From Janthinobacterium sp. 17J80-10 (GTDB lineage: Bacteria > Pseudomonadota > Gammaproteobacteria > Burkholderiales > Burkholderiaceae_D), in assembly GCF_004114795.1 (NCBI RefSeq), contig NZ_CP035311.1, forward strand, positions 3,100,001-3,164,000: 64,000 bases of DNA, written 5' to 3'. The position numbers and the translations under genes were made by a program. The notes beneath the pieces were generated by a model that ran no database searches, was not told the origin of the DNA, and saw only the letters and a list, made by a program, of their open reading frames with translations. Shown in pieces: positions 1-64,000 of the stretch (within the stretch, counting starts at the first letter, position 1; every line of letters begins with the position of its first letter).

Positions 1-232
1 TCCTCCACTTTCCTGAAATTCACCCAAGCAAGGGCACCGGATCGATGATCCTGACCCACTTTGCAAATTAGACCCCTTCCTGCCAGAACATTCCCGGACT
101 TGAAAAGAAAGCGACATCCGCGCACGGTTTGCGTTATCCGTTAGCCGCCAGGCAAATGTTTATGCTAGCCTTGCCGCTGGCCAGATGTAATTGCTGTTTT
201 TCAAGTTATGCGGCCGTCATTTCGACCCGACC
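1..232. other. Left-edge stretch without a recognised gene
   Basis: No convincing coding region was found ahead of gspA. A short frame open from base 3 to the stop at 66-68 could be the tail of a gene lying outside the window, but about 20 residues are too few to assign. No clear promoter was identified for gspA. Confidence 0.4.
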
Positions 233-1951
233 ATGTATACCCAATTTTTCCAACTCAAACAGGTACCCTTCTCGATTGCGCCAGATCCGCGCTATCTGTT
301 CATGAGCGAACGGCACCGCGAGGCGCTGGCCCATTTGCTGTATGGCGTGGGCAGTGGCGGCGGCTTCGTCCTGCTGACGGGAGAAATCGGCGCAGGAAAA
401 ACCACCGTGTGCCGCTGTTTGCTGGAGCAAATCCCGGAAAACTGCCATGTCGCTTATATTTTCAATCCGAAGCTTTCGGTCGGCGAATTGCTGCAATCGA
501 TTTGCGAGGAATTCCGCATCGAGCCGGGCGCCCCAGCAACGGCAGAGGCCTCGGCAAAAGCCTGCGTCGATGCCCTCAATGCCTACCTCTTGCAAAGCCA
601 TGCAGCAGGCAAAAATAATGTCCTGATCATCGACGAAGCGCAAAACCTGACACCGGAAGTGCTGGAACAATTGCGCCTGCTGACCAATCTGGAAACCAGC
701 GAACGCAAACTGCTGCAAGTAATCCTCATCGGCCAACCGGAATTGCGCGCCATGCTTGCGCGCCCGGAACTGGAACAGTTAGCCCAGCGCGTGATCGCCC
801 GCTATCACCTGGATGCGCTGTCGCCGCAAGAAACCGCTGGCTACATCCATTACCGCATGTCGATCGCGGGTGCCGCTGCGCTGCACCCCTTCCCGGCGGC
901 GCTGATGCCGAAGATACACCGCCTCACGCGCGGCATCCCCCGGCGCATCAACCTCTTGTGTGACCGTGCCTTGCTGGGCGCTTATGCCGCCAGCCGCAGT
1001 GAAATCACCCCCGCCATCATCGAGCAGGCAGCCCGCGAGGTTTTCGACGTCGACAACGGAACAACCGGTGCGGCCGCGAGGCACTGGCAGCTGGCAATCG
1101 CAGGGATTGCCGGCGCAATGCTGACGGGCGCACTCGCCTGGGCCTGGCAGCTACATGGCGCCGCCCCTGACCCGGCGGTGCAAGCCGTTCTGGCTGCACA
1201 AGCGGGAAAGTACAAACTGTCGCACGACATCTCCACAAATTACGCATGGCAGCGCGCGGGGATGCCCTCGCCTGCCCGTACGCCGGTCGCAACAACGCAG
1301 GCGCTGGCTTCGACAGAGCTTGCCCCCTTGCTTGTGGAAGCAACACAAGACCAGTCCGCAGCCTTCCGCCTGCTGGGTCAGTTGTGGGGCATCGCGCTGG
1401 GCAAGGATGACCCGTGCGCCGCGGTCCAAAGCCGCAACGTGCATTGCCACACCAGCACAGGCGGCCTGGCAGAACTTCGCCTGCTGAACCGGCCCGCCAT
1501 CCTGAAGCTGCAAGACGACAAGCAACGCAGGCATCATGCGCTGCTGACGGGTTTAAGCGACACCAAAGCCGAATTGCGTTTTCCCGGCAGCGAACAAGAC
1601 CGTGAAGTCGATCTCAAGACTTTGCAAAAGCATTTCAAGGGTGAATTCGTAACCTTCTGGCGCGCGCCGCCAGGCTATAGCGGCAAGATCAGTCCCGGCC
1701 ATACCGGCGAAACCGTCGACTGGCTCAGTGCCCAGCTGTCCCGCATCGACGGTGGCGTCGAATCTGTGCCGGGCCAGGCTTTCGGCGTCACCATGGCGCG
1801 CGATGTGCGGCAATTCCAGAAAACGCATGGCTTGCAGCCAGATGGCATCGTCGGCGCACGTACACTGATGTTCCTGAACAGTGCCGCTGGCGTCCCGGAA
1901 CCGCACCTGCAGATACACCCGCCTCTCACTAACACACTGGCAGGAGAGTGA
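233..1951 (+). CDS. gspA: GspA/ExeA-like AAA ATPase with C-terminal peptidoglycan-binding domain
   Basis: A 572-residue inner-membrane ATPase of the ExeA/GspA family. With GspB it helps the type II secretion secretin pass or assemble through peptidoglycan (known for Aeromonas ExeAB). Visible parts: cytoplasmic AAA module with Walker A GEIGAGKTT near residues 49-57 and Walker B NVLIIDEAQ near 126-134, a membrane segment around 280-300 (rich in A, G, L, W), and a periplasmic C-terminal PG_binding_1 repeat (DVRQFQKTHGLQPDGIVG). The ATG at 233 is preferred over an upstream in-frame TTG at 191, because family members begin MYxxFFxL; no strong Shine-Dalgarno precedes it. gspB follows after 4 nt. 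No other gsp genes are in view, so the pair may stand apart from the main secretion operon. Confidence 0.88.
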   Translation: MYTQFFQLKQVPFSIAPDPRYLFMSERHREALAHLLYGVGSGGGFVLLTGEIGAGKTTVCRCLLEQIPENCHVAYIFNPKLSVGELLQSICEEFRIEPGAPATAEASAKACVDALNAYLLQSHAAGKNNVLIIDEAQNLTPEVLEQLRLLTNLETSERKLLQVILIGQPELRAMLARPELEQLAQRVIARYHLDALSPQETAGYIHYRMSIAGAAALHPFPAALMPKIHRLTRGIPRRINLLCDRALLGAYAASRSEITPAIIEQAAREVFDVDNGTTGAAARHWQLAIAGIAGAMLTGALAWAWQLHGAAPDPAVQAVLAAQAGKYKLSHDISTNYAWQRAGMPSPARTPVATTQALASTELAPLLVEATQDQSAAFRLLGQLWGIALGKDDPCAAVQSRNVHCHTSTGGLAELRLLNRPAILKLQDDKQRRHHALLTGLSDTKAELRFPGSEQDREVDLKTLQKHFKGEFVTFWRAPPGYSGKISPGHTGETVDWLSAQLSRIDGGVESVPGQAFGVTMARDVRQFQKTHGLQPDGIVGARTLMFLNSAAGVPEPHLQIHPPLTNTLAGE

Positions 1952-1955
1952 CGCG

Positions 1956-2702
1956 ATGTCCTATATTCTCGACGCTCTGAAAAAGGCCGAAGCCGAACGC
2001 CATATCGGCCAGATACCCGGCTTGCACGTCCAGCCTGCAGCAGCCTTGCCCCGCGGCTCCGCCCCGGCGCACAGCAACAAGGTGCTGATGGTCATTGCCG
2101 CAGTGCTGGTGGGCGTTGGCGTGCTACTGGCATGGCTGCAGCCCTGGCAGTCGCAGGCGACGCAATCCAGCCAGGTGGCCGCGACACAACCCGAGCCGGC
2201 TGCGCCCACCGGCGCGCCCACAGCCGTCTCGTCGACCCCTTCCCCGTCACCGCAAATTGTCGTGGTCACCCCGCCGCCAGAACTACCCAAACCGGTTGAA
2301 CGCGACGCGGCCAAACCTCGCAGCCCGGTGACACCCCGTCCGCGGGAGACAGCAAAATCAGCGCCCGCCTCCACCATGGCAAAGCCATCGGCAGTGCAGC
2401 CACCGTCGCCAACAGTCTCCGGCGGTGCTACTGCCAGCGACCTGCGGCTCAGTACCGCACTCACGCCGGAAGCTGGCGTATCGTCCCCCGGCGAATTGCC
2501 GGAACAAATCCAGCGCGAATTGCCGGCCCTGGCGATCGGCGGCTACATCTATTCCGACAATCCGCGCGAACGCCAGTTACTCGTCAACAAGCGCTTGCTG
2601 CATGAAGGTGCCGAAGCCGCGCCGGGCGTCCGACTGGAAAAAATGCTGCCCAATGCCGCCGTCTTCAATTACAAAGGCTACCGTTACCGGCTTTCCTATT
2701 AA
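1956..2702 (+). CDS. gspB: GspB-like general secretion pathway protein B
   Basis: A 248-residue bitopic membrane protein. It starts with the family signature MSYILDALKKAEAER, followed by a membrane span near residues 46-66, a long Pro/Ala-rich periplasmic linker, and a C-terminal globular GspB domain (residues about 190-248, with IGGYIYSDNPRERQLL and a terminal YRYRLSY). In known systems GspB pairs with GspA and contacts the secretin. The ATG at 1956 has CAGGAGAG 8 nt upstream and lies 4 nt after the gspA stop, so the two genes are almost certainly one operon. The Pro/Ala linker is typical of the family and explains the weak overall conservation. Confidence 0.85.
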   Translation: MSYILDALKKAEAERHIGQIPGLHVQPAAALPRGSAPAHSNKVLMVIAAVLVGVGVLLAWLQPWQSQATQSSQVAATQPEPAAPTGAPTAVSSTPSPSPQIVVVTPPPELPKPVERDAAKPRSPVTPRPRETAKSAPASTMAKPSAVQPPSPTVSGGATASDLRLSTALTPEAGVSSPGELPEQIQRELPALAIGGYIYSDNPRERQLLVNKRLLHEGAEAAPGVRLEKMLPNAAVFNYKGYRYRLSY

Positions 2703-2856
2703 TGGCGCCAGCGGAAATACCAGGATTTATTGACTCTCCAAACTGCCAGTTGCCTTGATAGCACTTTAATAATACTATTCATGCAAGGCCAATTTGAGCG
2801 CTTGGCAAGGCAATCATCGATTCCTGTTCATCGATGTCGCTGTAACTGATCATAAT

Positions 2857-2872
2857 TTGTTATTATTAACAA
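2857..2872. promoter_or_regulatory. 16-bp perfect inverted repeat upstream of the usp gene
   Basis: TTGTTA-TTAT-TAACAA is a perfect palindrome in an AT-rich tract 81 bp ahead of the usp start. The half-sites recall Crp/Fnr-type sites, but the spacing (TTGTT-N6-AACAA) is not the FNR/FixK spacing (TTGAT-N4-ATCAA). It is probably an operator of an unknown regulator. Confidence 0.4.
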
Positions 2873-2953
2873 TTATTTACACATCTTCCCGCTGGCTGTG
2901 CAGGTGGGCTTGATTATTGAACAAGCAAGTTGAACATGTAAGGCGGTAGGCTT

Positions 2954-3433
2954 ATGTACAAGAAAATCCTGATTCCGACCGACGGTTCTGAAATTTCCAA
3001 GGCGGCTGCCCGCGCAGGCGTCGAATTCGCCCAGCAACTGGGGGCCGAGGTTGTCGGACTGTTTGTCGCCCCGGAATACCAGTACCCGGTCTTTATCGAA
3101 ATCATCCCGCCCAACTTCCCCTCGGAAGACGAATACCTGATCTCGATGCGCAAGCTTGGCGAGCTTCACCTGCAAGTCATTGCGGACGCTGCACAGGCCG
3201 CGGGCGTGCCATCGTCGGGGATCACGATTTTTTCCGACGTCGCCGCACGCGAAATCGTCCACACCGCCGAACAGCAAGGCTGCGACCTGATTTTCATCGG
3301 TTCGCACGGCCGCAGCGGCTGGGGCCAGGCGCTGTTGGGAAGTACCACCACGAAGGTATTGTCTACCTGCCAGATTCCCGTTCTGGTCTACCGCATAACA
3401 AAGCATGCCGGCAACGCACAAGACAAGCAATAA
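2954..3433 (+). CDS. Universal stress protein, single UspA domain
   Basis: A 159-residue cytoplasmic UspA-fold protein. It opens with MYKKILIPTDGSEIS, the first beta strand and loop of the nucleotide site, and carries the C-terminal ATP-binding signature GSHGRSGWGQALLGSTTTKVL (G-x2-G-x9-G-S/T) near residues 115-135, so it is probably of the ATP-binding type. The start is the ATG at 2954, with no strong ribosome site. Its TAA stop is separated from the ATG of the next gene by one base, which suggests translational coupling with the response regulator. In betaproteobacteria such Usp genes are often induced by low oxygen or stationary phase. A 16-bp palindrome upstream may be its operator. Confidence 0.88.
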   Translation: MYKKILIPTDGSEISKAAARAGVEFAQQLGAEVVGLFVAPEYQYPVFIEIIPPNFPSEDEYLISMRKLGELHLQVIADAAQAAGVPSSGITIFSDVAAREIVHTAEQQGCDLIFIGSHGRSGWGQALLGSTTTKVLSTCQIPVLVYRITKHAGNAQDKQ

Positions 3434-3434
3434 C

Positions 3435-4079
3435 ATGATCCGTATCGTTATTGCCGATGATCACACGATCATGCGTGAAGGCTTGAAGCGCATCCTTGAT
3501 GGCGCCGAAGACATCGAAGTCGTGGGTGAAGCCGTCGACGGCTTCGAAGCGCTCTCGCACGTGCGCCGGGGTGGCTTCGACCTGTTAATGCTGGACTTGT
3601 CCATGCCCGGGCGCAGCGGCGTCGAACTGATTCGCCAGATCAAGGATGAGTCGCCCAAACTGCCCATCCTGATCCTGACCATGCACGAAGAAGACCAGTA
3701 TGCCATCCGTGCGATTCGTGCCGGTGCCCGCGGTTACCTGACCAAGGAAAGCGCGGGCACCCAGCTCTTGAGCGCCATCCGCAAGGTAGCGGCTGGCCGT
3801 CCCTACATCAGTATCGAGGTTGCGGAGCAACTGGCCATGGATGCCATGCCATCCAACGAAGATTTTCCGCACAAAAAACTATCAGACCGCGAATTCGAGG
3901 TCTTCAGTTTATTGGTTGGCGGCAAGACCATCGGCGAAATCGCCGACCTTCTGCATCTCAGTGCCAAGACTGTCAGCACGCACAAGACCCGTATCCTGTA
4001 CAAGATGGATATGCATTCGCTCGCTGAAATGGTCCAGTACGCAGTTGAGCACCGCCTTCTCACGCCGCTCAAAATTTAA
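3435..4079 (+). CDS. NarL/FixJ-family response regulator (REC + LuxR HTH)
   Basis: A 214-residue two-component regulator. The N-terminal receiver domain (about residues 1-120) has the acidic pair DD near residue 8, the phospho-acceptor in LLMLDLSMPG (about residue 54) and the conserved Lys in LTKES. The C-terminal LuxR-type HTH (about 145-210) has LSDREFEVFSLLVGGKTIGEIA and LHLSAKTVSTHKTRI. No histidine kinase gene is near, so it is an orphan in this window. The ATG at 3435 lies one base after the usp stop and there is no separate ribosome site, so translation is probably coupled. An inverted repeat GTAGG-N6-CCTAC begins 30 bp after its stop and could be a binding site for this or a related regulator. 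Confidence 0.9.
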   Translation: MIRIVIADDHTIMREGLKRILDGAEDIEVVGEAVDGFEALSHVRRGGFDLLMLDLSMPGRSGVELIRQIKDESPKLPILILTMHEEDQYAIRAIRAGARGYLTKESAGTQLLSAIRKVAAGRPYISIEVAEQLAMDAMPSNEDFPHKKLSDREFEVFSLLVGGKTIGEIADLLHLSAKTVSTHKTRILYKMDMHSLAEMVQYAVEHRLLTPLKI

Positions 4080-4108
4080 TCGTTAAATTTCCGAACGGCA
4101 TTTGCGAC

Positions 4109-4124
4109 GTAGGAAATCACCTAC
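4109..4124. promoter_or_regulatory. Inverted repeat GTAGG-N6-CCTAC downstream of the response regulator
   Basis: GTAGG at 4109-4113 and CCTAC at 4120-4124 form a perfect inverted repeat, and a further CCTACG occurs at 4140-4145. Dyads of this size are typical of LuxR/NarL-type dimer sites. The link to the neighbouring regulator is inference. Confidence 0.35.
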
Positions 4125-4274
4125 ATCACCACTCTTTATCCTACGAGCCTATTCAGCGCTCACCGATAGCAAATAACCCCCTCCCCCCCCATACTTTCTC
4201 TCAGTAATTGGCGCATTTGACCCAAGTATTTCCATAGTATTGGAGTGGTCTTGGACAGCTTGTATCCCTCGGCG

Positions 4275-4371
4275 GAGTCAACAGGTTTGACCCGCCGCAT
4301 TGATCAGGCTCTGCCCGAATTGCGCCTCATTTACTGCCAGCAAACCAGGCGACATCCTGAGTCAACAGGTT
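4275..4371. repeat. 13-bp direct repeat pair (GAGTCAACAGGTT)
   Basis: The 13-mer GAGTCAACAGGTT occurs exactly at 4275-4287 and 4359-4371, 84 bp apart (about eight helical turns), in the intergenic region ahead of the Crp/Fnr-type regulator gene. It could be a looping operator pair or a relic of a duplication. Confidence 0.45.
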
Positions 4372-4549
4372 GTTCCTGGTCGGCAAACGGAAGCGCACCG
4401 TAAAGAGCGCAAAGAACGCAGTTGCGGATGGTTTTTTTCGAACGAATCAAGGTACCGATCCCCAGAAAATCCCGCAGCGACTGCAAGATTGGCGGCAATT
4501 CCTCAGGGTTGTCACAGTAACTGTATGTATTTTTGGAACAGGAGATGCC

Positions 4550-5401
4550 ATGCTGTCCTCGCCCCCCTCTGAAATTCGGATCGAGCCACCACAACCAGTC
4601 TCGCATTTGTCGCCGCACGAAACCGGCTGGCAGCGCCAGGGAAAACTCTGGTCAAATTTGAAGGAATTATGCGAACTGCTGCGGATTCCAGCAGCAACGA
4701 CCCTGGCCGACGACGAATTGCTGTTCCAGCACGTACAATTCAAGACCGGGCAACGCGTGCATACCATCGGCCAGGCGTTCGACAGCCTGTATGTCGTGCA
4801 TTCCGGCTTCCTGAAAACCGTCCTCATCGATGAATTCGGCAATGAGCAAGTGCTGAGCTTCCCCATGAAAGGGGATTTGTTCGGCGTTGACGGCATCCAC
4901 ACCAAGCACCACGCTTCGGAAGCCGTAGCCCTGTCGAACTGCGACCTGATCCTGCTGCCCTTCAAGAAGCTCACGGCGCTCGGACGCACCCATGCCGAAT
5001 TCGAGCATGCCATGTACAGCGTCATGAGCAGGGAGCTGGTGCGCGAACAAGGCATGGTCAGCATGCTCGGTGCCCTTTCCGCCGAAGCGCGTGTCGCCCG
5101 TTTCCTGGTATCCCTGTCGGATCGCTATGCCGAGATGGGTTATTCCAGCAAACTCTTCAACCTGCGCATGACGCGCCATGAAATCGGCAGTTATCTGGGC
5201 CTGACGCTGGAAACAGTCAGCCGGACCCTGTCGGCATTCAATGAAATCGGCCTGATCAGCGTCGACCAGCGCTCGATCGGCATCAAGGATATCGATTCGC
5301 TCAAGACCTTGCGCCGCCTGCCGCCGTCCAGTTCACGCGCCAAGCAGCTCGCAGCGCGCAAACTGAAAGCTGCAGGCAACGGCCAAATGGCATCCGCCTG
5401 A
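4550..5401 (+). CDS. Crp/Fnr-family transcriptional regulator lacking FNR cluster cysteines
   Basis: A 283-residue regulator: N-terminal extension, cyclic-nucleotide-binding-like beta barrel (about residues 55-170), dimerisation helix, and C-terminal winged HTH with recognition helix GLTLETVSRTLSAF. The E-x2-SR pattern of this helix is that of FNR-type proteins, so TTGAT-N4-ATCAA-like targets are expected. FNR needs three N-terminal Cys plus one central Cys for its [4Fe-4S] cluster. Here only one N-terminal Cys (KELCELL) and one central Cys (SNCDL) exist, so oxygen sensing through a cluster is unlikely. The ATG at 4550 is chosen for its AGGAG 5 nt upstream, rejecting a longer 343-residue reading. 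Neighbouring Usp, phasin and PHA genes suggest a role in redox or stationary-phase control. A bidirectional terminator follows. Confidence 0.85.
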   Translation: MLSSPPSEIRIEPPQPVSHLSPHETGWQRQGKLWSNLKELCELLRIPAATTLADDELLFQHVQFKTGQRVHTIGQAFDSLYVVHSGFLKTVLIDEFGNEQVLSFPMKGDLFGVDGIHTKHHASEAVALSNCDLILLPFKKLTALGRTHAEFEHAMYSVMSRELVREQGMVSMLGALSAEARVARFLVSLSDRYAEMGYSSKLFNLRMTRHEIGSYLGLTLETVSRTLSAFNEIGLISVDQRSIGIKDIDSLKTLRRLPPSSSRAKQLAARKLKAAGNGQMASA

Positions 5402-5404
5402 CGC

Positions 5405-5441
5405 AAAAAAAAAAGCCCTGCCTGACGGCAGGGCACTTTTT
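5405..5441. terminator. Bidirectional rho-independent terminator
   Basis: GCCCTGCC-TGAC-GGCAGGGC (5415-5434) is an 8-bp perfect stem, flanked by a ten-A run on the left and five T after AC on the right. It serves the converging regulator (plus) and phasin (minus) genes. Confidence 0.9.
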
Positions 5442-5447
5442 CAGGAT

Positions 5448-6086
5448 TTATTTGCGCTTGCCATTGTGATGCGCCGTGCTGCGCTTTTCCCGCCCGGCCG
5501 TCATTTCGTCGACAGCGTCATCCACGGCTTGCTCGGCATGTTCGTATCCTGCACTGGCGGCGTTCTCGAAGGTATTTCTCGCAGTTTCCATATTCCGGTT
5601 TGCGGCAGATGCTGCCTCCCGGAAAGCCGACTGCCAGGCAGTAAACATCCCCGTTAATGGATTGGCGGCGATCGGATTGTAAGTTTCCTGCTCGCTGGTA
5701 TCCTCCGGCGCGATCCCTGCTGCAAAATCCGGGGCAACCCCACTACCCACCTGCTCCACGTAGCTGCGCATCGACTTGCCGATTTCGGATTGTACTTCGG
5801 TGAATACCTTCATGAGATCACGCTGATAATTCATGGCGCGATCCGGGCGCAGCGAAAAAAACTTGGCCTGCGCATCCGCCGCACCTTGCGGATCGCGCAC
5901 CGCGACCAGCGACTGCACGAAGCGTAACTGGTCGGTCCAGGCACGATGCGACGCTGTCAGTAATACATGGTCGATTTTTTCAGCGCCACTGAAAAATGCA
6001 TCGGCCAGGCGTCGCGACGCTTCGAGTTGCGTCTGATACATATTCGTCATCGGAGTGTACATATTTTGCATATTCCAACCTTGCAT
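5448..6086 (-). CDS. Phasin family protein (PHA granule-associated)
   Basis: A 212-residue, helix-rich, Met/Gln-rich protein matching the phasin pattern: repeated amphipathic helices, no signal peptide, central segment LADAFFSGAEKIDHVLLTAS, and a basic tail rich in Lys/Arg/His (REKRSTAHHNGKRK) that could touch DNA or the granule surface. Phasins coat polyhydroxyalkanoate granules and control their size and number. The PHA synthase gene 1.3 kb away supports this. The start at 6086 (MQGWNMQNM) has AAGGAG 7 nt upstream; a longer 258-residue reading lacks a ribosome site. Which phasin subfamily it belongs to cannot be told from sequence alone. Confidence 0.8.
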   Translation of the reverse strand: MQGWNMQNMYTPMTNMYQTQLEASRRLADAFFSGAEKIDHVLLTASHRAWTDQLRFVQSLVAVRDPQGAADAQAKFFSLRPDRAMNYQRDLMKVFTEVQSEIGKSMRSYVEQVGSGVAPDFAAGIAPEDTSEQETYNPIAANPLTGMFTAWQSAFREAASAANRNMETARNTFENAASAGYEHAEQAVDDAVDEMTAGREKRSTAHHNGKRK

Positions 6087-6363
6087 GATCCTTCTCCTTG
6101 GCAGTTGAGCGCAGGATTCCGCCTCAGACCCAAGTCGCCTGTACGGATCCATGACGCGTGCGACAAGCCGGATAGTGCCGCAGCCAGCTTCCCTAAATCC
6201 TTCATTCTGGCAGGCCCGGACCAATCATCCTTGAGCACGCGCAAAGCGATCCCTATGCTGCCAGCGCGACCACTGCTGCCAGAAATGCGGTATAAATCAG
6301 GCAATACAAGTGGTTCAACTGAACCGCTTTCACCGGCAAAAATCAATTACGAAGGAGATGGAC

Positions 6364-7200
6364 ATGGCTTACAAAACAATCGTGGTGCAGCTGGATGACT
6401 CCAGTCACTCCGTCGAGCGCACCCGCATTGCCGCGGCGCTGGCCAGAGCGCATGACGCCCACCTGATCGGCGCGGCGGCAACCGGCATTTCCCGCTACGC
6501 TTTCCAGGGCGGTGCCACGCTGCCGCCTGACCCCAACCTGGCGATCCACATCGAGCAGCTGCGCGAGCGCGCCGGGCGCGTGCTTGACCAGGCCGAGCCG
6601 CTGGTGCTGGCTGAAGGCCTGCCAACATTCGAAAAACGCCTGGTGGACGACGATGCTTCCGGCGGGCTGAGCGAACTGGCGCGCTACAGCGACCTGGTGG
6701 TGATCGGTCAGTTCGACCCCGCTGCAACCGTCGCAATGACCCTCTCGGACTTCCCCGAATACGTCGTTTTCACGGGCGGGCGCCCGGCCCTGATCATTCC
6801 GCATACCGGCACGTTTGCCACCGTCGGCAATCGCGTTCTGGTGGCTTGGGATGGCGGGCGCTCGGCCACCCGCGCCGTCACGGATGCACTGCCGTTTCTG
6901 CGCCAGGCCGAACTGGTCCAGGTTGCACTGTTCAACCAGCCGGGCGCCGACGCCAGTGCCCCACTTGCCGGGGAAGATATTGCACTGTACCTTGCCCGCC
7001 ATGGCGTCCGCGCCGAACTATTGCCGAACAAGCCCACCGACAACGTCGGCGATGCCCTGCTGTCACTGGCGGCAGATCTTGGCACCGACCTGATTGTCAT
7101 GGGCGGGTACGGTCATTCGCGTTTCCGGGAAATTCTCCTCGGCGGCGTAACACGCACGGTGCTGACTGCCATGACGATACCGGTACTGATGTCGCACTAA
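6364..7200 (+). CDS. Tandem-domain universal stress protein
   Basis: A 278-residue protein with two UspA-like halves. The N-terminal half starts MAYKTIVVQLDDSSHS and has lost the glycine-rich ATP motif. The C-terminal half (from about residue 155, NRVLVAWDGGRSATRAV) keeps the ATP signature GGYGHSRFREILLGG near residues 250-264. This one-degenerate, one-intact arrangement is common in E. coli UspE-like proteins. The ATG at 6364 is placed 6 nt after AAGGAG (6352-6357); an in-frame ATG at 6358 abuts the Shine-Dalgarno and is unlikely to be used. It lies divergent from the phasin gene and ahead of phaC, which fits a storage or stress context. Confidence 0.87.
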   Translation: MAYKTIVVQLDDSSHSVERTRIAAALARAHDAHLIGAAATGISRYAFQGGATLPPDPNLAIHIEQLRERAGRVLDQAEPLVLAEGLPTFEKRLVDDDASGGLSELARYSDLVVIGQFDPAATVAMTLSDFPEYVVFTGGRPALIIPHTGTFATVGNRVLVAWDGGRSATRAVTDALPFLRQAELVQVALFNQPGADASAPLAGEDIALYLARHGVRAELLPNKPTDNVGDALLSLAADLGTDLIVMGGYGHSRFREILLGGVTRTVLTAMTIPVLMSH

Positions 7201-7346
7201 ACATAAAAACGACGACTGAAGTAAATTTCGCAACTATTTTCTTGATTAGGAGTAATATTTCTATTGCCGACTTGTCATAGTACCCACGGACCAATGCGGG
7301 AGTCGGCGAGAGCCTGTTTCCATTCCTGCAAAGAACGAGAGAGACC

Positions 7347-9008
7347 ATGCATCTGGATCCGTTTGGCATCGGCAGCACCTTTTTCAAGATCCAGCAAGCC
7401 TGGCTGCGGCACCCGCAGCAGCAACTGGAAGCGCAACGCGAGTTGGCGGCGAGCTTGTGGATGCTCAACCTGAATGCGCTGACCACGATGGTCGGCGGTG
7501 GCGGCAAGAATACGGAAAAAATCGCGGACGGCGATGAACGCTTCCAGGATCCCGAATGGCAGGCAAACCTGGGCAATTCGCTCATGGTGCAAAACTACCT
7601 CGCCTACACCCGCTGGCTCGAGCGCGCCGTCTATGACTCGCCCGGCGCAGACAGCAAGGATCGCCATGCCGCGGCATTCTGGACCCGCCAGTGGTTCAAT
7701 GCCCTCGCGCCCAGCAATTTCTTCCTGACCAATCCGGTCGCCATTCACAAGGCCATGCAAACCCGTGGCGCCAGCCTGGCCAAGGGCATCGAGCACTTCA
7801 TGGCCGATGTCAAGGCGGGCGACGTGCAAATGATGGGCAACGACCCGGCTTTCGAGGTTGGCAAGAACATCGCGACCACGCCCGGATCGGTCGTATTCCG
7901 CAACGAACTGTTCGAATTGATCCAGTACCATCCGGCCGGCAAAAAGGTGCGCGCCATGCCAATCGTGATCACGCCGCCATGGATCAATAAGTTCTACATC
8001 ATGGACTTGAACGAGAAAAAAAGCATGGTACGCCACCTGGTTAATGAAGGATTCACAGTCTTCATGATCAGCTGGAAAAATCCGGGTGCCGACATGGCCG
8101 ATAACACCTTCGAGAAATATCTGCTGAAGGGCATGCTGAAGGCGATTGAAGCGGCTTGCGCGATTACCGGCGCGCCAAAGGTGCATGCTATCGGCTATTG
8201 CATTGGCGGCACCGCCCTGACTGCGCTGATGGCGCTGCTGAACAGCAAGTTCAAGCCGGCCCAGGTCCCCGTGGCGCACTGGACCCTGCTGGCTTCCCTG
8301 GCGGATTTCTCCCGTCCCGGCGAAATCGAGGCTTTCATCAACGAGCACAGCCTGGCGACCATCGAGCAGCTGATGGAAAAACAGGGGTTCCTCGACAAGA
8401 AGCAACTATCGTCCGCATTCCGCCTGCTGCGGCCGAACAGCCTGATCTGGCATTACGTGGTGCACAAGTACCTGTATGGCGAAACCCCGCCCTCGCTGGA
8501 TGTGCTCTACTGGAACAGCGACAGTACCCGCCTGCCACGCGCCATGCATCTGTTCTGCCTGCGCCAGTTTTATGTCGATAACAACCTGGCGAAAAAAGAT
8601 GCCATCGTGCTTGATGGCCAGAAAATCGATCTTGGTCGTATTACCCAACCCTTGTACTCAGTCGGCACCACCGAGGACCACATCACGCCCTGGGCTGGCA
8701 CCTTCAAGACTGCTGCCCTGGTCAAGGGTCCGGTGCGCTATGTCCTGTCGACATCCGGCCACATTCTCGGCATCATCAACCCGCCCGGCCCTACGTCCAA
8801 GCGCGAGTACTGGGCCGGCGAGGCTGGCGGGGTCACCAATAGCAAAACCTGGCTGGCCGAGCAAAAAAAGGAGGCCGGTTCCTGGTGGACCGACTGGTGT
8901 AGCTGGCTGCACGAAGGCTGCGGCCCGCTGCAAGCGCCCCCTGGAATTGGACTGCCCGACTATCCGGTCCTTTGCGACGCGCCGGGTACCTATGTGAAGG
9001 AAACCTGA
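7347..9008 (+). CDS. phaC: Class I polyhydroxyalkanoate synthase PhaC
   Basis: A 553-residue PHA polymerase that polymerises (R)-3-hydroxyacyl-CoA (typically 3-hydroxybutyryl-CoA) at granules. The lipase-like box GYCIGG has the catalytic Cys at residue 285. The other catalytic residues are Asp 444 in GTTEDHITPW and His 472 in TSGHILGIINPP. The conserved PPWINKFYIMDL and TVFMISWKNP segments place it in class I. Length is slightly below the roughly 590 of Cupriavidus PhaC. The start ATG at 7347 follows a weak GAGAGA site. No phaA, phaB or phaR gene is adjacent, but a phasin gene lies upstream on the other strand. A candidate promoter was not resolved in the 146-bp gap before it. Confidence 0.96.
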   Translation: MHLDPFGIGSTFFKIQQAWLRHPQQQLEAQRELAASLWMLNLNALTTMVGGGGKNTEKIADGDERFQDPEWQANLGNSLMVQNYLAYTRWLERAVYDSPGADSKDRHAAAFWTRQWFNALAPSNFFLTNPVAIHKAMQTRGASLAKGIEHFMADVKAGDVQMMGNDPAFEVGKNIATTPGSVVFRNELFELIQYHPAGKKVRAMPIVITPPWINKFYIMDLNEKKSMVRHLVNEGFTVFMISWKNPGADMADNTFEKYLLKGMLKAIEAACAITGAPKVHAIGYCIGGTALTALMALLNSKFKPAQVPVAHWTLLASLADFSRPGEIEAFINEHSLATIEQLMEKQGFLDKKQLSSAFRLLRPNSLIWHYVVHKYLYGETPPSLDVLYWNSDSTRLPRAMHLFCLRQFYVDNNLAKKDAIVLDGQKIDLGRITQPLYSVGTTEDHITPWAGTFKTAALVKGPVRYVLSTSGHILGIINPPGPTSKREYWAGEAGGVTNSKTWLAEQKKEAGSWWTDWCSWLHEGCGPLQAPPGIGLPDYPVLCDAPGTYVKET

Positions 9009-9047
9009 TATAAGATGACAGTTTGCCCACCTGCGGATCGTCATCCC

Positions 9048-9533
9048 ATGTCACAACGCCTGACCATCATCGTCGCCATCGACGCCCAGCGCGGCATCGG
9101 CCTGAACAATGCCCTGCCCTGGCGCCTGCCGGAAGACCTGGCCTTTTTCAAGCGCACCACCACCGGCCATCCCATCATCATGGGGCGCAAGACTTTCGAT
9201 TCGATCGGCAAGCCCCTGCCCAACCGCCGCAACATCGTCATTACCCGCAATCCGGACTGGCGCCATGATGGCGTCGAGGCGGTCGGTTCGCTGGCAGAAG
9301 CGGCCCAACTGGCAGGCGATGGCGAAGCCTTCGTGATCGGCGGCGCGCAAATCTTCGCCGCGGCCTTGCCGCAGGTGCAGCGACTGATCGTGACCGAGAT
9401 CGCCAAGACGTTTGCCTGCGATACTTTCCTGCCGGCCTTCGATCCTGCGGCATGGCGCGAAACGGCGCGGGAAAGCCATCATTCCGAAGCCAACGCCTGC
9501 GATTTCGCCTTCGTTACCTACGATCGCATTTGA
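9048..9533 (+). CDS. folA: Dihydrofolate reductase (type I)
   Basis: A 161-residue chromosomal-type DHFR that reduces dihydrofolate to tetrahydrofolate with NADPH. Family marks: LTIIVAIDAQRGIGLNNALPW (folate site and Met20-type loop), the acidic LPEDLAFFKRTT at the active site, PIIMGRKTFDSIGKPLPNR, and the NADPH-binding FVIGGAQIFAAAL. The start ATG at 9048 (MSQRLTIIVA) is preferred over a frame-open start 11 codons upstream that adds residues unlike the family. It follows phaC by 39 bp on the same strand. A hairpin followed by a short T run lies about 50 bp beyond its stop. Confidence 0.96.
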   Translation: MSQRLTIIVAIDAQRGIGLNNALPWRLPEDLAFFKRTTTGHPIIMGRKTFDSIGKPLPNRRNIVITRNPDWRHDGVEAVGSLAEAAQLAGDGEAFVIGGAQIFAAALPQVQRLIVTEIAKTFACDTFLPAFDPAAWRETARESHHSEANACDFAFVTYDRI

Positions 9534-9582
9534 ATTTCCCCCACCGTTGCCGCATATCTGCGACAATCCCGTTTTTTAAAAC

Positions 9583-9620
9583 GGCAGGGCCTTTCCCGCG
9601 CACCGGCGCGCCCTGCCTTT
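9583..9620 (+). terminator. Probable terminator after folA
   Basis: GGCAGGGC (9583-9590) pairs perfectly with GCCCTGCC (9610-9617) across a 19-nt GC-rich loop, followed by TTT. The loop is long and the T run short, so termination may be partial. It also lies in the leader of the decarboxylase gene. Confidence 0.5.
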
Positions 9621-9655
9621 CATGACCGCATTTTTACAGGCTGCTGGAGTCCTCG

Positions 9656-11911
9656 ATGAAATTCCGTTTCCCAATTGTCATCATTGACGAAGATTTTCGT
9701 TCCGAGAATACCTCGGGCCTGGGCATTCGCGCCCTGGCCAACGCAATGGAGCAGGAAGGCATGGAAGTCGTCGGCGTCACCAGCTACGGTGACCTGTCGC
9801 AGTTCGCCCAGCAGCAATCGCGCGCATCCGCCTTCATCCTGTCGATCGACGACGAGGAATTCGGCGGCGGCACCGACGACGAGGTCGAAACCGCGCTGAA
9901 ATCGCTGCGCGCCTTCGTCGAGGAAATCCGCCACAAGAATGCCGACATTCCGATCTACCTGTACGGTGAAACCCGCACCTCGCGCCATATCCCCAACGAT
10001 ATCCTGCGCGAGCTGCATGGCTTCATCCACATGTTCGAAGACACGCCGGAATTCGTCGCGCGCCACATCATCCGCGAAGCGAAGTCTTACCTGGACAGCC
10101 TGCCGCCGCCATTCTTCCGCGCGCTGGTGCATTACGCCCAGGATGGCTCGTATTCGTGGCACTGCCCCGGCCACTCCGGCGGCGTGGCCTTCCTGAAGTC
10201 GCCCATCGGCCAGATGTTCCACCAGTTCTTCGGCGAGAACATGCTGCGCGCCGACGTCTGCAACGCCGTCGAGGAACTCGGCCAGCTGCTCGACCATACC
10301 GGCCCGGTTGCGGCCTCCGAGCGTAATGCCGCGCGCATCTTCAACGCCGACCACTGCTACTTCGTCACGAACGGCACCTCCACTTCCAACAAGATGGTCT
10401 GGCACTCGACTGTTGCGCCAGGCGACATCGTAGTGGTGGACCGCAATTGCCACAAGTCGATCCTGCACTCGATCATCATGTGCGGCGCAATCCCCGTGTT
10501 CCTGATGCCGACGCGTAACCACCTCGGCATCATCGGCCCGATTCCGCTGGAAGAATTCACCCCCGAGAGCATTGCGCGCAAGATCGAGGCCAACCCGTTC
10601 GCCCGCGAAGCGGTCAACAAGAAGCCGCGCATCCTGACCATTACGCAATCGACCTACGACGGCGTGGTCTACAACGTCGAGACGCTGAAGGAAATGCTGG
10701 ACGGGAAGATCGACACCCTGCACTTCGATGAAGCCTGGCTGCCGCACGCCACCTTCCACGACTTTTACAAGAACATGCACGCCATCGGCAAGGACCGTCC
10801 GCGCGCCAAGGAATCGCTGATCTTCTCGACGCAATCGACGCACAAGCTGCTGGCAGGTCTGTCGCAGGCATCGCAAATCCTGGTGCGCGAATCGGAAACG
10901 GTGCAGCTTGACCGCGACACCTTCAACGAAGCGTACCTGATGCATACCTCGACCTCGCCGCAATACGCCATCATCGCCTCGTGCGACGTTGCCGCGGCCA
11001 TGATGGAAGCCCCCGGCGGCACTGCCCTGGTCGAGGAAAGCATCCGCGAAGCGCTGGAATTCCGCCGCGCCATGAAGAAGGTCGATGCCGAATTCGGCCA
11101 GGACTGGTGGTTCAAGGTCTGGGGGCCCGACACGTTCGCCGAAGACGGCATCGGCACCCAGGACGACTGGATCATCCGCGCCGAAGACGACTGGCATGGC
11201 TTCGGCAAGCTCGCGCCGGGCTTCAACATGCTCGACCCGATCAAGGCAACCGTGGTCACCCCTGGCCTGTCACTGGACGGCACCTTCGGCGACACCGGCA
11301 TCCCGGCGTCGATCGTGACCAAGTACCTGGCCGAGCACGGCGTCATCGTCGAAAAGGCCGGCCTGTACTCGTTCTTCATCATGTTCACCATCGGCATCAC
11401 CAAGGGCCGCTGGAACACGCTGCTGACCGCGCTGCAGCAGTTCAAGGACGACTACGACAAGAACCAGCCGATCTGGCGCATCCTGCCGGAATTCGCCGCT
11501 GCCAACCCGCGCTACGAGCGCATCGGCCTGCGCGACCTGTGTCACCAGATCCACGACATGTACAAGTCCTACGACGTGGCGCGCCTGACGACCGAAATGT
11601 ACCTATCCGACATGCAACCGGCGATGAAACCCTCCGATGCGTTTGCCAAGATGGCGCACCGCGATATCGAACGCGTGGCCATCGATGCGCTCGAAGGCCG
11701 TGTCACGGCCATCCTGCTGACGCCCTACCCCCCCGGCATTCCGCTCTTGATCCCGGGTGAACGCTTCAACCGGACCATCGTCGATTACCTGCGCTTTGCG
11801 CGCGACTTCAACGAGAAATTCCCGGGCTTTGAAACCGACGTGCATGGCCTGGTCACGCGCGAGGTGGATGGCAAGCGCGGCTATTTCGTGGACTGCGTCA
11901 AGCAGGACTGA
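9656..11911 (+). CDS. Orn/Lys/Arg decarboxylase, large PLP-dependent family
   Basis: A 751-residue fold-type I basic amino acid decarboxylase, like LdcC/SpeC/AdiA of enterobacteria. It has an N-terminal wing (receiver-like) domain (about 1-130), a PLP-binding core with the Schiff-base Lys in FSTQSTHKLLAGLSQAS (about residue 395) and the cofactor Asp in LHFDEAWLPHATF, and a C-terminal domain containing LTPYPPGIPLLIPGE. The product would be cadaverine, agmatine or putrescine depending on substrate, which cannot be settled by eye. The genomic neighbourhood gives no antiporter gene of the cad/adi type, so a biosynthetic role is possible. The start ATG at 9656 has CTGGAG 7 nt upstream. The coding frame has a strong C/G third-position bias, which also creates long spurious frames on the other strand. 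Confidence 0.93.
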   Translation: MKFRFPIVIIDEDFRSENTSGLGIRALANAMEQEGMEVVGVTSYGDLSQFAQQQSRASAFILSIDDEEFGGGTDDEVETALKSLRAFVEEIRHKNADIPIYLYGETRTSRHIPNDILRELHGFIHMFEDTPEFVARHIIREAKSYLDSLPPPFFRALVHYAQDGSYSWHCPGHSGGVAFLKSPIGQMFHQFFGENMLRADVCNAVEELGQLLDHTGPVAASERNAARIFNADHCYFVTNGTSTSNKMVWHSTVAPGDIVVVDRNCHKSILHSIIMCGAIPVFLMPTRNHLGIIGPIPLEEFTPESIARKIEANPFAREAVNKKPRILTITQSTYDGVVYNVETLKEMLDGKIDTLHFDEAWLPHATFHDFYKNMHAIGKDRPRAKESLIFSTQSTHKLLAGLSQASQILVRESETVQLDRDTFNEAYLMHTSTSPQYAIIASCDVAAAMMEAPGGTALVEESIREALEFRRAMKKVDAEFGQDWWFKVWGPDTFAEDGIGTQDDWIIRAEDDWHGFGKLAPGFNMLDPIKATVVTPGLSLDGTFGDTGIPASIVTKYLAEHGVIVEKAGLYSFFIMFTIGITKGRWNTLLTALQQFKDDYDKNQPIWRILPEFAAANPRYERIGLRDLCHQIHDMYKSYDVARLTTEMYLSDMQPAMKPSDAFAKMAHRDIERVAIDALEGRVTAILLTPYPPGIPLLIPGERFNRTIVDYLRFARDFNEKFPGFETDVHGLVTREVDGKRGYFVDCVKQD

Positions 11912-11924
11912 AGGTCGGACAGGA

Positions 11925-11964
11925 GTGCGGTGCGTCAGGCGGTCTGACACCGCGACCACCGCAC
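11925..11964 (+). terminator. Nested stem-loop after the decarboxylase gene
   Basis: Outer stem GTGCGGT (11925-11931) with ACCGCAC (11958-11964), and inner stem GTCAG/CTGAC (11934-11938, 11944-11948). No T run follows, so it may protect the 3' end of the mRNA instead of terminating. Confidence 0.35.
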
Positions 11965-12153
11965 AGTCTCTCCGCACATATGCCGCCTCCTGCACCTGCG
12001 CATGCTTGATTGCCAGCATCATTAATTCATGGCAACATAAACTTGATATTTTCCGACAAAACCCGATAGCGTCCCCCAAGCCTGTCCGCGAGTGACATCA
12101 ATGGTCTTCGTCATCGGGGCCAGCGAATACAACTTGGGCGCAAGGAGAGCAAT

Positions 12154-13503
12154 ATGGCACAGAGATGGTCTTTCATGAGGCTCGCGGCCTGCCTGCCGTT
12201 CTTGTTAGCCGCCTTGCCATCGTTTGCTGCAAATGCCGGGCGAACGCTTGACCTCGATGGCTGCGAATCGCAGTTCGAGGCATACCGGCAAAATGCCCTG
12301 ACCGTCCGACGGGAACGGCTCGCAAGGGCACGGTCCCATGCCACGCCGCGCCCCGACAACATTGCGAAGCTGGAAAAGGAAGTTGCCGAGGCCCAGAACG
12401 TGTCGGGCGGGGACTTTTTCGGATCGCTAGGAGGAGGCCCGAATCCCGGGCACATGCATTCCTTCCTGCAGACATTGCCCCAGGCCGAAGTACGACGAAG
12501 GCAAAAGCAGGAAACTGACATGCTTGCCTTTCTGAAGGCAGGCGACTACGAACGCTATGAATCCATCAAGGGCGCCAGGCCGACCGGCCCCGCCGAAGCA
12601 AGCTATTTGCAGGCAATGTCCATGGCCCATCTCTGCGGCTATGATGCGCGCATGACCCAGTTGACCGGGAAAGCCCCGCCAGCTCGCGAAAGCATGACTG
12701 CGGCAGACACCATGGAGAAAAACACCAGGACCGACGCTCCAGCGCGCCAGGGTGGCGGCTGGTCTCCCAAGGAATGTGATGCAAGAAACCTGCAACTCAT
12801 CGCCATCAAGATTCCTTCGAACGCATCGATTACCACCAGCACGGAAACAGTCATGTTCATAACCAGGACCGTCATGGACATGCTCGATGGAGGATGTCCG
12901 GGCGTAACCCCCGAACAGCGTATCTCCGAACGCCAGCACCGCCAGGAGCAGTACGCGGCAGCCGAACAGGCATGCAATGCCGTGCAATCCGGCGGGCGCC
13001 GATGTGTCGCGAGAAACCACTTCGGGCCGGGGGGCGCGCCTCAAGCTGTAGCGTCTGGCGCCAATGACTGTGAAGACATCAAGGCCGACGCATTGGCAAA
13101 AATGCGGAAGCTTAATACCAGCTTCCCAGAACCCGAGCGGTTCATTGCAATTCGGGTCGGGCATCACCCGCGGGAAGCTGAAGCGTGCCGGCTCGCGCAA
13201 CACCACGCCAGGTTCACATTCGATACAGAGGGCCGATACCGTAAGGAATACGAAGACTTAAAAAACGACAGCTTCAAGCGTACGTGGGCCAGCTACCCAT
13301 CTGACCTTGAAGGCAAAGCGCGCGCCCTTGACCTCGCCATGGCGAATTCGGCCATTGGCAAAGTTGAGATTTGCTCAGCTTGTGGCCGGGCGGCGGTTCC
13401 CAGCGGCACTCCGGGCACTGCGACTGGCGCGGGAGACGCGCGTCGTCCTACCCCATCGGCGCCGAGCAGCGACTGGGAAACCAGCCCGGGCATCCGTCGA
13501 TAA
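12154..13503 (+). CDS. Secreted Cys-containing protein of unknown function
   Basis: 449 residues, family not recognised. A Sec signal peptide is clear: basic MAQRWSFMRLA, hydrophobic core, and cleavage near LPSFAANA (about residue 26). The mature part is polar, with about ten Cys spread over its length, often in HLCGYD, KECDAR, GGCPG, QACNAV, RRCVA and NDCED contexts, and a C-terminal CSACG, so periplasmic disulfides are likely. The tail is Pro/Ser/Thr-rich. The start ATG at 12154 has AAGGAG 8 nt upstream. It stands alone between the decarboxylase and a small lipoprotein gene on the same strand. Some internal periodicity is suggested by paired Cys blocks. Function unknown. Confidence 0.75.
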   Translation: MAQRWSFMRLAACLPFLLAALPSFAANAGRTLDLDGCESQFEAYRQNALTVRRERLARARSHATPRPDNIAKLEKEVAEAQNVSGGDFFGSLGGGPNPGHMHSFLQTLPQAEVRRRQKQETDMLAFLKAGDYERYESIKGARPTGPAEASYLQAMSMAHLCGYDARMTQLTGKAPPARESMTAADTMEKNTRTDAPARQGGGWSPKECDARNLQLIAIKIPSNASITTSTETVMFITRTVMDMLDGGCPGVTPEQRISERQHRQEQYAAAEQACNAVQSGGRRCVARNHFGPGGAPQAVASGANDCEDIKADALAKMRKLNTSFPEPERFIAIRVGHHPREAEACRLAQHHARFTFDTEGRYRKEYEDLKNDSFKRTWASYPSDLEGKARALDLAMANSAIGKVEICSACGRAAVPSGTPGTATGAGDARRPTPSAPSSDWETSPGIRR

Positions 13504-13873
13504 GGCGATCATCCATTATCAACAGGTTCACTTTGGGATGCTGAGCCGTTTCCGATTACCTTGCCTGGACTGCCAGCGAAGGGACATGACGGAACTTCAA
13601 GTGCATGGCGCTGAAAATTTGCACATTACCATGGCCTGTAAAACATGCATTCCGACAGCCCCGGCTATAGTGAGACCGCGAGCTTGCCATGACGCCATCC
13701 GGAATAATAAATGACAGAAGATGGCAAGCCAGCATCGAGCGTGGCGTATAACATGTTGCGTAGCGCGTCAAAAGCTGCCATCGATTCTGTTTTATCGCAA
13801 GACGACGCTCCGCCTTAAGGTGCCCAATTAAAGATTAGCGCAGATCAAACCCGCCCAACTACAGGAGTTTGCG
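13504..13873. other. Intergenic region with one possible small ORF
   Basis: 370 bp between the secreted protein and the lipoprotein genes. Apart from the 35-codon frame at 13711-13818 nothing recognisable was found. The AGGAG at 13861-13865 is the ribosome site of the lipoprotein gene. Confidence 0.4.
13711..13818 (+). CDS. Possible 35-residue small protein
   Basis: An ATG-TAA frame encoding MTEDGKPASSVAYNML followed by a short Ala/Ser-rich helix and an acidic end (SQDDAPP). Only a weak GGA-rich element lies upstream. No family is recognised. It is polar, without a signal or membrane segment. It may be a chance frame. Confidence 0.25.
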   Translation: MTEDGKPASSVAYNMLRSASKAAIDSVLSQDDAPP

Positions 13874-14563
13874 ATGGCACGAATGATGTGGACGATAAGC
13901 TTGGTCGTGAGCAGCGTAACGATACTGGCAGGATGCGCAAGCCCGGAGCCACCGAAACCGAGTGCAGAGGCAATGACCTTTTTTGTAACGAGCGCCGGCC
14001 CCGGCAAGGGTGGCGACCTGGGAGGCCTCGACGGCGCGGATATGCACTGCCAGTCGCTCGCCAAGGCAGCGGGCGCCGGCCATCGCACCTGGCGCGCTTA
14101 CCTGAGCACCCAGGCTGCCGCGCTGAATGATCCGAAATTCGTCAATGCCCGTGACCGCATTGGCGCCGGCCCGTGGCAGAATTTCAACGGCATCGTGATT
14201 GCCAGGAATGTCGACGACCTGCACTCGGCTAACAACAATGTGACGAAACAGACCGCATTGGACGAGAAGGGGAACATCGTCAATGGCCGAACAGAAAAGC
14301 CCAACAACCACGATATCCTCACAGGCACACGCCCCGACGGCACGGCGTTTCCCGGTGCGCCATTTGGCGATATGACGTGTGGAAACTGGACCAAGGGTGG
14401 CACTGGCGACTCGGCAATGCTGGGACATCATGACCGTGCCGGCCCCATCGAATCTTCATGGGCCGCCTCATGGAATTCGTCCCATCCCTCCCGAGGATGC
14501 CATCCCGAGGGATTGCAAAGTACCGGTGGCGCCGGACTGCTCTATTGCTTTGCTGTGAAATAA
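13874..14563 (+). CDS. Putative lipoprotein with lectin-like C-terminal pattern
   Basis: 229 residues. The N-terminus MARMMWTISLVVSSVTILAGC carries a lipobox LAGC with the lipidated Cys at residue 21, so it is an envelope lipoprotein. The mature domain begins with FFVTSAGPGKGGDLGGLDGADMHCQ, a pattern found in secreted lectin-fold-like proteins with a GGDLGGLxGAD motif, and ends with SSHPSRGC, GAGLLYCFAVK. Three Cys in the mature part could form disulfides. Ligand unknown. The start ATG at 13874 has AGGAG (13861-13865) upstream; a second in-frame ATG lies at 13886. Neighbours are other small envelope or unknown genes on the same strand. Confidence 0.7.
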   Translation: MARMMWTISLVVSSVTILAGCASPEPPKPSAEAMTFFVTSAGPGKGGDLGGLDGADMHCQSLAKAAGAGHRTWRAYLSTQAAALNDPKFVNARDRIGAGPWQNFNGIVIARNVDDLHSANNNVTKQTALDEKGNIVNGRTEKPNNHDILTGTRPDGTAFPGAPFGDMTCGNWTKGGTGDSAMLGHHDRAGPIESSWAASWNSSHPSRGCHPEGLQSTGGAGLLYCFAVK

Positions 14564-14721
14564 AATTTCGGGTTTGGCGACAAGGGCCCAGGTCGGCGTT
14601 CAACGCGGCCTTCTGCTGCCGGACAGAGACGAGATTTGAGTAATGTATGATTAGCGAGCCAGAAGGATAGACGCCTCGGCAATTCGCCTGGGCAAGCCGT
14701 CTTGCAATCAAGGAGCTCAAC

Positions 14722-15135
14722 ATGGGATTTTTCAGCAATATTCTTGCGAAACTGGGCATCGGTAAAAATAACGAAGCTACGGCGGCTCCCGCCCCAGCCC
14801 CGAACGAAGCGCCATCAACGGCAACACCCGCAGCCCCGGCACCAGGCGCCGCACCGGCACCTCAGGCAGTGCCCCTGGTTGATGTTGTGGGGCAACTTGA
14901 GCAGCGCGCCGCTGCGAATTCTCAAAAATTGAATTGGCGAACTTCCATTGTTGACCTTCTGAAACTTCTTGATATCGATAGCAGTTTGGCGGCGCGCAAG
15001 GAACTGGCGACCGAATTGGGTTGCCCGGCTGACCTGATGGGAGATTCGGCAAGCATGAACATCTGGCTGCACAAGACCGTGCTCGCGCGCATCGCTGCCA
15101 ACGGCGGCAACGTTCCTAAAGACCTCCTGGACTAA
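14722..15135 (+). CDS. DUF3597 family protein
   Basis: 137 residues with the DUF3597 layout: an N-terminal MGFFSNILAKLGI amphipathic helix, a low-complexity Ala/Pro linker (about 20-50), and a conserved C-terminal domain starting VDVVGQLEQRA and containing LNWRTSIVDLLKLLDIDSS, RKELATELG and NIWLHKTVLARIAANGG. The domain is thought to be helical and of LysM/PG-binding-associated context in some genomes, but its function is not known. The start ATG at 14722 has GGAG 7 nt upstream (AAGGAGCTCAAC). It is followed 44 bp later by the DUF937 gene on the same strand; both are small soluble proteins and may be one operon. Confidence 0.85.
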   Translation: MGFFSNILAKLGIGKNNEATAAPAPAPNEAPSTATPAAPAPGAAPAPQAVPLVDVVGQLEQRAAANSQKLNWRTSIVDLLKLLDIDSSLAARKELATELGCPADLMGDSASMNIWLHKTVLARIAANGGNVPKDLLD

Positions 15136-15179
15136 GCCAGCGCCTTCGGCACACACCCTTCATTCAAAGGAGCAGACAC

Positions 15180-15779
15180 ATGCAGATCACTGACATTCTT
15201 GCCCAAATGGGCGGCCTTCAGTCCATGGCCCGGGAACTGGGCGTAAGCGAATCACAGGCGGCAAGCGGCGCCGAAGCGCTCATTCCGGCCATCCTCGGCG
15301 GATTCAAGAAACAGGCGCAGGAACAGCCCGCCGGCATCGATGGACTCGGCGGTTTGCTGGGACAACTCGGGGGCGGCGGCTTGCTTGATCAAGTACTCGG
15401 GCCGCAGCCGACCGATGTCAGCCAGGGCAATGAAGTACTCGGGCAAATTTTCGGTTCCAAGGACGTCAGCCGGGCAGTGGCACAGGACGCCGCCTCGCAG
15501 TCCGGGCTCGACCCGTCCCTGCTCAAGAAAATGTTGCCGATAGTGGCGATGCTGGTGACGGGCTACATGGCAAAACAGGGTGGCGCGGCGGCGCAGGGCG
15601 GTGGCGGGCTCGGCGGCCTTGGTGGCATCGGCGGCATGCTGGGCGGCCTGCTGGGGGGGCAGAGCGCCACGGGCACGACTCAGGGCGCGGGCGGTGGATT
15701 TGCCTCAATGCTTGACATGAATGGCGACGGCAATGCGCTCGATGACATCATGCGCCTGGCTGGAAAGGCGCTGCGCTAG
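15180..15779 (+). CDS. DUF937 (YidB-like) family protein
   Basis: 199 residues. The N-terminal MQITDILAQMGGLQSMARELGVSE and the segment ALIPAILGGFKKQA are hallmarks of DUF937. The middle is Gly/Leu-rich with repeated GGLGGLGGIGGMLGGLLGG, and the end has a calcium-loop-like DMNGDGNALDDI (D-x-N-x-D-G) before LAGKALR. Function is unknown; YidB relatives occur with envelope or stress genes. The start ATG at 15180 has AAGGAG 7 nt upstream. The stop is followed by a 12-bp palindrome GCTTGCGCAAGC at 15781-15792, which lacks a T run. Confidence 0.85.
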   Translation: MQITDILAQMGGLQSMARELGVSESQAASGAEALIPAILGGFKKQAQEQPAGIDGLGGLLGQLGGGGLLDQVLGPQPTDVSQGNEVLGQIFGSKDVSRAVAQDAASQSGLDPSLLKKMLPIVAMLVTGYMAKQGGAAAQGGGGLGGLGGIGGMLGGLLGGQSATGTTQGAGGGFASMLDMNGDGNALDDIMRLAGKALR

Positions 15780-16047
15780 CGCTTGCGCAAGCCTGGCACG
15801 CCTCGTTAATCCGAGCCTGGCCGCTCTGTAAAAGATCTGGCGCTGGTGTACCGCATGGTGCGCCAGCGCCCTCTCCTCGCCGTCAAGCAGCAACGCCCCC
15901 CTTCCCGCCAACTTGGCACGCCGTTGTGGCTTTTCCCTTGTTGCGCATGCAACCTGACCAGATGTAGACTGGCGGCAACATTTACAATGGCTGCCTCGGT
16001 AATTCCTATGGGCATGCACCTTTAATTTGCATTGTTTGGGGCAAAAA

Positions 16048-16980
16048 ATGTCTGATATTTCAATGGAGTCCGCAGCCAGCGCCACTGTCTACAAGACGTT
16101 GCTGGAATCGACCAAGGCCATCCCCTGGAAGATCGACTGGAACACCATGCAGTTTGCCTATATTGGCCCGCAGATCGAGCCCTTGCTGGGCTGGTCGCCG
16201 CAGAGCTGGGTAAGCGTGCAGGACTGGGTGGATCGGATGCATCCCGACGACCGGGACAAGGTCGTGAATTTCTGCGTCTCGCAATCCAAGGCTGGAGTTG
16301 ATCACGAGGCGGATTATCGCGCGATGACAAAAGATGGTCACTACGTGTGGATCCGCGACGTGGTGCATGTCGTGCGCAAGGAAAATGGCGAAGTTGACGC
16401 GCTGATCGGCTTCATGTTCGATATCAGCGAGCGCAAGCAGAATGAAGAAAAGCTGGCGCAGTTGCAGAAAGAACTGGAAGCGCTTTCTTTCAAGGATGGC
16501 CTGACCGGAGTGGCCAACCGCAGGATGTTTGACGCCGTGCTGCAAACGGAATGGGCGCAGGCGCGGCGCAACCAGGAACCGCTTTCACTGATCATCCTCG
16601 ACGTCGACCATTTCAAGCAGTACAACGATTGCTACGGCCATCTCCAGGGCGATGAATGCCTGAAGCGCGTGGCCCAGACGATGGCGGCCTCCGTGCAGCG
16701 GCCGCGCGATTTCCTGGCCCGCTTCGGCGGCGAGGAATTCGTGATCGTATTGCCGGAAACGGATGCAGGGTCGGCGCGCAAAGTCGCCGAGCGCTGCCTG
16801 GATCTGATCGCCCATGCACGGATCCCGCACGCGGGAGCGGGATCCGGCCAGATCCTGTCCGTAAGCATCGGCGTCGGCACGACCATTCCGGGGCCAGACG
16901 ATGAACCCAAAGCGTTTATCGACCAGGTGGACAGCCAGCTATATCAGGCCAAGCGCAATGGCAGGAACTGCATCGTCTGA
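16048..16980 (+). CDS. Diguanylate cyclase with PAS sensor domain
   Basis: 310 residues. A PAS_3-type fold (about 20-135) with FAYIGPQIEPLLGWSPQSW and a PAC end (WIRDVVHVVRKENG, GFMFDISERK), a short coiled linker, then a GGDEF domain (about 150-310) starting DGLTGVANRR. The active site is GGEEF (residues about 230-234), consistent with c-di-GMP synthesis from GTP, and an I-site RPRD lies five residues before it, so product inhibition is expected. No membrane segment is present, so it is a cytosolic sensor; the ligand of the PAS domain is unknown. The start ATG at 16048 is preferred over a TTG 7 codons upstream. It stands alone, convergent with the HPF-like gene. Confidence 0.93.
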   Translation: MSDISMESAASATVYKTLLESTKAIPWKIDWNTMQFAYIGPQIEPLLGWSPQSWVSVQDWVDRMHPDDRDKVVNFCVSQSKAGVDHEADYRAMTKDGHYVWIRDVVHVVRKENGEVDALIGFMFDISERKQNEEKLAQLQKELEALSFKDGLTGVANRRMFDAVLQTEWAQARRNQEPLSLIILDVDHFKQYNDCYGHLQGDECLKRVAQTMAASVQRPRDFLARFGGEEFVIVLPETDAGSARKVAERCLDLIAHARIPHAGAGSGQILSVSIGVGTTIPGPDDEPKAFIDQVDSQLYQAKRNGRNCIV

Positions 16981-17013
16981 CGACGCTGCCCGGCGCCCCG
17001 CCGCCTGATCGGC

Positions 17014-17358
17014 TCAGTCCTCGGGCTCCGTGACCGGCAAGGACTGCCTTCTCGCCAGACGCGGGCGCGATGCAAGCCGGCTCACCCGGTATGCCGCCCG
17101 TTTGACTGCGCGGTCGATCGCGTTATACATATTTTCCTGCACTTCCCGGATGACCACTGCCGGCATGCCCGGCATCGATACCGACACCTGGCACTGCATG
17201 TCGCGTCCCCCGCGCGGGCCGTTCAAGTCGCGCAGGCGAACGGCGATTTCAGCGATTTTTCCACCCAGCGGTGCAAATGCGTGGCGCAGGCGCCGCTCGA
17301 GATATTCGCGCAGTGAGGGGGTAAGAGAGAATTGTGGAGCAACCATATGAACTTGCAT
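17014..17358 (-). CDS. HPF/RaiA-like ribosome-associated protein (S30AE domain)
   Basis: 114 residues with a single S30AE/HPF domain: MQVHMVAPQFSLTPSLREYLERRL, the beta strand IAEIAVRLRDLNGPRGG, and NMYNAIDRAVKRAAYRVSR, followed by a short basic tail. Such proteins bind the decoding site of idle ribosomes in stationary phase. It differs from classical HPF in its basic Arg-rich C-terminus, so it may be a paralogue with a modified role. The start at 17358 has a very strong AAAGGAGGT 6 nt upstream, so it is preferred over a longer frame. It converges on the diguanylate cyclase gene. Confidence 0.75.
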   Translation of the reverse strand: MQVHMVAPQFSLTPSLREYLERRLRHAFAPLGGKIAEIAVRLRDLNGPRGGRDMQCQVSVSMPGMPAVVIREVQENMYNAIDRAVKRAAYRVSRLASRPRLARRQSLPVTEPED

Positions 17359-17636
17359 AACACCTCCTTTAAGAAACGGGTTCATGACGAACCGCGTTAA
17401 GGCCATTGTTGTACAAGCAAACTTCCCGTGGAAGCGGGGTTAACCTGAGTGCTGCTTCAGGAAAACGGAAGGAAGTTTTTGTCAGTTACGCTTGCGAAAA
17501 TGAATCTCTTCAGTACCTCGATTTAATCAAGGCAGGCGCCGTGCGGCATATTAGCGTGTATATGCTGTGACATTTGCGGGCCGTGTTTGCGCCTGCAACC
17601 TTGGCCTCAAGCTGCAATCTGAACAGGAGCGTTGGC

Positions 17637-18008
17637 ATGGAAAACAATCCCGTTGTCTGGTTCGAAATCTATGTCCAGGATATGGAACGCGCACGGAAAT
17701 TCTACGAAACAGTATTGGCCGTAACGCTTGAGCGCCTGAATGCACCCGCAGGAGAAATGTGGGCATTTCCAATGGAAATGAACAAATCGGGCGCAGGCGG
17801 TAGCCTGGTGAAAATGGAAGGCGTTCCCTCGGGAGGCAATAGTACGCTGGTGTATTTCGGCTGCAAGGATTGCGCAGTCGAGGCAGCCCGCGTGTCCCCA
17901 TCCGGCGGGAAAATTCAGCGTGAAAAAATGTCGATTGGCGAATACGGCTTCATCAGCCTGGTGCTCGATACCGAAGGCAATATGTTCGGGTTGCATTCAA
18001 TGCAGTGA
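17637..18008 (+). CDS. VOC (glyoxalase/bleomycin-resistance) family protein
   Basis: 123 residues with one vicinal-oxygen-chelate beta-alpha-beta-beta-beta unit pair: MENNPVVWFEIYVQDMERARKFYETVLAV starts the first module, and YGFISLVLDTEGNMFGLHS the last strand, with the metal-ligand-like acidic/His positions (E-x-Y near the start, Glu in DTEGN). The substrate cannot be predicted; relatives are often annotated as glyoxalase-like. The start ATG at 17637 has AGGAG 7 nt upstream. It is monocistronic as seen: the next gene starts 94 bp later. Confidence 0.85.
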   Translation: MENNPVVWFEIYVQDMERARKFYETVLAVTLERLNAPAGEMWAFPMEMNKSGAGGSLVKMEGVPSGGNSTLVYFGCKDCAVEAARVSPSGGKIQREKMSIGEYGFISLVLDTEGNMFGLHSMQ

Positions 18009-18102
18009 TCGTGCGCAACGCATTTTATCCGCGCCGTCATACGGCGGCGAGCAATGTTGTTTACAATCTGCAAGTAAACAATGATTACTTTTGCCGCCCG
18101 CC

Positions 18103-19374
18103 ATGGATCTTGAAGTCGCCCGCAATTTTCTGATCGCCCTGTCGATCGGTGCCCTGATCGGCATCGAGCGCGAAAAGAAGCGCGGCGCCGAACCGGGCCG
18201 TTCAGTCGGTGGTATTCGCACCCATATCCTCCTGGCGCTGATTGGTGCGGCTTCCGCCTGGCAGGCGCGCGAGTTGGCGATGGACTGGATTTTCGTGGTC
18301 ACGCTGGCCGTGGTCGGCATTGCCGTCGTGGCCAACCAGGCCAGCAACCGCATCCGCGATCCTGAGAATGCCTCGGGATTGCTGAGCGAAGTCGCGGCAC
18401 TGGCGTCCTGCCTGCTGGGTGCCATGGTCGTGGTCGGGCATGCGACACTGGCCGTGGCACTTGCCGTCGCCACTTCAGCCGTACTGGCATACAAGCAGCC
18501 GCTGCATGGCCTGGTGGACCGCATCGGCGTGGATGACATCTATGCCGGCATCAAGCTGCTGATCGCCACCTTCATCGTCCTGCCGCTCTTGCCGGACGCA
18601 ACAATCGATCCGCTTGGGGCAATCAATCCGCACAATCTCTGGTTGCTGGTCATCCTTATTTCCGGCCTGTCGCTGGTTGGCTACGTGGCCGTGCGCTGGG
18701 TTGGCACAACGCACGGCATTGCCCTCACTGGCATCACCGGCGGGCTTGTATCGTCCACCGCCGTGACCTTGAATTTTGCGCGTAGCAGCCGCCTGCAACC
18801 AGACCCGGCCCAGGCGCACGCGTTCAGTGCCGGCATCCTGCTGGCATGGCTGGTCATGTTTGTGCGCGCCTTGACGCTGGTGGCCATCGTCAACGCCAGC
18901 ATGCTGCGCGCCCTCTGGCTACCCTTCGCACTGATGGGCGCGGTCACGCTGGTTTTTGCCGTTTGGCACTATCGCGCCAGCCTGCTCGAAAATGCCCCCG
19001 TTGAACAGCAAGGCGTTGCAGTTGCCAATCCCTTCAGCCTGGGTTCGGCAATCCGCTTCGGGGCCATGTTCGCCCTCGTCCTGGTGATCGTAAAACTGGC
19101 ACAGGAGCACGCACCGGGGACCGGAGTATACGTCGTCTCGGCATTGGCCGGCTCGGTCGATATCGACCCCCTGATCCTGTCGGTTGCCAAGCAAAATCAC
19201 GAAAATGGCCAACTGGCGCAAGCCGGTACCGCCATCGTGATTGCCATCCTGGCCAATACCGCAGTGAAATGTATCATGGTCGCCAGCATGGGCGCGGGGC
19301 CGATCCGCCGTCATATCGCCGCCGCCAGCGCTGCGGTGATGGCAGTTGGCCTGGCTGTCGCGTTGCTGGGTTAA
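18103..19374 (+). CDS. MgtC/SapB-DUF4010 integral membrane protein
   Basis: 423 residues, very hydrophobic, with roughly ten to twelve predicted membrane spans. The N-terminal half has the MgtC/SapB pattern NFLIALSIGALIGIEREKK, GGIRTHILLALIGA and SGLLSEVAALASCLLG. The C-terminal half is DUF4010, with GITGGLVSSTAVTLNFARSS and GSVDIDPLILSVA. Transport of ions, maybe Mg2+-related, is assumed for the family, but the substrate is unknown. The start ATG at 18103 is preferred over an ATG 4 codons upstream because MDLEVARNFLIAL matches the family start. No ribosome site is strong. It precedes the PEP-CTERM gene, which has its own promoter. Confidence 0.85.
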   Translation: MDLEVARNFLIALSIGALIGIEREKKRGAEPGRSVGGIRTHILLALIGAASAWQARELAMDWIFVVTLAVVGIAVVANQASNRIRDPENASGLLSEVAALASCLLGAMVVVGHATLAVALAVATSAVLAYKQPLHGLVDRIGVDDIYAGIKLLIATFIVLPLLPDATIDPLGAINPHNLWLLVILISGLSLVGYVAVRWVGTTHGIALTGITGGLVSSTAVTLNFARSSRLQPDPAQAHAFSAGILLAWLVMFVRALTLVAIVNASMLRALWLPFALMGAVTLVFAVWHYRASLLENAPVEQQGVAVANPFSLGSAIRFGAMFALVLVIVKLAQEHAPGTGVYVVSALAGSVDIDPLILSVAKQNHENGQLAQAGTAIVIAILANTAVKCIMVASMGAGPIRRHIAAASAAVMAVGLAVALLG

Positions 19375-19475
19375 GTTGCCAAATCGCATCTAGTACTTGT
19401 CGAGAAATCATACAAGGCCGTATTGCGGGACGGCGTTATCCAGTTTAGTTCCAATGAAATCAATAAGTTAAAATA

Positions 19476-19492
19476 TTGGCATGAATTCTGCT
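19476..19492 (+). promoter_or_regulatory. Sigma-54-type promoter for the PEP-CTERM gene
   Basis: TTGGCATGAATTCTGCT has the invariant GG (19478-19479) and GC (19490-19491) exactly 10 bp apart, matching the -24/-12 consensus TGGCACG-N4-TTGC with two mismatches. Transcription would start about 12 bp downstream, giving a leader of about 40 nt. PEP-CTERM genes are often linked with the PrsK/PrsR system, whose PrsR is a sigma-54 activator. Confidence 0.6.
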
Positions 19493-19544
19493 TTAGTTAT
19501 CAAAAGTAAATTCCTTTTTGATAATTTTTCACTGGAGCAAATTC

Positions 19545-20321
19545 ATGTCTTTCCTAACCAAAAAATTGATTGCCAAGCTGGCCTTTGCAGCCAGCGCGCT
19601 GATTTCCGGCACGGCCATGGCTACGCCGGTCGGCCTCGAACTGGTATTGCTGGTCGATGTGTCCGGCAGTGTCGACACGAACGAATACAACCTGCAGAAA
19701 ACCGGCTACGTCAATGCATTCAATAGCGCCGCTGTGCAAAACGCCATCCTGGGCAGCCAGGGCGGCGGCATCGCCGTAACCTACGTCGAATGGTCCGGCG
19801 CCGGCCAGTTCGTCTCCAAAGTGGGCTGGACCTTGATCGACAGCATTGCCAGCGCCAACAGCTTTGCCACCGCGATCAATGGCGTGACCCGTTCTTTCAA
19901 CGGCAACACCGGCTTGCAATCTGCACTGTTTTCCGCCATTAACCTGTTCGGCACCGAGACCGGCGCCGCCGGCAACGGCTTTGAGTCGCTGCGTCAGGTG
20001 ATTGACGTCTCCGGCGACGGCGCCAGCAATACCGGCCTGAGCGGCAGCGCCGGCCGCGATGCCGCACTGGCGGCTGGCGTGGACACCATCAACGGCATTT
20101 TCATTGCCGGCGAATCGGGTCTGTCTGCGTATTACAATAACTTCGTCAAGGGCGGCACCAATGCCTTCGTCTCGCAAGCTGACAGCTTCGACGACTTCGG
20201 CACTGCCATCCAGGGCAAGCTGATCAAGGAAATCACCAACGACGTGCCGGAACCAATGTCGGCCTTGCTGTTCGCCCTGGGCCTGCTCGGCTTTGGAATG
20301 GCCCGCCGCCGCAAGGACTGA
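19545..20321 (+). CDS. PEP-CTERM-sorted von Willebrand factor A (DUF1194) protein
   Basis: 258 residues. Sec signal peptide (MSFLTKKLIAKLAFAASAL, cleavage near AMATP), then a DUF1194/VWA domain with MIDAS motif DVSGS (D-x-S-x-S) and further metal-site residues in VSGDGASN, and a C-terminal PEP-CTERM tag: VPEP, a hydrophobic helix LLFALGLLGFG, and MARRRKD. Such tags are cut by an exosortase (XrtA) and occur with exopolysaccharide systems; the exosortase genes are not in this window. The start ATG at 19545 has CTGGAG upstream. The protein is likely surface or matrix located, with Ca2+ or Mg2+ dependent adhesion as the probable role. A strong terminator follows and a sigma-54-like promoter precedes it. 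Confidence 0.9.
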   Translation: MSFLTKKLIAKLAFAASALISGTAMATPVGLELVLLVDVSGSVDTNEYNLQKTGYVNAFNSAAVQNAILGSQGGGIAVTYVEWSGAGQFVSKVGWTLIDSIASANSFATAINGVTRSFNGNTGLQSALFSAINLFGTETGAAGNGFESLRQVIDVSGDGASNTGLSGSAGRDAALAAGVDTINGIFIAGESGLSAYYNNFVKGGTNAFVSQADSFDDFGTAIQGKLIKEITNDVPEPMSALLFALGLLGFGMARRRKD

Positions 20322-20345
20322 GCCACTACCGCAGCAAAAAATAAT

Positions 20346-20376
20346 GCCGCCCGGCGCTACGCCGGGCGGCATTTTT
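20346..20376 (+). terminator. Rho-independent terminator after the PEP-CTERM gene
   Basis: An 11-bp perfect stem GCCGCCCGGCG (20346-20356) with CGCCGGGCGGC (20360-20370), loop CTA, followed by A and five T. Confidence 0.95.
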
Positions 20377-20475
20377 CATTAGGCGCAGCGACTGTAACAC
20401 CCGAGCTCAACAGGCAGGCTTCAGGTCGTTGGCAGGGGCGCGCCGATCTCCCCTGCTACTTGCCCCCACAGTTCA

Positions 20476-20670
20476 CTATTTTTCGCTTTGCTTTGACCTG
20501 GCGGGCCCATCCATACTCCATTCAAGCCAATCTTCACCGAACAGTTCAACCGGATGCATGGCGCGTTCGGAGCCGTTTCCACATGCCAATGAATGCGCCG
20601 GACAATACTTGTCGCAGCCCCAGCAAATTCTTTCAGGGTGTTTGGGGTGTAGTGCAATGACTTTTGCCAT
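20476..20670 (-). CDS. DUF3079 family small Cys-rich protein
   Basis: 64 residues. The segment LHPKHPERICWGCDKYCP and then LACGNGSER, HPVELFGEDWLEW are the core of DUF3079, a small family common in betaproteobacteria. Four Cys (C-x2-C-x3-C and a later Cys) look like a metal or cluster site. No signal peptide is present, so it is cytosolic. Function is unknown. The start ATG at 20670 has a weak GAAAGCGAG site. A longer overlapping frame on the same strand (20421-20741) lacks any family resemblance and is considered a shadow. Confidence 0.8.
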   Translation of the reverse strand: MAKVIALHPKHPERICWGCDKYCPAHSLACGNGSERAMHPVELFGEDWLEWSMDGPARSKQSEK

Positions 20671-21138
20671 ACTCGCTTTCGCAATCGATCAACCACCAGA
20701 GACGCATTCATCGACGCCTTGAGCGAACGCTCGCAGGTCATTTCTTCTTGAAAGAGAGTCGGGTATGCAGCTTTTCGATGTAACGCCTTTCCATATTTGC
20801 TCCCTGCAATAAATCCTATGGTTATCCCTGGCGCATTTCCTTAATCTAGCTTAAGAAATTCCAGGCTTGTCGACGAGGACTGGCGAATTTTCTAAAATCA
20901 CAACGCATCTAAAGTCCGGTTCCAGGCAATAAGTAATGGTTGCGTTATCTAAAATTCCAAATGCATTTCGATATAAAACCTTGAACAATTTTTTAGAAAT
21001 GTTTCCACATCGTCATCTGAGCGATAAATGCCGCAGCAAGAGTATTTGTTCAAGAAAAGCGAAAGCCACGAAACCTGCATCGGGGCGCTGAGGCCATTTG
21101 CGACGTTATTCAAAAAACGGGTGAACAAGGAGAAAGAC
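20671..21138. other. Intergenic and presumed nirK control region
   Basis: 468 bp without a supported gene between the DUF3079 and nirK genes. It is AT-richer near 20880-21000. It contains two copies of TCTAAAAT (about 20890 and 20948), an NsrR-like half-site AAATGCATTT at 20959-20968, and a TATAAA at 20973-20978 that could be a -10 element. No canonical TTGAT-N4-ATCAA box was seen. AAGGAG at 21127-21132 is the nirK ribosome site. Confidence 0.5.
20959..20968 (+). promoter_or_regulatory. NsrR-like half-site upstream of nirK
   Basis: AAATGCATTT matches nine of ten positions of the NsrR half-site AGATGCATTT; the second half of the dyad is poor. NsrR is the nitric-oxide-sensing repressor that controls nirK-type genes in Neisseria. 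The call is tentative. Confidence 0.3.
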
Positions 21139-22653
21139 GTGAATTCAAAAGAGCGCATCGTCCATGCATGCAGTTATCGTTGGATACTTCGCCGTGCAGG
21201 CGCTACCTTGTTCGCACTGGCTCTCGTGCTGACGGGTGGTTGCAGCCGCGAAACGCCCAAAGTCGAACCGAAAGCATCCGCACCAACTGCAACGACAACG
21301 ATTGAGCTCAATTCACCGCCCGCGAAAGTTTCAACTGAAAAGCGCACCGGACCGTTCGCCGAAGGCGCCGCGCTCAATATGGGGGCTGCGCTCAAGCCGC
21401 TCGACCCATCGCCCGTCAAGACCATACGACTCGATACCACGCACAAAATCATCGAAATTGCTCCCGGCGTGAAATTTAGTGCGTGGACCTTTGGCGATCA
21501 GGTACCGGGCCCCACCATACGCGCGCGCGTCGGAGACAAAATCAAATTCGTCATGACCAACCGCAGCGACGAAGCCGTGCCGGGTGTGCAGTTTGCCGCG
21601 GCGCCGATGATGCATTCAATGGATTTTCATGCCGCCATGGTGTCGCCGCAAGACAAATACCGCTCGATTGCACCGGGCCAGACGATTGAATTCGAGTTCA
21701 CCTTGAATTATCCCGGCGTCTTCATGTTCCATTGCGGCACGCCGATGATCCTGGAACACATTGCCTCAGGCATGTACGGCGCGCTCATCGTCGAGCCGCG
21801 AGAGGGTTACCCGACCAAGGTCGACCGCGAATACATCGTGACCCAGAGCGAGTTTTACGTGAAGCCCGATCCGCAAAACCGCAAGATCGATGGACAACCC
21901 CTGTATCTGCTCGATGGCGACAATCTGAAAAAAGCCATGCCCAGCTATACGGTATTCAACGGCAAGCATAACGGCATGGTCAAGCAGCCCCTTCCTGCCA
22001 AGCCGGGCGAACGCGTGCGCCTGTTCGTCATGAATGTCGGCCCGAGCAAAACGTCCAGTTTTCACGTGGTCGGCACCATCTTTGACCGCGTCTGGATCGA
22101 AGGCAACCCGAAGAACGAATTTCACGGCATGCAAACCGTGCTGCTCGGTTCATCCAACAGCGCCATTGTCGAGTTCATCGTCCCGGAAGCCGGGCAGTAC
22201 ATCATGGTGGACCATCACTTCGCCAACGCCTCGCAAGGGGCGATCGGCTTGATTGACGCCGGCCCCGCCAAACCGGTGGACAAAGGCGATCTCGAGCATC
22301 ACAACATGCCGGCCACCTCCAGCCCTACAGATCCGGAGGCGGTGCAAGCGAAGCTCGATTTCGAGAGTAAATGTCTGGCCTGCCATTCGATCGGACGCGG
22401 CAAGAGGCTGGGTCCGGATCTGCTTGGCATCACCAAACGGCGCACCGACGAGTGGCTAACCAGATGGCTGAAGACGCCGGAGAAAATGCTGGAGACCGAT
22501 GCCGACGCCAAGGCGATGCTGAAGGAGTTTAACAACGTTCCCATGCCCAACCAAAACCTCGGCGACAAGGAAGTCGCGCAATACTTGAAGTACTTCCACT
22601 GGATCGATTCCCAGCCACCGGGCGTCATCCACAGCGCCGAAGGAAGCCACTGA
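21139..22653 (+). CDS. nirK: Copper nitrite reductase NirK with fused C-terminal cytochrome c
   Basis: 504 residues, catalysing nitrite to NO in the periplasm. A signal sequence with lipoprotein-like end (VLTGGC, Cys 35) suggests membrane anchoring. Two cupredoxin domains follow, with type 1 copper ligands His159, Cys198-199 region HC, His207 and Met212 (FHCGTP, H, GM), type 2 ligands His164 with catalytic Asp162 in HSMDFH, later His in SFHVVG and in VDHHFANAS. The C-terminal domain is a c-type cytochrome with CLACH (412-416) and axial Met about 469 in VPMPNQ; electrons can reach the copper site internally, as in Ralstonia-type three-domain enzymes. Start: GTG at 21139 with AAGGAG 6 nt upstream, not the longer 541-residue frame. 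It opens the nir-nor cluster. Confidence 0.96.
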   Translation: MNSKERIVHACSYRWILRRAGATLFALALVLTGGCSRETPKVEPKASAPTATTTIELNSPPAKVSTEKRTGPFAEGAALNMGAALKPLDPSPVKTIRLDTTHKIIEIAPGVKFSAWTFGDQVPGPTIRARVGDKIKFVMTNRSDEAVPGVQFAAAPMMHSMDFHAAMVSPQDKYRSIAPGQTIEFEFTLNYPGVFMFHCGTPMILEHIASGMYGALIVEPREGYPTKVDREYIVTQSEFYVKPDPQNRKIDGQPLYLLDGDNLKKAMPSYTVFNGKHNGMVKQPLPAKPGERVRLFVMNVGPSKTSSFHVVGTIFDRVWIEGNPKNEFHGMQTVLLGSSNSAIVEFIVPEAGQYIMVDHHFANASQGAIGLIDAGPAKPVDKGDLEHHNMPATSSPTDPEAVQAKLDFESKCLACHSIGRGKRLGPDLLGITKRRTDEWLTRWLKTPEKMLETDADAKAMLKEFNNVPMPNQNLGDKEVAQYLKYFHWIDSQPPGVIHSAEGSH

Positions 22654-22655
22654 TC

Positions 22656-23081
22656 ATGCGAGCCTTCGTCTGTGCCGCCGGGTTCCTGCTTGCGATTCAT
22701 GGGCCACCGGCCAATGCATGCGGCCACTGCGTGGAGGACAAGATCGCGGCAGTATATGACCATGTCATCGTGACCAAGGCCCAGGCCCAAGGGCATCCGG
22801 TGGCCTTCTTCGCCATCGATGGCGAGATTGTTCAGGACGAGACAACACGGCGCGCCATCGAAACCATGGTGCGCTCGACAAATGGCGTGGATCAGGACAG
22901 CGTGCGCGTATCGCTTGAACTGGCGTCGATTTCCTTTTCTTTCGATCCCAAGCGTGCCCGGATTGCCGCGGTTGTAAATGCGCTGGGAACCAGGCTTTCC
23001 AGCAAAAATCTGCGTCTGCTGGAATTGAAAATTCTGGACCATGCCCTTCCCCTCAAAGCCGTTCGCACCAGTCCTAGTTGA
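22656..23081 (+). CDS. Small exported CxxC protein linked to nirK
   Basis: 141 residues, family not recognised. A signal peptide is present (MRAFVCAAGFLLAIHGPPANA) and the mature protein starts with CGHCVEDKIAAVYDHVIVTKA, a CxxC with His that could bind copper or a heme-handling partner. The rest resembles a small alpha/beta domain without Cys, with VRVSLELASISFSFDPKRARIAAVVNAL near the end, which recalls a ferredoxin-like metal-binding fold (HMA type). The ATG at 22656 lies 2 nt after the nirK stop, so the two are cotranscribed. A copper-delivery or assembly role for NirK is a reasonable guess but is not shown by the sequence. Confidence 0.7.
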   Translation: MRAFVCAAGFLLAIHGPPANACGHCVEDKIAAVYDHVIVTKAQAQGHPVAFFAIDGEIVQDETTRRAIETMVRSTNGVDQDSVRVSLELASISFSFDPKRARIAAVVNALGTRLSSKNLRLLELKILDHALPLKAVRTSPS

Positions 23082-23249
23082 AAAATCGACTTTGGGGAGT
23101 TGCCGATACCGATTGGTAATTTGCCGTTGACGGTGAGTTCATAGTGAGCGCCGAGCGATTTTCTGTAGTTATCTCGAATTGATCAACAACGCCCTATTTG
23201 GATTCAGTTACATATATAAGGGCTAACAAAAAGTCAAAAAGGTTAAACG

Positions 23250-23375
23250 ATGCCTGACATATTGATGCGCGGCCCATTGAAATGGGTCAGCTTATTGGTA
23301 CTGCTATTAATGGCTGTTGCCATCTTCTATGCAGGATTCATATCGGTTAAATACTGGGCCGGCATCGGCGTTTGA
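23250..23375 (+). CDS. 41-residue single-pass membrane protein upstream of norC
   Basis: ATG at 23250 to TGA at 23373-23375. The sequence starts MPDILMRGPLKWVSLL, then a strongly hydrophobic stretch of about 20 residues (VSLLVLLLLMAVAIFYAGFI), and ends SVKYWAGIGV. This is a typical one-span small protein with a short cytosolic N-terminus. An AAAAAGG sequence 9 nt ahead of the ATG could be the ribosome site. The stop is 18 bp before norC. The position, the size and the coding quality suggest a Nor accessory subunit or a stability factor, but no family is recognised. It is not NorF, which is longer with two spans. Confidence 0.65.
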   Translation: MPDILMRGPLKWVSLLVLLLMAVAIFYAGFISVKYWAGIGV

Positions 23376-23393
23376 CGCAGAGGTATCGAAGCC

Positions 23394-24257
23394 ATGAATA
23401 AACGCCAGACGCGCCTGTTTGCGATCGTATCGACTGCGATTGCGTCATTGGTTTTTCTTGCATTGACGATAGACACCCATCGCCAGGTCGCCAAGCTGAC
23501 CAATGCGGAAAACATGACGAAAGAAGTCATCCTGGGCAAGGATGTCTGGCACAGGAACAACTGTATCAATTGCCATACGCTGTTTGGCGAAGGCGCCTAC
23601 TACGCACCAGACTTGACGAAGATTACACAGCATCGCGGCGCGGCCTATCTGACGGCCTACATGAAGGACCCGTCGAAGTTCTACGATGAACAGAAACACC
23701 GACGCCTGATGCCGAAACAAAACTTGAACGATCAAGACATCAGCCATCTGATCAGTTTCCTGGACTGGGTCAGCAAGATCGATAATCAGGGCTGGCCACC
23801 CCGTCCCATTATCGTGTCCGGATCAGCCATCCCGGGTGCTGCATTAAGTATTGACCAGCAGACCAAACCCGCCGGCGCCGGTCAGCAAACGCCGCCAGGC
23901 GCCCGACCCGTCACCGCAGCCGACAATCCGATTGCCATTGGTGAATCCTTATTCCGTTCGACACCGCCGGCATGTTTCGCGTGCCATTCCGTATCGCCCG
24001 GGGTCAACCTCGCCGGTCCAAGTCTCGCCGGCATAGCGACCCGCACTGAAAAAACGATTGCCTCGCCAGACTATAAGGGCAGCGCGAAGGATCTTGCAGG
24101 ATATATCAGGGAGTCCATCGTCAACCCCAGTGCGCATCTGGTGCCTGGCCCGACCTACTCAGCCAACGGTCAGTCGTTTATGCCAACAACGTATGCGAAA
24201 GATCTAAAACCCGAACAGATCGAACAGCTGGTCGCTTACCTGGCAACACTGAAGTAA
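23394..24257 (+). CDS. norC: Nitric oxide reductase cytochrome subunit NorC with an extra cytochrome c domain
   Basis: 287 residues, about twice the usual NorC length (roughly 150). N-terminal membrane anchor (about residues 8-26), then the NorC domain with heme motif CINCH (57-61) in the family context RNNCINCHTLFGEGAYYAPDL and axial Met106 (RRLMPKQ). After a Pro/Gly/Ala linker (about 140-175) comes a second c-type domain with CFACH (194-198) and likely axial Met263 (SFMPTTY). The protein passes electrons to NorB. The second heme could receive electrons from a donor such as the NirK cytochrome, which is an inference. ATG 23394 follows a weak site. norB starts 70 bp later. Confidence 0.92.
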   Translation: MNKRQTRLFAIVSTAIASLVFLALTIDTHRQVAKLTNAENMTKEVILGKDVWHRNNCINCHTLFGEGAYYAPDLTKITQHRGAAYLTAYMKDPSKFYDEQKHRRLMPKQNLNDQDISHLISFLDWVSKIDNQGWPPRPIIVSGSAIPGAALSIDQQTKPAGAGQQTPPGARPVTAADNPIAIGESLFRSTPPACFACHSVSPGVNLAGPSLAGIATRTEKTIASPDYKGSAKDLAGYIRESIVNPSAHLVPGPTYSANGQSFMPTTYAKDLKPEQIEQLVAYLATLK

Positions 24258-24327
24258 ACAATATTTAAATCGATCGAAGGCGATCTGTGGCCAGATGCTG
24301 GGCGCATAGGATACGACGGAGGCAAGC

Positions 24328-25704
24328 ATGCGGTACAAGTCTCAGCAAGTTGCGTATTGGTATTTCGCGGTAGCCATGGTGTTATTCGGGCTCCAGATTG
24401 TCTTTGGCTTACTGTCGGCAACAAAGTACCTTGGACCTGATCCGTTACTGAATATCTTGCCGTTTGATGTCACCAAGGTCATTCATACCAACCTGCTCGT
24501 GGTCTGGGTATTGACTGGATTTATGGGAGCCACGTATTGGATCGTACCCGAGGAGTCTCGGAGCGAACTGCACAGCACGAAACTGGCTTACTACCAGCTC
24601 GGCCTCTGGGTACTGATGGGGGTAACAGCCGTTATCGGCTATCTGTTTCGTTACGGCACAGGGAATAAGCTCCTGGAACAGCCAATGCCTCATAAAATCG
24701 TCATCGTCGTAGTCATGCTGATGTTTCTTTATAACGTAGGCATGACTATCAAGCGCTCGGGACGATTCACGACCACGGAAGGTGTCCTGCTGCTCGGACT
24801 TGGGTCGGCGGCCCTGCTCTATCTGCCAGCGCTCATCAACTTCAACAACTACACAATCTCTATCTTCTACCGCTGGTGGACCATCCACCTGTGGGTGGAG
24901 GGTGTCTGGGAAATGATCCAGGGCAGTTTCCTTGCTTACCTCTTGATTCGCCTGTCGGGGGCTGATCGCGAAGTCATGGAAAAATGGTTATATGTCATCG
25001 TCGGACTGGTTTTTATTGCCGGAATATTGGGCACCGCACATCATTATTATTGGGTAGGCGTGCCGCATTACTGGCTGCCGGTCGGCGGATTCTTTAGTGC
25101 TCTCGAACCTTTAGCACTGATTGGCATGGCAATGTATGCATACTCGGCAATACGACGTTCAGGATTGGCGCATCCCAATACGCTGGCGCTGCACTGGACT
25201 ATCGGTAGCGCCGTGTTTACCTTGTTCGGTGCGGGTTTACTAGGATTGGCGCACACTTGGCCGAGCGTTAATAAATGGACGCACGGCACCCTGATCACGG
25301 CAATGCATGGCCACGCTGCATTTTATGGCGCCTATGCGATGATTGTGATGGCCGTGATCAGCTACGCATTGCCGCTGATGACACCGGGCCGCAACGAACA
25401 GGGTTCCAAAGCCGGTTACTTCGCATTCTGGCTGCAGCTGGGCGGCATGTTCGGCATGACGATTTCATTTGCCACGGCAGGTATTGGCCAGGTTTATCTC
25501 GAGCGGATTCTCGGGATGGGCTACCTTGATACGCAGTTGAAAATTCAAATTCATTTCATCATGCTGATCATCACTGCGTCGCTTTTTGCAGTTGGCGTCA
25601 TGCTTTTCATCTGGGATTTCTTCCGATATGCGCCGAAGTTCGAGACCATGGGGGATGATGCGCTAATCGATGGCAAATCCGGCATTATCAGGGCCGCGAC
25701 ATAA
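24328..25704 (+). CDS. norB: Nitric oxide reductase large subunit NorB
   Basis: 458 residues, about 12 membrane spans, heme-copper oxidase superfamily, cNOR type. It reduces two NO to N2O at a heme b3-FeB centre. Visible ligands: His in TKVIHTNLLVVW (heme b), IHLWVEGVWE (FeB His with the conserved Glu pair), TAHHYYWVG (two further FeB His), and MHGHAAFYG (heme b3 and b His). The Glu in SALEPLALIG is the known near-site Glu. Length is close to the 450-470 of the cNOR family, without the quinol-oxidising N-terminal extension of qNor, so it needs NorC. ATG 24328 has ACGGAGG 7 nt upstream. It precedes norQ by 31 bp. Confidence 0.97.
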   Translation: MRYKSQQVAYWYFAVAMVLFGLQIVFGLLSATKYLGPDPLLNILPFDVTKVIHTNLLVVWVLTGFMGATYWIVPEESRSELHSTKLAYYQLGLWVLMGVTAVIGYLFRYGTGNKLLEQPMPHKIVIVVVMLMFLYNVGMTIKRSGRFTTTEGVLLLGLGSAALLYLPALINFNNYTISIFYRWWTIHLWVEGVWEMIQGSFLAYLLIRLSGADREVMEKWLYVIVGLVFIAGILGTAHHYYWVGVPHYWLPVGGFFSALEPLALIGMAMYAYSAIRRSGLAHPNTLALHWTIGSAVFTLFGAGLLGLAHTWPSVNKWTHGTLITAMHGHAAFYGAYAMIVMAVISYALPLMTPGRNEQGSKAGYFAFWLQLGGMFGMTISFATAGIGQVYLERILGMGYLDTQLKIQIHFIMLIITASLFAVGVMLFIWDFFRYAPKFETMGDDALIDGKSGIIRAAT

Positions 25705-25735
25705 TGCCACAGGCAACTGCAACTGGAGCTGTTTG

Positions 25736-26557
25736 ATGAAAGCAACGGCGCCTGTGTCATTTGACGGTATCGCGGACACCGGCAACGCGCCTTACTATGT
25801 TGCCAGCGGTGATGAAGTGCGCATTTTCGAGCAATGCCATGTGCGTAATCTCGCCGTCATGCTGAAAGGCCCGACCGGATGCGGAAAAACCCGGTTTGTC
25901 GAACATATGGCCTGGCGACTTGGCCGGCCCCTGGTCACGATCTCGTGTCATGACGACTTGACAGCGAGCGATCTTATTGGCCGCTTCCTGATCCGGCATG
26001 ACGGTACCGTTTGGCAGGATGGCCCGCTGACGCGTGCAGTGCGCGAGGGCGCAATCTGCTACCTTGATGAAATAGTGGAAGCGCGACAGGATACGGTTGT
26101 CGTTCTTCACCCGCTTACCGATTATCGGCGCAGCCTGCCACTCGATAAAACAGGCGAAATGGTCGAGGCTGCACCCGGCTTTCAGCTGGTGGTGTCCTAC
26201 AATCCTGGATACCAGCGCATGCTCAAGGACCTGAAGCCGAGCACACGCCAGCGCTTTGTCGCGCTGGACCTGGCCTTCCCTGATGCGGAGCGTGAACTCC
26301 GCATCGTCATGCATGAAAGTGGAGCAGATCATCCGACCGCCCACGCGCTGGTCTCGCTGGGGCATCGACTGCGCCGCTTGCAGGACCGTGGGCTAGCCGA
26401 AGTGCCCAGCACCCGGCTGCTGATCGCCACAGCACGCCTGATCGCCAGCGGCATTTCAGTGCGCCAAGCCTGCTATGCCGCGCTGGTATCGCCACTGTCC
26501 GATGAAATGGCATTGGTGGGGGCAATGCGTGACCTGGTTGACGCCAGCTTCGTCTGA
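25736..26557 (+). CDS. norQ: NorQ, MoxR-type AAA+ ATPase for nitric oxide reductase maturation
   Basis: 273 residues. Walker A GPTGCGKTR (about 45-53), Walker B ICYLDEIVEA (about 107-116), sensor region VVSYNPGYQRM, and arginine finger region KPSTRQRFVAL define the CbbQ/NorQ branch of MoxR ATPases. NorQ works with the VWA protein NorD to insert the non-heme iron (FeB) of NorB. The ATG at 25736 has GGAG 7 nt upstream. A longer frame starting at 25670 would overlap norB and is not supported. norD follows 44 bp downstream. Confidence 0.95.
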   Translation: MKATAPVSFDGIADTGNAPYYVASGDEVRIFEQCHVRNLAVMLKGPTGCGKTRFVEHMAWRLGRPLVTISCHDDLTASDLIGRFLIRHDGTVWQDGPLTRAVREGAICYLDEIVEARQDTVVVLHPLTDYRRSLPLDKTGEMVEAAPGFQLVVSYNPGYQRMLKDLKPSTRQRFVALDLAFPDAERELRIVMHESGADHPTAHALVSLGHRLRRLQDRGLAEVPSTRLLIATARLIASGISVRQACYAALVSPLSDEMALVGAMRDLVDASFV

Positions 26558-26601
26558 TGCCGCGCACAGCCGCGATTGCCCGCAGCGCGCCAGAGTGAAT
26601 C

Positions 26602-28626
26602 ATGGCTGAAGCCGAAGACGTGATGATCGATGCGGCGCGCCACGCGACCATCTTCGCGCGCAATCTGTGGCGGCGGCACCATCCAGCTTCGACGACCAAT
26701 CAGCAGGTACAACTGGCGGACGCTGCCGAGCGGCTTGGTCTGTTGATCATTGCCGTATTCGGTCAGGCATTTCCCATTCGGATATCGCAACCACCGGCCA
26801 GACTCACATTGCTGCAAGCGCTGGCGAAACGCCGCCAGGGGCCGTTGCATGATCACGCCCTTCCTGCAACCGATGGCTGCTCGATCTGGTTACCGCGCAG
26901 CGTGGGACTTTACGACACCGTTTCCGCCTTTGCACGCTATCGTGTACTGGCGTTGCAGCAGGCAATGCGCGCCGTGCGTGGCAGCGCCGAACAACTCACC
27001 TGTGGACTGACAACGGGCGAGCGTGAGGTATTCCTGCTGCTGGAAGCGGCGGCAGCCGATTATGCGCTCGTCAGGCGCTTGCCGGGATTGCGAGAATCGA
27101 TTAACGCGTTGCGGCGGGAGGCACTGCTTTTGCGCCCCGTGCCGGAAAAATTTCCGGCATACCGGCGCCAGCTGGAAACGCTGGCAAGAACGGTGCTGCA
27201 AGCCGATTGCGGCGTGGCGGCGAATGGCATCGTGCTGGCGCAATCCTCTGCCCTTGTTGCTCAACAGGCAAAGGCCATCACCAGGACTCTTGCCTTCTCT
27301 GCGCAACCTGACTGCATCCTTCTCAAGGATACCTGGACCGGTGAATTACGTGCCCCCACGATCGCTCACGGAACGCGTCCTGTTCACGCCCGATGGAATC
27401 ATCCGGAAAGCCATGTCACCAAGCCACCACGGCTTGGCCGGCTAGAGCGACGGCCGGAAGTCCGCGAGCCCAACGCCGATGAGGACGAGGAAAAGCAAGG
27501 CATGTTCATGGTGCAGACGGCACAGCCCAATGAACACGCCGAAGATCCATTGGGTATGCAACGCCCCACCGATCGCGAAGAGCATACCGCCACCGACGAA
27601 CTCGCCGAGTCGCTTGCAGATCTTCCCGAAGCACGGCTGGTTACCACCCCGGGACGCCCGAAGGAAATATTGCTGTCGGATGATACGCCGGAATTTCACG
27701 GGAAGAGAAACAAGACCAATTCAGCCTCAGGCGCTGCAACCGTCAGCTATCCGGAATGGGATTATCAGGCAAGCGCCTACCTTGAACCGGGCGCAACCCT
27801 TCGTCTGGCACCAGCCGCGTTTGGCCAACAGAAATGGGTGGCAGCAACACTTTTCAAGCACCAAGCCATGCTCAACACCATCAGGCGACGCTTTGAAATG
27901 TTGCGCGCAAATCGTGTCCGGCTATCCAGGCAACTGGACGGGGACGACATTGACCTCGACGCCTATATCGACGGCTATGCGGATTTCCGTGCCGGACGAT
28001 CGATGCCGCAAGCACTTTACCAGACGTGCCGTCCGATGCGTCGCGACATGGCGATCTCGCTCATGATCGATGTGAGTGGTTCAACCGACTCCTGGGTCTC
28101 GGACGATCGGCGCATTATCGACGTCGAGCGCGAAGCGCTGCTCCTTGTGTGCATCGCCCTTGATGGCATGGGAGAGCCGTACACGGTGCAGGCATTTTCT
28201 GGAGAGGGGCCTGACAATGTCTCAATCAAGACCATCAAAGATTTTGACGAGCGCTACGACAACGACATCGCACTCCGTATCGCTGCACTTGAGCCAGAAC
28301 ATTACACGCGCGCCGGGGCGGCGCTGCGGCACGCAACTGCATTGCTGATGCGCCAATCTGCTCATCATCGGCTGTTGGTTTTACTGTCGGATGGCAAGCC
28401 AAACGACATTGATGACTATGAAGGACGCTATGGCGTGGAAGATATGCGACAAGCAGTAGTAGAAGCACAGCTGCAGGGCGTCACGCCGTTTTGCCTGACG
28501 ATTGACCGGCACGCTGCCGGATATTTATCCCAGGTTTTTGGATTGCGGCATTACGCGTTATTGCCAAAGCCGGAATTGCTGCCGACAGTGCTGCTCGACT
28601 GGATGAAGCGACTGATGACCGCATGA
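26602..28626 (+). CDS. norD: NorD, VWA-domain activator of nitric oxide reductase
   Basis: 674 residues. A long N-terminal helical region (residues about 1-470, including an acidic low-complexity stretch with ERRPEVREPNADEDEEKQ) is followed by a C-terminal VWA domain (about 475-674) with MIDAS motif MIDVSGSTDSW (D-x-S-x-S) and LLSDGKPND. NorD pairs with NorQ to activate the NO reductase. Starts at ATG 26602, 44 bp after norQ. The gene ends the nor group: the next gene, dcd, is convergent. No norE or norF follows. No terminator was seen in the 50-bp gap. Confidence 0.93.
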   Translation: MAEAEDVMIDAARHATIFARNLWRRHHPASTTNQQVQLADAAERLGLLIIAVFGQAFPIRISQPPARLTLLQALAKRRQGPLHDHALPATDGCSIWLPRSVGLYDTVSAFARYRVLALQQAMRAVRGSAEQLTCGLTTGEREVFLLLEAAAADYALVRRLPGLRESINALRREALLLRPVPEKFPAYRRQLETLARTVLQADCGVAANGIVLAQSSALVAQQAKAITRTLAFSAQPDCILLKDTWTGELRAPTIAHGTRPVHARWNHPESHVTKPPRLGRLERRPEVREPNADEDEEKQGMFMVQTAQPNEHAEDPLGMQRPTDREEHTATDELAESLADLPEARLVTTPGRPKEILLSDDTPEFHGKRNKTNSASGAATVSYPEWDYQASAYLEPGATLRLAPAAFGQQKWVAATLFKHQAMLNTIRRRFEMLRANRVRLSRQLDGDDIDLDAYIDGYADFRAGRSMPQALYQTCRPMRRDMAISLMIDVSGSTDSWVSDDRRIIDVEREALLLVCIALDGMGEPYTVQAFSGEGPDNVSIKTIKDFDERYDNDIALRIAALEPEHYTRAGAALRHATALLMRQSAHHRLLVLLSDGKPNDIDDYEGRYGVEDMRQAVVEAQLQGVTPFCLTIDRHAAGYLSQVFGLRHYALLPKPELLPTVLLDWMKRLMTA

Positions 28627-28676
28627 ATCTTCAACTAGGCGTGCACCACCGGGGCCGACGCACAAGGTAGGGAGTA

Positions 28677-29243
28677 TCAAGTTTTGGGTAAAGTAACACC
28701 TACTTGGCCTTGATACTTGCCGCCGCGGTCCTTGTACGAAGTTTCGCAAATCTCGTCGCTCTCGAAGAACAAGACCTGGGCGCAGCCCTCCCCGGCATAG
28801 ATCTTGGCGGGCAGCGGCGTCGTGTTGGAAAATTCCAGCGTCACGTAACCTTCCCATTCCGGTTCGAACGGGGTGACATTGACGATGATGCCGCAGCGCG
28901 CATAGGTCGATTTACCCAGGCAAATGGTCAGCACGCTGCGCGGGATGCGGAAATACTCCACGGTGCGCGCCAGCGCAAAGGAATTCGGTGGGATGATGCA
29001 GACATCGCCCTTGAAATCGACGAAGGATTTTTCATCGAAATTCTTGGGGTCGACAATGGTGGAATTGATGTTGGTGAAAATCTTGAATTCATTCGCGCAG
29101 CGGATGTCGTAGCCGTACGACGACGTGCCGTAGGACACGATCTTCTGGCCATTGGCTTCGCGCACCTGGCCGGGCTCGAAAGGCTCGATCATGCTGTGCT
29201 GCTCGGCCATGCGGCGGATCCATTTATCGGATTTGATAGTCAT
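28677..29243 (-). CDS. dcd: dCTP deaminase
   Basis: 188 residues, the normal length. The enzyme deaminates dCTP to dUTP in dTTP supply. Family marks: [15 protein letters not shown] start, SSYGYDIR, the nucleotide-binding [25 protein letters not shown] and [11 protein letters not shown], and C-terminal [11 protein letters not shown]. The ATG at 29243 is chosen because the family begins MTIKSDKWI; a TTG five codons upstream would add MSKEK. It converges with norD. The 176-bp stretch upstream separates it from hrpA and holds 19-bp tandem repeats. Confidence 0.97.
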
Positions 29244-29301
29244 TTTTTCTTTGCTCAATCGCTTAACAGTAGCGTAACAGCCGAATTTTACGTGAAAATC
29301 G

Positions 29302-29378
29302 CAAGATTTCTATAAAACAGTCAGGTTTTGGTAAAACCGCCAAGTTTCTATAAAACCGTAAGGTTTCTGCAAAAACAG
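29302..29378. repeat. 19-bp tandem repeat array, four degenerate copies
   Basis: Copies at 29302-29320, 29322-29340, 29341-29359 and 29360-29378 share the pattern CAAGTTTCTATAAAACCGT with changes. The second copy holds the dyad GGTTTT-GG-T-AAAACC, and several copies can form short hairpins of the type GGTTT/AAACC. A weaker copy may lie at 29282-29301. The array sits in the gap between hrpA and dcd, downstream of hrpA and ahead of dcd on the same strand. Confidence 0.75.
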
Positions 29379-29419
29379 GGCGATTCCAGGAAATATGCGC
29401 GTCAGCGCTCCGGCATTTT

Positions 29420-32400
29420 CTATCGCTGCAGCGTTTCCCATACTTTTTGCAGGCGCTTGGCGGACACCGGCATGGGCGTACGCAGTTCCTGGGCATACAG
29501 CGACACCCGCAACTCTTCCAGCAGCCAGCGGAATTCGGCCATTTTCGGATCGGACCGTGCGCCCTGCCCCTTTTGTGCCCGCTGCCATGGCTGGGCTACC
29601 TGCTGCCATTCCGCCATCAGGCGGGCATCGCGCGCCGGATCGGCGCGCAGTTTTTCAAGGCGCACATTGATGGCCTTGAGGTAGCGGGGAAAGTAGGCAA
29701 GCTGCGCATAATCGTTTTCGGCGATGAAACGCTTGCCTATCAATCCCAGCAACTGCGCCTGGATATCGGCCACCGCCTGCGGGTGTCCCTTGGCGCCCTG
29801 CAGCTTTTTCGGCAACGCATGGTATTCGGCAAGGATTTGCCCCGCCAGCCGGGCGATTTCGTTGACCAGCAAGCCCAGGCGCGCCTTGCCCTCATCCCGG
29901 CGCTGATTGAATTCGGCGGCATTCTTGGGCAGCGGCGCCTGCAAGCAGGCGCGCTCGAGGCCAGCCTGGATGATCTGGTCGCGCAATTCTTCCTGGGTGC
30001 CAAGGGACATGAATTGCATGCCCATCTGCTGCAAGCCGGCGATGTTCTTTTCCAGGTACTTGACCTGTTCCTTCAATTGCAGCGCAATCAGCCGCCTCAG
30101 GCCGGCATGGTGCACACGCACCGCTTCGTCCGGGTCATCGAAGACCTCGATGTCGCAATGGCCGCCCTTGTCCACCAGCGCGGGAAAACCGATCAGGGTT
30201 TGCTTGCCGCGCTGGATCTCCAGCAGTTCGGGCAATTCGCCAAAAGACCAGGTGGTCAGGTTTTGCTGGTCGATGGCGCCTGGCTGTCCTCCTGACGCTG
30301 CGGCACCGGGCTTGGCGGCAATGCCTGCCGCGACGACCTGTTTGCCGACACCAGAATTTGCGGCATTCGAGGAATGTGCGCTGGCGCCCGCGCCGTCAGC
30401 CGGCACAAACGTGGCAGCTTCGGCCAGGCGCTGAAAGCTCTGGCGCGCCTGGCCGCCAAATTCCCCCTGCAAGGCCGCGAGGTTGCGCCCCATCTCGAGC
30501 TGGCGGCCATGCTCGTCGACCACCTTGAAATTCATGAAGTGGTGGGCAGGCAGGGTCTCCAGCTTGAAGTCGGAAAGTTTTGTGACGATACTGGTCTGCT
30601 CGCGAATGTCGGCGATCAGGGCGTCCAGCAATGGCCCCTTGCCGAAACCAAGCGCAGCATGGGTGCGGTCGCAAAACCCCGCGGCATAATCCGGCAGCGG
30701 CACGCAGTGGCGGCGCAATTTCTGCGGCAGCGATTTCAGCAGCAAGTGGACCTTTTCCTTCAGCATGCCTGGCACCAGCCATTCGCAGCGCGCCGCAGAA
30801 ACCTGGTTCAACCCATACAACGGCACTGCCAGGGTCACGCCATCGCGCGGCGAACCGGGCTCGAAGTGGTACGTCAGCGCCATGTCGGTGCCCGCGACGC
30901 TCATCGCCTTCGGGAAGACGTCGGTGGTAATGCCGGCCGCTTCATGCCGCATCAGGTCGTCGCGATTCAGGTGCAGCAGCTTCGGGTTCTGTGCCGTCGC
31001 ATCCTTCAGCCACTTCTCGAAGGCGGCGCCATTGACGATCTCGGCCGGCACCAGCTTGTCGTAGAAGGCGAAGATCAATTCCTCGTCCACCAGCACGTCG
31101 AGCCGGCGCGACTTGTGTTCCAGGTTCTCGATCTCGCGCAGCAGACGCTGGTTGTGCATGAAAAATGGCGCGCGCGTCTCGTAGTCGCCATCCACCAGGG
31201 CGCCGCGGATAAAAATCTCGCGCGCCTCGGCAGGGTTGATCGCGCCGAAATTGATGCGGCGCTGGCTGTACACCACCAGTCCGTATAGCGTGGCCCGCTC
31301 GTAGGCCGAGACTTGCGCGGTGCGCTTTTCCCAGCGCGGGTCGCCCCAGGATTTCTTCAGCAAGTGCCCGCCGATGCGCTCCAGCCATTCCGGCTGGATC
31401 TGTGCAATGCAGCGGGCGTACAGGCGGTTGGTCTCGACCAGTTCGGCCGCCATGATCCACTTGCCCGCCTTCTTTGCCAGATGCGAGCCAGGCCAGACGT
31501 GGAATTTGATGGCGCGCGCGCCGAGATAGTACGGCTCGTCTTCTGCCTTGAAACCGATATTGCCGAGCAAGCCCGTCAGCAAGGCAACGTGCAGTTGCTC
31601 GTAGGTGGCTGGCGCCTCATTCATGCGCCAGCCCTGTTCGCGCACCAGCGTCAGCAATTGCGAGTGCACGTCGCGCCATTCGCGCAATCGCAATTGCGAC
31701 AGGAAATTGGCGCGGCAATTGTCGGCCAGCTGGCGGTTGGTCTTTTTATGTTCGACGGCTTCCTCGAACCATTTCCAGATCTTCAGGTAGGAAACGAACT
31801 CGGATTTTTCATCGGCGAATTTCTTGTGCGCCTGGTCGGCGGCTTGCTGCGCCTCCAGCGGGCGGTCGCGCGGGTCCTGCACCGACAGGGCAGCGGCAAT
31901 CACCAGCACCTCGGACAGGCAGGCATGCTCGCGCGCGGCCAGGATCATGCGGCCAATGCGAGGATCCAGCGGCAGCTTGGCCAGCTGCCGGCCGGTTGCC
32001 GTCAACTGGTTGTTGTCATCGACCGCGCCCAGTTCCTGCAGCAGCTGGTAGCCGTCGGCAATTGCCCGCCCCAGCGGCGGCTCGATGAAGGGAAAGGTCT
32101 CGACATCGGCCAGGTGCAGCGACTTCATGCGCAGGATCACCGATGCCAGCGAAGAGCGCAGGATTTCCGGATCAGTGAACTTCGGCCGCAGCAGGAAATC
32201 CTGCTCCTCGTACAGGCGGATGCACACGCCGGCGGCAACGCGGCCGCAACGGCCTGCGCGCTGGTTGGCGGCCGATTGCGCAACCGCCTCGATCTGCAGC
32301 TGTTCGACCTTGTTGCGGTAACTGTAGCGCTTCACGCGCGCCAGGCCGGCATCAACCACATAGCGGATGCCGGGCACTGTCAGCGAGGTTTCCGCCACAT

Positions 32401-33409
32401 TCGTTGCCAGCACGATGCGGCGGGCATTGGATGTCTTGAAAACACGTTCCTGCTCCTGCACCGACAGGCGGGCAAACAGCGGCAGGATTTCGACATGCGG
32501 CGGGTGGTGCTTCCTCAGGGTTTCGGCGGCATCGCGGATTTCGCGCTCGCCGGGCAAAAAGACCAGCACATCGCCAGGACCGAGGCGGCACAATTCATCG
32601 ACAGCATCTGCCACCGCATCCATCAGGTCGCGCTGCTCGCGGCCTTTTTGCGCTGCCGTGGGGGGAGCACCCGGCTTGGCGGCATTGCGGTCGGGCGGCT
32701 CCACCGGCCGGTAGCGGATCTCGACCGGGTACAGGCGGCCCGATACTTCAATCACGGGTGCCGGCTTGTCGCCGCTGGCGAAATGCCGCGCGAAGCGCTC
32801 GGCATCGATGGTGGCCGACGTGATGATGACCTTGAGATCAGGACGCCTGGGCAGCAGCTGCTTGAGGTACCCCAGCAAAAAATCGATGTTGAGGCTGCGT
32901 TCGTGCGCTTCATCGATGATGATGGTGTCATATTGCTTGAGCAACTGGTCAGTCTGCGTCTCGGCCAGCAGGATACCGTCAGTCATCAGCTTGACCGAGG
33001 CGCCCTTGGTCAGCGTGTCGGTAAAGCGCACCTTGAAGCCGACATGTTCGCCCAGGGGCGACCCCAGTTCCTGGGCAATGCGCTTGGCGGTGGCGGACGC
33101 CGCAATGCGGCGTGGCTGGGTATGGCCGATCAGGCCAGCCTGGCCGCGCCCCAGTTCCAGGCAAATCTTCGGCAATTGCGTGGTCTTGCCGGAGCCGGTT
33201 TCACCGGAAACGATCACCACCTGGTTGGCGCGCAGGGCGGCCGCAATCTCGTCGCGTCGGCCCGATACCGGCAATTCTTCCGGGAAGACGATCGGCGGCA
33301 AGGGATTGCGCACAGGCGCAGAAGCGGACGCGGGCGCGCTTGCGCGGCCGGGCTTGGGGCCCCGGGACGGCGCGCCCGTGGTATTTTTGGGAAGTTCAGG
33401 TGCAGACAT
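29420..33409 (-). CDS. hrpA: ATP-dependent RNA helicase HrpA
   Basis: 1329 residues, DEAH-box helicase with the long HrpA C-terminal extension. N-terminal tail is low-complexity Ala/Pro/Ser. Motifs: Walker A GETGSGKTTQLPK (about 75-87), DEAH in IIDEAHERSLN, SATI(D), and QRAGRCGR. The helicase core is followed by HA2, OB-fold and DUF3418 regions. E. coli HrpA (about 1300 aa) acts in mRNA processing and rescue of stalled ribosomes. The ATG at 33409 (MSAPELPKN) is chosen over a start 14 codons further out, which would overlap argA. Its start and the argA start are only 24 bp apart. The opposite strand of this gene shows a long open frame due to GC bias only. Confidence 0.95.
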   Translation of the reverse strand: MSAPELPKNTTGAPSRGPKPGRASAPASASAPVRNPLPPIVFPEELPVSGRRDEIAAALRANQVVIVSGETGSGKTTQLPKICLELGRGQAGLIGHTQPRRIAASATAKRIAQELGSPLGEHVGFKVRFTDTLTKGASVKLMTDGILLAETQTDQLLKQYDTIIIDEAHERSLNIDFLLGYLKQLLPRRPDLKVIITSATIDAERFARHFASGDKPAPVIEVSGRLYPVEIRYRPVEPPDRNAAKPGAPPTAAQKGREQRDLMDAVADAVDELCRLGPGDVLVFLPGEREIRDAAETLRKHHPPHVEILPLFARLSVQEQERVFKTSNARRIVLATNVAETSLTVPGIRYVVDAGLARVKRYSYRNKVEQLQIEAVAQSAANQRAGRCGRVAAGVCIRLYEEQDFLLRPKFTDPEILRSSLASVILRMKSLHLADVETFPFIEPPLGRAIADGYQLLQELGAVDDNNQLTATGRQLAKLPLDPRIGRMILAAREHACLSEVLVIAAALSVQDPRDRPLEAQQAADQAHKKFADEKSEFVSYLKIWKWFEEAVEHKKTNRQLADNCRANFLSQLRLREWRDVHSQLLTLVREQGWRMNEAPATYEQLHVALLTGLLGNIGFKAEDEPYYLGARAIKFHVWPGSHLAKKAGKWIMAAELVETNRLYARCIAQIQPEWLERIGGHLLKKSWGDPRWEKRTAQVSAYERATLYGLVVYSQRRINFGAINPAEAREIFIRGALVDGDYETRAPFFMHNQRLLREIENLEHKSRRLDVLVDEELIFAFYDKLVPAEIVNGAAFEKWLKDATAQNPKLLHLNRDDLMRHEAAGITTDVFPKAMSVAGTDMALTYHFEPGSPRDGVTLAVPLYGLNQVSAARCEWLVPGMLKEKVHLLLKSLPQKLRRHCVPLPDYAAGFCDRTHAALGFGKGPLLDALIADIREQTSIVTKLSDFKLETLPAHHFMNFKVVDEHGRQLEMGRNLAALQGEFGGQARQSFQRLAEAATFVPADGAGASAHSSNAANSGVGKQVVAAGIAAKPGAAASGGQPGAIDQQNLTTWSFGELPELLEIQRGKQTLIGFPALVDKGGHCDIEVFDDPDEAVRVHHAGLRRLIALQLKEQVKYLEKNIAGLQQMGMQFMSLGTQEELRDQIIQAGLERACLQAPLPKNAAEFNQRRDEGKARLGLLVNEIARLAGQILAEYHALPKKLQGAKGHPQAVADIQAQLLGLIGKRFIAENDYAQLAYFPRYLKAINVRLEKLRADPARDARLMAEWQQVAQPWQRAQKGQGARSDPKMAEFRWLLEELRVSLYAQELRTPMPVSAKRLQKVWETLQR

Positions 33410-33421
33410 GGCTGGGCGAAT

Positions 33422-33427
33422 TATAAT
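33422..33427 (+). promoter_or_regulatory. TATAAT -10 element for argA
   Basis: A perfect TATAAT ends 6 bp before the argA ATG (33434), so transcription would start at or next to the start codon. There is no clear -35 element 17 bp upstream (GGTGCA) and no Shine-Dalgarno, which fits a leaderless mRNA. The element lies inside the 24-bp gap to the divergent hrpA. Confidence 0.5.
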
Positions 33428-33433
33428 GCGGCC

Positions 33434-34744
33434 ATGGAAAATCCGATTCAATTCGTTGCGTGGCTGCGTTCAGTTGCGCCCTATATCCACGCTTTCCGCG
33501 GCAAAACCTTCGTGGTCGCCTTCCCGGGCGAGCTGGTCATGGCTGGCGCGCTGCCGGTTCTGGCGCATGACTTGTCACTTTTGCACGCCCTTGGCATCAA
33601 GGTGGTGATCGTGCACGGCTCGCGTCCGCAAGTGGCGGAACAACTTGCGCTACGCCACGTGGAAGGGCGCTTTCACAATGGCTTACGCATCACCGATGTG
33701 GCGGCACTGGAATGCGCCAAGGAAGCGGCCGGCGAGCTGCGCCTGGATATCGAGGCCGCCTTCAGCCAGGGCTTGCCGAATACGCCCATGGCGCATGCGG
33801 CGATCCGCATCATTTCCGGCAATTTTGTCGTCGCCAAGCCGCTTGGCGTGATCGAGGGCATCGACTTCGAATGGACGGGCCTGACCCGCAAGATTGCCTA
33901 CGAGACCATCAACCCCATTCTCAACAATGGCGGCCTGGTCCTGCTGTCGCCACTGGGCTTTTCGCCGACAGGTGAAGTCTTTAATCTGACCCTCGAAGAC
34001 GTGGCGGTGGCTGCGGCAACCGCACTACGCGCCGACAAGCTGATTTTCATTACCGAGACGCCGATGCTGACCGACGCCGCCGGCACGGAAATGCGCGAAC
34101 TGTCGACGCACCAGGCCTCGGCCGTGCTCTCGTCGGAATGCCTGCCGGCCGATTCGGCCTTCTATCTCGAGCATGCCATGAAGGCGTGCCGCAACGGCGT
34201 GCCGCGCGCGCATATCGTGCCGTTTGCCACAGATGGCTCGGCGCTGCTGGAATTGTTCACCCACGATGGCATCGGCACGATGATTTCCAACGAAAACGTG
34301 GAAAGCCTGCGCGAAGCCACCATCGAGGACGTCGGCGGCATCCTGCAGCTGATTGAACCCCTGGAAGCCGATGGCACCCTGGTCAAGCGCGGACGCGAAC
34401 TGATCGAGCGCGAAATCAGCTATTTTTCGGTGATCGAGCATGATGGTGTTATCTTCGGCTGTGCCGCGCTGTATCCATTCCCGGCAGACAAGATGGCGGA
34501 GATGGCTTGCCTGATCGTCAATCCCGAGGTGCAGGGCCAGGGTGATGGCGAGCGCCTGCTCTCGCACATGGAAAACCGCGCGCGCGCTGCCGGCATCAAA
34601 CAGCTGTTCGTGCTGACCACCCGCACGGCGCACTGGTTCCTCAGGCGCGGCTTTGTCGCCGCCACGGTCGATGACCTGCCCAAGAACCGGCAACTCATGT
34701 ACAACTGGCAGCGCAAGTCGCTGGTATTTATTAAGAAACTTTAA
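33434..34744 (+). CDS. argA: N-acetylglutamate synthase ArgA
   Basis: 436 residues, first step of arginine biosynthesis: acetyl-CoA plus glutamate to N-acetylglutamate. N-terminal amino-acid-kinase-like domain (about 1-290; VVIVHGSRPQVAE, LVLLSPLGFSPTGEVFNL), which in this family gives arginine feedback control, and C-terminal GNAT domain (about 295-436) with the acetyl-CoA loop VNPEVQGQGDGERLL. E. coli ArgA has 443 residues, so length agrees. The ATG at 33434 begins MENPIQFVAWLRSVAPYIH, typical of the family; the frame stays open far upstream, opposite hrpA, but that is not coding. yggX follows after 9 bp. Confidence 0.95.
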   Translation: MENPIQFVAWLRSVAPYIHAFRGKTFVVAFPGELVMAGALPVLAHDLSLLHALGIKVVIVHGSRPQVAEQLALRHVEGRFHNGLRITDVAALECAKEAAGELRLDIEAAFSQGLPNTPMAHAAIRIISGNFVVAKPLGVIEGIDFEWTGLTRKIAYETINPILNNGGLVLLSPLGFSPTGEVFNLTLEDVAVAAATALRADKLIFITETPMLTDAAGTEMRELSTHQASAVLSSECLPADSAFYLEHAMKACRNGVPRAHIVPFATDGSALLELFTHDGIGTMISNENVESLREATIEDVGGILQLIEPLEADGTLVKRGRELIEREISYFSVIEHDGVIFGCAALYPFPADKMAEMACLIVNPEVQGQGDGERLLSHMENRARAAGIKQLFVLTTRTAHWFLRRGFVAATVDDLPKNRQLMYNWQRKSLVFIKKL

Positions 34745-34753
34745 GGAAAAAAC

Positions 34754-35026
34754 ATGGCACGTACCGTTCACTGTATCAAGCTCGACAAGGACGCCGAGGG
34801 GCTGGATTTTCCGCCGTACCCGGGCGAACTGGGCAAGCGCATCTATGAAAGCGTCTCCAAGGAAGCCTGGGGCGGCTGGCTCAAGCACCAGACCATGCTG
34901 GTCAATGAAAACCGCCTCAACCTGGCCGATGCGCGCGCGCGCAAATATCTGGCGACGCAAATGGAAAAGCATTTCTTTGGCGACGGTGCCGATGCGGCGC
35001 AAGGCTACGTGCCGCCAAGCGAATAA
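34754..35026 (+). CDS. yggX: Fe(2+)-trafficking protein YggX
   Basis: 90 residues, complete Ygg[28 protein letters not shown], the conserved Cys at position 7, [31 protein letters not shown], and KHFFGDG near the end. In enteric bacteria it is part of iron handling and protects Fe-S proteins from oxidants. The start ATG at 34754 has AAGGAAAA upstream. It is 9 bp after argA on the same strand, so it is likely in one operon with argA, with a terminator immediately after. Confidence 0.95.
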
Positions 35027-35044
35027 GTATTCAGGCTTTTACAT

Positions 35045-35078
35045 AAAAAAGCCCGCCGATGCACGCGCGGGCTTTTTT
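35045..35078. terminator. Rho-independent terminator after yggX
   Basis: A-tract, GCCCGC (35051-35056) pairs with GCGGGC (35067-35072) over a loop of 10 nt, then six T. The A-rich left side could serve the converging PAP2 gene on the minus strand. Confidence 0.9.
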
Positions 35079-35107
35079 CATTATGGAAGAAATTATTGTT
35101 TGTAAGT

Positions 35108-35827
35108 TCAGTGCATCAAGGCGAGGGCAACCGGAATGGCTCGCAATGCATGGCGAACACCAACAAACAAATTTGCCATATCCATGACCAGTACAAACAT
35201 TATGGCGTGCAGGAGGTACTCTTTGCCGCCGAAAACAAGCAGCACTTTCTGAGCCGCCTGGCGCACGGCTGTTATTTGGGTAAAAAACATCTGGACAGCC
35301 AGCGCCAGCAAAAAGCCACCAAGCACATCGCTGGGATAATGATAGGCAAGATAGACCCGTGGCAGTGCAATGGCGAACAGTGTCCAGGCAAGGGCTGCCA
35401 CGCCAAGGCGCTTGTTGCTGCAGGCGATAGCAATCGCAAGCGAAAAATACATCGTTGCGGTATCACTGGGAAAGGAGTTCAAATGCGTCAGCGAATCCGC
35501 TGTCGTCCATATTGACATATCGATCGCGGGCGCGATTTGTTTGTCGAGGTGCGTATCCAAAAGCGGCCGCACATGCACCATCAGTGAATGCTGCAAGAAT
35601 ACTGATGTCAATGTTGCCACGCAAGTTCCGACCAGCCCGCATAACAAGATCTCCCGATTCCTGCTGGATGCGTCCATAAACCAGGCGGTCCACAGCAGAA
35701 AGAAAATTACTGTTCCTCTTAAGAACAAATCATCTGCAATCGTATGGACGAGTTTGTCGATCAGCGGCCATTGACCAATAAGCCCGTTGAGCAAGTGGAA
35801 TAGTGCAGCGTCGAGATCCGCGAGCAT
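35108..35827 (-). CDS. PAP2-family membrane phosphatase
   Basis: 239 residues with about six membrane spans and the PAP2 phosphatase motifs: HVRPLL (motif 1, degenerate K-x6-RP), FPSDTATM (motif 2, PSGH relative with D in place of G and T in place of H), and RVYLAYHYPSDVLGG (motif 3, R-x5-H-x3-D). Candidates are undecaprenyl pyrophosphate or phosphatidate phosphatase. The Arg/His/Asp of motif 3 are intact; the His to Thr change in motif 2 (expected PSGH) could alter activity. Start ATG 35827. It stands alone, convergent to yggX; a 205-bp gap separates it from rpiA. Confidence 0.8.
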   Translation of the reverse strand: MLADLDAALFHLLNGLIGQWPLIDKLVHTIADDLFLRGTVIFFLLWTAWFMDASSRNREILLCGLVGTCVATLTSVFLQHSLMVHVRPLLDTHLDKQIAPAIDMSIWTTADSLTHLNSFPSDTATMYFSLAIAIACSNKRLGVAALAWTLFAIALPRVYLAYHYPSDVLGGFLLALAVQMFFTQITAVRQAAQKVLLVFGGKEYLLHAIMFVLVMDMANLFVGVRHALRAIPVALALMH

Positions 35828-36032
35828 TGGGCTCTTTCATTATCCAGTAAATACTATTGGACAATGCTCGCCAGATTACAACGTTGATATCTAGCAAAAC
35901 AGTTTTGAATTGTTTCAGTTAGAAAATACGCCCCTTGCCGGCGAGGGCATTTCGATCACCAGATTGATTCAATTTTTTATTTGAAAATTCAAGCCGCCTG
36001 CCTGCGATCTGACACCAATCTCCGGGCCAGGC

Positions 36033-36704
36033 TCAATAGGTGAATTTCTTCACGCCATCAGCCATGCCCAGCAGGCCGACATCGGCGCCACGGCGGGCGA
36101 ACAGCCCCACCGTGACCACGCCGACGATATTGTTGATCTGCGCCTCCAGCACCACCGGGTCGGCGATCTGCAAGCCATGCAAATCGAGGATGTAGCAACC
36201 ATTGTCGGTCAGCAGAGGCTGGCCGTCTTTCAGGCGCAGGCGCGGCTCGCCACCCAGTTGCGCAAGCGCGCGCGCCACAGACGCATGCCCCATCGGTATC
36301 ACTTCGACCGGCAACGGGAATTTGCCCAGCTTGTCGACCAGCTTGGAACCGTCGGCGATGCAGACGAACTTGCCCGCGACGGAAGCAACAATCTTCTCGC
36401 GTGTCAGCGCCGCGCCACCGCCCTTGATCATGGCGCCGGCGGCGGTGATCTCGTCGGCGCCATCGATGTACACGGGCATCGAGACGACATCGTTGAGATC
36501 AAAGACTTCGATGCCATGCGACTTCAGGCGCGCCGCCGTGGCTTCGGAGGACGCGACCGCACCCTTGATCTTGTGCTTGATCTTGCCAAGTTCATCGATA
36601 AAGAAATTGGCGGTGGAACCGGTGCCGACCCCGACAATTTCACCTTCCACGACATATTCGATGGCGGCACGTGCAACCGCCTGCTTGAGTTCGTCCTGAG
36701 TCAT
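36033..36704 (-). CDS. rpiA: Ribose-5-phosphate isomerase A
   Basis: 223 residues, the normal length. Interconverts ribose 5-phosphate and ribulose 5-phosphate. Marks: [31 protein letters not shown] and [14 protein letters not shown] (catalytic Glu/Lys), and the C-terminal [17 protein letters not shown]. The ATG at 36704 ([11 protein letters not shown]) is chosen over a TTG four codons upstream. It is 30 bp downstream of eda on the same strand and so is likely the last gene of edd-eda-rpiA. The link of a pentose-phosphate isomerase to the Entner-Doudoroff genes fits one carbon-flux operon. Confidence 0.95.
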
Positions 36705-36734
36705 GTCTGCTCGCAAATGGGAGAATCCACTATT

Positions 36735-37385
36735 TTAGCGCAGCGCGCTGGCTTGTCGCGCCAGCGCAGTGATGGCGGCCCAGTCGCCGGCATGCAGCGC
36801 CTCTTTCGGCGTCAGCCAGGACCCGCCCACGCAGGCGACATTTTCCAGCGCAAGAAATTGCGGCGCGCTCTCCAGTGTGATGCCGCCGGTCGGGCAAAAC
36901 AATACATCCGGCAATGGGCCTGCCAGGGCTTTCAACATGCCCACGCCGCCCGCCGGCACCGCCGGAAACAACTTCAATTGCGCAAAGCCTGCCTCGCGCG
37001 CAGCCATGACCTCACTGGGTGTCATCACACCGGGTAGCAGCGGCAGGCCGGAGGAGCGGGCAGCATCGACCAATGCACCAGTCAACCCGGGAGAAACCCC
37101 GAAGACCGCGCCGGCATCGCGCGCCGCGGCGAACTCCTCGGGCCGCGTCAGGGTGCCGACGCCGACAATCGCCTGCGGCACCTGTTCGGCAATGGCCCGG
37201 ATGGCGGCCAGGCCATGCGCGGTGCGCAAGGTAATTTCGAGCACCCGGATGCCGCCGGCAACCAGCGCTTGCGCCAGCGGCACGGCTTGTTGCGGTTCGT
37301 CGATGGCGATCACGGGAATCACCGGCGATGCGCGCATAATGTCGGTCAACTTCATGGCGGCGAGTTTCGTTGCGGTCGGGGTCAT
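36735..37385 (-). CDS. eda: 2-dehydro-3-deoxyphosphogluconate (KDPG) aldolase
   Basis: 216 residues, class I aldolase splitting KDPG into pyruvate and glyceraldehyde 3-phosphate. Marks: PVIPVIAID, the catalytic Glu in LEITLRT, GVGTLTRPEE, LPGVMTPSEVMAA, and the Schiff-base Lys in AQLKLFPAVPAGG. FCPTGGI and GGSWLTPKE are the phosphate-binding end. The ATG at 37385 has AGGAG 10 nt upstream; a TTG three codons earlier would sit on top of this site. It is 17 bp from edd and 30 bp from rpiA. Confidence 0.96.
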   Translation of the reverse strand: MTPTATKLAAMKLTDIMRASPVIPVIAIDEPQQAVPLAQALVAGGIRVLEITLRTAHGLAAIRAIAEQVPQAIVGVGTLTRPEEFAAARDAGAVFGVSPGLTGALVDAARSSGLPLLPGVMTPSEVMAAREAGFAQLKLFPAVPAGGVGMLKALAGPLPDVLFCPTGGITLESAPQFLALENVACVGGSWLTPKEALHAGDWAAITALARQASALR

Positions 37386-37402
37386 CAGGGGCAATCTCCT
37401 GG

Positions 37403-39337
37403 TCAGCGTTTCTGGACAATCATGGTGTCGCGATCAGTGAAGGGTGTGTCTTCATCATTGAACGGCTCGCCCGCATCGGCACCCAGCGAATTGTTCTCGA
37501 ACTCGGCCGCCAGAACCGGCGGCAGCCCAAAGGTCGCGCCGCCCTCCTCGGCCGTACTGACCGTACGGCGGAACATCGCGAACAGCTCGCGCCCCATGCC
37601 CACTTCGTTGGGCGACATGTCCACAGCCTCAGGCACGCGTGCTGCCCATTGCGCTGCCGGCACCTGTGCTTCGAGCAAGCCGTTCTCGGCATCGAGGCGG
37701 ATCATGTCGCCGGTTTTGACCAGCCCGAGCGGGCCGCCGGCCAGCACTTCCGGCGACACATGAATCGCCGCCGGCACCTTGCCGGAGGCCCCCGACATGC
37801 GTCCATCGGTGACCAGGCCGACATGGTAGCCGGCATCCTGCAGGCTACCCAGCGCGGGCGTCAGGGAATGCAACTCCGGCATGCCATTGGCCCGCGGCCC
37901 CTGGAAGCGCACGACTGCAATGAAATCGCGCTCAAGTTGCCCTGCCTCGTAAGCCTGCATGAAAGCGTCCTGCGAATCAAAAACAATGGCAGGCGCCTCG
38001 ACCAGGCGATGCTGCGGCTTGACTGCAGAGACCTTGACCACGGCGCGCCCGAGATTTCCCGACAGCAGGCGCAGCCCGCCTTCGGGTGAAAACGGTTCGG
38101 CGACCGGGCGCACCACGTTCAGGTCGCCGCTCACGGCGGGCGCAGGCTTCCATACAGCAACGTCATCTTCCAGCAAGGGTTCGGCGCAATGCGCGCGCAG
38201 GCCCTGACCGAGGACGGTGGTGACGTCCTCATGCAGCAAGCCGGCATCGAGCAGCTCGCGGATGACAAAGGGGGTGCCGCCGGCGGCATGAAAATGATTC
38301 ACATCGGCATCGCCGTTCGGGTAGATCCGCGCCAGGAGCGGCACTACGTGGGAGAGCGCATTGAAATCATCCCAGTCGATGATGATGCCGGCGGCGCGTG
38401 CAATGGCCACCAGGTGCAGCGTATGGTTGGTGGAACCGCCCGTGGCGAGCAGCGCGGCGATGGCGTTGACGATGGCCTTTTCATCGACCACGTGCCCGAC
38501 CGGCAGGTATTGCTGGCCCAGCGCCGAAATTTCGACAGCGCGGCGCGCCGCCGCACGGGTCAGGGCATCGCGCAGCGGCGTATTGGGGGAAATGAATGCC
38601 GCACCCGGCAAATGCAGCCCCATGACTTCCATCAGCATCTGGTTACTGTTGGCAGTGCCGTAGAAGGTACAGGTGCCTGCCCCATGATAGGACTTCGATT
38701 CCGCCTCAAGCAACTCCTCGCGACCAATCTTGCCTTGCGCATACAGCTGGCGCACCCGCGACTTTTCAGGGTTGGACATGCCGGAGGTCATTGGCCCGCC
38801 AGGGATAAAAATGGCGGGCAGGTGGCCGAAATGCAAGGCGCCAATCAACAGACCAGGCACGATTTTGTCGCAAATACCGAGATACACCGCGGCATCGAAC
38901 ATATTGTGCGAGAGGGCTACAGCTGTTGCCATGGCGATGGTGTCGCGCGAAAACAGCGACAGTTCCATCCCTGCCTGGCCTTGCGTAATGCCGTCGCACA
39001 TGGCGGGCGTGCCACCGGCAAATTGCGCCACGCCGCCGGCTTCGCGCACTGCCTCCTTGATCAGCGGTGGAAAATGCTCGTAGGGCTGGTGCGCCGACAA
39101 CATGTCGTTGTAGGCAGAGATGATTGCCACCGAGGGGCATTTCAGCTGCTTGAGCTTTAACTTGTCGTTCGGCGGGAAAGCCGCGAAGCCATGGGCAAGG
39201 TTGGTACAGGACAAGGAGCTTCGATGCGCCCCCTGGTGCCGGGCAGTGTCGAGCCGATGCAGGTAGGCACGACGATTAGCTTGACTGCGCGTAACGATTT
39301 TTTTGGTTACTGCAGCTACAGTAGGGTGAATCGACAT
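37403..39337 (-). CDS. edd: 6-phosphogluconate dehydratase (Entner-Doudoroff)
   Basis: 644 residues of the IlvD/Edd family, a [4Fe-4S] dehydratase forming KDPG from 6-phosphogluconate. Cluster Cys are visible in [12 protein letters not shown] and [13 protein letters not shown], a further Cys in [11 protein letters not shown], and GGSTNH is a substrate site. It is slightly longer than E. coli Edd (603). The ATG at 39337 begins [14 protein letters not shown], with AAGGA about 10 nt upstream; an upstream in-frame ATG at 39415 would overlap the divergent promoter. The first gene of a three-gene operon, edd-eda-rpiA, read divergently from pgi, with two operator-like boxes in between. Confidence 0.95.
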
Positions 39338-39365
39338 GGCAAAATTATCCTTGGCTAAGCCGAAT

Positions 39366-39380
39366 TGAAATTTTACTACA
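39366..39380 (-). promoter_or_regulatory. HexR-like operator upstream of edd
   Basis: The reverse strand reads TGTAGTAAAATTTCA, close to the proteobacterial HexR palindrome TGTARTWWWWTTACA. It lies 29 bp ahead of the edd ATG and overlaps a TAAAAT that could be the -10 element (with TTGGGA 18 bp upstream). It shares GTAGTAAA and the right-hand TT.C with the box near pgi. Confidence 0.65.
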
Positions 39381-39500
39381 TTGCTGCAATCCATCCCAAA
39401 GAGCTCGGCATCCATTGAGATTTCCCATGCCAGCCACGCCTGCCGTCAGGGAAGATGTTACAGCATTCTCATTGCGCACAACGACGCGATCGCATCATCC

Positions 39501-39515
39501 AGTAGTAAATTTACT
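39501..39515 (+). promoter_or_regulatory. HexR-like operator upstream of pgi
   Basis: AGTAGTAAATTTACT contains the perfect 12-bp palindrome AGTAAATTTACT (39504-39515) and matches 11 of 15 positions of the edd box. A TATATT at 39527-39532 is a -10 candidate placing the -35 region on this box, which suits repression of pgi-zwf. The gene for a HexR-type regulator is in the same operon. Confidence 0.65.
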
Positions 39516-39555
39516 TAAAAGTATTGTATATTTATCCCACTTATCAATTCGTCAC

Positions 39556-41250
39556 ATGCCCCAGATGCCTTTTACCGCCACCGCGGCCAATGCGGCCCTG
39601 ATGGAGCACCATACTCTTGCACGTGGTTGGCAATTGCGCGACCTGTTCGCGCAGGATCCGGCACGTGCACAAACCTTGTCACTCGAAGTGGCCGGCCTGT
39701 TCCTGGATTATTCCAAGAACCGCCTCGACCGCTCCACTATCGCGCTGCTGGTGCGCCTGGCCCAGGAATGCGGCGTCGAAAAGCACCGTGAGGCCATGTT
39801 TGCCGGTGAGCGCATCAACACCACCGAACAACGCGCCGTCTTGCATACGGCCCTGCGCGCACCTCGCGGACAATCCTTGCGACTCGACGGCGTCGACATC
39901 AATGCCCAGGTCCACGCCGTACTCGACCGCATGGCTGCCTTTTCCGAACGGGTACGCACCGGCACCTGGCGCGGCTATTCGGATTTGCCTATTACCGATA
40001 TCGTCAACATCGGCATCGGCGGCTCCGATCTCGGCCCGAAGATGGCGTGCCAGGCCCTGCGCCCGTATGTGCATCCGCGCCTGACCCCGCACTTCATTTC
40101 CAACGCCGATGGCCACGACCTCGCTGCCCTGCTCCCGCACCTGAATCCCGCCACCACACTCTTCATCGTTGCCTCCAAAACGTTTACCACGGCGGAAACC
40201 ATGATGAATGCGCAGACGGCACGAGCCTGGTTCCTGCGCCAGCATCCGCATCCCGCCGACCTGGAAAAACATTTTGTTGCGGCATCGACCAATACCGAGG
40301 CGGTGCAAGCGTTTGGCATTGCCCCTGAAAATATGTTCCCCTTCTGGGATTGGGTCGGCGGCAGGTATTCACTCTGGTCGGCGATCGGCCTGCCCGTCAT
40401 GCTGGCAATCGGCGCCGAGCGTTTTACGCATATGCTCGCGGGCGCCCATGCGCTGGACCGCCATTTCCAGCAAGCGCCACTGGTGCAGAACATGCCTGTG
40501 TTGCTGGCATTGATCGGGATCTGGAATCGCAATTATTTCCATGATGCGACCTTGTCGATTGCGCCCTACCACGAAGACTTGAAACACTTTCCTGCCTACC
40601 TGCAGCAACTGGAAATGGAAAGCAACGGCAAGCAGGTGAACCGTGATGGCGTGCCACTGGAAGCCTGCACCTGTCCCGTTATCTGGGGTGACGTCGGCAC
40701 AAATGGGCAGCATGCCTATTTCCAGCTGCTGCATCAGGGATGCGATATCGTGCCTGTCGATTTTATTGCAGCCTTAAAACCCAGCCATGATTTCCCCGGC
40801 CACCACACGGCCTTGCTGGCAAACTGCTTCGCCCAGTCGGAAGCATTAATGCTCGGAAAAACCAGCGATGAAGCCCGAAACGACTTGCGAGCCGAAGGGA
40901 AATCTTCAGAAGCGATTGCCGCGTTGTTGCCTCACAAGATTTTTCCTGGCAATCGTCCCAGCAATACGCTTTTGCTTGATGAATTGTCGCCCGCCAGACT
41001 TGGCGCCCTGATTGCGCTCTATGAACACAAGACATTCGTGCAAGGCGTTATCTGGGGCGTCAACAGCTTCGACCAGTGGGGCGTAGAACTGGGCAAAGTG
41101 CTGGCAAAAAAAATTCATGCGGAACTGGCTGATGCGAGCGTATCTAACCAGCATGACAGTTCCACCCTCGGCTTGATTGCACGCGCCCGGGCCGTTGCAC
41201 CCGCAAAGCCGGATGGCGGCAATATTTCGCGCGCCGAGCCATTTCCCTAG
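39556..41250 (+). CDS. pgi: Glucose-6-phosphate isomerase
   Basis: 564 residues, normal length. Interconverts glucose and fructose 6-phosphates. Signatures WVGGRYSLWSAIG and GVNSFDQWGVELGK are the two family patterns, and the catalytic Glu/His/Lys regions are intact (e.g. GHHTALLAN with the conserved His, NIGIGGSDLGP). The start at 39556 (MPQMPFTATAAN) is chosen; an ATG at 39565 is possible and a longer frame from 39415 runs through the promoter region. zwf begins 13 bp later. The pair pgi-zwf feeds glucose 6-phosphate into the Entner-Doudoroff branch. A HexR-like box lies 40 bp upstream. Confidence 0.94.
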   Translation: MPQMPFTATAANAALMEHHTLARGWQLRDLFAQDPARAQTLSLEVAGLFLDYSKNRLDRSTIALLVRLAQECGVEKHREAMFAGERINTTEQRAVLHTALRAPRGQSLRLDGVDINAQVHAVLDRMAAFSERVRTGTWRGYSDLPITDIVNIGIGGSDLGPKMACQALRPYVHPRLTPHFISNADGHDLAALLPHLNPATTLFIVASKTFTTAETMMNAQTARAWFLRQHPHPADLEKHFVAASTNTEAVQAFGIAPENMFPFWDWVGGRYSLWSAIGLPVMLAIGAERFTHMLAGAHALDRHFQQAPLVQNMPVLLALIGIWNRNYFHDATLSIAPYHEDLKHFPAYLQQLEMESNGKQVNRDGVPLEACTCPVIWGDVGTNGQHAYFQLLHQGCDIVPVDFIAALKPSHDFPGHHTALLANCFAQSEALMLGKTSDEARNDLRAEGKSSEAIAALLPHKIFPGNRPSNTLLLDELSPARLGALIALYEHKTFVQGVIWGVNSFDQWGVELGKVLAKKIHAELADASVSNQHDSSTLGLIARARAVAPAKPDGGNISRAEPFP

Positions 41251-41263
41251 AAACGTCCCCATC

Positions 41264-42733
41264 ATGGCACTGGCTGATTTCGATATCGTATTGTTTGGCG
41301 GCGGCGGCGATCTGGCAATGCGCAAGCTCTTGCCCGCCCTGTTCGCGCGCGAGCGCGCCAGCCACCTGCCGCCGCAGGCGCGCATCATTTGCGCCGGGCG
41401 TCATGCGTGGAGTCTGGAAAAATTCCTGGAATTACTGGAACAAAATGCCCGGCCACACATCGAGGCCGCAGCTACCGATCCGCAACGCTGGCAGGCATTC
41501 TGCAAGCGAATCCGGTATGTCGGCCTGGACGCAACCGACCCTGCCGCCTATGGGCCGCTGGTTGCCGCCATGCGCGCCGATCCGGAACTCGTCCGGGTGT
41601 TCTACATGGCAACGCCCCCCAGCCTGTTCTCGCAGATTTGCCGCAATCTTGCGCAGGCCGGACTTGCCAATGCCCAATCCCGCGTGGTGCTGGAAAAGCC
41701 GCTCGGGCGCGACCTCGCCAGCGCGCAGCAAATCAATGCAGAAGTCGGCAAGATTTTTGCCGAGTCGCAGATCTACCGGATCGACCATTACCTCGGCAAG
41801 GAAACGGTGCAAAACCTGCTGGCGCTGCGTTTCGGCAATGTGCTGTTCGAACCCCTGTGGCGGCGCGAATGGATTTCGGACGTGCAAATTACCATCGCCG
41901 AAGAGCTGGGCGTAGGCAACCGCATGGAATACTACGATACCGCGGGCGCCCTGCGCGACATGCTACAAAACCACTTGCTGCAACTGCTGTGTATCGTGGC
42001 CATGGAGCCGCCCCTGAGCGTACAGGCCGATTCGGTGCGCGATGAAAAACTGAAGGTATTACGCTCGCTCAAGCGCTTCAGCCCTGCCACGCTGGCGCAA
42101 GACGTCGTGCGCGGTCAATATCGCGCCGGCCATGTCGACGGCGTCGCAGTTCCAGGTTACCGCAAAGAAGGCGCACCCACCGATTCTCGCACCGAAACCT
42201 TTGTCGCCGTCAAGGCCGAAATCGATACCTGGCGCTGGGCCGGCGTGCCGTTTTACCTGCGCACCGGCAAACGCATGGCCGACCAGCTGGCCGAGATCGT
42301 GGTCCGCTTCAAGGCGGTACCCCATTCGATCTTTGCCCAGGCGTCCTCGACCTTCCAGCCGAATTGCCTGGTGATCCGCCTGCAGCCCGATGAAGGCCTG
42401 CAACTGAACCTGATGGCCAAGACACCGGGCGACCGCATGCGGCTGAAACCGGTTGAACTGGAACTGGATTTTCGCGAACAGTTCAAGATGCCGCGCATGG
42501 AAGCCTATGAACGCCTGCTGCTGGATGTCCTGCGCGGCCAGCTGACCATGTTCATGCGCAGCGACGAACTGGAGGCCGCCTGGGAGTGGGTCGAGCCGAT
42601 CCTCAATTACTGGGAACAGGAACAGACCGAGCCACAGCCCTACAGCGCCGGTACCTGGGGGCCGGCCGCCGCCAGCGCCCTGATCGGCCGCGACGGCTTG
42701 CAGTGGCGCGAAGAAGTCCTGCCTGAGATGTAA
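41264..42733 (+). CDS. zwf: Glucose-6-phosphate 1-dehydrogenase
   Basis: 489 residues, oxidises glucose 6-phosphate to 6-phosphogluconolactone with NADP+ or NAD+. The Rossmann motif is GGGGDLAMRKLLPALF (family GASGDLxxRKLxPAL), the active site is YRIDHYLGKETVQN with catalytic His, and the substrate-site EKPLGRD is intact. Cofactor preference cannot be told. The ATG at 41264 (MALADFDIV) follows pgi by 13 bp; earlier in-frame ATGs lie within pgi. hexR follows after 7 bp, so the three are an operon. Confidence 0.96.
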   Translation: MALADFDIVLFGGGGDLAMRKLLPALFARERASHLPPQARIICAGRHAWSLEKFLELLEQNARPHIEAAATDPQRWQAFCKRIRYVGLDATDPAAYGPLVAAMRADPELVRVFYMATPPSLFSQICRNLAQAGLANAQSRVVLEKPLGRDLASAQQINAEVGKIFAESQIYRIDHYLGKETVQNLLALRFGNVLFEPLWRREWISDVQITIAEELGVGNRMEYYDTAGALRDMLQNHLLQLLCIVAMEPPLSVQADSVRDEKLKVLRSLKRFSPATLAQDVVRGQYRAGHVDGVAVPGYRKEGAPTDSRTETFVAVKAEIDTWRWAGVPFYLRTGKRMADQLAEIVVRFKAVPHSIFAQASSTFQPNCLVIRLQPDEGLQLNLMAKTPGDRMRLKPVELELDFREQFKMPRMEAYERLLLDVLRGQLTMFMRSDELEAAWEWVEPILNYWEQEQTEPQPYSAGTWGPAAASALIGRDGLQWREEVLPEM

Positions 42734-42740
42734 GGCACGC

Positions 42741-43592
42741 ATGCTCCTGGAATCGATACGCACCCAGCTCGCCACGCTCTCGCGATCCGAGAAAAAAGTT
42801 GCGCTTGCCGTCCTCGACAATCCGACCCTGGCGGTCGCGGAAAACATTACCGCACTGGCGCGCAATGCCCAGGTATCCGAACCAACCGTGGTGCGCTTTT
42901 GCCGCGCCATCGGCTATGACGGCTGGCACGAATTCAAACTGAAGCTGGCGCAAACGCTGGCGCTTGCGCTGCCCGGCACCGATGAAAGCCTGGCGCCCGA
43001 CGACCTTGCAGCCGACCTGGTCGGCAAGATCTGCAGCCGTTCCATCAACGCATTGCTAGACTTGCGCAACAACCTGCAGGCCGAACCCATCCAGCGCGCC
43101 CTCGACATCCTTGCGCGCGCCAACAAGATCGAATTCTATGGCCAGGGCACCTCGGGCATCATCGCTGCCGATGCGCAACACAAATTCTTCCGCTCGGGGG
43201 TGCCAACGGTTGCTTATTCGGATCCGCACATCCACAGCATCTCGGCATCGCTTTTGAATCCCGGCGATGCGGTGGTTGCCATTTCGCAGCGTGGTGGCAG
43301 TTCCGCACTGCTGGGTTCCGTGCGCCTGGCCCGCAAAAGCGGCGCCGATGTGATTGCCCTGGTGCCCAGCGGCACCCCGCTGGCGGAACTGGCCACCGTG
43401 CTTGTGCCCATCGATCTCAGCTTCAATGCCGACCCTTACACGCCACAGTCGGCACGCCTGGCGCACCTGGTCGTCATCGATATTCTCGCCGTCGGACTGG
43501 CATTGAAGCGCGGACCGGAATTCCGCAAGAAAATGCTGAATGCGCAAAAAGCCTTGCAAAAGCTCGACATGCCTTTCGACACCTTCCTTTAA
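42741..43592 (+). CDS. hexR: HexR-type RpiR-family regulator
   Basis: 283 residues. N-terminal HTH_6 (about 1-75; LESIRTQLATLSRSEKKVAL, ARNAQVSEPTVVRFCRAIGYDGWHEFKLKL) and C-terminal SIS sugar-isomerase fold (about 125-260; FYGQGTSGIIAADAQHKFF, VAISQRGGSSALLGSVRLAR) that senses sugar phosphates. The KDPG-responsive HexR represses zwf, edd and eda genes in pseudomonads and others. Its place 7 bp after zwf and the HexR-like boxes upstream of edd and pgi support autoregulation of this cluster. The gene is followed by tal after 109 bp. Confidence 0.88.
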   Translation: MLLESIRTQLATLSRSEKKVALAVLDNPTLAVAENITALARNAQVSEPTVVRFCRAIGYDGWHEFKLKLAQTLALALPGTDESLAPDDLAADLVGKICSRSINALLDLRNNLQAEPIQRALDILARANKIEFYGQGTSGIIAADAQHKFFRSGVPTVAYSDPHIHSISASLLNPGDAVVAISQRGGSSALLGSVRLARKSGADVIALVPSGTPLAELATVLVPIDLSFNADPYTPQSARLAHLVVIDILAVGLALKRGPEFRKKMLNAQKALQKLDMPFDTFL

Positions 43593-43701
43593 TTGATTTA
43601 AAGCAAGCATTTGCTACGCCTGTCCAAAAGCTGACCAGCACGCGACAAGGATTGCGTACAATAAGTGCTTGCCTTGCCGCTTTCTTTCTTATTTTCATGC
43701 C

Positions 43702-44637
43702 ATGAACCAGCTCGAACAACTCAAGCAATTCACCACCATCGTTGCCGACACGGGCGATTTCCAGTCGATGAAAGTCTTCGCGCCGCGCGACGCCACGACC
43801 AATCCATCCCTGATCCTGAAAGCAGTGCAAAAGGATGAATACCGGCCATTGCTGGAACAGGCCGTGCAACGGCACGGCGCCAAGCCCGTGGGCGAGATCA
43901 TCGATCATCTGCTGGTCGCCTTCGGCCTGGAAATCCTGAAAATCATCCCGGGGCGCGTCTCCACCGAAACCGATGCGCGCCTGTCCTTTGACACAGAAGG
44001 CACGATTGCCAAGGGCCGCGAACTGATCCGCCTGTATGAACAGGCCGATATTCCGCGCGAGCGCATCCTCATCAAGATCGCCTCGACCTGGGAAGGCATT
44101 CGTGCCGCAGAAGTACTGGAAAAAGAAGGCATCCGCTGCAACATGACCCTGCTGTTTTCCCTGCCGCAGGCGGTTGCCTGCGCTGACGCCGGCGCCCAGC
44201 TGATTTCGCCATTTGTCGGCCGCATCTACGACTGGTACAAGAAATCGACGGGCGAAGAATACAATGGCGCAAACGATCCCGGCGTGCAATCGGTCAAGCG
44301 GATTTACGACTACTATCGCAAGTTTGGCTACAAGACCGAAGTGATGGGCGCAAGTTTTCGCAATGTCTCGCAACTGACCGAACTGGCCGGCTGCGACCTG
44401 TTGACCATCAGCCCGGAATTGCTGCAAAAACTGGCGGAGTCCGAAGCGCCGGTGGCACGCAAGCTCAGCGTTGAGGCGGCGCAATCGTCACGCATTGAAA
44501 AGCTGGCCCTTAACGAAAAAGCTTTCCGCCTGCTGTTGAATGACGATGCCATGGCGACCGAGAAGCTGGCCGAAGGCATCCGCCTGTTCTGCGCCGATGC
44601 CGTCAAGCTGGACAAGATGGTCGAGGCGCTGCGCTAG
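43702..44637 (+). CDS. tal: Transaldolase
   Basis: 311 residues, TalB type (E. coli 317), transferring dihydroxyacetone in the pentose phosphate pathway. Marks: [12 protein letters not shown] (substrate Asp), the Schiff-base Lys in [15 protein letters not shown], and [19 protein letters not shown]. The start ATG at 43702 ([10 protein letters not shown]) begins the conserved family region; no Shine-Dalgarno is clear. A promoter-like TACAAT lies at 43657-43662. It lies 109 bp downstream of hexR. A strong bidirectional terminator follows. Confidence 0.96.
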
Positions 44638-44647
44638 CGCAGCCAAT

Positions 44648-44676
44648 AAAAAAGCGGGAATGTCTCCCGCTTTTTT
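44648..44676. terminator. Bidirectional terminator after tal
   Basis: AAAAAA, GCGGGA (44654-44659), loop ATGTC, TCCCGC (44665-44670), TTTTTT. It serves tal on the plus strand and the REC-domain gene on the minus strand. Confidence 0.92.
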
Positions 44677-44696
44677 CATGCTGCTGCAGAAGGTCA

Positions 44697-45557
44697 TTAG
44701 GCGACGTTGATCACCTTGCGTGCGCTTGGCAGGAATTTGGCGATTGTCGACAGCAATTCATCTTCGCTGACCGGCTTGCCGAGATAAGCATCGCAGCCAG
44801 CCCAGTTGCCGCGGAACTTGTCGAACGCGCCCGACTTGCTGGTCAACATGACCACGGCAGTGTTCTTGGTAGCGGCACTGCCCTTGAGGCGCTTGCATAC
44901 CTGGTAGCCATCGATACCAGGCATCATGATATCGAGAAAAATGCAGGTATATGCCTTGGCTTGTGCCATGTCGATGGCGGTTTCACCGTCTGCGGCAAAA
45001 TCCACATCGAAGCGGAATGGCGCCAGCTTGGCTTTCATGAAAGCCCGCACGGTTGCGCTATCGTCGACCACGAGTACTGACTCGTTCGGGCTCGGCTCGA
45101 CAAAAACTTCTGGCGGCGGCGCATCCTGGTCAATTGCGCGCCGAAAAGTCCGCCCATCCCAGTTGTCACCCGCGCCGCTCTGGCGGCGCGCACGTTCCTG
45201 CAGCGCTGCCTGCATCACTGTATCAAGCTGTTCAAACAGACGCATCCAGTGAATCGGCTTTTCCACCCTCGGCCACCCGATGTCCATGGGCGAACGGCCA
45301 ATCAACACCGCCGGCGCGAAAGGATTCGGCGTGCGCGCCGCCAATTCCTTCAAGGCTTCGGGACTGTCGCCATTGGCCAGGTAAATATCGGTGCGCTGGG
45401 TTGCTTCGGTTGCTTCGGCATAAAAGAATGCACGACGTCCCGTCAGGCGAAATGTCGAGGCCAGCATCGCCTTCTCGGCAGGAGAAAATCCGATCATTTC
45501 AAGATTGAAGCGACGCGGTCCGGCAGCAGAAGGGGCGGTCTGTAAAGCCTGATTCAT
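44697..45557 (-). CDS. REC-domain protein with an N-terminal domain of unknown type
   Basis: 286 residues. The C-terminal half (about 165-286) is a response-regulator receiver: SVLVVDDSATVRAFMKAKL (acidic pair), CIFLDIMMPGIDGYQVCKRL (phospho-acceptor Asp near 215), VVMLTSKSGAFDK and the Lys in AYLGKPVSEDEL. There is no DNA-binding domain, as in PilG/PilH-type twitching regulators, but the first 150 residues (MNQALQTAPSAAG... with FNLEMIGFSPAEKAMLASTF, GRSPMDIGWPRVEKPIHWMRL) form an unrecognised alpha/beta domain that looks like a degenerate receiver. The start is ATG 45557. A palindrome AATCACGTGATT lies 75 bp upstream. No kinase is adjacent. Confidence 0.75.
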   Translation of the reverse strand: MNQALQTAPSAAGPRRFNLEMIGFSPAEKAMLASTFRLTGRRAFFYAEATEATQRTDIYLANGDSPEALKELAARTPNPFAPAVLIGRSPMDIGWPRVEKPIHWMRLFEQLDTVMQAALQERARRQSGAGDNWDGRTFRRAIDQDAPPPEVFVEPSPNESVLVVDDSATVRAFMKAKLAPFRFDVDFAADGETAIDMAQAKAYTCIFLDIMMPGIDGYQVCKRLKGSAATKNTAVVMLTSKSGAFDKFRGNWAGCDAYLGKPVSEDELLSTIAKFLPSARKVINVA

Positions 45558-45631
45558 AGGAGTCTTTTTCTGATGAAAATTACTGCATACCGACAAAGGG
45601 AGAACAATTAATCAAATGATAACAGAACTCA

Positions 45632-45643
45632 AATCACGTGATT
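45632..45643. promoter_or_regulatory. 12-bp palindrome ahead of the REC-domain gene
   Basis: AATCACGTGATT is perfectly symmetrical and sits 75 bp upstream of the start on the minus strand, in an AT-rich gap. A regulator cannot be named. Confidence 0.3.
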
Positions 45644-45754
45644 GCAAATTCTTGTGTCAGATTGTTACGTCTCAGCAACCAGATTGTCAGTCAATTCCAT
45701 CAGAAAACCAAAAATGCCGGCAGAGTGTTGCGCTTTGCCAACCAATCCCGCGCC

Positions 45755-46351
45755 TCAGGTGGCGCGCCGGTCGAGCATGGCACGCGCAATGGTGCCTGCA
45801 TCGACGTATTCCAGTTCGCCGCCTACCGGCACGCCGCGCGCCAGGCGGCTGACTTTCAAGCCGCGCGCCTTGAGGGTCTCGCTGATGTAGTGGGCGGTAG
45901 CCTCGCCTTCGTTGGTGAAGTTGGTCGCCAGGACCACCTCCGTCACCACGCCATCGGTAGCGCGGGCAATCAATTTTTCGAGGTGGATATCCTTGGGGCC
46001 AATGCCGTCGAGCGGCGACAGGCGCCCCATCAGTACGAAGTACAGCCCCTTGTAGGTCAGGGTCTGCTCGATCATCAACTGGTCTGCCGGCGTCTCGACC
46101 ACGCACAACAGCGTCGCGTCGCGCGCATCATCCAGGCAAGTCTCGCATAACGCATTTTCAGTAAACGTATTGCAGCGCTCGCAGTGATGGATGCGCTCGA
46201 CCGCCTGGTTCAGGGCACGACCAAGCATGGCCGCCCCCTCGCGGTCATGCTGCATCAGATGGTAGGCAATGCGCTGCGCCGACTTCGGCCCGACGCCGGG
46301 CAAGCGACGCAGGGCTTCGGTCAGGAAATCGAGACTGGAAGGGGTTTTCAC
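45755..46351 (-). CDS. recR: Recombination mediator protein RecR
   Basis: 198 residues, the normal length. RecR with RecO loads RecA on gapped DNA. N-terminal helix-hairpin-helix [24 protein letters not shown], a four-Cys zinc finger [16 protein letters not shown], and the Toprim domain with [17 protein letters not shown], ending in [17 protein letters not shown]. The start is ATG 46351. It is 3 bp from the end of ybaB, so dnaX-ybaB-recR is one operon on the minus strand, an arrangement common in proteobacteria. Confidence 0.97.
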
Positions 46352-46354
46352 GTA

Positions 46355-46681
46355 TCAGAAAGGGAGCTTGAATCCCGGCGGCAGCGGCAGGCCGGCAGTC
46401 ACACCCGACATTTTTTCCTGCGACGTCGCCTCGGCCTTGCGCACTGCATCGTTGAAAGCGGCGGCAACCAGGTCTTCCAGCATGTCCTTGTCGTCGCCCA
46501 GCAGCGAGGGATCGATCGAGACGCGCTTGACATCGTTCTTGCAAGACATGACGACCTTCACCAAGCCTGCCCCGGACTGCCCCTCGACTTCAATGGCGGC
46601 AAGCTGGTCCTGCATTTTTTTCATGTTGTCCTGCATTGCCTGCGCTTGCTTCATCAAGCCTGCCAATTGGCCCTTCATCAT
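46355..46681 (-). CDS. ybaB: YbaB/EbfC nucleoid-associated protein
   Basis: 108 residues. [43 protein letters not shown] is the family start: a helical segment and a beta strand. The rest, [32 protein letters not shown], ends in [12 protein letters not shown]. It binds DNA as a tweezer-like dimer. The ATG at 46681 has AAGGAG 8 nt upstream; a second ATG follows directly. A longer frame on the same strand extends upstream into dnaX but is out of frame with it. The gene lies between dnaX and recR, 35 and 3 bp apart. Confidence 0.95.
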
Positions 46682-46716
46682 GATGGTGCTCCTTCTATAT
46701 GGTGAAAAATAATGTC

Positions 46717-48657
46717 TTAAACTGGCCTGATTGATCCCGGCACGATGGTGGCGCCGAACTCGCGCATCAAGGTTTGCACGAAAGGATCGGTTGCCATCGT
46801 CTCTTCTGCATCGCGCTGGCGCTCGGCGCGCTCGGCCAGCGCCACAGCATTCGCCGTTTGTTCGACCGCGCCGATTTCGGTGGTCACGCGCACGGTCTTG
46901 CCAAAGTTTTCGGTCAGTGCCGCCGCCAGCTTGTCGACGCTCCCGGCCGCGCACAAGGTTTCCAGCGGCACCCGCAAATGGAACTGGGCCGCATTGCTTT
47001 CGGCATCGCATCGCAATAGTTCGCTTTGCTGTGCCAGCTGTTGCGCTACGCCGCGCACGGGCAACCTGGCGGCCAGGGCCGGCCAGTCGCCATTCCAGTT
47101 CAATGCGGGCACCGGGATCAATACCACTGGACGCGGCGGTGGCGCACTAACACGTGGGGTGGCCTGTGCAGTAGCTTCCAGTCCTGCCTGGACTACGGGG
47201 ACTTCAGTTTTTTTTTGAGCCGCAGGCGCCGCTGAACTATCATCCAAAGCTGCCTGCGGCCGGTCATCCCAGGGTGCCTGGGTGGCCGGCGCTGGAGACG
47301 ATGCCGCGGGCAGTGGCGCCGGGGCTCTAGGCGCCGGCATCTTGCCGCCATTACGCGCGGCTTCCAGTGCGGCACGTGCCGGACTCATGGCAGCCTGCGG
47401 ACGTGCCACCGGCACGCTGGCGCTTGCTGCTTGCGGCGGTGTTGCCAGCCTTGCAGGCGCCGGGGTAGCTGCAACGGCAGCAGCCGCGCCGACGGACGCA
47501 GGAGCGCGGGCCGGCGCCGCCTGGACCGGTGCCGTCGCGGGCATTTCAGCGCCACCGCTACCGGGCCGGAACGCCAGCATGCGCAGGAGCGTCATCGAAA
47601 ACCCCGCGTATTCGTCGGGTGCCAGGCCAAGTTCATTGCGGCCATGCACGGCAATCTGGTAAAACAATTGCACTTCTTCCGGATCGAAGGTTTTTGCCAG
47701 ACGCAAAATATCTTCGCGCTCGGGCAAGTCGTCCGGCACTGCTGCCGGCACGGATTGCGCCAGGGCGATACGGTGCAGCAGCGAGCCGAGGTCCTGCAGC
47801 GCGCCATTGTAGGAAAGACTGCGTGCCGCCATTTCGTCCGCCACCGCCAGCAAGCCGGCGCCATCCTTTTCTGCCAGGGCATCCAGTACGCGCACCAGGT
47901 AGGCTTGGTCGAGCGCGCCCAGCATGCCCTGCACGGCTTCCAGCGTTACCTTCCCGGCGGCATAGGCAATCGCCTGGTCGGTCAGCGACAGGGCGTCGCG
48001 CATCGAACCATGCGCGCCTTGTGCCAGTAGGCGCAAGGCCGGGGTTTCAAAGGTGATTTCTTCCTGGCCGAGGATATTTTCCAGATGCCCGACAATATGA
48101 CCCGGCGGCATCTGTTTCAGGTTGAACTGCAGGCAGCGCGACAAGACCGTCACCGGAATTTTTTGCGGGTCGGTGGTGGCAAGGATGAACTTGACATGCT
48201 CGGGGGGCTCTTCCAATGTCTTCAGCATCGAGTTGAAGGCATGGTTGGTGAGCATGTGCACTTCGTCGATCATGTAGACCTTGAAGCGCGCATTGGACGG
48301 CGCATACACTGCCTGTTCGAGCAACTGCGCCATTTCATCGACGCCGCGGTTGGAAGCGGCATCCATTTCGATGTAATCGACAAAGCGGCCGGCATCGATT
48401 GCCACGCAGGCTTCGCACACGCCGCAGGGCTGCGCGGTAATGCCGCCATTGCCGTCGGCGCCCTGGCAATTGAAGGATTTGGCGAGAATGCGCGACAGCG
48501 TGGTCTTGCCAACGCCGCGCGTGCCCGTGAAGAGGTAAGCATGGTGCAGGCGCTTGTTCTCCAGCGCATGCGTCAGTGCGCGCACCACGTGCTCCTGCCC
48601 GACCAGGGTGTCGAAGCTTTTGGGTCGATACTTTCTTGCCAGAACTTGATATGACAT
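46717..48657 (-). CDS. dnaX: DNA polymerase III subunits gamma and tau (DnaX)
   Basis: 646 residues, close to the tau size of E. coli (643). Clamp-loader ATPase: [21 protein letters not shown], Walker [17 protein letters not shown], zinc Cys set CQGADGNGG...[29 protein letters not shown] (DExx), SRC and sensor motifs. An Ala/Pro-rich hinge (about 420-560) precedes the tau C-terminal part. The A9 run in this hinge (47208-47216) allows -1 slippage and an immediate TGA, giving a gamma-like form of about 484 residues. The start at 48657 is clear; a longer frame to 48855 is unlikely. The divergent aidB-like gene starts 169 bp away. Confidence 0.96.
47208..47216 (-). other. A9 slippage site within dnaX
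   Basis: On the coding strand the sequence is GCT CAA AAA AAA ACT GAA. One base back-slip on the run of nine A gives AAC TGA, a stop right after. The result would be a protein ending QKKN near residue 484. Thermus dnaX makes its gamma form by transcriptional slippage at a nine-A run, and E. coli by ribosomal frameshifting at A AAA AAG; the same outcome is likely here. Confidence 0.7.
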
Positions 48658-48826
48658 AGCCACGCTACATGTTGGATGTAAATAGCATTTTACCTGACCT
48701 GCGGGCGGGCAAGGCCACTTCCGCCAAGCCGGCGGCCAAAACAGGCAATCCCTCTCTTGACAGACTTGCAAACGTCGCCGGAATGCCCCTATCATCAAAC
48801 CACAAACAGGCGCTCCGGAGGTTGCG

Positions 48827-50497
48827 ATGCAATGGCTCACCCATGAAGTCACCAACCAGGTTCCGGAATTGCGCGACTATGACATGTTCGCCAGTGACCA
48901 CGCCCTGTGCGAAGGCATCCAGCGCGAGAGTGCTGCCTGGCACCTGGAAGAATTGCAGCGCCTGGGCATCGAACTGGGCCAGGCCCGCATCCTGCAACTG
49001 GGTGACCTTGCCAATCGCCATCCACCGGAACTGATCACGCACGACCGCTGCGGTTACCGCACCGATGTGGTCAGCTTCCATCCAAGCTGGCACCTGCTTC
49101 TGGCGCTGCTGCGGCGCGAAAACCTGCATGCGTTGCCATGGATAACGCCGCGGCCGGGCGCGCATGTCGCACGTGCCGCCGGCTATTACCTGCACGCCCA
49201 GATCGAGGCAGGCTCGCTGTGCCCGACCACAATGACCTTTGCGGCGATACCGGTGCTGCAAAAGGAGCCGGCGCTATTCGCCCAGTTGCAGGACAAGCTG
49301 TATTCGCTGGAGCACGACCCGCGCGACCTGCCGATACCGGCAAAGGAATCGATGTTGATCGGCATGGGCATGACGGAAAAACAGGGCGGCTCGGATGTGC
49401 GCAGCAACAGCACCATTGCCCGTCCCGACGGCACCGGTGGCCGTGGCGAAAATTACCTGATTACCGGGCACAAGTGGTTTTTTTCCGCGCCGATGTGCGA
49501 TGCCCACATGGTGCTGGCGCACAGCGAAGGCGGCCTGTCCTGCTTTTTCGTGCCGCGCTGGCGCCCCGACGGCAGCAAGAATGCCGTGCTCGTGCAGCGG
49601 CTCAAGGACAAGCTGGGCAATCGCTCCAACTCCAGCAGCGAAGTCGAGTTTCAGGATGCGCACGGCATCCTGGTGGGCGAGGAAGGCCGTGGCATTCCAA
49701 CCATCATCGAGATGGCGGGTTACACGCGGCTGGATTGCGTGATCGGCAGCGCCGGCCTGATGCGCCAGGCATTTGCCCAGGCGGCGCATCATGCGCGCCA
49801 CCGCAGCGCTTTCGGCAAACCGCTCATCGAGCAAGCACTGATGCGCAACGTGCTGTGCGACCTGTCGCTGGAAAGCGAGGCCGCGACAGTGCTGATGCTG
49901 CGCCTGGCAGCGTCCTTCGACGCCACCGATGACCCGGCGGAACGCGCCTGGCGTCGCATCATGACACCCGCTGCCAAGTTCTGGATCTGCAAGCGCGCTC
50001 TGGAATTCTGCGGCGAGTGCATGGAAATCTGGGGAGGCAATGGCTATGTCGAAACCGGCCCGATGGCGCGCCTGTACCGCGAGGCGCCGGTCAACTCGAT
50101 CTGGGAAGGCTCGGGCAACGTCATGTGCCTGGACGTGCTGCGCGCCATCGAACGCGAGCCGGACGGCTTTGCATTGCTGCTGGAAGAACTGCAGCAGGCC
50201 GCAGCACCCCACCCTGTCGCCAAGGCCTTGGTCGAAGAATTGAAAAGCGCGCTTGAGATGTCGCCGCGAGAACGTGAAATGCTGGGACGCCGCCTGGTGC
50301 AAAAACTGGTGCTTGCGGCGCAAGCCTGCCTGATGCTGGAGCACGCGCCGCCTCATGTCGCAGAAACCTTCCTTGCCAGCCGGGCCGATCCCGACTGCGG
50401 GCGCGTATATGGCACGCTCAGTGGCACGCCCAACGGCAGTGCCACGACCACATTCGGCCTGCAAGAGACTATTCTTGCCCGGGCCTGGCCGCACTGA
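48827..50497 (+). CDS. aidB: AidB-like acyl-CoA dehydrogenase
   Basis: 556 residues, FAD-binding acyl-CoA dehydrogenase fold of the AidB branch, which has low dehydrogenase activity and binds DNA in E. coli (adaptive response to alkylation). Marks: GMTEKQGGSDVRSNST, KWFFSAPMCDAHMVLA, the FAD-site EIWGGNGYVETGPMARLYREAPVNSIWEGSGNVMCLDVLRA, typical of AidB. The start ATG at 48827 has CCGGAGG about 6 nt upstream. The 3' end overlaps the end of the RND pump gene by 29 bp tail to tail. No ada or alkB gene is in view. Confidence 0.9.
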   Translation: MQWLTHEVTNQVPELRDYDMFASDHALCEGIQRESAAWHLEELQRLGIELGQARILQLGDLANRHPPELITHDRCGYRTDVVSFHPSWHLLLALLRRENLHALPWITPRPGAHVARAAGYYLHAQIEAGSLCPTTMTFAAIPVLQKEPALFAQLQDKLYSLEHDPRDLPIPAKESMLIGMGMTEKQGGSDVRSNSTIARPDGTGGRGENYLITGHKWFFSAPMCDAHMVLAHSEGGLSCFFVPRWRPDGSKNAVLVQRLKDKLGNRSNSSSEVEFQDAHGILVGEEGRGIPTIIEMAGYTRLDCVIGSAGLMRQAFAQAAHHARHRSAFGKPLIEQALMRNVLCDLSLESEAATVLMLRLAASFDATDDPAERAWRRIMTPAAKFWICKRALEFCGECMEIWGGNGYVETGPMARLYREAPVNSIWEGSGNVMCLDVLRAIEREPDGFALLLEELQQAAAPHPVAKALVEELKSALEMSPREREMLGRRLVQKLVLAAQACLMLEHAPPHVAETFLASRADPDCGRVYGTLSGTPNGSATTTFGLQETILARAWPH

Positions 50498-53400
50498 CCC
50501 CGGTCTGCGCCAGCAGTTCCGGCGAAAGCTGCACCGGACCGCTGCCGCTGAAACGGTCGAGGAAAAGGTAGATCACCGGCGTGATGAACAGCGTAATGAC
50601 TTGCGACAGCAAAAGGCCGCCGACGATCGCCACGCCCAGCGGCTGGCGCAGCTCGGCGCCCGCGCCCAAACCAAAGGCGATCGGCAGCGCGCCCATCAAT
50701 GCCGCCAGGGTCGTCATCATGATCGGCCTGAAACGCAGCAGGCAGGCGGTGCGGATCGCCTCCAGCGGCGCCATGCCCTGGCTGCGCTGCGCATCGAGGG
50801 CGAAGTCGATCATCATGATGGCGTTTTTCTTGACGATCCCGATCAGCATGAGAATGCCGATGGTGGCGATCAGGGTCAGCTCGAAACCGAACAGCGCAAG
50901 GGCAAGCAAGGCCCCGACGGCAGCTGACGGCAAGCCGGCCAGGATCGTGATCGGATGGATATAGCTTTCGTACAATACGCCCAGCAGAATATAGATCACC
51001 GCCACCGCCAGCAGCAGCAGGGCCACCTGGCTGGTCTGCGATGACTGGAACACCGCAGCATCGCCGGCATAGGAAGTAATGACGCTGCCCGGCATGCCGA
51101 GCTCGGCCTTGAACCGTTCCAGCTTTGTACTGGCGTCCCCCAAAGGCACATCCGGCGCCAGGTTGAAGGACACCGTGATTGCCTGCAGCTGCCCCTGGTG
51201 GTTGACTGCAACTGGCCCTGCGGCACGCCGCACCTTGGCCACGCTCAGGAGCGGCACGAGCGTGCCGGTCTTGCTGCGCACGTAAATTTCATTCAGATTG
51301 GATTCATCCTGGACGCCTGAACCGGCGCTTTGCATGATCACCTGGTAGCTATTGCTGCTGGTGAATATGGTCGAGACCTGGCGCTCGCCGTAGGCGCTGT
51401 ACAACGCGCTGCGGATCTCGGCGATTTGCACCCCGGCCGCATTGGCGCGGTCGCGGTCAACATCCACCACCGCCTGCAAACCCTTCATTTGCGAATCGCT
51501 GGTGACATCGCGGAAGATGGGGTCGGCCCGCATCTTTTCCTGGATGCGTTCCGACCAGGTGTCCAGTTCGTCGGCACGCACGCTTTGCAGCACGTACTGG
51601 TAGCGGCTTTTACTGGATCGCCCGCCCAGGCGCAGGTTCTGCACCGGCGTCAGGAATACGGACAACCCGGGAATGCTGCCGACCTCGCGGCGCATGCCTT
51701 CCAGCACGCGATCCATGGAGGCGCGCTCTGCGCGCGGTTTCAAGCCGATAAAAATATTGCCGGTGTTGGTGCCGGAGACGCGCGCCGATACCGTGGCGAC
51801 ATTGGGATTGCGCTGCATGGTATCGGCCGCAGTTTTCACCAGCTGCACCATCACCGGGTAGGAAACGTCCTGCGGCCCCTCCACCACCGCGGAGATCTGC
51901 CCGATATCCTCAGTCGGAAAAAACCCTTTGGGCATGCTCTGGAACAGCCAGATGGTTACGGCGAAGGTAACCAGCGCCAGCGCCAGCGTGGTCCGGCGGT
52001 AGCGCAGGCATATGTCGAGCCCGCGCTCATAGGTATGCAGCACGGCCTGAAAGCCACGCTCGAAGGCGCGGCTGACCGCGTTCTCTTTCTCATGCGCATC
52101 GTGGCGCAGGTAGCGGCTGCACAGCATCGGCACCAGCGTCAGGGACACCACGGCCGACACCAGCACCGCCAGCGACACCACGGCGGCAAACTCATGGAAC
52201 ATCAGGCCGATTACACCCGGCATGTAGAAAATCGGGATGAAAACCGCCACCAGCGAGATGGAGATCGAGATAATCGTGAAACCAACCTCGCGCGAGCCCT
52301 TCAATGCCGCTGCCATCGGCGCCATGCCATCCTCGATGTGGCGCACGATATTTTCCAGCATGACGATGGCGTCATCCACCACCAGGCCGACCGCGATGGT
52401 AATGCCGAGCAGGGAAATATTGTTGAGGCTATAGCCGAACGCATACATCAGGGCAAAACAGCCGATCAGGGAAATCGGCAGCGACACTACCGGGATGATG
52501 GTCGCTGACAGGCGCTTGAGAAACAGGAAAATCACCAGCACCACCAGCGCGATCGTCAGAAACAATGTGAGCTTGACGTCGTGGATGGCTTCGCGGATGG
52601 ATACCGAGCGGTCGTTCAGGACCTTGACCTCGACGGAAGCCGGCATCTGTTCGCGAAACTGCGGCAACCTGGCAATGACGGCGTCGACCACCGCCACTGT
52701 ATTGGCGTTGGGCTGGCGCTGCACGCCGAGGGTGATGGAGGGTTCGCCATTGGCCCAGCTGCCGCTCTTGGCCGACTCCACGCTGTCTTCGACAATGGCC
52801 ACGTCCTTCAGCCGCATCGATACGCCATCCTTGCTCTGGATGACGAGATTGGCGAAAGCGGCGGCATTCGGCAGCTGCCGGTTGGCTTCCAGCGTCAGGC
52901 TCTGGCGTGGGCCATCGAGCACGCCCACCGGCGTATTGGCGTTGGCCGCACGAATCGCCGCCCCCAGTTCATCCAGGGTCAGATTGCGCGCGGCCAGCTG
53001 GTCGGCGCGCGCCTGGATGCGCACGGCATAGCGGCGAGCGCCAAATACCTGGACCTGGGCCACGCCATCGATGGTCGACAGCGAAGGCGAAATCAGGTTT
53101 TCCGCATAATCGTTCAATTCCGCCAGCGACATGGACGGAGAAGTGAGTACCACCAGCAGCACCGACTGGTCTGCGGGGTTGACCTTGCGGTAGGCCGGCA
53201 GCGAGGTCATCTCCTCCGGCAAGCTGCGCTGGGCGCGCAGCAAGGCGGCTTGCACATCCACGGCGGCTGCGTCGATGTCGCGGTCAGGATTGAATTCCAG
53301 CGTGACGGACGTGCTGCCGCGGGTATTGCTCGAACTGATGGTGGCCAGGCCGGCGATGGTGGAAAACTGCTTTTCCAACGGCGTGGCAACCGATGCCGCC

Positions 53401-53576
53401 ATGATTTCCGGGCTGGCGCCAGGCAGCGACGCGGTCACATTGATGATCGGCGTGTTGTAGCTGGGCAGCGCTGCGATCGGCAAGCCGACATAGGCAAACA
53501 GGCCAACAACGACGATGGCGATCGACAGCAGCACTGTCATTACCGGCCGGCGGATACAAAGTTCGGAGATGTTCAC
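50469..53576 (-). CDS. RND-family multidrug efflux permease (HAE1)
   Basis: 1035 residues, about 12 spans with two large periplasmic loops. RND marks: start MNISELCIRRPVMTVLLSIAIVV, the proton-relay Asp pair in TM4 (GLVVDDAIVMLENIVRHIE), and the end GIVKKNAIMMIDFALDAQR. It belongs to the MdtB/MdtC-like branch and extrudes drugs or solvents with a fusion protein and TolC-type channel. The start is GTG at 53576, overlapping the TGA of the adaptor gene in GTGA. The outer-membrane component is not present in this window. The stop lies inside the 3' end of the aidB-like gene. Confidence 0.93.
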   Translation of the reverse strand: MNISELCIRRPVMTVLLSIAIVVVGLFAYVGLPIAALPSYNTPIINVTASLPGASPEIMAASVATPLEKQFSTIAGLATISSSNTRGSTSVTLEFNPDRDIDAAAVDVQAALLRAQRSLPEEMTSLPAYRKVNPADQSVLLVVLTSPSMSLAELNDYAENLISPSLSTIDGVAQVQVFGARRYAVRIQARADQLAARNLTLDELGAAIRAANANTPVGVLDGPRQSLTLEANRQLPNAAAFANLVIQSKDGVSMRLKDVAIVEDSVESAKSGSWANGEPSITLGVQRQPNANTVAVVDAVIARLPQFREQMPASVEVKVLNDRSVSIREAIHDVKLTLFLTIALVVLVIFLFLKRLSATIIPVVSLPISLIGCFALMYAFGYSLNNISLLGITIAVGLVVDDAIVMLENIVRHIEDGMAPMAAALKGSREVGFTIISISISLVAVFIPIFYMPGVIGLMFHEFAAVVSLAVLVSAVVSLTLVPMLCSRYLRHDAHEKENAVSRAFERGFQAVLHTYERGLDICLRYRRTTLALALVTFAVTIWLFQSMPKGFFPTEDIGQISAVVEGPQDVSYPVMVQLVKTAADTMQRNPNVATVSARVSGTNTGNIFIGLKPRAERASMDRVLEGMRREVGSIPGLSVFLTPVQNLRLGGRSSKSRYQYVLQSVRADELDTWSERIQEKMRADPIFRDVTSDSQMKGLQAVVDVDRDRANAAGVQIAEIRSALYSAYGERQVSTIFTSSNSYQVIMQSAGSGVQDESNLNEIYVRSKTGTLVPLLSVAKVRRAAGPVAVNHQGQLQAITVSFNLAPDVPLGDASTKLERFKAELGMPGSVITSYAGDAAVFQSSQTSQVALLLLAVAVIYILLGVLYESYIHPITILAGLPSAAVGALLALALFGFELTLIATIGILMLIGIVKKNAIMMIDFALDAQRSQGMAPLEAIRTACLLRFRPIMMTTLAALMGALPIAFGLGAGAELRQPLGVAIVGGLLLSQVITLFITPVIYLFLDRFSGSGPVQLSPELLAQTGVSAARPGQE

Positions 53577-54706
53577 GGCTTGCCCTTGCCATCCTGGCCA
53601 GCCTTGGCGGCGGCTTCGGTGACCTTGCCGCCCGGCCGCAGGTTTTGCGTGCCTTCGACGACCACGCGGGCGCGGGCATCGAGACCGGCGATCGCTGCCT
53701 GGCCCTGCTCGATTGCCAGGACCTCGACCTTGCGTGCCTGCACGCTACCGTCGGCCTGAACCACATAGACGAACTGCTGTTCAGGCCCCGTCACGAGTGC
53801 CTGCGCCGGCACGACAACCGCATCCTCCAGGGTACGCGCGACCAGGCGCACGGTCACAAAATTGCCTGGCCACATGCGGTGCTGCGCATTGTCGAATTGG
53901 GCTTTCATGCGCACCGTCCCGGTTTGCGCATCGACTGCATTGTCGATGAACACCAGCTTGCCGCTGACTTCCTCGCCGCCTGCCAGTTGCGCGACCACAG
54001 GTGCATCGCCTTTGGGATAGGTCGCCAGAATCCGACCAAGTTCACGCTCGGCCACTGGAAAGCTGACGGCAATCGGATCAATCTGGGCAATCGTCAGCAT
54101 CGGCACGCCGCCAGGCTGCGCCAGGCTGCCCGGGCGCACACTGATGGCGCCAATGCGGCCAGAAATACTGGCAGTGATGGAATTGTAGCCCAGTGCGACC
54201 TGGCTTGACTGGGTCGCCGCCTCGCCGCCCCGGACCGCGCTGCGCAAGGCTTCCACCTGATTGCGGGCGGTATCGACCGCCGCCGGCGATACAAACTGCC
54301 TGGCCTGCAATTCACGGTTACGCCGCAGCGCCGCTTCAGCCTCGGCAAGTTCGGCGCGATTGCGCGCCAGTTGTGCCTGCGCACTTGCCACGCCGGCCTG
54401 GTCGCTGCGCGGATCCAGCGTAAACAGCAATTGCCCCGCGCTGACTTCCTGCCCTTCGCGCACGTGCACGGCGCGTACGATATTCTGGACTTGCGGTCGC
54501 ACCTCGACGGTATTGATCGCCGTGACATAGCCATTGGCGCGTATCGTTACGGGAATCGTTTTTTTCTGCGCCTGCACCGTCTTGACGACCTGCGTGGCAA
54601 CGCGCGGCTTCTTGGCCTGCGGATCCTGTTTGCCTTGCCAAAGGACATAAGCGCCGAGGATGGCGAGAAGAATGATCGCGCCGACTAGGATTTTCTTGCG
54701 TGTCAC
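53573..54706 (-). CDS. RND efflux periplasmic adaptor (membrane fusion protein)
   Basis: 377 residues: an N-terminal anchor span (ILVGAIILLAILGAYVL), lipoyl/biotinyl-like hairpin parts (VEVRPQVQNIVRAVHVREGQEVSAGQLLFTLDPR), a coiled-coil hairpin (RNRAELAEAEAALRRNRELQ), and the beta-barrel domain (SVRPGSLAQPGGVPMLTIAQIDPIAVSFPV). It joins the RND permease to an outer-membrane channel. The start is taken as GTG 54706 (VTRKKILVG), because no ATG lies nearby; a weak site precedes it, so the start is uncertain. The stop overlaps the permease GTG start, which indicates coupled translation. Confidence 0.88.
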   Translation of the reverse strand: MTRKKILVGAIILLAILGAYVLWQGKQDPQAKKPRVATQVVKTVQAQKKTIPVTIRANGYVTAINTVEVRPQVQNIVRAVHVREGQEVSAGQLLFTLDPRSDQAGVASAQAQLARNRAELAEAEAALRRNRELQARQFVSPAAVDTARNQVEALRSAVRGGEAATQSSQVALGYNSITASISGRIGAISVRPGSLAQPGGVPMLTIAQIDPIAVSFPVAERELGRILATYPKGDAPVVAQLAGGEEVSGKLVFIDNAVDAQTGTVRMKAQFDNAQHRMWPGNFVTVRLVARTLEDAVVVPAQALVTGPEQQFVYVVQADGSVQARKVEVLAIEQGQAAIAGLDARARVVVEGTQNLRPGGKVTEAAAKAGQDGKGKP

Positions 54707-54940
54707 GTGAATACCGATTCGATTAAAAGAATGACCTCGGCAAATTCCAGGATTCCCCGGTACACGTTTGCCGCATGGTGACCAAAAACGACAAGATACC
54801 ACCAGACGGAAAATTCCGTTGCTACGGCAACATCAATCAGGCCAGCAGAACAGGATCAGAAAACGCCAGGACTGGCGAATGAACAAAGGGAATTTGCCCG
54901 AACGGGCGAAAAAGGCAAAATCGACAAGGAGAAATACAAA

Positions 54941-55036
54941 GGCGAGCCTTGTCTGCGGCACTTGTGGGGAAAGGCTGTGGCTGCTTCGTTCCCGACCTGA
55001 CCAGGTTCACCAAGCCACAATGCGCAGGGGCCCGCC
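54941..55036 (-). ncRNA. ffs: 4.5S signal recognition particle RNA
   Basis: The minus strand contains GAACCTGGTCAGGTCGGGAA and then CGAAGCAGCCACAGCC, the conserved SRP RNA core (Ffh-binding internal loops). The ends pair: GGCGGGCC (55036-55029) with GGCTCGCC (54948-54941). The 96-nt length fits the small bacterial type. It lies between ubiD and the RND adaptor gene. A promoter-like TGGTAGAAT element lies 6 bp upstream. Confidence 0.93.
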
Positions 55037-55042
55037 AACGAC

Positions 55043-55051
55043 ATTCTACCA
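55043..55051 (-). promoter_or_regulatory. Extended -10 promoter of ffs
   Basis: TGG-TAGAAT, an extended -10 (TGn before the hexamer), ends 6 bp before the 5' end of the SRP RNA. No good -35 element was found. It is close to the 3' end of ubiD, so ffs has its own promoter overlapping that end region. Confidence 0.6.
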
Positions 55052-55075
55052 GCATTACGCCTTTTCACCCAGTGC

Positions 55076-56560
55076 TCAAATCCCCAGGCCTTCCCAGATC
55101 CGGTCGACCCTGGCCTTTACTTCTTCGCTCATGACAATCGTGCTCCCCCACTCGCGGCTGGTTTCTCCCGGCCACTTGTTGGTCGCATCGATGCCCATCT
55201 TGCTGCCCAGCCCACTGACCGGGGAGGCGAAATCCAGGTAATCGATCGGCGTCTGGTCCACCAGGGTAGTATCGCGTACGGGATCGACCCGGGTTGTAAT
55301 GGCCCAGATCACTTCCTTCCAGTCGCGAATATTCACATCTTCGTCCACCACGATGATGAACTTGGTATACATGAACTGGCGCAAAAAGCTCCATACCCCG
55401 AACATGACGCGCTTGGCGTGCCCCGGATAGGATTTCTTTATCTGCACCACCGCCATGCGATAACTGCAGCCCTCGGGGGGCAGATAGAAATCGGTAATTT
55501 CCGAAAACTGCTTTTGCAGCAGCGGCACGAACACTTCGTTCAAGGCAACGCCAAGCACCGCCGGCTCGTCCGGCGGCTTGCCGGTATAAGTGGAGTGATA
55601 GATGGGATCGCGCCGCATGGTGATGCGGTCGATGGTAAACACCGGAAACCAGTCCTGCTCATTGTAATAGCCGGTGTGGTCGCCATACGGGCCTTCCAAT
55701 GCATGTTCATAGCCGCTTGGATGGGATGCGTCCGGATAGATATGTCCTTCCAGGACGATCTCGGCGGACGCGGGCACGCGCAATTCGCTGCCGATCGCCT
55801 TGACCAGTTCGGTGCGGCTCCCGCGCAGCAAGCCGGCAAACTGGTATTCCGACAGGCTGTCCGGCACCGGCGTCACCGCGCCCAGTATCGTCGCCGGATC
55901 AGCGCCCAGCGCCACCGCTACTGGATAAGGCTTGCCCGGATGGGCAATTCCATGCTCGCGAAAATCCAGCGCGCCGCCGCGATGCGCCAGCCAGCGCATG
56001 ATGACCTTGTTGCGGCCCAGGACCTGCTGGCGGTAGATGCCAAGGTTTTGCCGCTTCTTGTGCGGCCCCTTGGTGATCACCAGCCCCCAGGTGATCAAGG
56101 GGGCGACATCGCCTGGCCAGCAATGCTGGATCGGCAGCTTCGCCAGATCGACATCATTGCCTTCCCAGACGATTTCCTGGCAGGGCGCCGAACGCGCTTC
56201 CTTGGGTGCCATATCCCACAGGGCTTTCAGCAGGGACCCCAGTCCCAGCGCATCCTTGAATCCCTTGGGCGGCTCCGGCTCCTTCAGGCTCGCCAGCAGT
56301 TGGCCGATGCGGCGCAATTCGCTGACATCCTGCGCGCCCATCCCCAGTGCAACCCGACGCGGTGTGCCAAACAGGTTGGCCAGCACCGGCATGGTATGCC
56401 CCGTGGGCTGCTCGAACAGCAGTGCCGGTCCGGCGGCACGCAGGGTCCTGTCACACACCTCCGTCATTTCCAGGTGCGACGAAACCGCTTGCCCAACGCG
56501 CTTGAGCTCACCAATATCTTGCAATTGGTTAATAAAATCCCGTAAATCTTTATATTTCAT
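55076..56560 (-). CDS. ubiD: UbiD, 3-octaprenyl-4-hydroxybenzoate carboxy-lyase
   Basis: 494 residues, normal size. It decarboxylates the ubiquinone precursor 3-polyprenyl-4-hydroxybenzoate using prenylated FMN made by UbiX. Marks: [19 protein letters not shown], the prFMN-binding segments [19 protein letters not shown] and [12 protein letters not shown], the catalytic Arg/Glu region [18 protein letters not shown], and the metal-binding [20 protein letters not shown]. The start at 56560 is plain. It stands alone on the minus strand, followed downstream by the SRP RNA gene. The gap upstream is AT-rich. Confidence 0.97.
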
Positions 56561-56692
56561 GTTTTTTTATACATTTTTAAGCGCATGTTTGGGCTCAAAC
56601 AGGGTGATCCAAGTCCCTGTTTTCATTGAATTTTGTTGCAGTGCAGCGTAATTCTATATATCAATAAGTTATGCATTTTCTTTTTTATATTA

Positions 56693-56721
56693 TTGACTTG
56701 ATATAACTCAGCCCCTACAAT
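56693..56721 (+). promoter_or_regulatory. Sigma-70-type promoter for the lytic transglycosylase gene
   Basis: TTGACT (56693-56698) and TACAAT (56716-56721) are 17 bp apart, each differing from the consensus at one position. Transcription would start near 56728, leaving a 5' leader of about 310 nt. Confidence 0.7.
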
Positions 56722-56830
56722 TCGCTTCACTTGAAGAGGAAGCAGCCTTCACAAGAACAAGTGCTGCAGAATAAACCAAATCAGTTCACGGGGTTCGGGG
56801 CCCCACATGACATTTTAAGGAGTGTTGCCA

Positions 56831-57000
56831 AAGGCGTCAGCCTTCCCCCGGAAAAATTTGCCTGCCACTGGGTCCGATGCCGCTCTTAGCCGCCGCCAGC
56901 TGAAAAACAGGCAAAGCCGACCGTCTGACTTTGCGCCATGCATGGACAGACGATGTTTCTGATTGACGGCATAAACGGAAACCAGTCCGGATTCATCCGG
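56831..57000 (+). promoter_or_regulatory. Hairpin-rich 5' leader, candidate cis-regulatory RNA
   Basis: Four perfect stems occur in series: AAGGC/GCCTT with GTCA loop (56831-56844); TTTGCCTG (56857-56864) with CAGGCAAA (56908-56915), enclosing CTGG and CCAG; CGTCTG (56922-56927) with CAGACG (56947-56952), enclosing the palindrome CCATGCATGG; and CCGGAT/ATCCGG (56987-57000). No known riboswitch family was recognised; a frame with TTG start could also run through it. Confidence 0.5.
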
Positions 57001-57039
57001 CGTGGGGAGCGTTCGTGCCGTGACGATTCAGGAGAAGCA

Positions 57040-58026
57040 ATGTTACATCGAATTATCGCCGCTGGAGGAATGCTGAGTCGCAAGACCGCTGACCAGTCGG
57101 CTGCAGTTGCCACGTCGCTCGTGCGCGCCACTTTGGGTGGCATCATGACACTGGCCCATCATTCCCTGATGGTAATGGGCGTGGCTGCCATTGCCGCCTT
57201 GACCCTCATGTTCGTCAAGCCGCATTTTACGGAGCATCTGAAGGCCCTGTCGCCGTTCGCCGCGGGCACGGCAGTCAGCGACGGCACCGATGTAGTCGCC
57301 GATATCAGTTCCAGTTCCGCCCCCATGGACACGCCTGGCCAACCGATTGCCATAGCCACGTCGGGCACGCCGGCCAAACTGAAGCAACCGGCAAAAATCG
57401 ATCTCGCAATCCGCAAGGCTTCGCTGTCCGACGAACAAATGGTCGTTTCGCAGTGGATTTCACGCCGTTATCGGGTGGCTGCAGATGCAACGCACATGCT
57501 GGTATCCGAAGCGTACAAGAATGCCCAGAAACTCGAACTCGACCCCTTGCTGATCCTGGCAGTCGCGGCAATCGAATCCGGCTTCAATCCCTTTGCAGAA
57601 AGCGCTGTCGGTGCCCAAGGGCTGATGCAAGTCATGTCAAAGGTGCATCGCGACAAGTTTCGCGAACACGGCGGCGTCCATGCGGCGCTTGATCCCGTCA
57701 CAAACATCAAGGTTGGCTCAGCCATTCTGAAAGATTACGTCAGACAGGGCGGCTCGGTAGAGGCAGGCTTGAAGCGTTATGTGGGCGCAGCTGCATTCGC
57801 CACCGATTCCGGTTACGGTACGCGCGTACTGGCAGAATACCGCCGCCTGCAGGAAGTGGCCGGCCGTACCGCGCCAGTGGTTTCCACCGTGGCTAGCAGC
57901 GCCGAACCGGCTATGCCCGCACGCCCTGCTGGAGAGGCGAAGAAACCTGCGCCTGAAGACAAATCGGCAGCCCTGAAGCCAATCGACCGGATCGACGCCG
58001 GCGCAGTCAAGATGGCGGCGATCTGA
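57040..58026 (+). CDS. Lytic transglycosylase with SLT domain
   Basis: 328 residues. A single N-terminal membrane span (about 45-62) anchors it, followed by a Ser/Pro/Thr-rich linker and a transglycosylase SLT domain (about 150-280). The catalytic Glu is residue 179 in AAIESGFNPFAESAVGAQGLMQV. It cleaves the MurNAc-GlcNAc bond of peptidoglycan. The C-terminal tail is Ala/Pro/Lys-rich. The ATG at 57040 is chosen for AGGAG 5 nt upstream; a longer frame from 56938 exists but lacks a site. The gene has its own promoter and terminator and so is monocistronic. Confidence 0.9.
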   Translation: MLHRIIAAGGMLSRKTADQSAAVATSLVRATLGGIMTLAHHSLMVMGVAAIAALTLMFVKPHFTEHLKALSPFAAGTAVSDGTDVVADISSSSAPMDTPGQPIAIATSGTPAKLKQPAKIDLAIRKASLSDEQMVVSQWISRRYRVAADATHMLVSEAYKNAQKLELDPLLILAVAAIESGFNPFAESAVGAQGLMQVMSKVHRDKFREHGGVHAALDPVTNIKVGSAILKDYVRQGGSVEAGLKRYVGAAAFATDSGYGTRVLAEYRRLQEVAGRTAPVVSTVASSAEPAMPARPAGEAKKPAPEDKSAALKPIDRIDAGAVKMAAI

Positions 58027-58054
58027 CCGCGACCTGATTGACGCTGTCCATATC

Positions 58055-58081
58055 AAAAAGGAGCCGACCGGCTCCTTTTTT
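58055..58081. terminator. Terminator between the transglycosylase and aminotransferase genes
   Basis: AAAAA, GGAGCC (58060-58065), loop GACC, GGCTCC (58070-58075), six T. It works for both converging genes. Confidence 0.93.
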
Positions 58082-58104
58082 ATTGCCTGGCGCCTGAAAC
58101 AGGC

Positions 58105-59271
58105 CTAGCGCCTGAAATATTTTTCCAGGCGGTGCACGGCTTCGTGCAAATTCTCCAGTGTCGTCGCGTAAGAAATCCTGATGTACTGCCTGGCGGCATG
58201 GCTGCCAAAATCCAGCCCCGGCACCATCACCACGCCTGCCTGCTCCAGCATGTCCCGCGTCAAGCTGTCCGCATCAGATGCCAGCTGGCTGCAATCGGCA
58301 TACACATAGAAAGCACCATCAGGCATGACGGGTACCCGAAAGCCGAGATCCGTCAGCGCCGGAACAATATAATCGCGCCGCCGCTTGAATTCCGCCTTGC
58401 GCTCCTCGAACAGGGCAAGCGATTGGGGATCAAAGCAAGCCAGTCCGGCGTATTGCGAAATCGCGGAGGCGCAAATGAACAGGTTTTGCGCCAGCTTTTC
58501 CATGTGCGGCACCAGCCGTTCCGGCACCACGAGCCATCCCAGGCGCCAGCCTGTCATGTTGAAATACTTGGAGAAGCTGTTTATGACGATAACGTCTTCT
58601 CCCAGCGACAGGGCGGTAAAAGGCGGCCGGTCGTAACTCAAGCCCTGGTAAATCTCGTCAACGATCGTAAAGCCGCCGCGCGCCCTGATACTACCGACAA
58701 TGCGGCCCAACTCGGCAGGGTCAATGGAGGTGCCCGTCGGATTGGAGGGCGATGCCAGCAAAACACCCCGCGTCGCAGGTCCCCAGTTGGCGCGCACCAT
58801 GGCATCCGTCAGCTGGAAACGCGCATCCGGACCGCTTGGAATCATCTTCGCGCAGCCTTCGAAAGCCGCGACAAAGTGACGGTTGCAGGGATAGGACGGG
58901 TCTGGCATCAGCACTTCCGTGCCCTGCTCGACCAGCGCGGCGCAGGCCAGCAAGAGGGCACCCGAGGCACCGGCGGTCACGATAATGCGTTCCGGCGCCA
59001 CCTGCACGCCATACTTATCCAGGTAATGACCTGCGATCGCTTCGCGTAAAGCGGGCAGGCCCAGAGCCGAAGTATATTGCGTCCGGCCTTCCGCCATTGC
59101 ACGGCTAGCCGCCTCGATAACCAGCGGCGCCGCCGTGAAATCCGGCTCGCCGATGCCCATGTGGATGATGGAGCGCCCCTGCCGCTCCAGGGCGGCCGCC
59201 ATCTTGGCCAGTTCCATCACGTGGAAAGGCGCAATATTCGCGAGTCGGGATGCGAGTGGAGAAAAATTCAT
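58105..59271 (-). CDS. Class I/II PLP-dependent aminotransferase
   Basis: 388 residues, fold type I. The pyridoxal Lys is in INSFSKYFNMTGWRLGWLV (about residue 235), the phosphate and ring contacts in GASGALLLACAAL, ASPSNPTGTS and IVDEIYQGLSYD, and the substrate Arg in QYIRISYATT. It resembles aspartate/alanine-type aminotransferases, but the substrate cannot be predicted. The start ATG at 59271 (MNFSPLASRLANI) has no clear ribosome site. It lies 60 bp downstream of nusB and could be read from the rib-nusB operon. Confidence 0.9.
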   Translation of the reverse strand: MNFSPLASRLANIAPFHVMELAKMAAALERQGRSIIHMGIGEPDFTAAPLVIEAASRAMAEGRTQYTSALGLPALREAIAGHYLDKYGVQVAPERIIVTAGASGALLLACAALVEQGTEVLMPDPSYPCNRHFVAAFEGCAKMIPSGPDARFQLTDAMVRANWGPATRGVLLASPSNPTGTSIDPAELGRIVGSIRARGGFTIVDEIYQGLSYDRPPFTALSLGEDVIVINSFSKYFNMTGWRLGWLVVPERLVPHMEKLAQNLFICASAISQYAGLACFDPQSLALFEERKAEFKRRRDYIVPALTDLGFRVPVMPDGAFYVYADCSQLASDADSLTRDMLEQAGVVMVPGLDFGSHAARQYIRISYATTLENLHEAVHRLEKYFRR

Positions 59272-59331
59272 GTCAGGGCGGCGCGGTTCGCCGCAGCAAC
59301 GGGAAGTCCCTCAGGAACGAAATCCTGTGAC

Positions 59332-59802
59332 TCAAGCCTTGCGGGAAGACTGGACTTCGGCAGCACGCAATTGTGCCGACAACTTGTCCAGGACGCCATT
59401 CACGTACTTGTGGCCATCAATGCCGCCAAAGGATTTGGCCAGCTCGACCGCTTCATTGATGACGACCTTGTAAGGGATTTCAAGATGATGCTTGAGTTCA
59501 TAGGCGCCGATCAGCAGCACCGCATGCTCGATCGGCGACAAATCGCCAATCGGACGGTCGATCAGCGGACTCAAGCCTTCACGCAATATGCCGGCATCGC
59601 GTATCGCGCCGTGCAACAGGGCATTGAAATGTCCGGCGTCGGCCTTGTCGAACCCATGCGCTTCGCGGATGTGGGCATCGATCGCACCCGCATCTTCGTT
59701 ATTCAGCAGCCACTGATACAAGCCTTGCAGGGCGAACTCGCGGGCACGATGACGCGGAGTACGGCTTTTGCTGGGATTGGCATGCAATTCTTTTTGTGTC
59801 AT
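59332..59802 (-). CDS. nusB: Transcription antitermination factor NusB
   Basis: 156 residues, normal length. NusB binds boxA RNA with NusE in rRNA antitermination. Marks: [18 protein letters not shown] at the start and [45 protein letters not shown]. The ATG at 59802 overlaps the TGA of ribH (TGATG), so translation is coupled. The order ribH-nusB is widespread in proteobacteria. Confidence 0.97.
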
Positions 59803-60287
59803 CAATCTTCCTCTGTCATGTCTGCCAGGTCTTCGAGGGCAATCGACAGATTGGCCATTTCGATCGCCACGCGGGCAGCGTCAGCACCCTTTTCCACCAT
59901 GCGCGCTTCGGCCTGTTCATCGGTATCGGTCGTCAGGACGGCGTTGGCGACCGGGATGCCGTAATCGAGTCCGACACGCGTGATGCCGGCGCCGGATTCA
60001 TTCGACACCAGTTCAAAATGGTAGGTTTCACCGCGGATGACGGCGCCAATGCCGATCAAGGCATCGAATTGCCGCGTTTCCGCGAGTTTTTGCAATGCCA
60101 AAGGGATTTCCAGGGCGCCCGGCACCGACACATGCAAGATATCCTCATCGGCCACGCCGAGACGCTGCAACTCTGCCAGGCATGCAGCCAGCAAGCCTGT
60201 GCAGACTTTTTCATTAAAACGCGCCTGGGCAATCCCGATGCGCATGCCTTCGCCATCCAGGTTTGATTCGTAAGTACCTACTGTCAT
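59802..60287 (-). CDS. ribH: 6,7-dimethyl-8-ribityllumazine synthase
   Basis: 161 residues. It condenses the RibB product 3,4-dihydroxy-2-butanone 4-phosphate with the aminouracil to ribityllumazine. Marks: [58 protein letters not shown] with active-site residues, and [16 protein letters not shown]. The start ATG at 60287 ([10 protein letters not shown]) has AGGGGA about 8 nt upstream; a longer frame is possible from 60314. It is 54 bp downstream of ribB and coupled to nusB. Confidence 0.97.
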
Positions 60288-60341
60288 GGCTTTTCCCCTT
60301 ATGACTTCATGCAAAATTCACTGCTCCAGCCGCTGCCGCAT

Positions 60342-61448
60342 TCAGGTGCGCTCTTGAAAACCGACCACTTCCAGGTCGAAGCCCACCATCGAGGGCATCT
60401 TGCGCGGATTGGACAACAAGCGCATTTTGCCGACATTTAAATCTTTCAAAATCTGCGCGCCAATACCATAGGTCCGCAAATCCATGCTGGACGCCCTGGT
60501 CTGTGGCCGCTTTTCAGGTGCCGTCATCGCCTCGAACTGGCCAAACATCTGGTCGGCCGATTCCTCGCAATTGAGCAAGACCATGACGCCGTGCGTCTGT
60601 GCCTGGATCGCCTTAAGCGCCGCAGCCAGGTTCCATGAATGGGTGGTCGCTTCCGTATCGAGCAGATCCAGCACCGAGACAGGCTGATGCACGCGCACCA
60701 GGGTTTCGATTTCCGGGCGCGGTTCGCCATGTACCAGCGCCAGGTGGGCGCCGCCGCTCGGCGTGTCGCGGTAGGCAATGACATTAAAACAACCATGGGC
60801 GGTTTGCATGCTGCGCGCGCCGATGCGCTCGATCATGCTTTCATGCTGGCTGCGATAATGGATGAGGTCGGCAATCGTACCGATTTTCAAGCCATGTTCA
60901 CGACCGAACTCGATCAGGTCGGGCAAGCGCGCCATGCTGCCGTCATCCTTCATGATTTCGCAAATCACTGCCGCCGGTGTCAGGCCCGCCATTTCGGCCA
61001 GGTCGCAGCCGGCTTCGGTATGGCCGGCGCGCATCAGCACCCCGCCTTTTTGCGCCTTCAGCGGGAATATGTGGCCGGGCTGGACGATATCGGACGGCTT
61101 GGTATGCTTGGCGACGGCGACCTGAATGGTGCGTGCGCGGTCTGCCGCCGAAATGCCGGTAGTGACGCCTTCGGCGGCCTCGATCGACACGGTAAAATTA
61201 GTCCCGAACGCGGTACCGTTGCGGGTCGCCATCATCGGCAATTCAAGATGGGCGCAGCGCTCTTCGGTGAGCGTCAGACAAATCAGCCCGCGGCCGAATT
61301 TCGCCATGAAATTGATGGCCTCGGGGGTCACGAATTCCGCAGCCATGACCAGGTCGCCCTCGTTCTCGCGATCTTCCTCGTCAACCAGAATGACCATGCG
61401 GCCAGCGCGCATTTCTGCGACGATTTCTTGCGTTGTTGCTAAAGACAT
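60342..61448 (-). CDS. ribB: DHBP synthase RibB with a degenerate GTP cyclohydrolase II domain
   Basis: 368 residues. N-terminal DHBP synthase (about 1-205): active-site [32 protein letters not shown], and [16 protein letters not shown]. It makes 3,4-dihydroxy-2-butanone 4-phosphate from ribulose 5-phosphate. The C-terminal part (about 210-368) is like GTP cyclohydrolase II, but the zinc Cys set of that enzyme (VRVHSEC...RCDCG) is replaced here ([14 protein letters not shown]), so it should lack cyclohydrolase activity. A separate ribA must exist elsewhere. The start ATG at 61448 is plain. Next genes: ribE upstream by 41 bp, ribH downstream. Confidence 0.9.
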
Positions 61449-61489
61449 AAGCTATTTCCTCGGTAGACCGCTATTTTAATTGATTTGAC

Positions 61490-62113
61490 TCAGCGGCTGG
61501 TATCGTTCATCGACAGCATGCGCTCGACATACCGCGCAATCAGGTCAACTTCAAGATTGACCTTGCCGCCGGCATGCAAATGCTTGAGCGTGGTCACCTC
61601 GACGGTGTGAGGAATGAGATTGATTGAAAATTCGCAACCGCCCGTCACGTCCGCGATACGGTTAACGGTCAGCGACACGCCATTGACGACAATGGAACCC
61701 TTGTACGCCAGGTATTTCGCCAGGCCTTGCGGCGCCTCGATGACAAGCTCATAAGACTCACCGACCGGCTCGAAACGGCGCACGATGCCCAAGCCATCGA
61801 CGTGCCCGGAAACCAGGTGTCCACCGAGGCGTTCGGCCAGCGTCAGCGCCTTTTCCAGGTTGACCTCACCGGGCGCATCCAGGCCAACGGTGCAATTCAG
61901 GCTTTCGCGCGATACCTCGACGTCGAAACTCGATGCGGTTTTTGCGACCACCGTCATGCATGCGCCATTCAGCGCAATGGAATCGCCCAAGGCAACATCG
62001 GCCAACGGCAGTCCGCCGGCATCGATGTTCAGGCGGACTCCGGCATCCGGCTCGGTGCCCAGCGGCGTAATGGCAGAAATTTCTCCAACAGCAGCAACAA
62101 TTCCAGTAAACAT
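61490..62113 (-). CDS. ribE: Riboflavin synthase, alpha subunit
   Basis: 207 residues. It dismutates two ribityllumazine molecules into riboflavin. Two lumazine-binding repeats: MFTGIVAAVGEISAI, IALNGACMTVVAK and SGHVDGLGIV; then YKGSIVVNGVSLTVNRI and NLIPHTVEVTTL. The ATG at 62113 is the family start MFTGIVA; the upstream extension to 62245 overlaps ribD. The gene is 13 bp downstream of ribD (names differ between species; E. coli calls it ribC). Confidence 0.96.
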   Translation of the reverse strand: MFTGIVAAVGEISAITPLGTEPDAGVRLNIDAGGLPLADVALGDSIALNGACMTVVAKTASSFDVEVSRESLNCTVGLDAPGEVNLEKALTLAERLGGHLVSGHVDGLGIVRRFEPVGESYELVIEAPQGLAKYLAYKGSIVVNGVSLTVNRIADVTGGCEFSINLIPHTVEVTTLKHLHAGGKVNLEVDLIARYVERMLSMNDTSR

Positions 62114-62126
62114 GGCGAAATAAGAA

Positions 62127-63218
62127 TCAGGGGAAACGAGCAAGGATACGCAAATCCGGACCGACCTGCCGAACTTCATGAAATGACAGCGCGCGCTTGC
62201 CTTCCAGCGATTCAAGCGCCGGCAAATCGAACAAGCCCGCCCCATCGCCGAGCAGGCTGGGCGCCAGGTACAGCAGCAATTCGTCGACGCAACCTTCGGC
62301 GATCAGCGAACCATTGAGCTTGAAACCGGCTTCGACATGCAATTCATTGATTTGCCGCCGCCCGAGTTCCTGCATAAGCGCCGGCAAATCCACTTTTCCG
62401 GCGGCATTCGGCAGCACGATGACTTCCGCGCCGCGCTCGCGCAAGAGCGCTTCTTTTTCCGCATTGCGCTGGGCACAGACAATCCAGGTTTCGCCTCCCT
62501 CGAGCACGCGCGCGTTCGGGCTGATTTGCAAGCGGCTGTCGATCACGATGCGACGCGGCTGGCGCGGCGTATCAATTCCACGTACGGTCAGTTGCGGATC
62601 GTCCTCGGTGACCGTGCCGATGCCGGTCAGGATGGCGCAGGCACGTGCGCGCCACCAGTGGCCATCGGCGCGCGCGGCCTCGCCCGTGATCCACTGGCTC
62701 TGGCCATTGTGCAGCGCCGTCTTGCCATCCAGGCTGGCAGCGGCCTTCATGCGCACCCAGGGCCGTCCCCGCTGCATGCGCGAAAAGAAACCGATATTCA
62801 TTTCGCGCGCCTCGTGTTCGAGCACGCCGCAGGCCACGGCAATGCCGGCCGCGTGCAATTTCGCCATGCCCTGCCCCGCTACCAGGGGATTGGGGTCGCC
62901 GATGGCCGCCACCACCCGCGCCAGGCCGGCGGCGACTAGGGCATCGGCACAGGGAGGAGTACGGCCATGATGACTGCAGGGTTCCAGCGTCACGTAAGCG
63001 GTCGCGCCGCGCACATCGTGACCGCGCTGCGCGGCATCGCGCAAGGCCTGCACTTCTGCATGCGCCTGCCCTGCCGGCTGGGTAAATCCAGCGCCGATGA
63101 TCTGGCCATCGCGCGCGATGACGCACCCTACCCGCGGATTCGGGGTAGTGATGAACATGCCCTTGGCTGCCCATTCAAGGGCAAGGCGGATGCCGTCATT
63201 ATCGTTTGCAATATTCAC
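62127..63218 (-). CDS. ribD: Bifunctional riboflavin deaminase/reductase RibD
   Basis: 363 residues. N-terminal cytidine-deaminase-like domain with zinc motif HAEVQAL (His and Glu) and PCSHHGRTPPCADAL (two Cys), then C-terminal reductase domain (SLDGKTALHNGQSQWITG). It deaminates and reduces the pyrimidine intermediate of riboflavin synthesis. The start ATG at 63218 begins MNIANDNDGIRLALEWAAKG. It opens the rib group on the minus strand, 61 bp from the pilin-like gene; no FMN riboswitch was seen in that gap. Confidence 0.97.
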   Translation of the reverse strand: MNIANDNDGIRLALEWAAKGMFITTPNPRVGCVIARDGQIIGAGFTQPAGQAHAEVQALRDAAQRGHDVRGATAYVTLEPCSHHGRTPPCADALVAAGLARVVAAIGDPNPLVAGQGMAKLHAAGIAVACGVLEHEAREMNIGFFSRMQRGRPWVRMKAAASLDGKTALHNGQSQWITGEAARADGHWWRARACAILTGIGTVTEDDPQLTVRGIDTPRQPRRIVIDSRLQISPNARVLEGGETWIVCAQRNAEKEALLRERGAEVIVLPNAAGKVDLPALMQELGRRQINELHVEAGFKLNGSLIAEGCVDELLLYLAPSLLGDGAGLFDLPALESLEGKRALSFHEVRQVGPDLRILARFP

Positions 63219-63279
63219 AGGGGCAGGTCAACTAAAAAATTCAGGGAGAAACGTTCAACGGCACCGCCATCGCGCAGCC

Positions 63280-63849
63280 TCAGTTCGCATCCTCAGCGCC
63301 GGTGCAGGTTTTATCCTGCGCCGGGTTGCAGACGCGCGCGCGGCCGGAAAAATTCAGCTTGATGCGGCGAACCCCGTCACCCAGAAAAAACGAAACCGTT
63401 CCCAATTGGGGCGTCTGGCTGCTGGCATTGGTACGTGTGCGTCCGCTGCCATTATATGCAAGATAAGGCTTGCTGGAATCGGTCAATGCCGATTTGATGG
63501 TCAGCCCGCCGGCCAGCGGGCCATGGCGGGCAATGACCGGTTCGCCTGCATCTGCCTGCTGATCGCCGTCTTCGTCGACGAACACCAGCCAGCCCTGCGC
63601 CCAGTCGATGCCATCTACTGGCGCCAGATCGACGCGGGCACCGCGCCGAATGGCTTCCGATCGCGTCAGATGCAGGGCTCCGACAAATGCATTGACTGCC
63701 ATGCTCAGACGCTGGTTGAGGATCAGGGACTGGAACCCCGGCACTGCAATACCAAGCAGGATGGCGGCAATTGTCAGCGTCACCATCAATTCAATGAGGG
63801 AAAAGCCTGCTTTCCCGCGGATACGCTTATTGCCGCCGAATTGCGCCAT
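63280..63849 (-). CDS. FimT/GspH-type minor pseudopilin
   Basis: 189 residues. Type IV prepilin leader, short basic start with GKAG then FSLIELMVTLTIAAILLGIAV: cut after Gly, N-methyl-Phe, Glu at mature position 5, followed by a hydrophobic helix. The C-terminal part is GspH/FimT-like, with QRLSMAVNAFVGALHLTRSEAIRRG and a final pair of Cys in ARVCNPAQDKTCTG. It would be part of the type IV pilus priming complex. The ATG at 63849 (MAQFGGNKR) is chosen because the longer frame overlaps the next pilin gene; that gene ends 4 bp upstream. Confidence 0.88.
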   Translation of the reverse strand: MAQFGGNKRIRGKAGFSLIELMVTLTIAAILLGIAVPGFQSLILNQRLSMAVNAFVGALHLTRSEAIRRGARVDLAPVDGIDWAQGWLVFVDEDGDQQADAGEPVIARHGPLAGGLTIKSALTDSSKPYLAYNGSGRTRTNASSQTPQLGTVSFFLGDGVRRIKLNFSGRARVCNPAQDKTCTGAEDAN

Positions 63850-63853
63850 ACCG

Positions 63854-64000
63854 TCACCAGCAGTCTTTGGCGACAGGCAATTTTGCACCGGTACTGGACA
63901 ACGATAACTCGCCGCACTTCGGATCGTCATAGCTGCTGTCGACCTTGGCGCTGCCGGGTGTCGCTACCAGTAAGATACAGTCCTGCAAGGTTTCGCCGGC
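63854..64000 (-). CDS. Type IV pilin-like protein, C-terminal part (cut by window edge)
   Basis: 48 codons plus stop are visible, reading from the right edge: AGETLQDCILLVATPGSAK, then DPKCGELSLSSTGAKLP and VAKDCW at the end. The pair of Cys flanking CGELSLSSTGAK and a final DCW match PilE-type minor pilins. The start lies outside the window. It precedes the FimT-like gene by 4 bp, so both belong to one pilus gene cluster. Confidence 0.75.
   Translation of the reverse strand, partial: AGETLQDCILLVATPGSAKVDSSYDDPKCGELSLSSTGAKLPVAKDCW

Follow-up and report, generated by a model that had tools for sequence, protein, structure and literature searches.

The analysed window, a 64,000-nucleotide stretch of the Janthinobacterium sp. 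17J80-10 genome, contains the genes of a cNOR, the NorB-NorC type of NO reductase, all on the forward (+) strand. norC (23394..24257, +) is translated in a single frame of 287 residues without an internal stop and carries two heme c sites. It is followed by norB (24328..25704, +), whose 458-residue product keeps the catalytic residues and has Lys114 where P. aeruginosa has the Ca2+ ligand Glu135, by norQ (25670..26557, +), encoding an AAA ATPase with a CbbQ/NirQ/NorQ C-terminal domain, and by a norD-like gene for a VWA protein (26602..28626, +). The true start of norQ may lie later than the listed, norB-overlapping start. The presence of the accessory genes norQ and norD, here as well as in plasmid records, is as expected for a cNOR. 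Upstream of norC lie an unannotated 41-residue ORF (23250..23375, +) that ends 18 nt before the norC start and has one hydrophobic, likely transmembrane stretch, a 141-residue ORF (22656..23081, +) with weak similarity to copper chaperones (CopZ), and a nirK-like gene for a copper nitrite reductase with a C-terminal cytochrome c domain (21028..22653, +).

The original prediction held that this NorC combines two c-heme motifs in one polypeptide, joined by a Pro/Gly/Ala linker, and both statements are correct. The CxxCH motifs are CINCH at residues 57-61 (23562..23576, +) and CFACH at residues 194-198 (23973..23987, +), and the Pfam models Cytochrom_C and Cytochrome_CBB3 each match two stretches of the protein. 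The N-terminal domain (residues 1-137; 23394..23804, +) comprises the membrane anchor and heme c site 1, for which Met106 is the likely axial ligand; residues 16-137 match the P. aeruginosa NorC chain 3o0r_C with E 3.5e-25, and 4xyd_B is matched as well. The linker (approximately residues 138-175; 23805..23918, +) belongs to a segment rich in Pro, Gly, Ala, Gln and Thr that extends to about residue 178, and its length differs among homologues. The second cytochrome c domain (residues 176-287; 23919..24254, +) is matched best, among solved structures, by 1w2l (E 7e-7), a cytochrome c domain from a caa3 oxidase, and Met263 (24180-24182, +) is the likely axial ligand of heme c site 2. Judging by these matches, domain 1 is NorC proper and domain 2 most resembles a caa3 oxidase cytochrome c domain; both hemes are presumably attached to the protein. 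A structure model built from 87 aligned NorCs, which superseded a poor model from 21 rows (mean pLDDT 59), reached a mean pLDDT of 83 and a pTM of 0.64; the linker was modelled with low confidence (block means 51-73). A Foldseek search with this model ranked 3o0r_C and 4xyd_B at the top, then a designed cytochrome trimer and then 1w2l (E 0.07). Sequence match and model thus agree that NorC is a separate membrane-anchored subunit with a heme c site, as in cNOR; it departs from the single heme c per NorC that is usual for cNOR, a feature that is not strictly defining.

Two cytochrome domains in one frame could in principle arise from two genes fused by a frameshift or an assembly error at the linker, but the same one-frame, two-heme layout recurs at 37 loci of what we term the window type, the window included, and is therefore not an assembly error. 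The 36 further loci comprise 18 full-length ones from named genomes, two from relatives, four from an order sample, two from a phylum sample, two plasmids, three Gemmatimonadota and five Myxococcota not counted before; L020, clipped by a contig end, was excluded from these counts. A further 33 Myxococcota NorCs of a sister type, beginning with MLSKS or similar, likewise have two CxxCH motifs in one frame. With no point found in its favour, we regard an artefact as next to impossible. The search for homologues that the prediction had called for thus yielded 37 window-type and 33 MLSKS-type two-heme NorCs, and the layout is no peculiarity of the window. Alignment A3, of 35 window-type, 32 MLSKS-type and 20 single-heme NorC rows, did not include L173, which has a single domain, L181, for which no start was found, or the two plasmid loci. 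In this alignment, C57, C60, H61, M106, C194, C197, H198 and M263 were identical in 35/35 window-type rows, and the same held for the two CxxCH motifs and the two Met ligands in 32/32 MLSKS-type rows. The Cys and His residues of site 1 were also invariant in 20/20 single-heme rows, which were gapped over domain 2. The two plasmid sequences, aligned apart, agreed on the heme-site residues.

The two-heme layout is usual in Myxococcota and rarer in Gemmatimonadota and in Beta- and Gammaproteobacteria. A scan of genome contigs recovered 18 full-length NorC homologues and one clipped by a contig end, and a search for relatives in 60 genomes (the window's own included) gave 15 matching genomes, three of them with both domains. 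In the order sample, 92 of 399 genomes matched the NorC profile at E<=1e-15, five over the full length; in the phylum sample, 65 of 398 matched, three over the full length, and two of these three also hold a single-heme NorC. The gammaproteobacterial genomes G706 and G449 (same GTDB class) have an ordinary NorC approximately 4 kb or less from a cytochrome d1 gene (G706:C12; G449:C1 and G449:C16), and the two-heme NorC lies elsewhere in the same genome. Seven of 249 Gemmatimonadota genomes matched, four with the window type; the others were a different two-heme variant (G926), a match clipped at a contig end (G849) and one with a single CxxCH (G970). Among Myxococcota, 40 of 235 genomes matched, and 39 of the 40 NorCs have two CxxCH motifs (six of window type, 33 of the sister type). 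The fortieth, in G1252 (L173), has one heme site, with norB directly after the norC stop; this looks like a natural loss of domain 2 within the two-heme branch, or may be an assembly matter. Two plasmid records carry a window-type NorC annotated just as cytochrome c or c-type cytochrome. On one of them, Aquabacterium olei plasmid pTB101 (L140), the two-heme norC-norB-norQ-norD cluster lies beside norR and ytfE, a setting that suggests NO detoxification rather than denitrification there.

To place the enzyme among cNORs, we built trees of NorB and of NorC domain 1, both of them quick reconstructions without bootstrap. By tblastn, identity to the window NorB was 63-88% for window-type, 51-56% for MLSKS-type and 41-47% for single-heme enzymes. 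The second NorB tree, of 81 sequences with distant NORs included, separated 32 single-heme rows (from 54) from 22 window-type (of 36) and 20 MLSKS-type rows (of 34), with an SH-aLRT of 98 for each of the branches dividing single-heme from two-heme-branch rows. The 56 single-heme NorBs originally collected include G048 twice, and L066 and L071 were taken out before this tree; the NorB of G1252, which accompanies a one-heme NorC, is counted among the 34 MLSKS-type NorBs. The domain 1 tree gave the same split (SH-aLRT 99), and in both trees the window sequences group with their two-heme relatives. By these trees, the layout characterises a single deep branch within cNOR. Burkholderiales and Gammaproteobacteria NorBs are interspersed with Myxococcota and Gemmatimonadota members, which suggests horizontal transfer. 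The idea that every two-heme NorC goes back to one origin was rejected: L137 falls with the single-heme L031 and L032, while L134-L136 and L189 fall elsewhere, the position of L189 being unsure owing to a long branch. These are separate NorC-like fusions, those of L134-L136 being from Burkholderiales with NorBs about 30% identical; in an unrelated fusion, domain 2 matches 1w2l with E 1.5e-18.

The NorB subunits of the branch combine an intact catalytic site with changes elsewhere. Using P. aeruginosa numbering, assigned through alignments to the NorC and NorB chains of 3o0r, the window NorB aligns to 3o0r_B with E 1e-106, its Lys114 corresponding to Glu135 and its Glu117 to Glu138. The FeB ligands (three His and Glu211) and Glu280 are present in 70/70 branch NorBs, the window included, and Glu138 and the tested FeB and heme ligands are kept throughout, except for a single gap in each subclade at the position of the first heme b ligand. 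Position 135 is Lys in 70/70 branch NorBs and Glu in 56/56 single-heme rows; Lys199 is absent from all 70 and present in all 56. Two further residues differ between the subclades: Asp198 and Arg134 are each kept in 3/36 window-type and 34/34 MLSKS-type NorBs. Within the window type, Glu215 is substituted in 5/36 NorBs, NorC Glu57 is found in 0/35 rows and NorC Lys53 in 20/35, and the NorC Ca2+ ligands Gly71 and Tyr73 are kept in 35/35; the NorC loop GEGAY is kept too. At one locus (L123 / L023, G005:C50), the norB match starts only at residue 108, and the sequence before it may be read in a different frame. The exchange of Glu135 for Lys is not exclusive to two-heme enzymes, an idea we rejected: the single-heme L031 and L032 also have Lys at this position. 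With L137 as a further case, it is not confined to the branch either.

Published work gives these positions a functional context. In the available text of PMC4816578, the Ca2+ ligands are NorB Glu135 and NorC Gly71 and Tyr73, and position 135 in nature is 88% E and 9% K. The Ca2+ site with Glu135 is therefore a usual, not universal, feature of cNOR, and its replacement leaves the membership of the window enzyme standing. For P. denitrificans, the same text gives, as background, loss of activity in D185A (Asp198), an activity of 9% in R121Q (Arg134) and of 14% or 35% in E122A (Glu135), and 83% retained by E122D in older work; it also gives a pKa of 6.6 for the proton donor of that cNOR. According to the accessible part of PMC3431322, Glu135, Asp198, Lys53c and Glu57c sit in channel 1. 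From the alignments, the window subclade has lost most of its proton channel 1 residues. Given the changes at Glu135 and Lys199 and the channel 1 losses of the window type, proton uptake and the holding together of the two b hemes probably work differently in this branch than in classical cNOR.

The 41-residue ORF upstream of norC recurs across the window subclade. A profile built from 24 such ORFs matched at the same place in 32/37 window-type loci (E<1e-6), eight of these loci lying outside the profile; the remaining five gave weak matches (E 0.0008 to 1.8). At that place, the profile search found the ORF in 0/34 MLSKS-type loci and 0/59 single-heme loci (from 55 genomes), five of the latter giving chance-level matches on the opposite strand (E 3.6-4.4). 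Across 300 pairs from 25 loci, synonymous differences exceeded nonsynonymous ones in 298 pairs in the ORF's own frame, and in 121 and 18 pairs in the other two frames. The ORF had no match above cut-off in Pfam or NCBIfam, and its best PDB match had E 0.88. It is not shown in either plasmid record, the gene tables of which are incomplete. In three basal Myxococcota loci (L151, L152 and L153), the small ORF and norC are separated by an additional ORF that is short and hydrophobic. Upstream of nirK or of the small ORF in the window, we found no FNR/NNR-like box with <=2 mismatches to TTGAT-N4-ATCAA; such a box with 2 mismatches was present in 2/16 other loci.

In the earlier reading, NorC and the neighbouring cytochrome-bearing NirK could share an electron wire and keep NO transfer local. 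As an explanation of the layout, this would mean that the second NorC heme and the NirK cytochrome domain evolved to that end. The cytochrome-bearing nirK just upstream of norC in the window speaks for this idea, as do two Myxococcota loci (L170 and L179) with another cytochrome-bearing NirK approximately 2 kb or less from a related norC; a third, L171, gave a partial match. Occurrence speaks against it. Among 28 genomes with a two-domain NorC, the window-type NirK-cytochrome was found in four (G000, the window's own, and G005, G268 and G794), and it adjoins norC in the window alone: the two genes lie on separate contigs in G005 and 1.9 Mb apart in G268, and no such nirK lies closer than 6 kb to norC in G794. 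NirK-like matches of whatever type (E<=1e-20) were found in 17/28, the weakest of which (G297 and G449) may represent multicopper proteins of another kind, while 8/28 have full cytochrome d1 (NirS-type) matches and 4/28 match neither; G029 has cytochrome d1 fragments only. Since the window-type NirK occurs in 4/28 genomes and adjoins norC only here, a shared wire is not supported as the cause of the layout, and we consider this explanation highly improbable. The domain reading of the original prediction stands, and a fused donor is its natural extension. Local NO transfer between NirK and NorC may still occur in this cell, because cytochrome-bearing NirKs occur near norC at L170 and L179 and because NirK homologues have the look of lipoproteins. 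On visual inspection, the lipoboxes of L099, L100 and L133 are good and that of the window (TGGC) is less typical. For comparison, the cd1 nitrite reductase-cNOR interaction in P. denitrificans is described as transient only in the available text of PMC6872814.

Other observations concern NirK itself. The window NirK (541 aa) scores under the NCBIfam NirK cut-off. The 141-residue ORF adjoins this nirK type in all 5 genomes where that nirK was seen, and is perhaps its copper chaperone. The window genome has a second NirK outside the window (C1:3304558-3305361), 41% identical to the first and of the commoner type in genomes with this NorC. A conserved nirK-norC unit was not found among the examined loci. 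An origin of NorC domain 2 as a recent copy of the NirK cytochrome was not supported either, its best match elsewhere in its own genome having E 0.135 and the NirK cytochrome E 0.239.

Compared with known systems, the window enzyme is a real variant of a known enzyme. Relative to classical cNOR (P. aeruginosa 3o0r and Roseobacter denitrificans 4xyd), NorB and NorC domain 1 align over their full length, and the catalytic residues and the GEGAY loop are shared. The branch differs in its second cytochrome c domain, in Lys at position 135 and in the loss of Lys199, and the window type further loses most instances of Asp198, Arg134 and NorC Glu57 and gains the small membrane ORF. In caa3 oxidase (subunit II with a fused cytochrome c; 1w2l, 2yev), a donor cytochrome is similarly fused to the electron-entry subunit, if domain 2 is indeed a donor. 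That oxidase belongs to another enzyme family, and electrons enter it through CuA, whereas they enter NorC through a heme. A diheme norC has already been named in Thiobacillus denitrificans: the accessible part of PMC3753534 lists Tbd_0822 as "Non-canonical norC (diheme; Beller et al., 2006a)", reports that Fe(II) oxidation was unimpaired in the corresponding mutant and gives a primer for Tbd_0822 reading VWHENN. Trp-His at the primer position occurs in 32/35 window-type, 0/32 MLSKS-type and 0/20 single-heme rows. Tbd_0822 is thus probably of the window type, as likened through its primer residues and description in that part of the source, which describes no branch, residue changes or small ORF. 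The available text of PMC8756737 describes cytochrome C1 domains in NOR-annotated or NorC-like ORFs of Nitrospirae and one Geobacteraceae, which resemble our case, by description, in having a further cytochrome in a NorC-like ORF of other taxa. A literature search of limited coverage, in sources partly available, returned no account of the branch, the set of residue changes or the small ORF. The proviso that the layout might prove common and already described therefore applies in part: one branch usually has it, and the literature already mentions a diheme norC.

We consider it fairly probable that the enzyme is a cNOR of a distinct branch in which NorC has its own tethered second cytochrome c acting as donor. 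Electrons from the bc1 complex or a soluble carrier would reach the heme of the C-terminal NorC domain, pass to the NorC heme c and from there to heme b and the heme b3/FeB site of NorB, where two NO would be reduced to N2O, the reaction predicted for this enzyme. By analogy with caa3 oxidase, the fused domain may transfer electrons intramolecularly as a built-in donor, which would lessen the reliance on a diffusible one, and protons would enter by a route other than the classical channel 1. The matches of domain 1 to solved NorC and of domain 2 and the domain 2 of an unrelated fusion to 1w2l, the invariant heme ligands, the retained catalytic NorB residues and norQ/norD, the agreement of the NorB and NorC trees and the best match of the sister-type domain 2, the caa3 subunit 2yev_B (E 2.8e-6), all fit a tethered donor. 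Against it, the sister-type domain 2 matches the NorC chain 3o0r_C nearly as well (E 8.8e-6), and a caa3-like origin is therefore not proved. In addition, the Foldseek match to 1w2l is weak, the model leaves the placement of the linker uncertain and does not establish a productive heme-heme distance, and the single-heme NorC of G1252 implies that domain 2 can be lost.

That loss, along with the long and flexible linker, would also suit a different role for the second heme, in which it stores electrons for the two-electron reaction or serves in docking while soluble donors pass electrons straight to the NorC heme; the member without domain 2 may manage with such direct reduction of heme 1. We judge such a role unlikely, given that domain 2 resembles the donor domain of caa3 oxidases and is nearly always retained (39/40 in the Myxococcota sample). 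The main role might also be something other than NO respiration, such as reducing a different gas or removing NO in the presence of oxygen, with the Ca2+ site and the extra heme reflecting it. The exchange of Glu135 for Lys, the loss of Lys199, the lack of most channel 1 residues in the window type and the one plasmid locus beside norR and ytfE would be in keeping with this, but Glu211, Glu280, Glu138 and the FeB histidines are kept, as are norQ and norD, and we give this reading very little credence. The tethered donor thus remains our preferred interpretation.

Taken more broadly, the chances appear about even that these enzymes form an unrecognised, Myxococcota-centred cNOR branch that has spread to Beta- and Gammaproteobacteria, combining a built-in donor, Lys at a Ca2+ ligand position and a rebuilt proton entry with, in the window subclade, a membrane subunit of approximately 40 residues. 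The proton route of cNOR and the role of its bridging Ca2+ are now discussed on the basis of mutants from a handful of enzymes. The present case is a natural branch that has Glu135 and Lys199 changed throughout, and Asp198 in one of its two subclades, with the catalytic residues intact. Because P. denitrificans variants at Asp198, Arg134 and Glu135 lose much or all activity in the available text of PMC4816578, the branch makes this question directly testable. If the proposal is true, the side-chain amine of the Lys may replace or displace the heme-bridging calcium, and the fused donor would alter what limits NO consumption, and hence the release of NO and N2O, in soil myxobacteria and denitrifying Burkholderiales.
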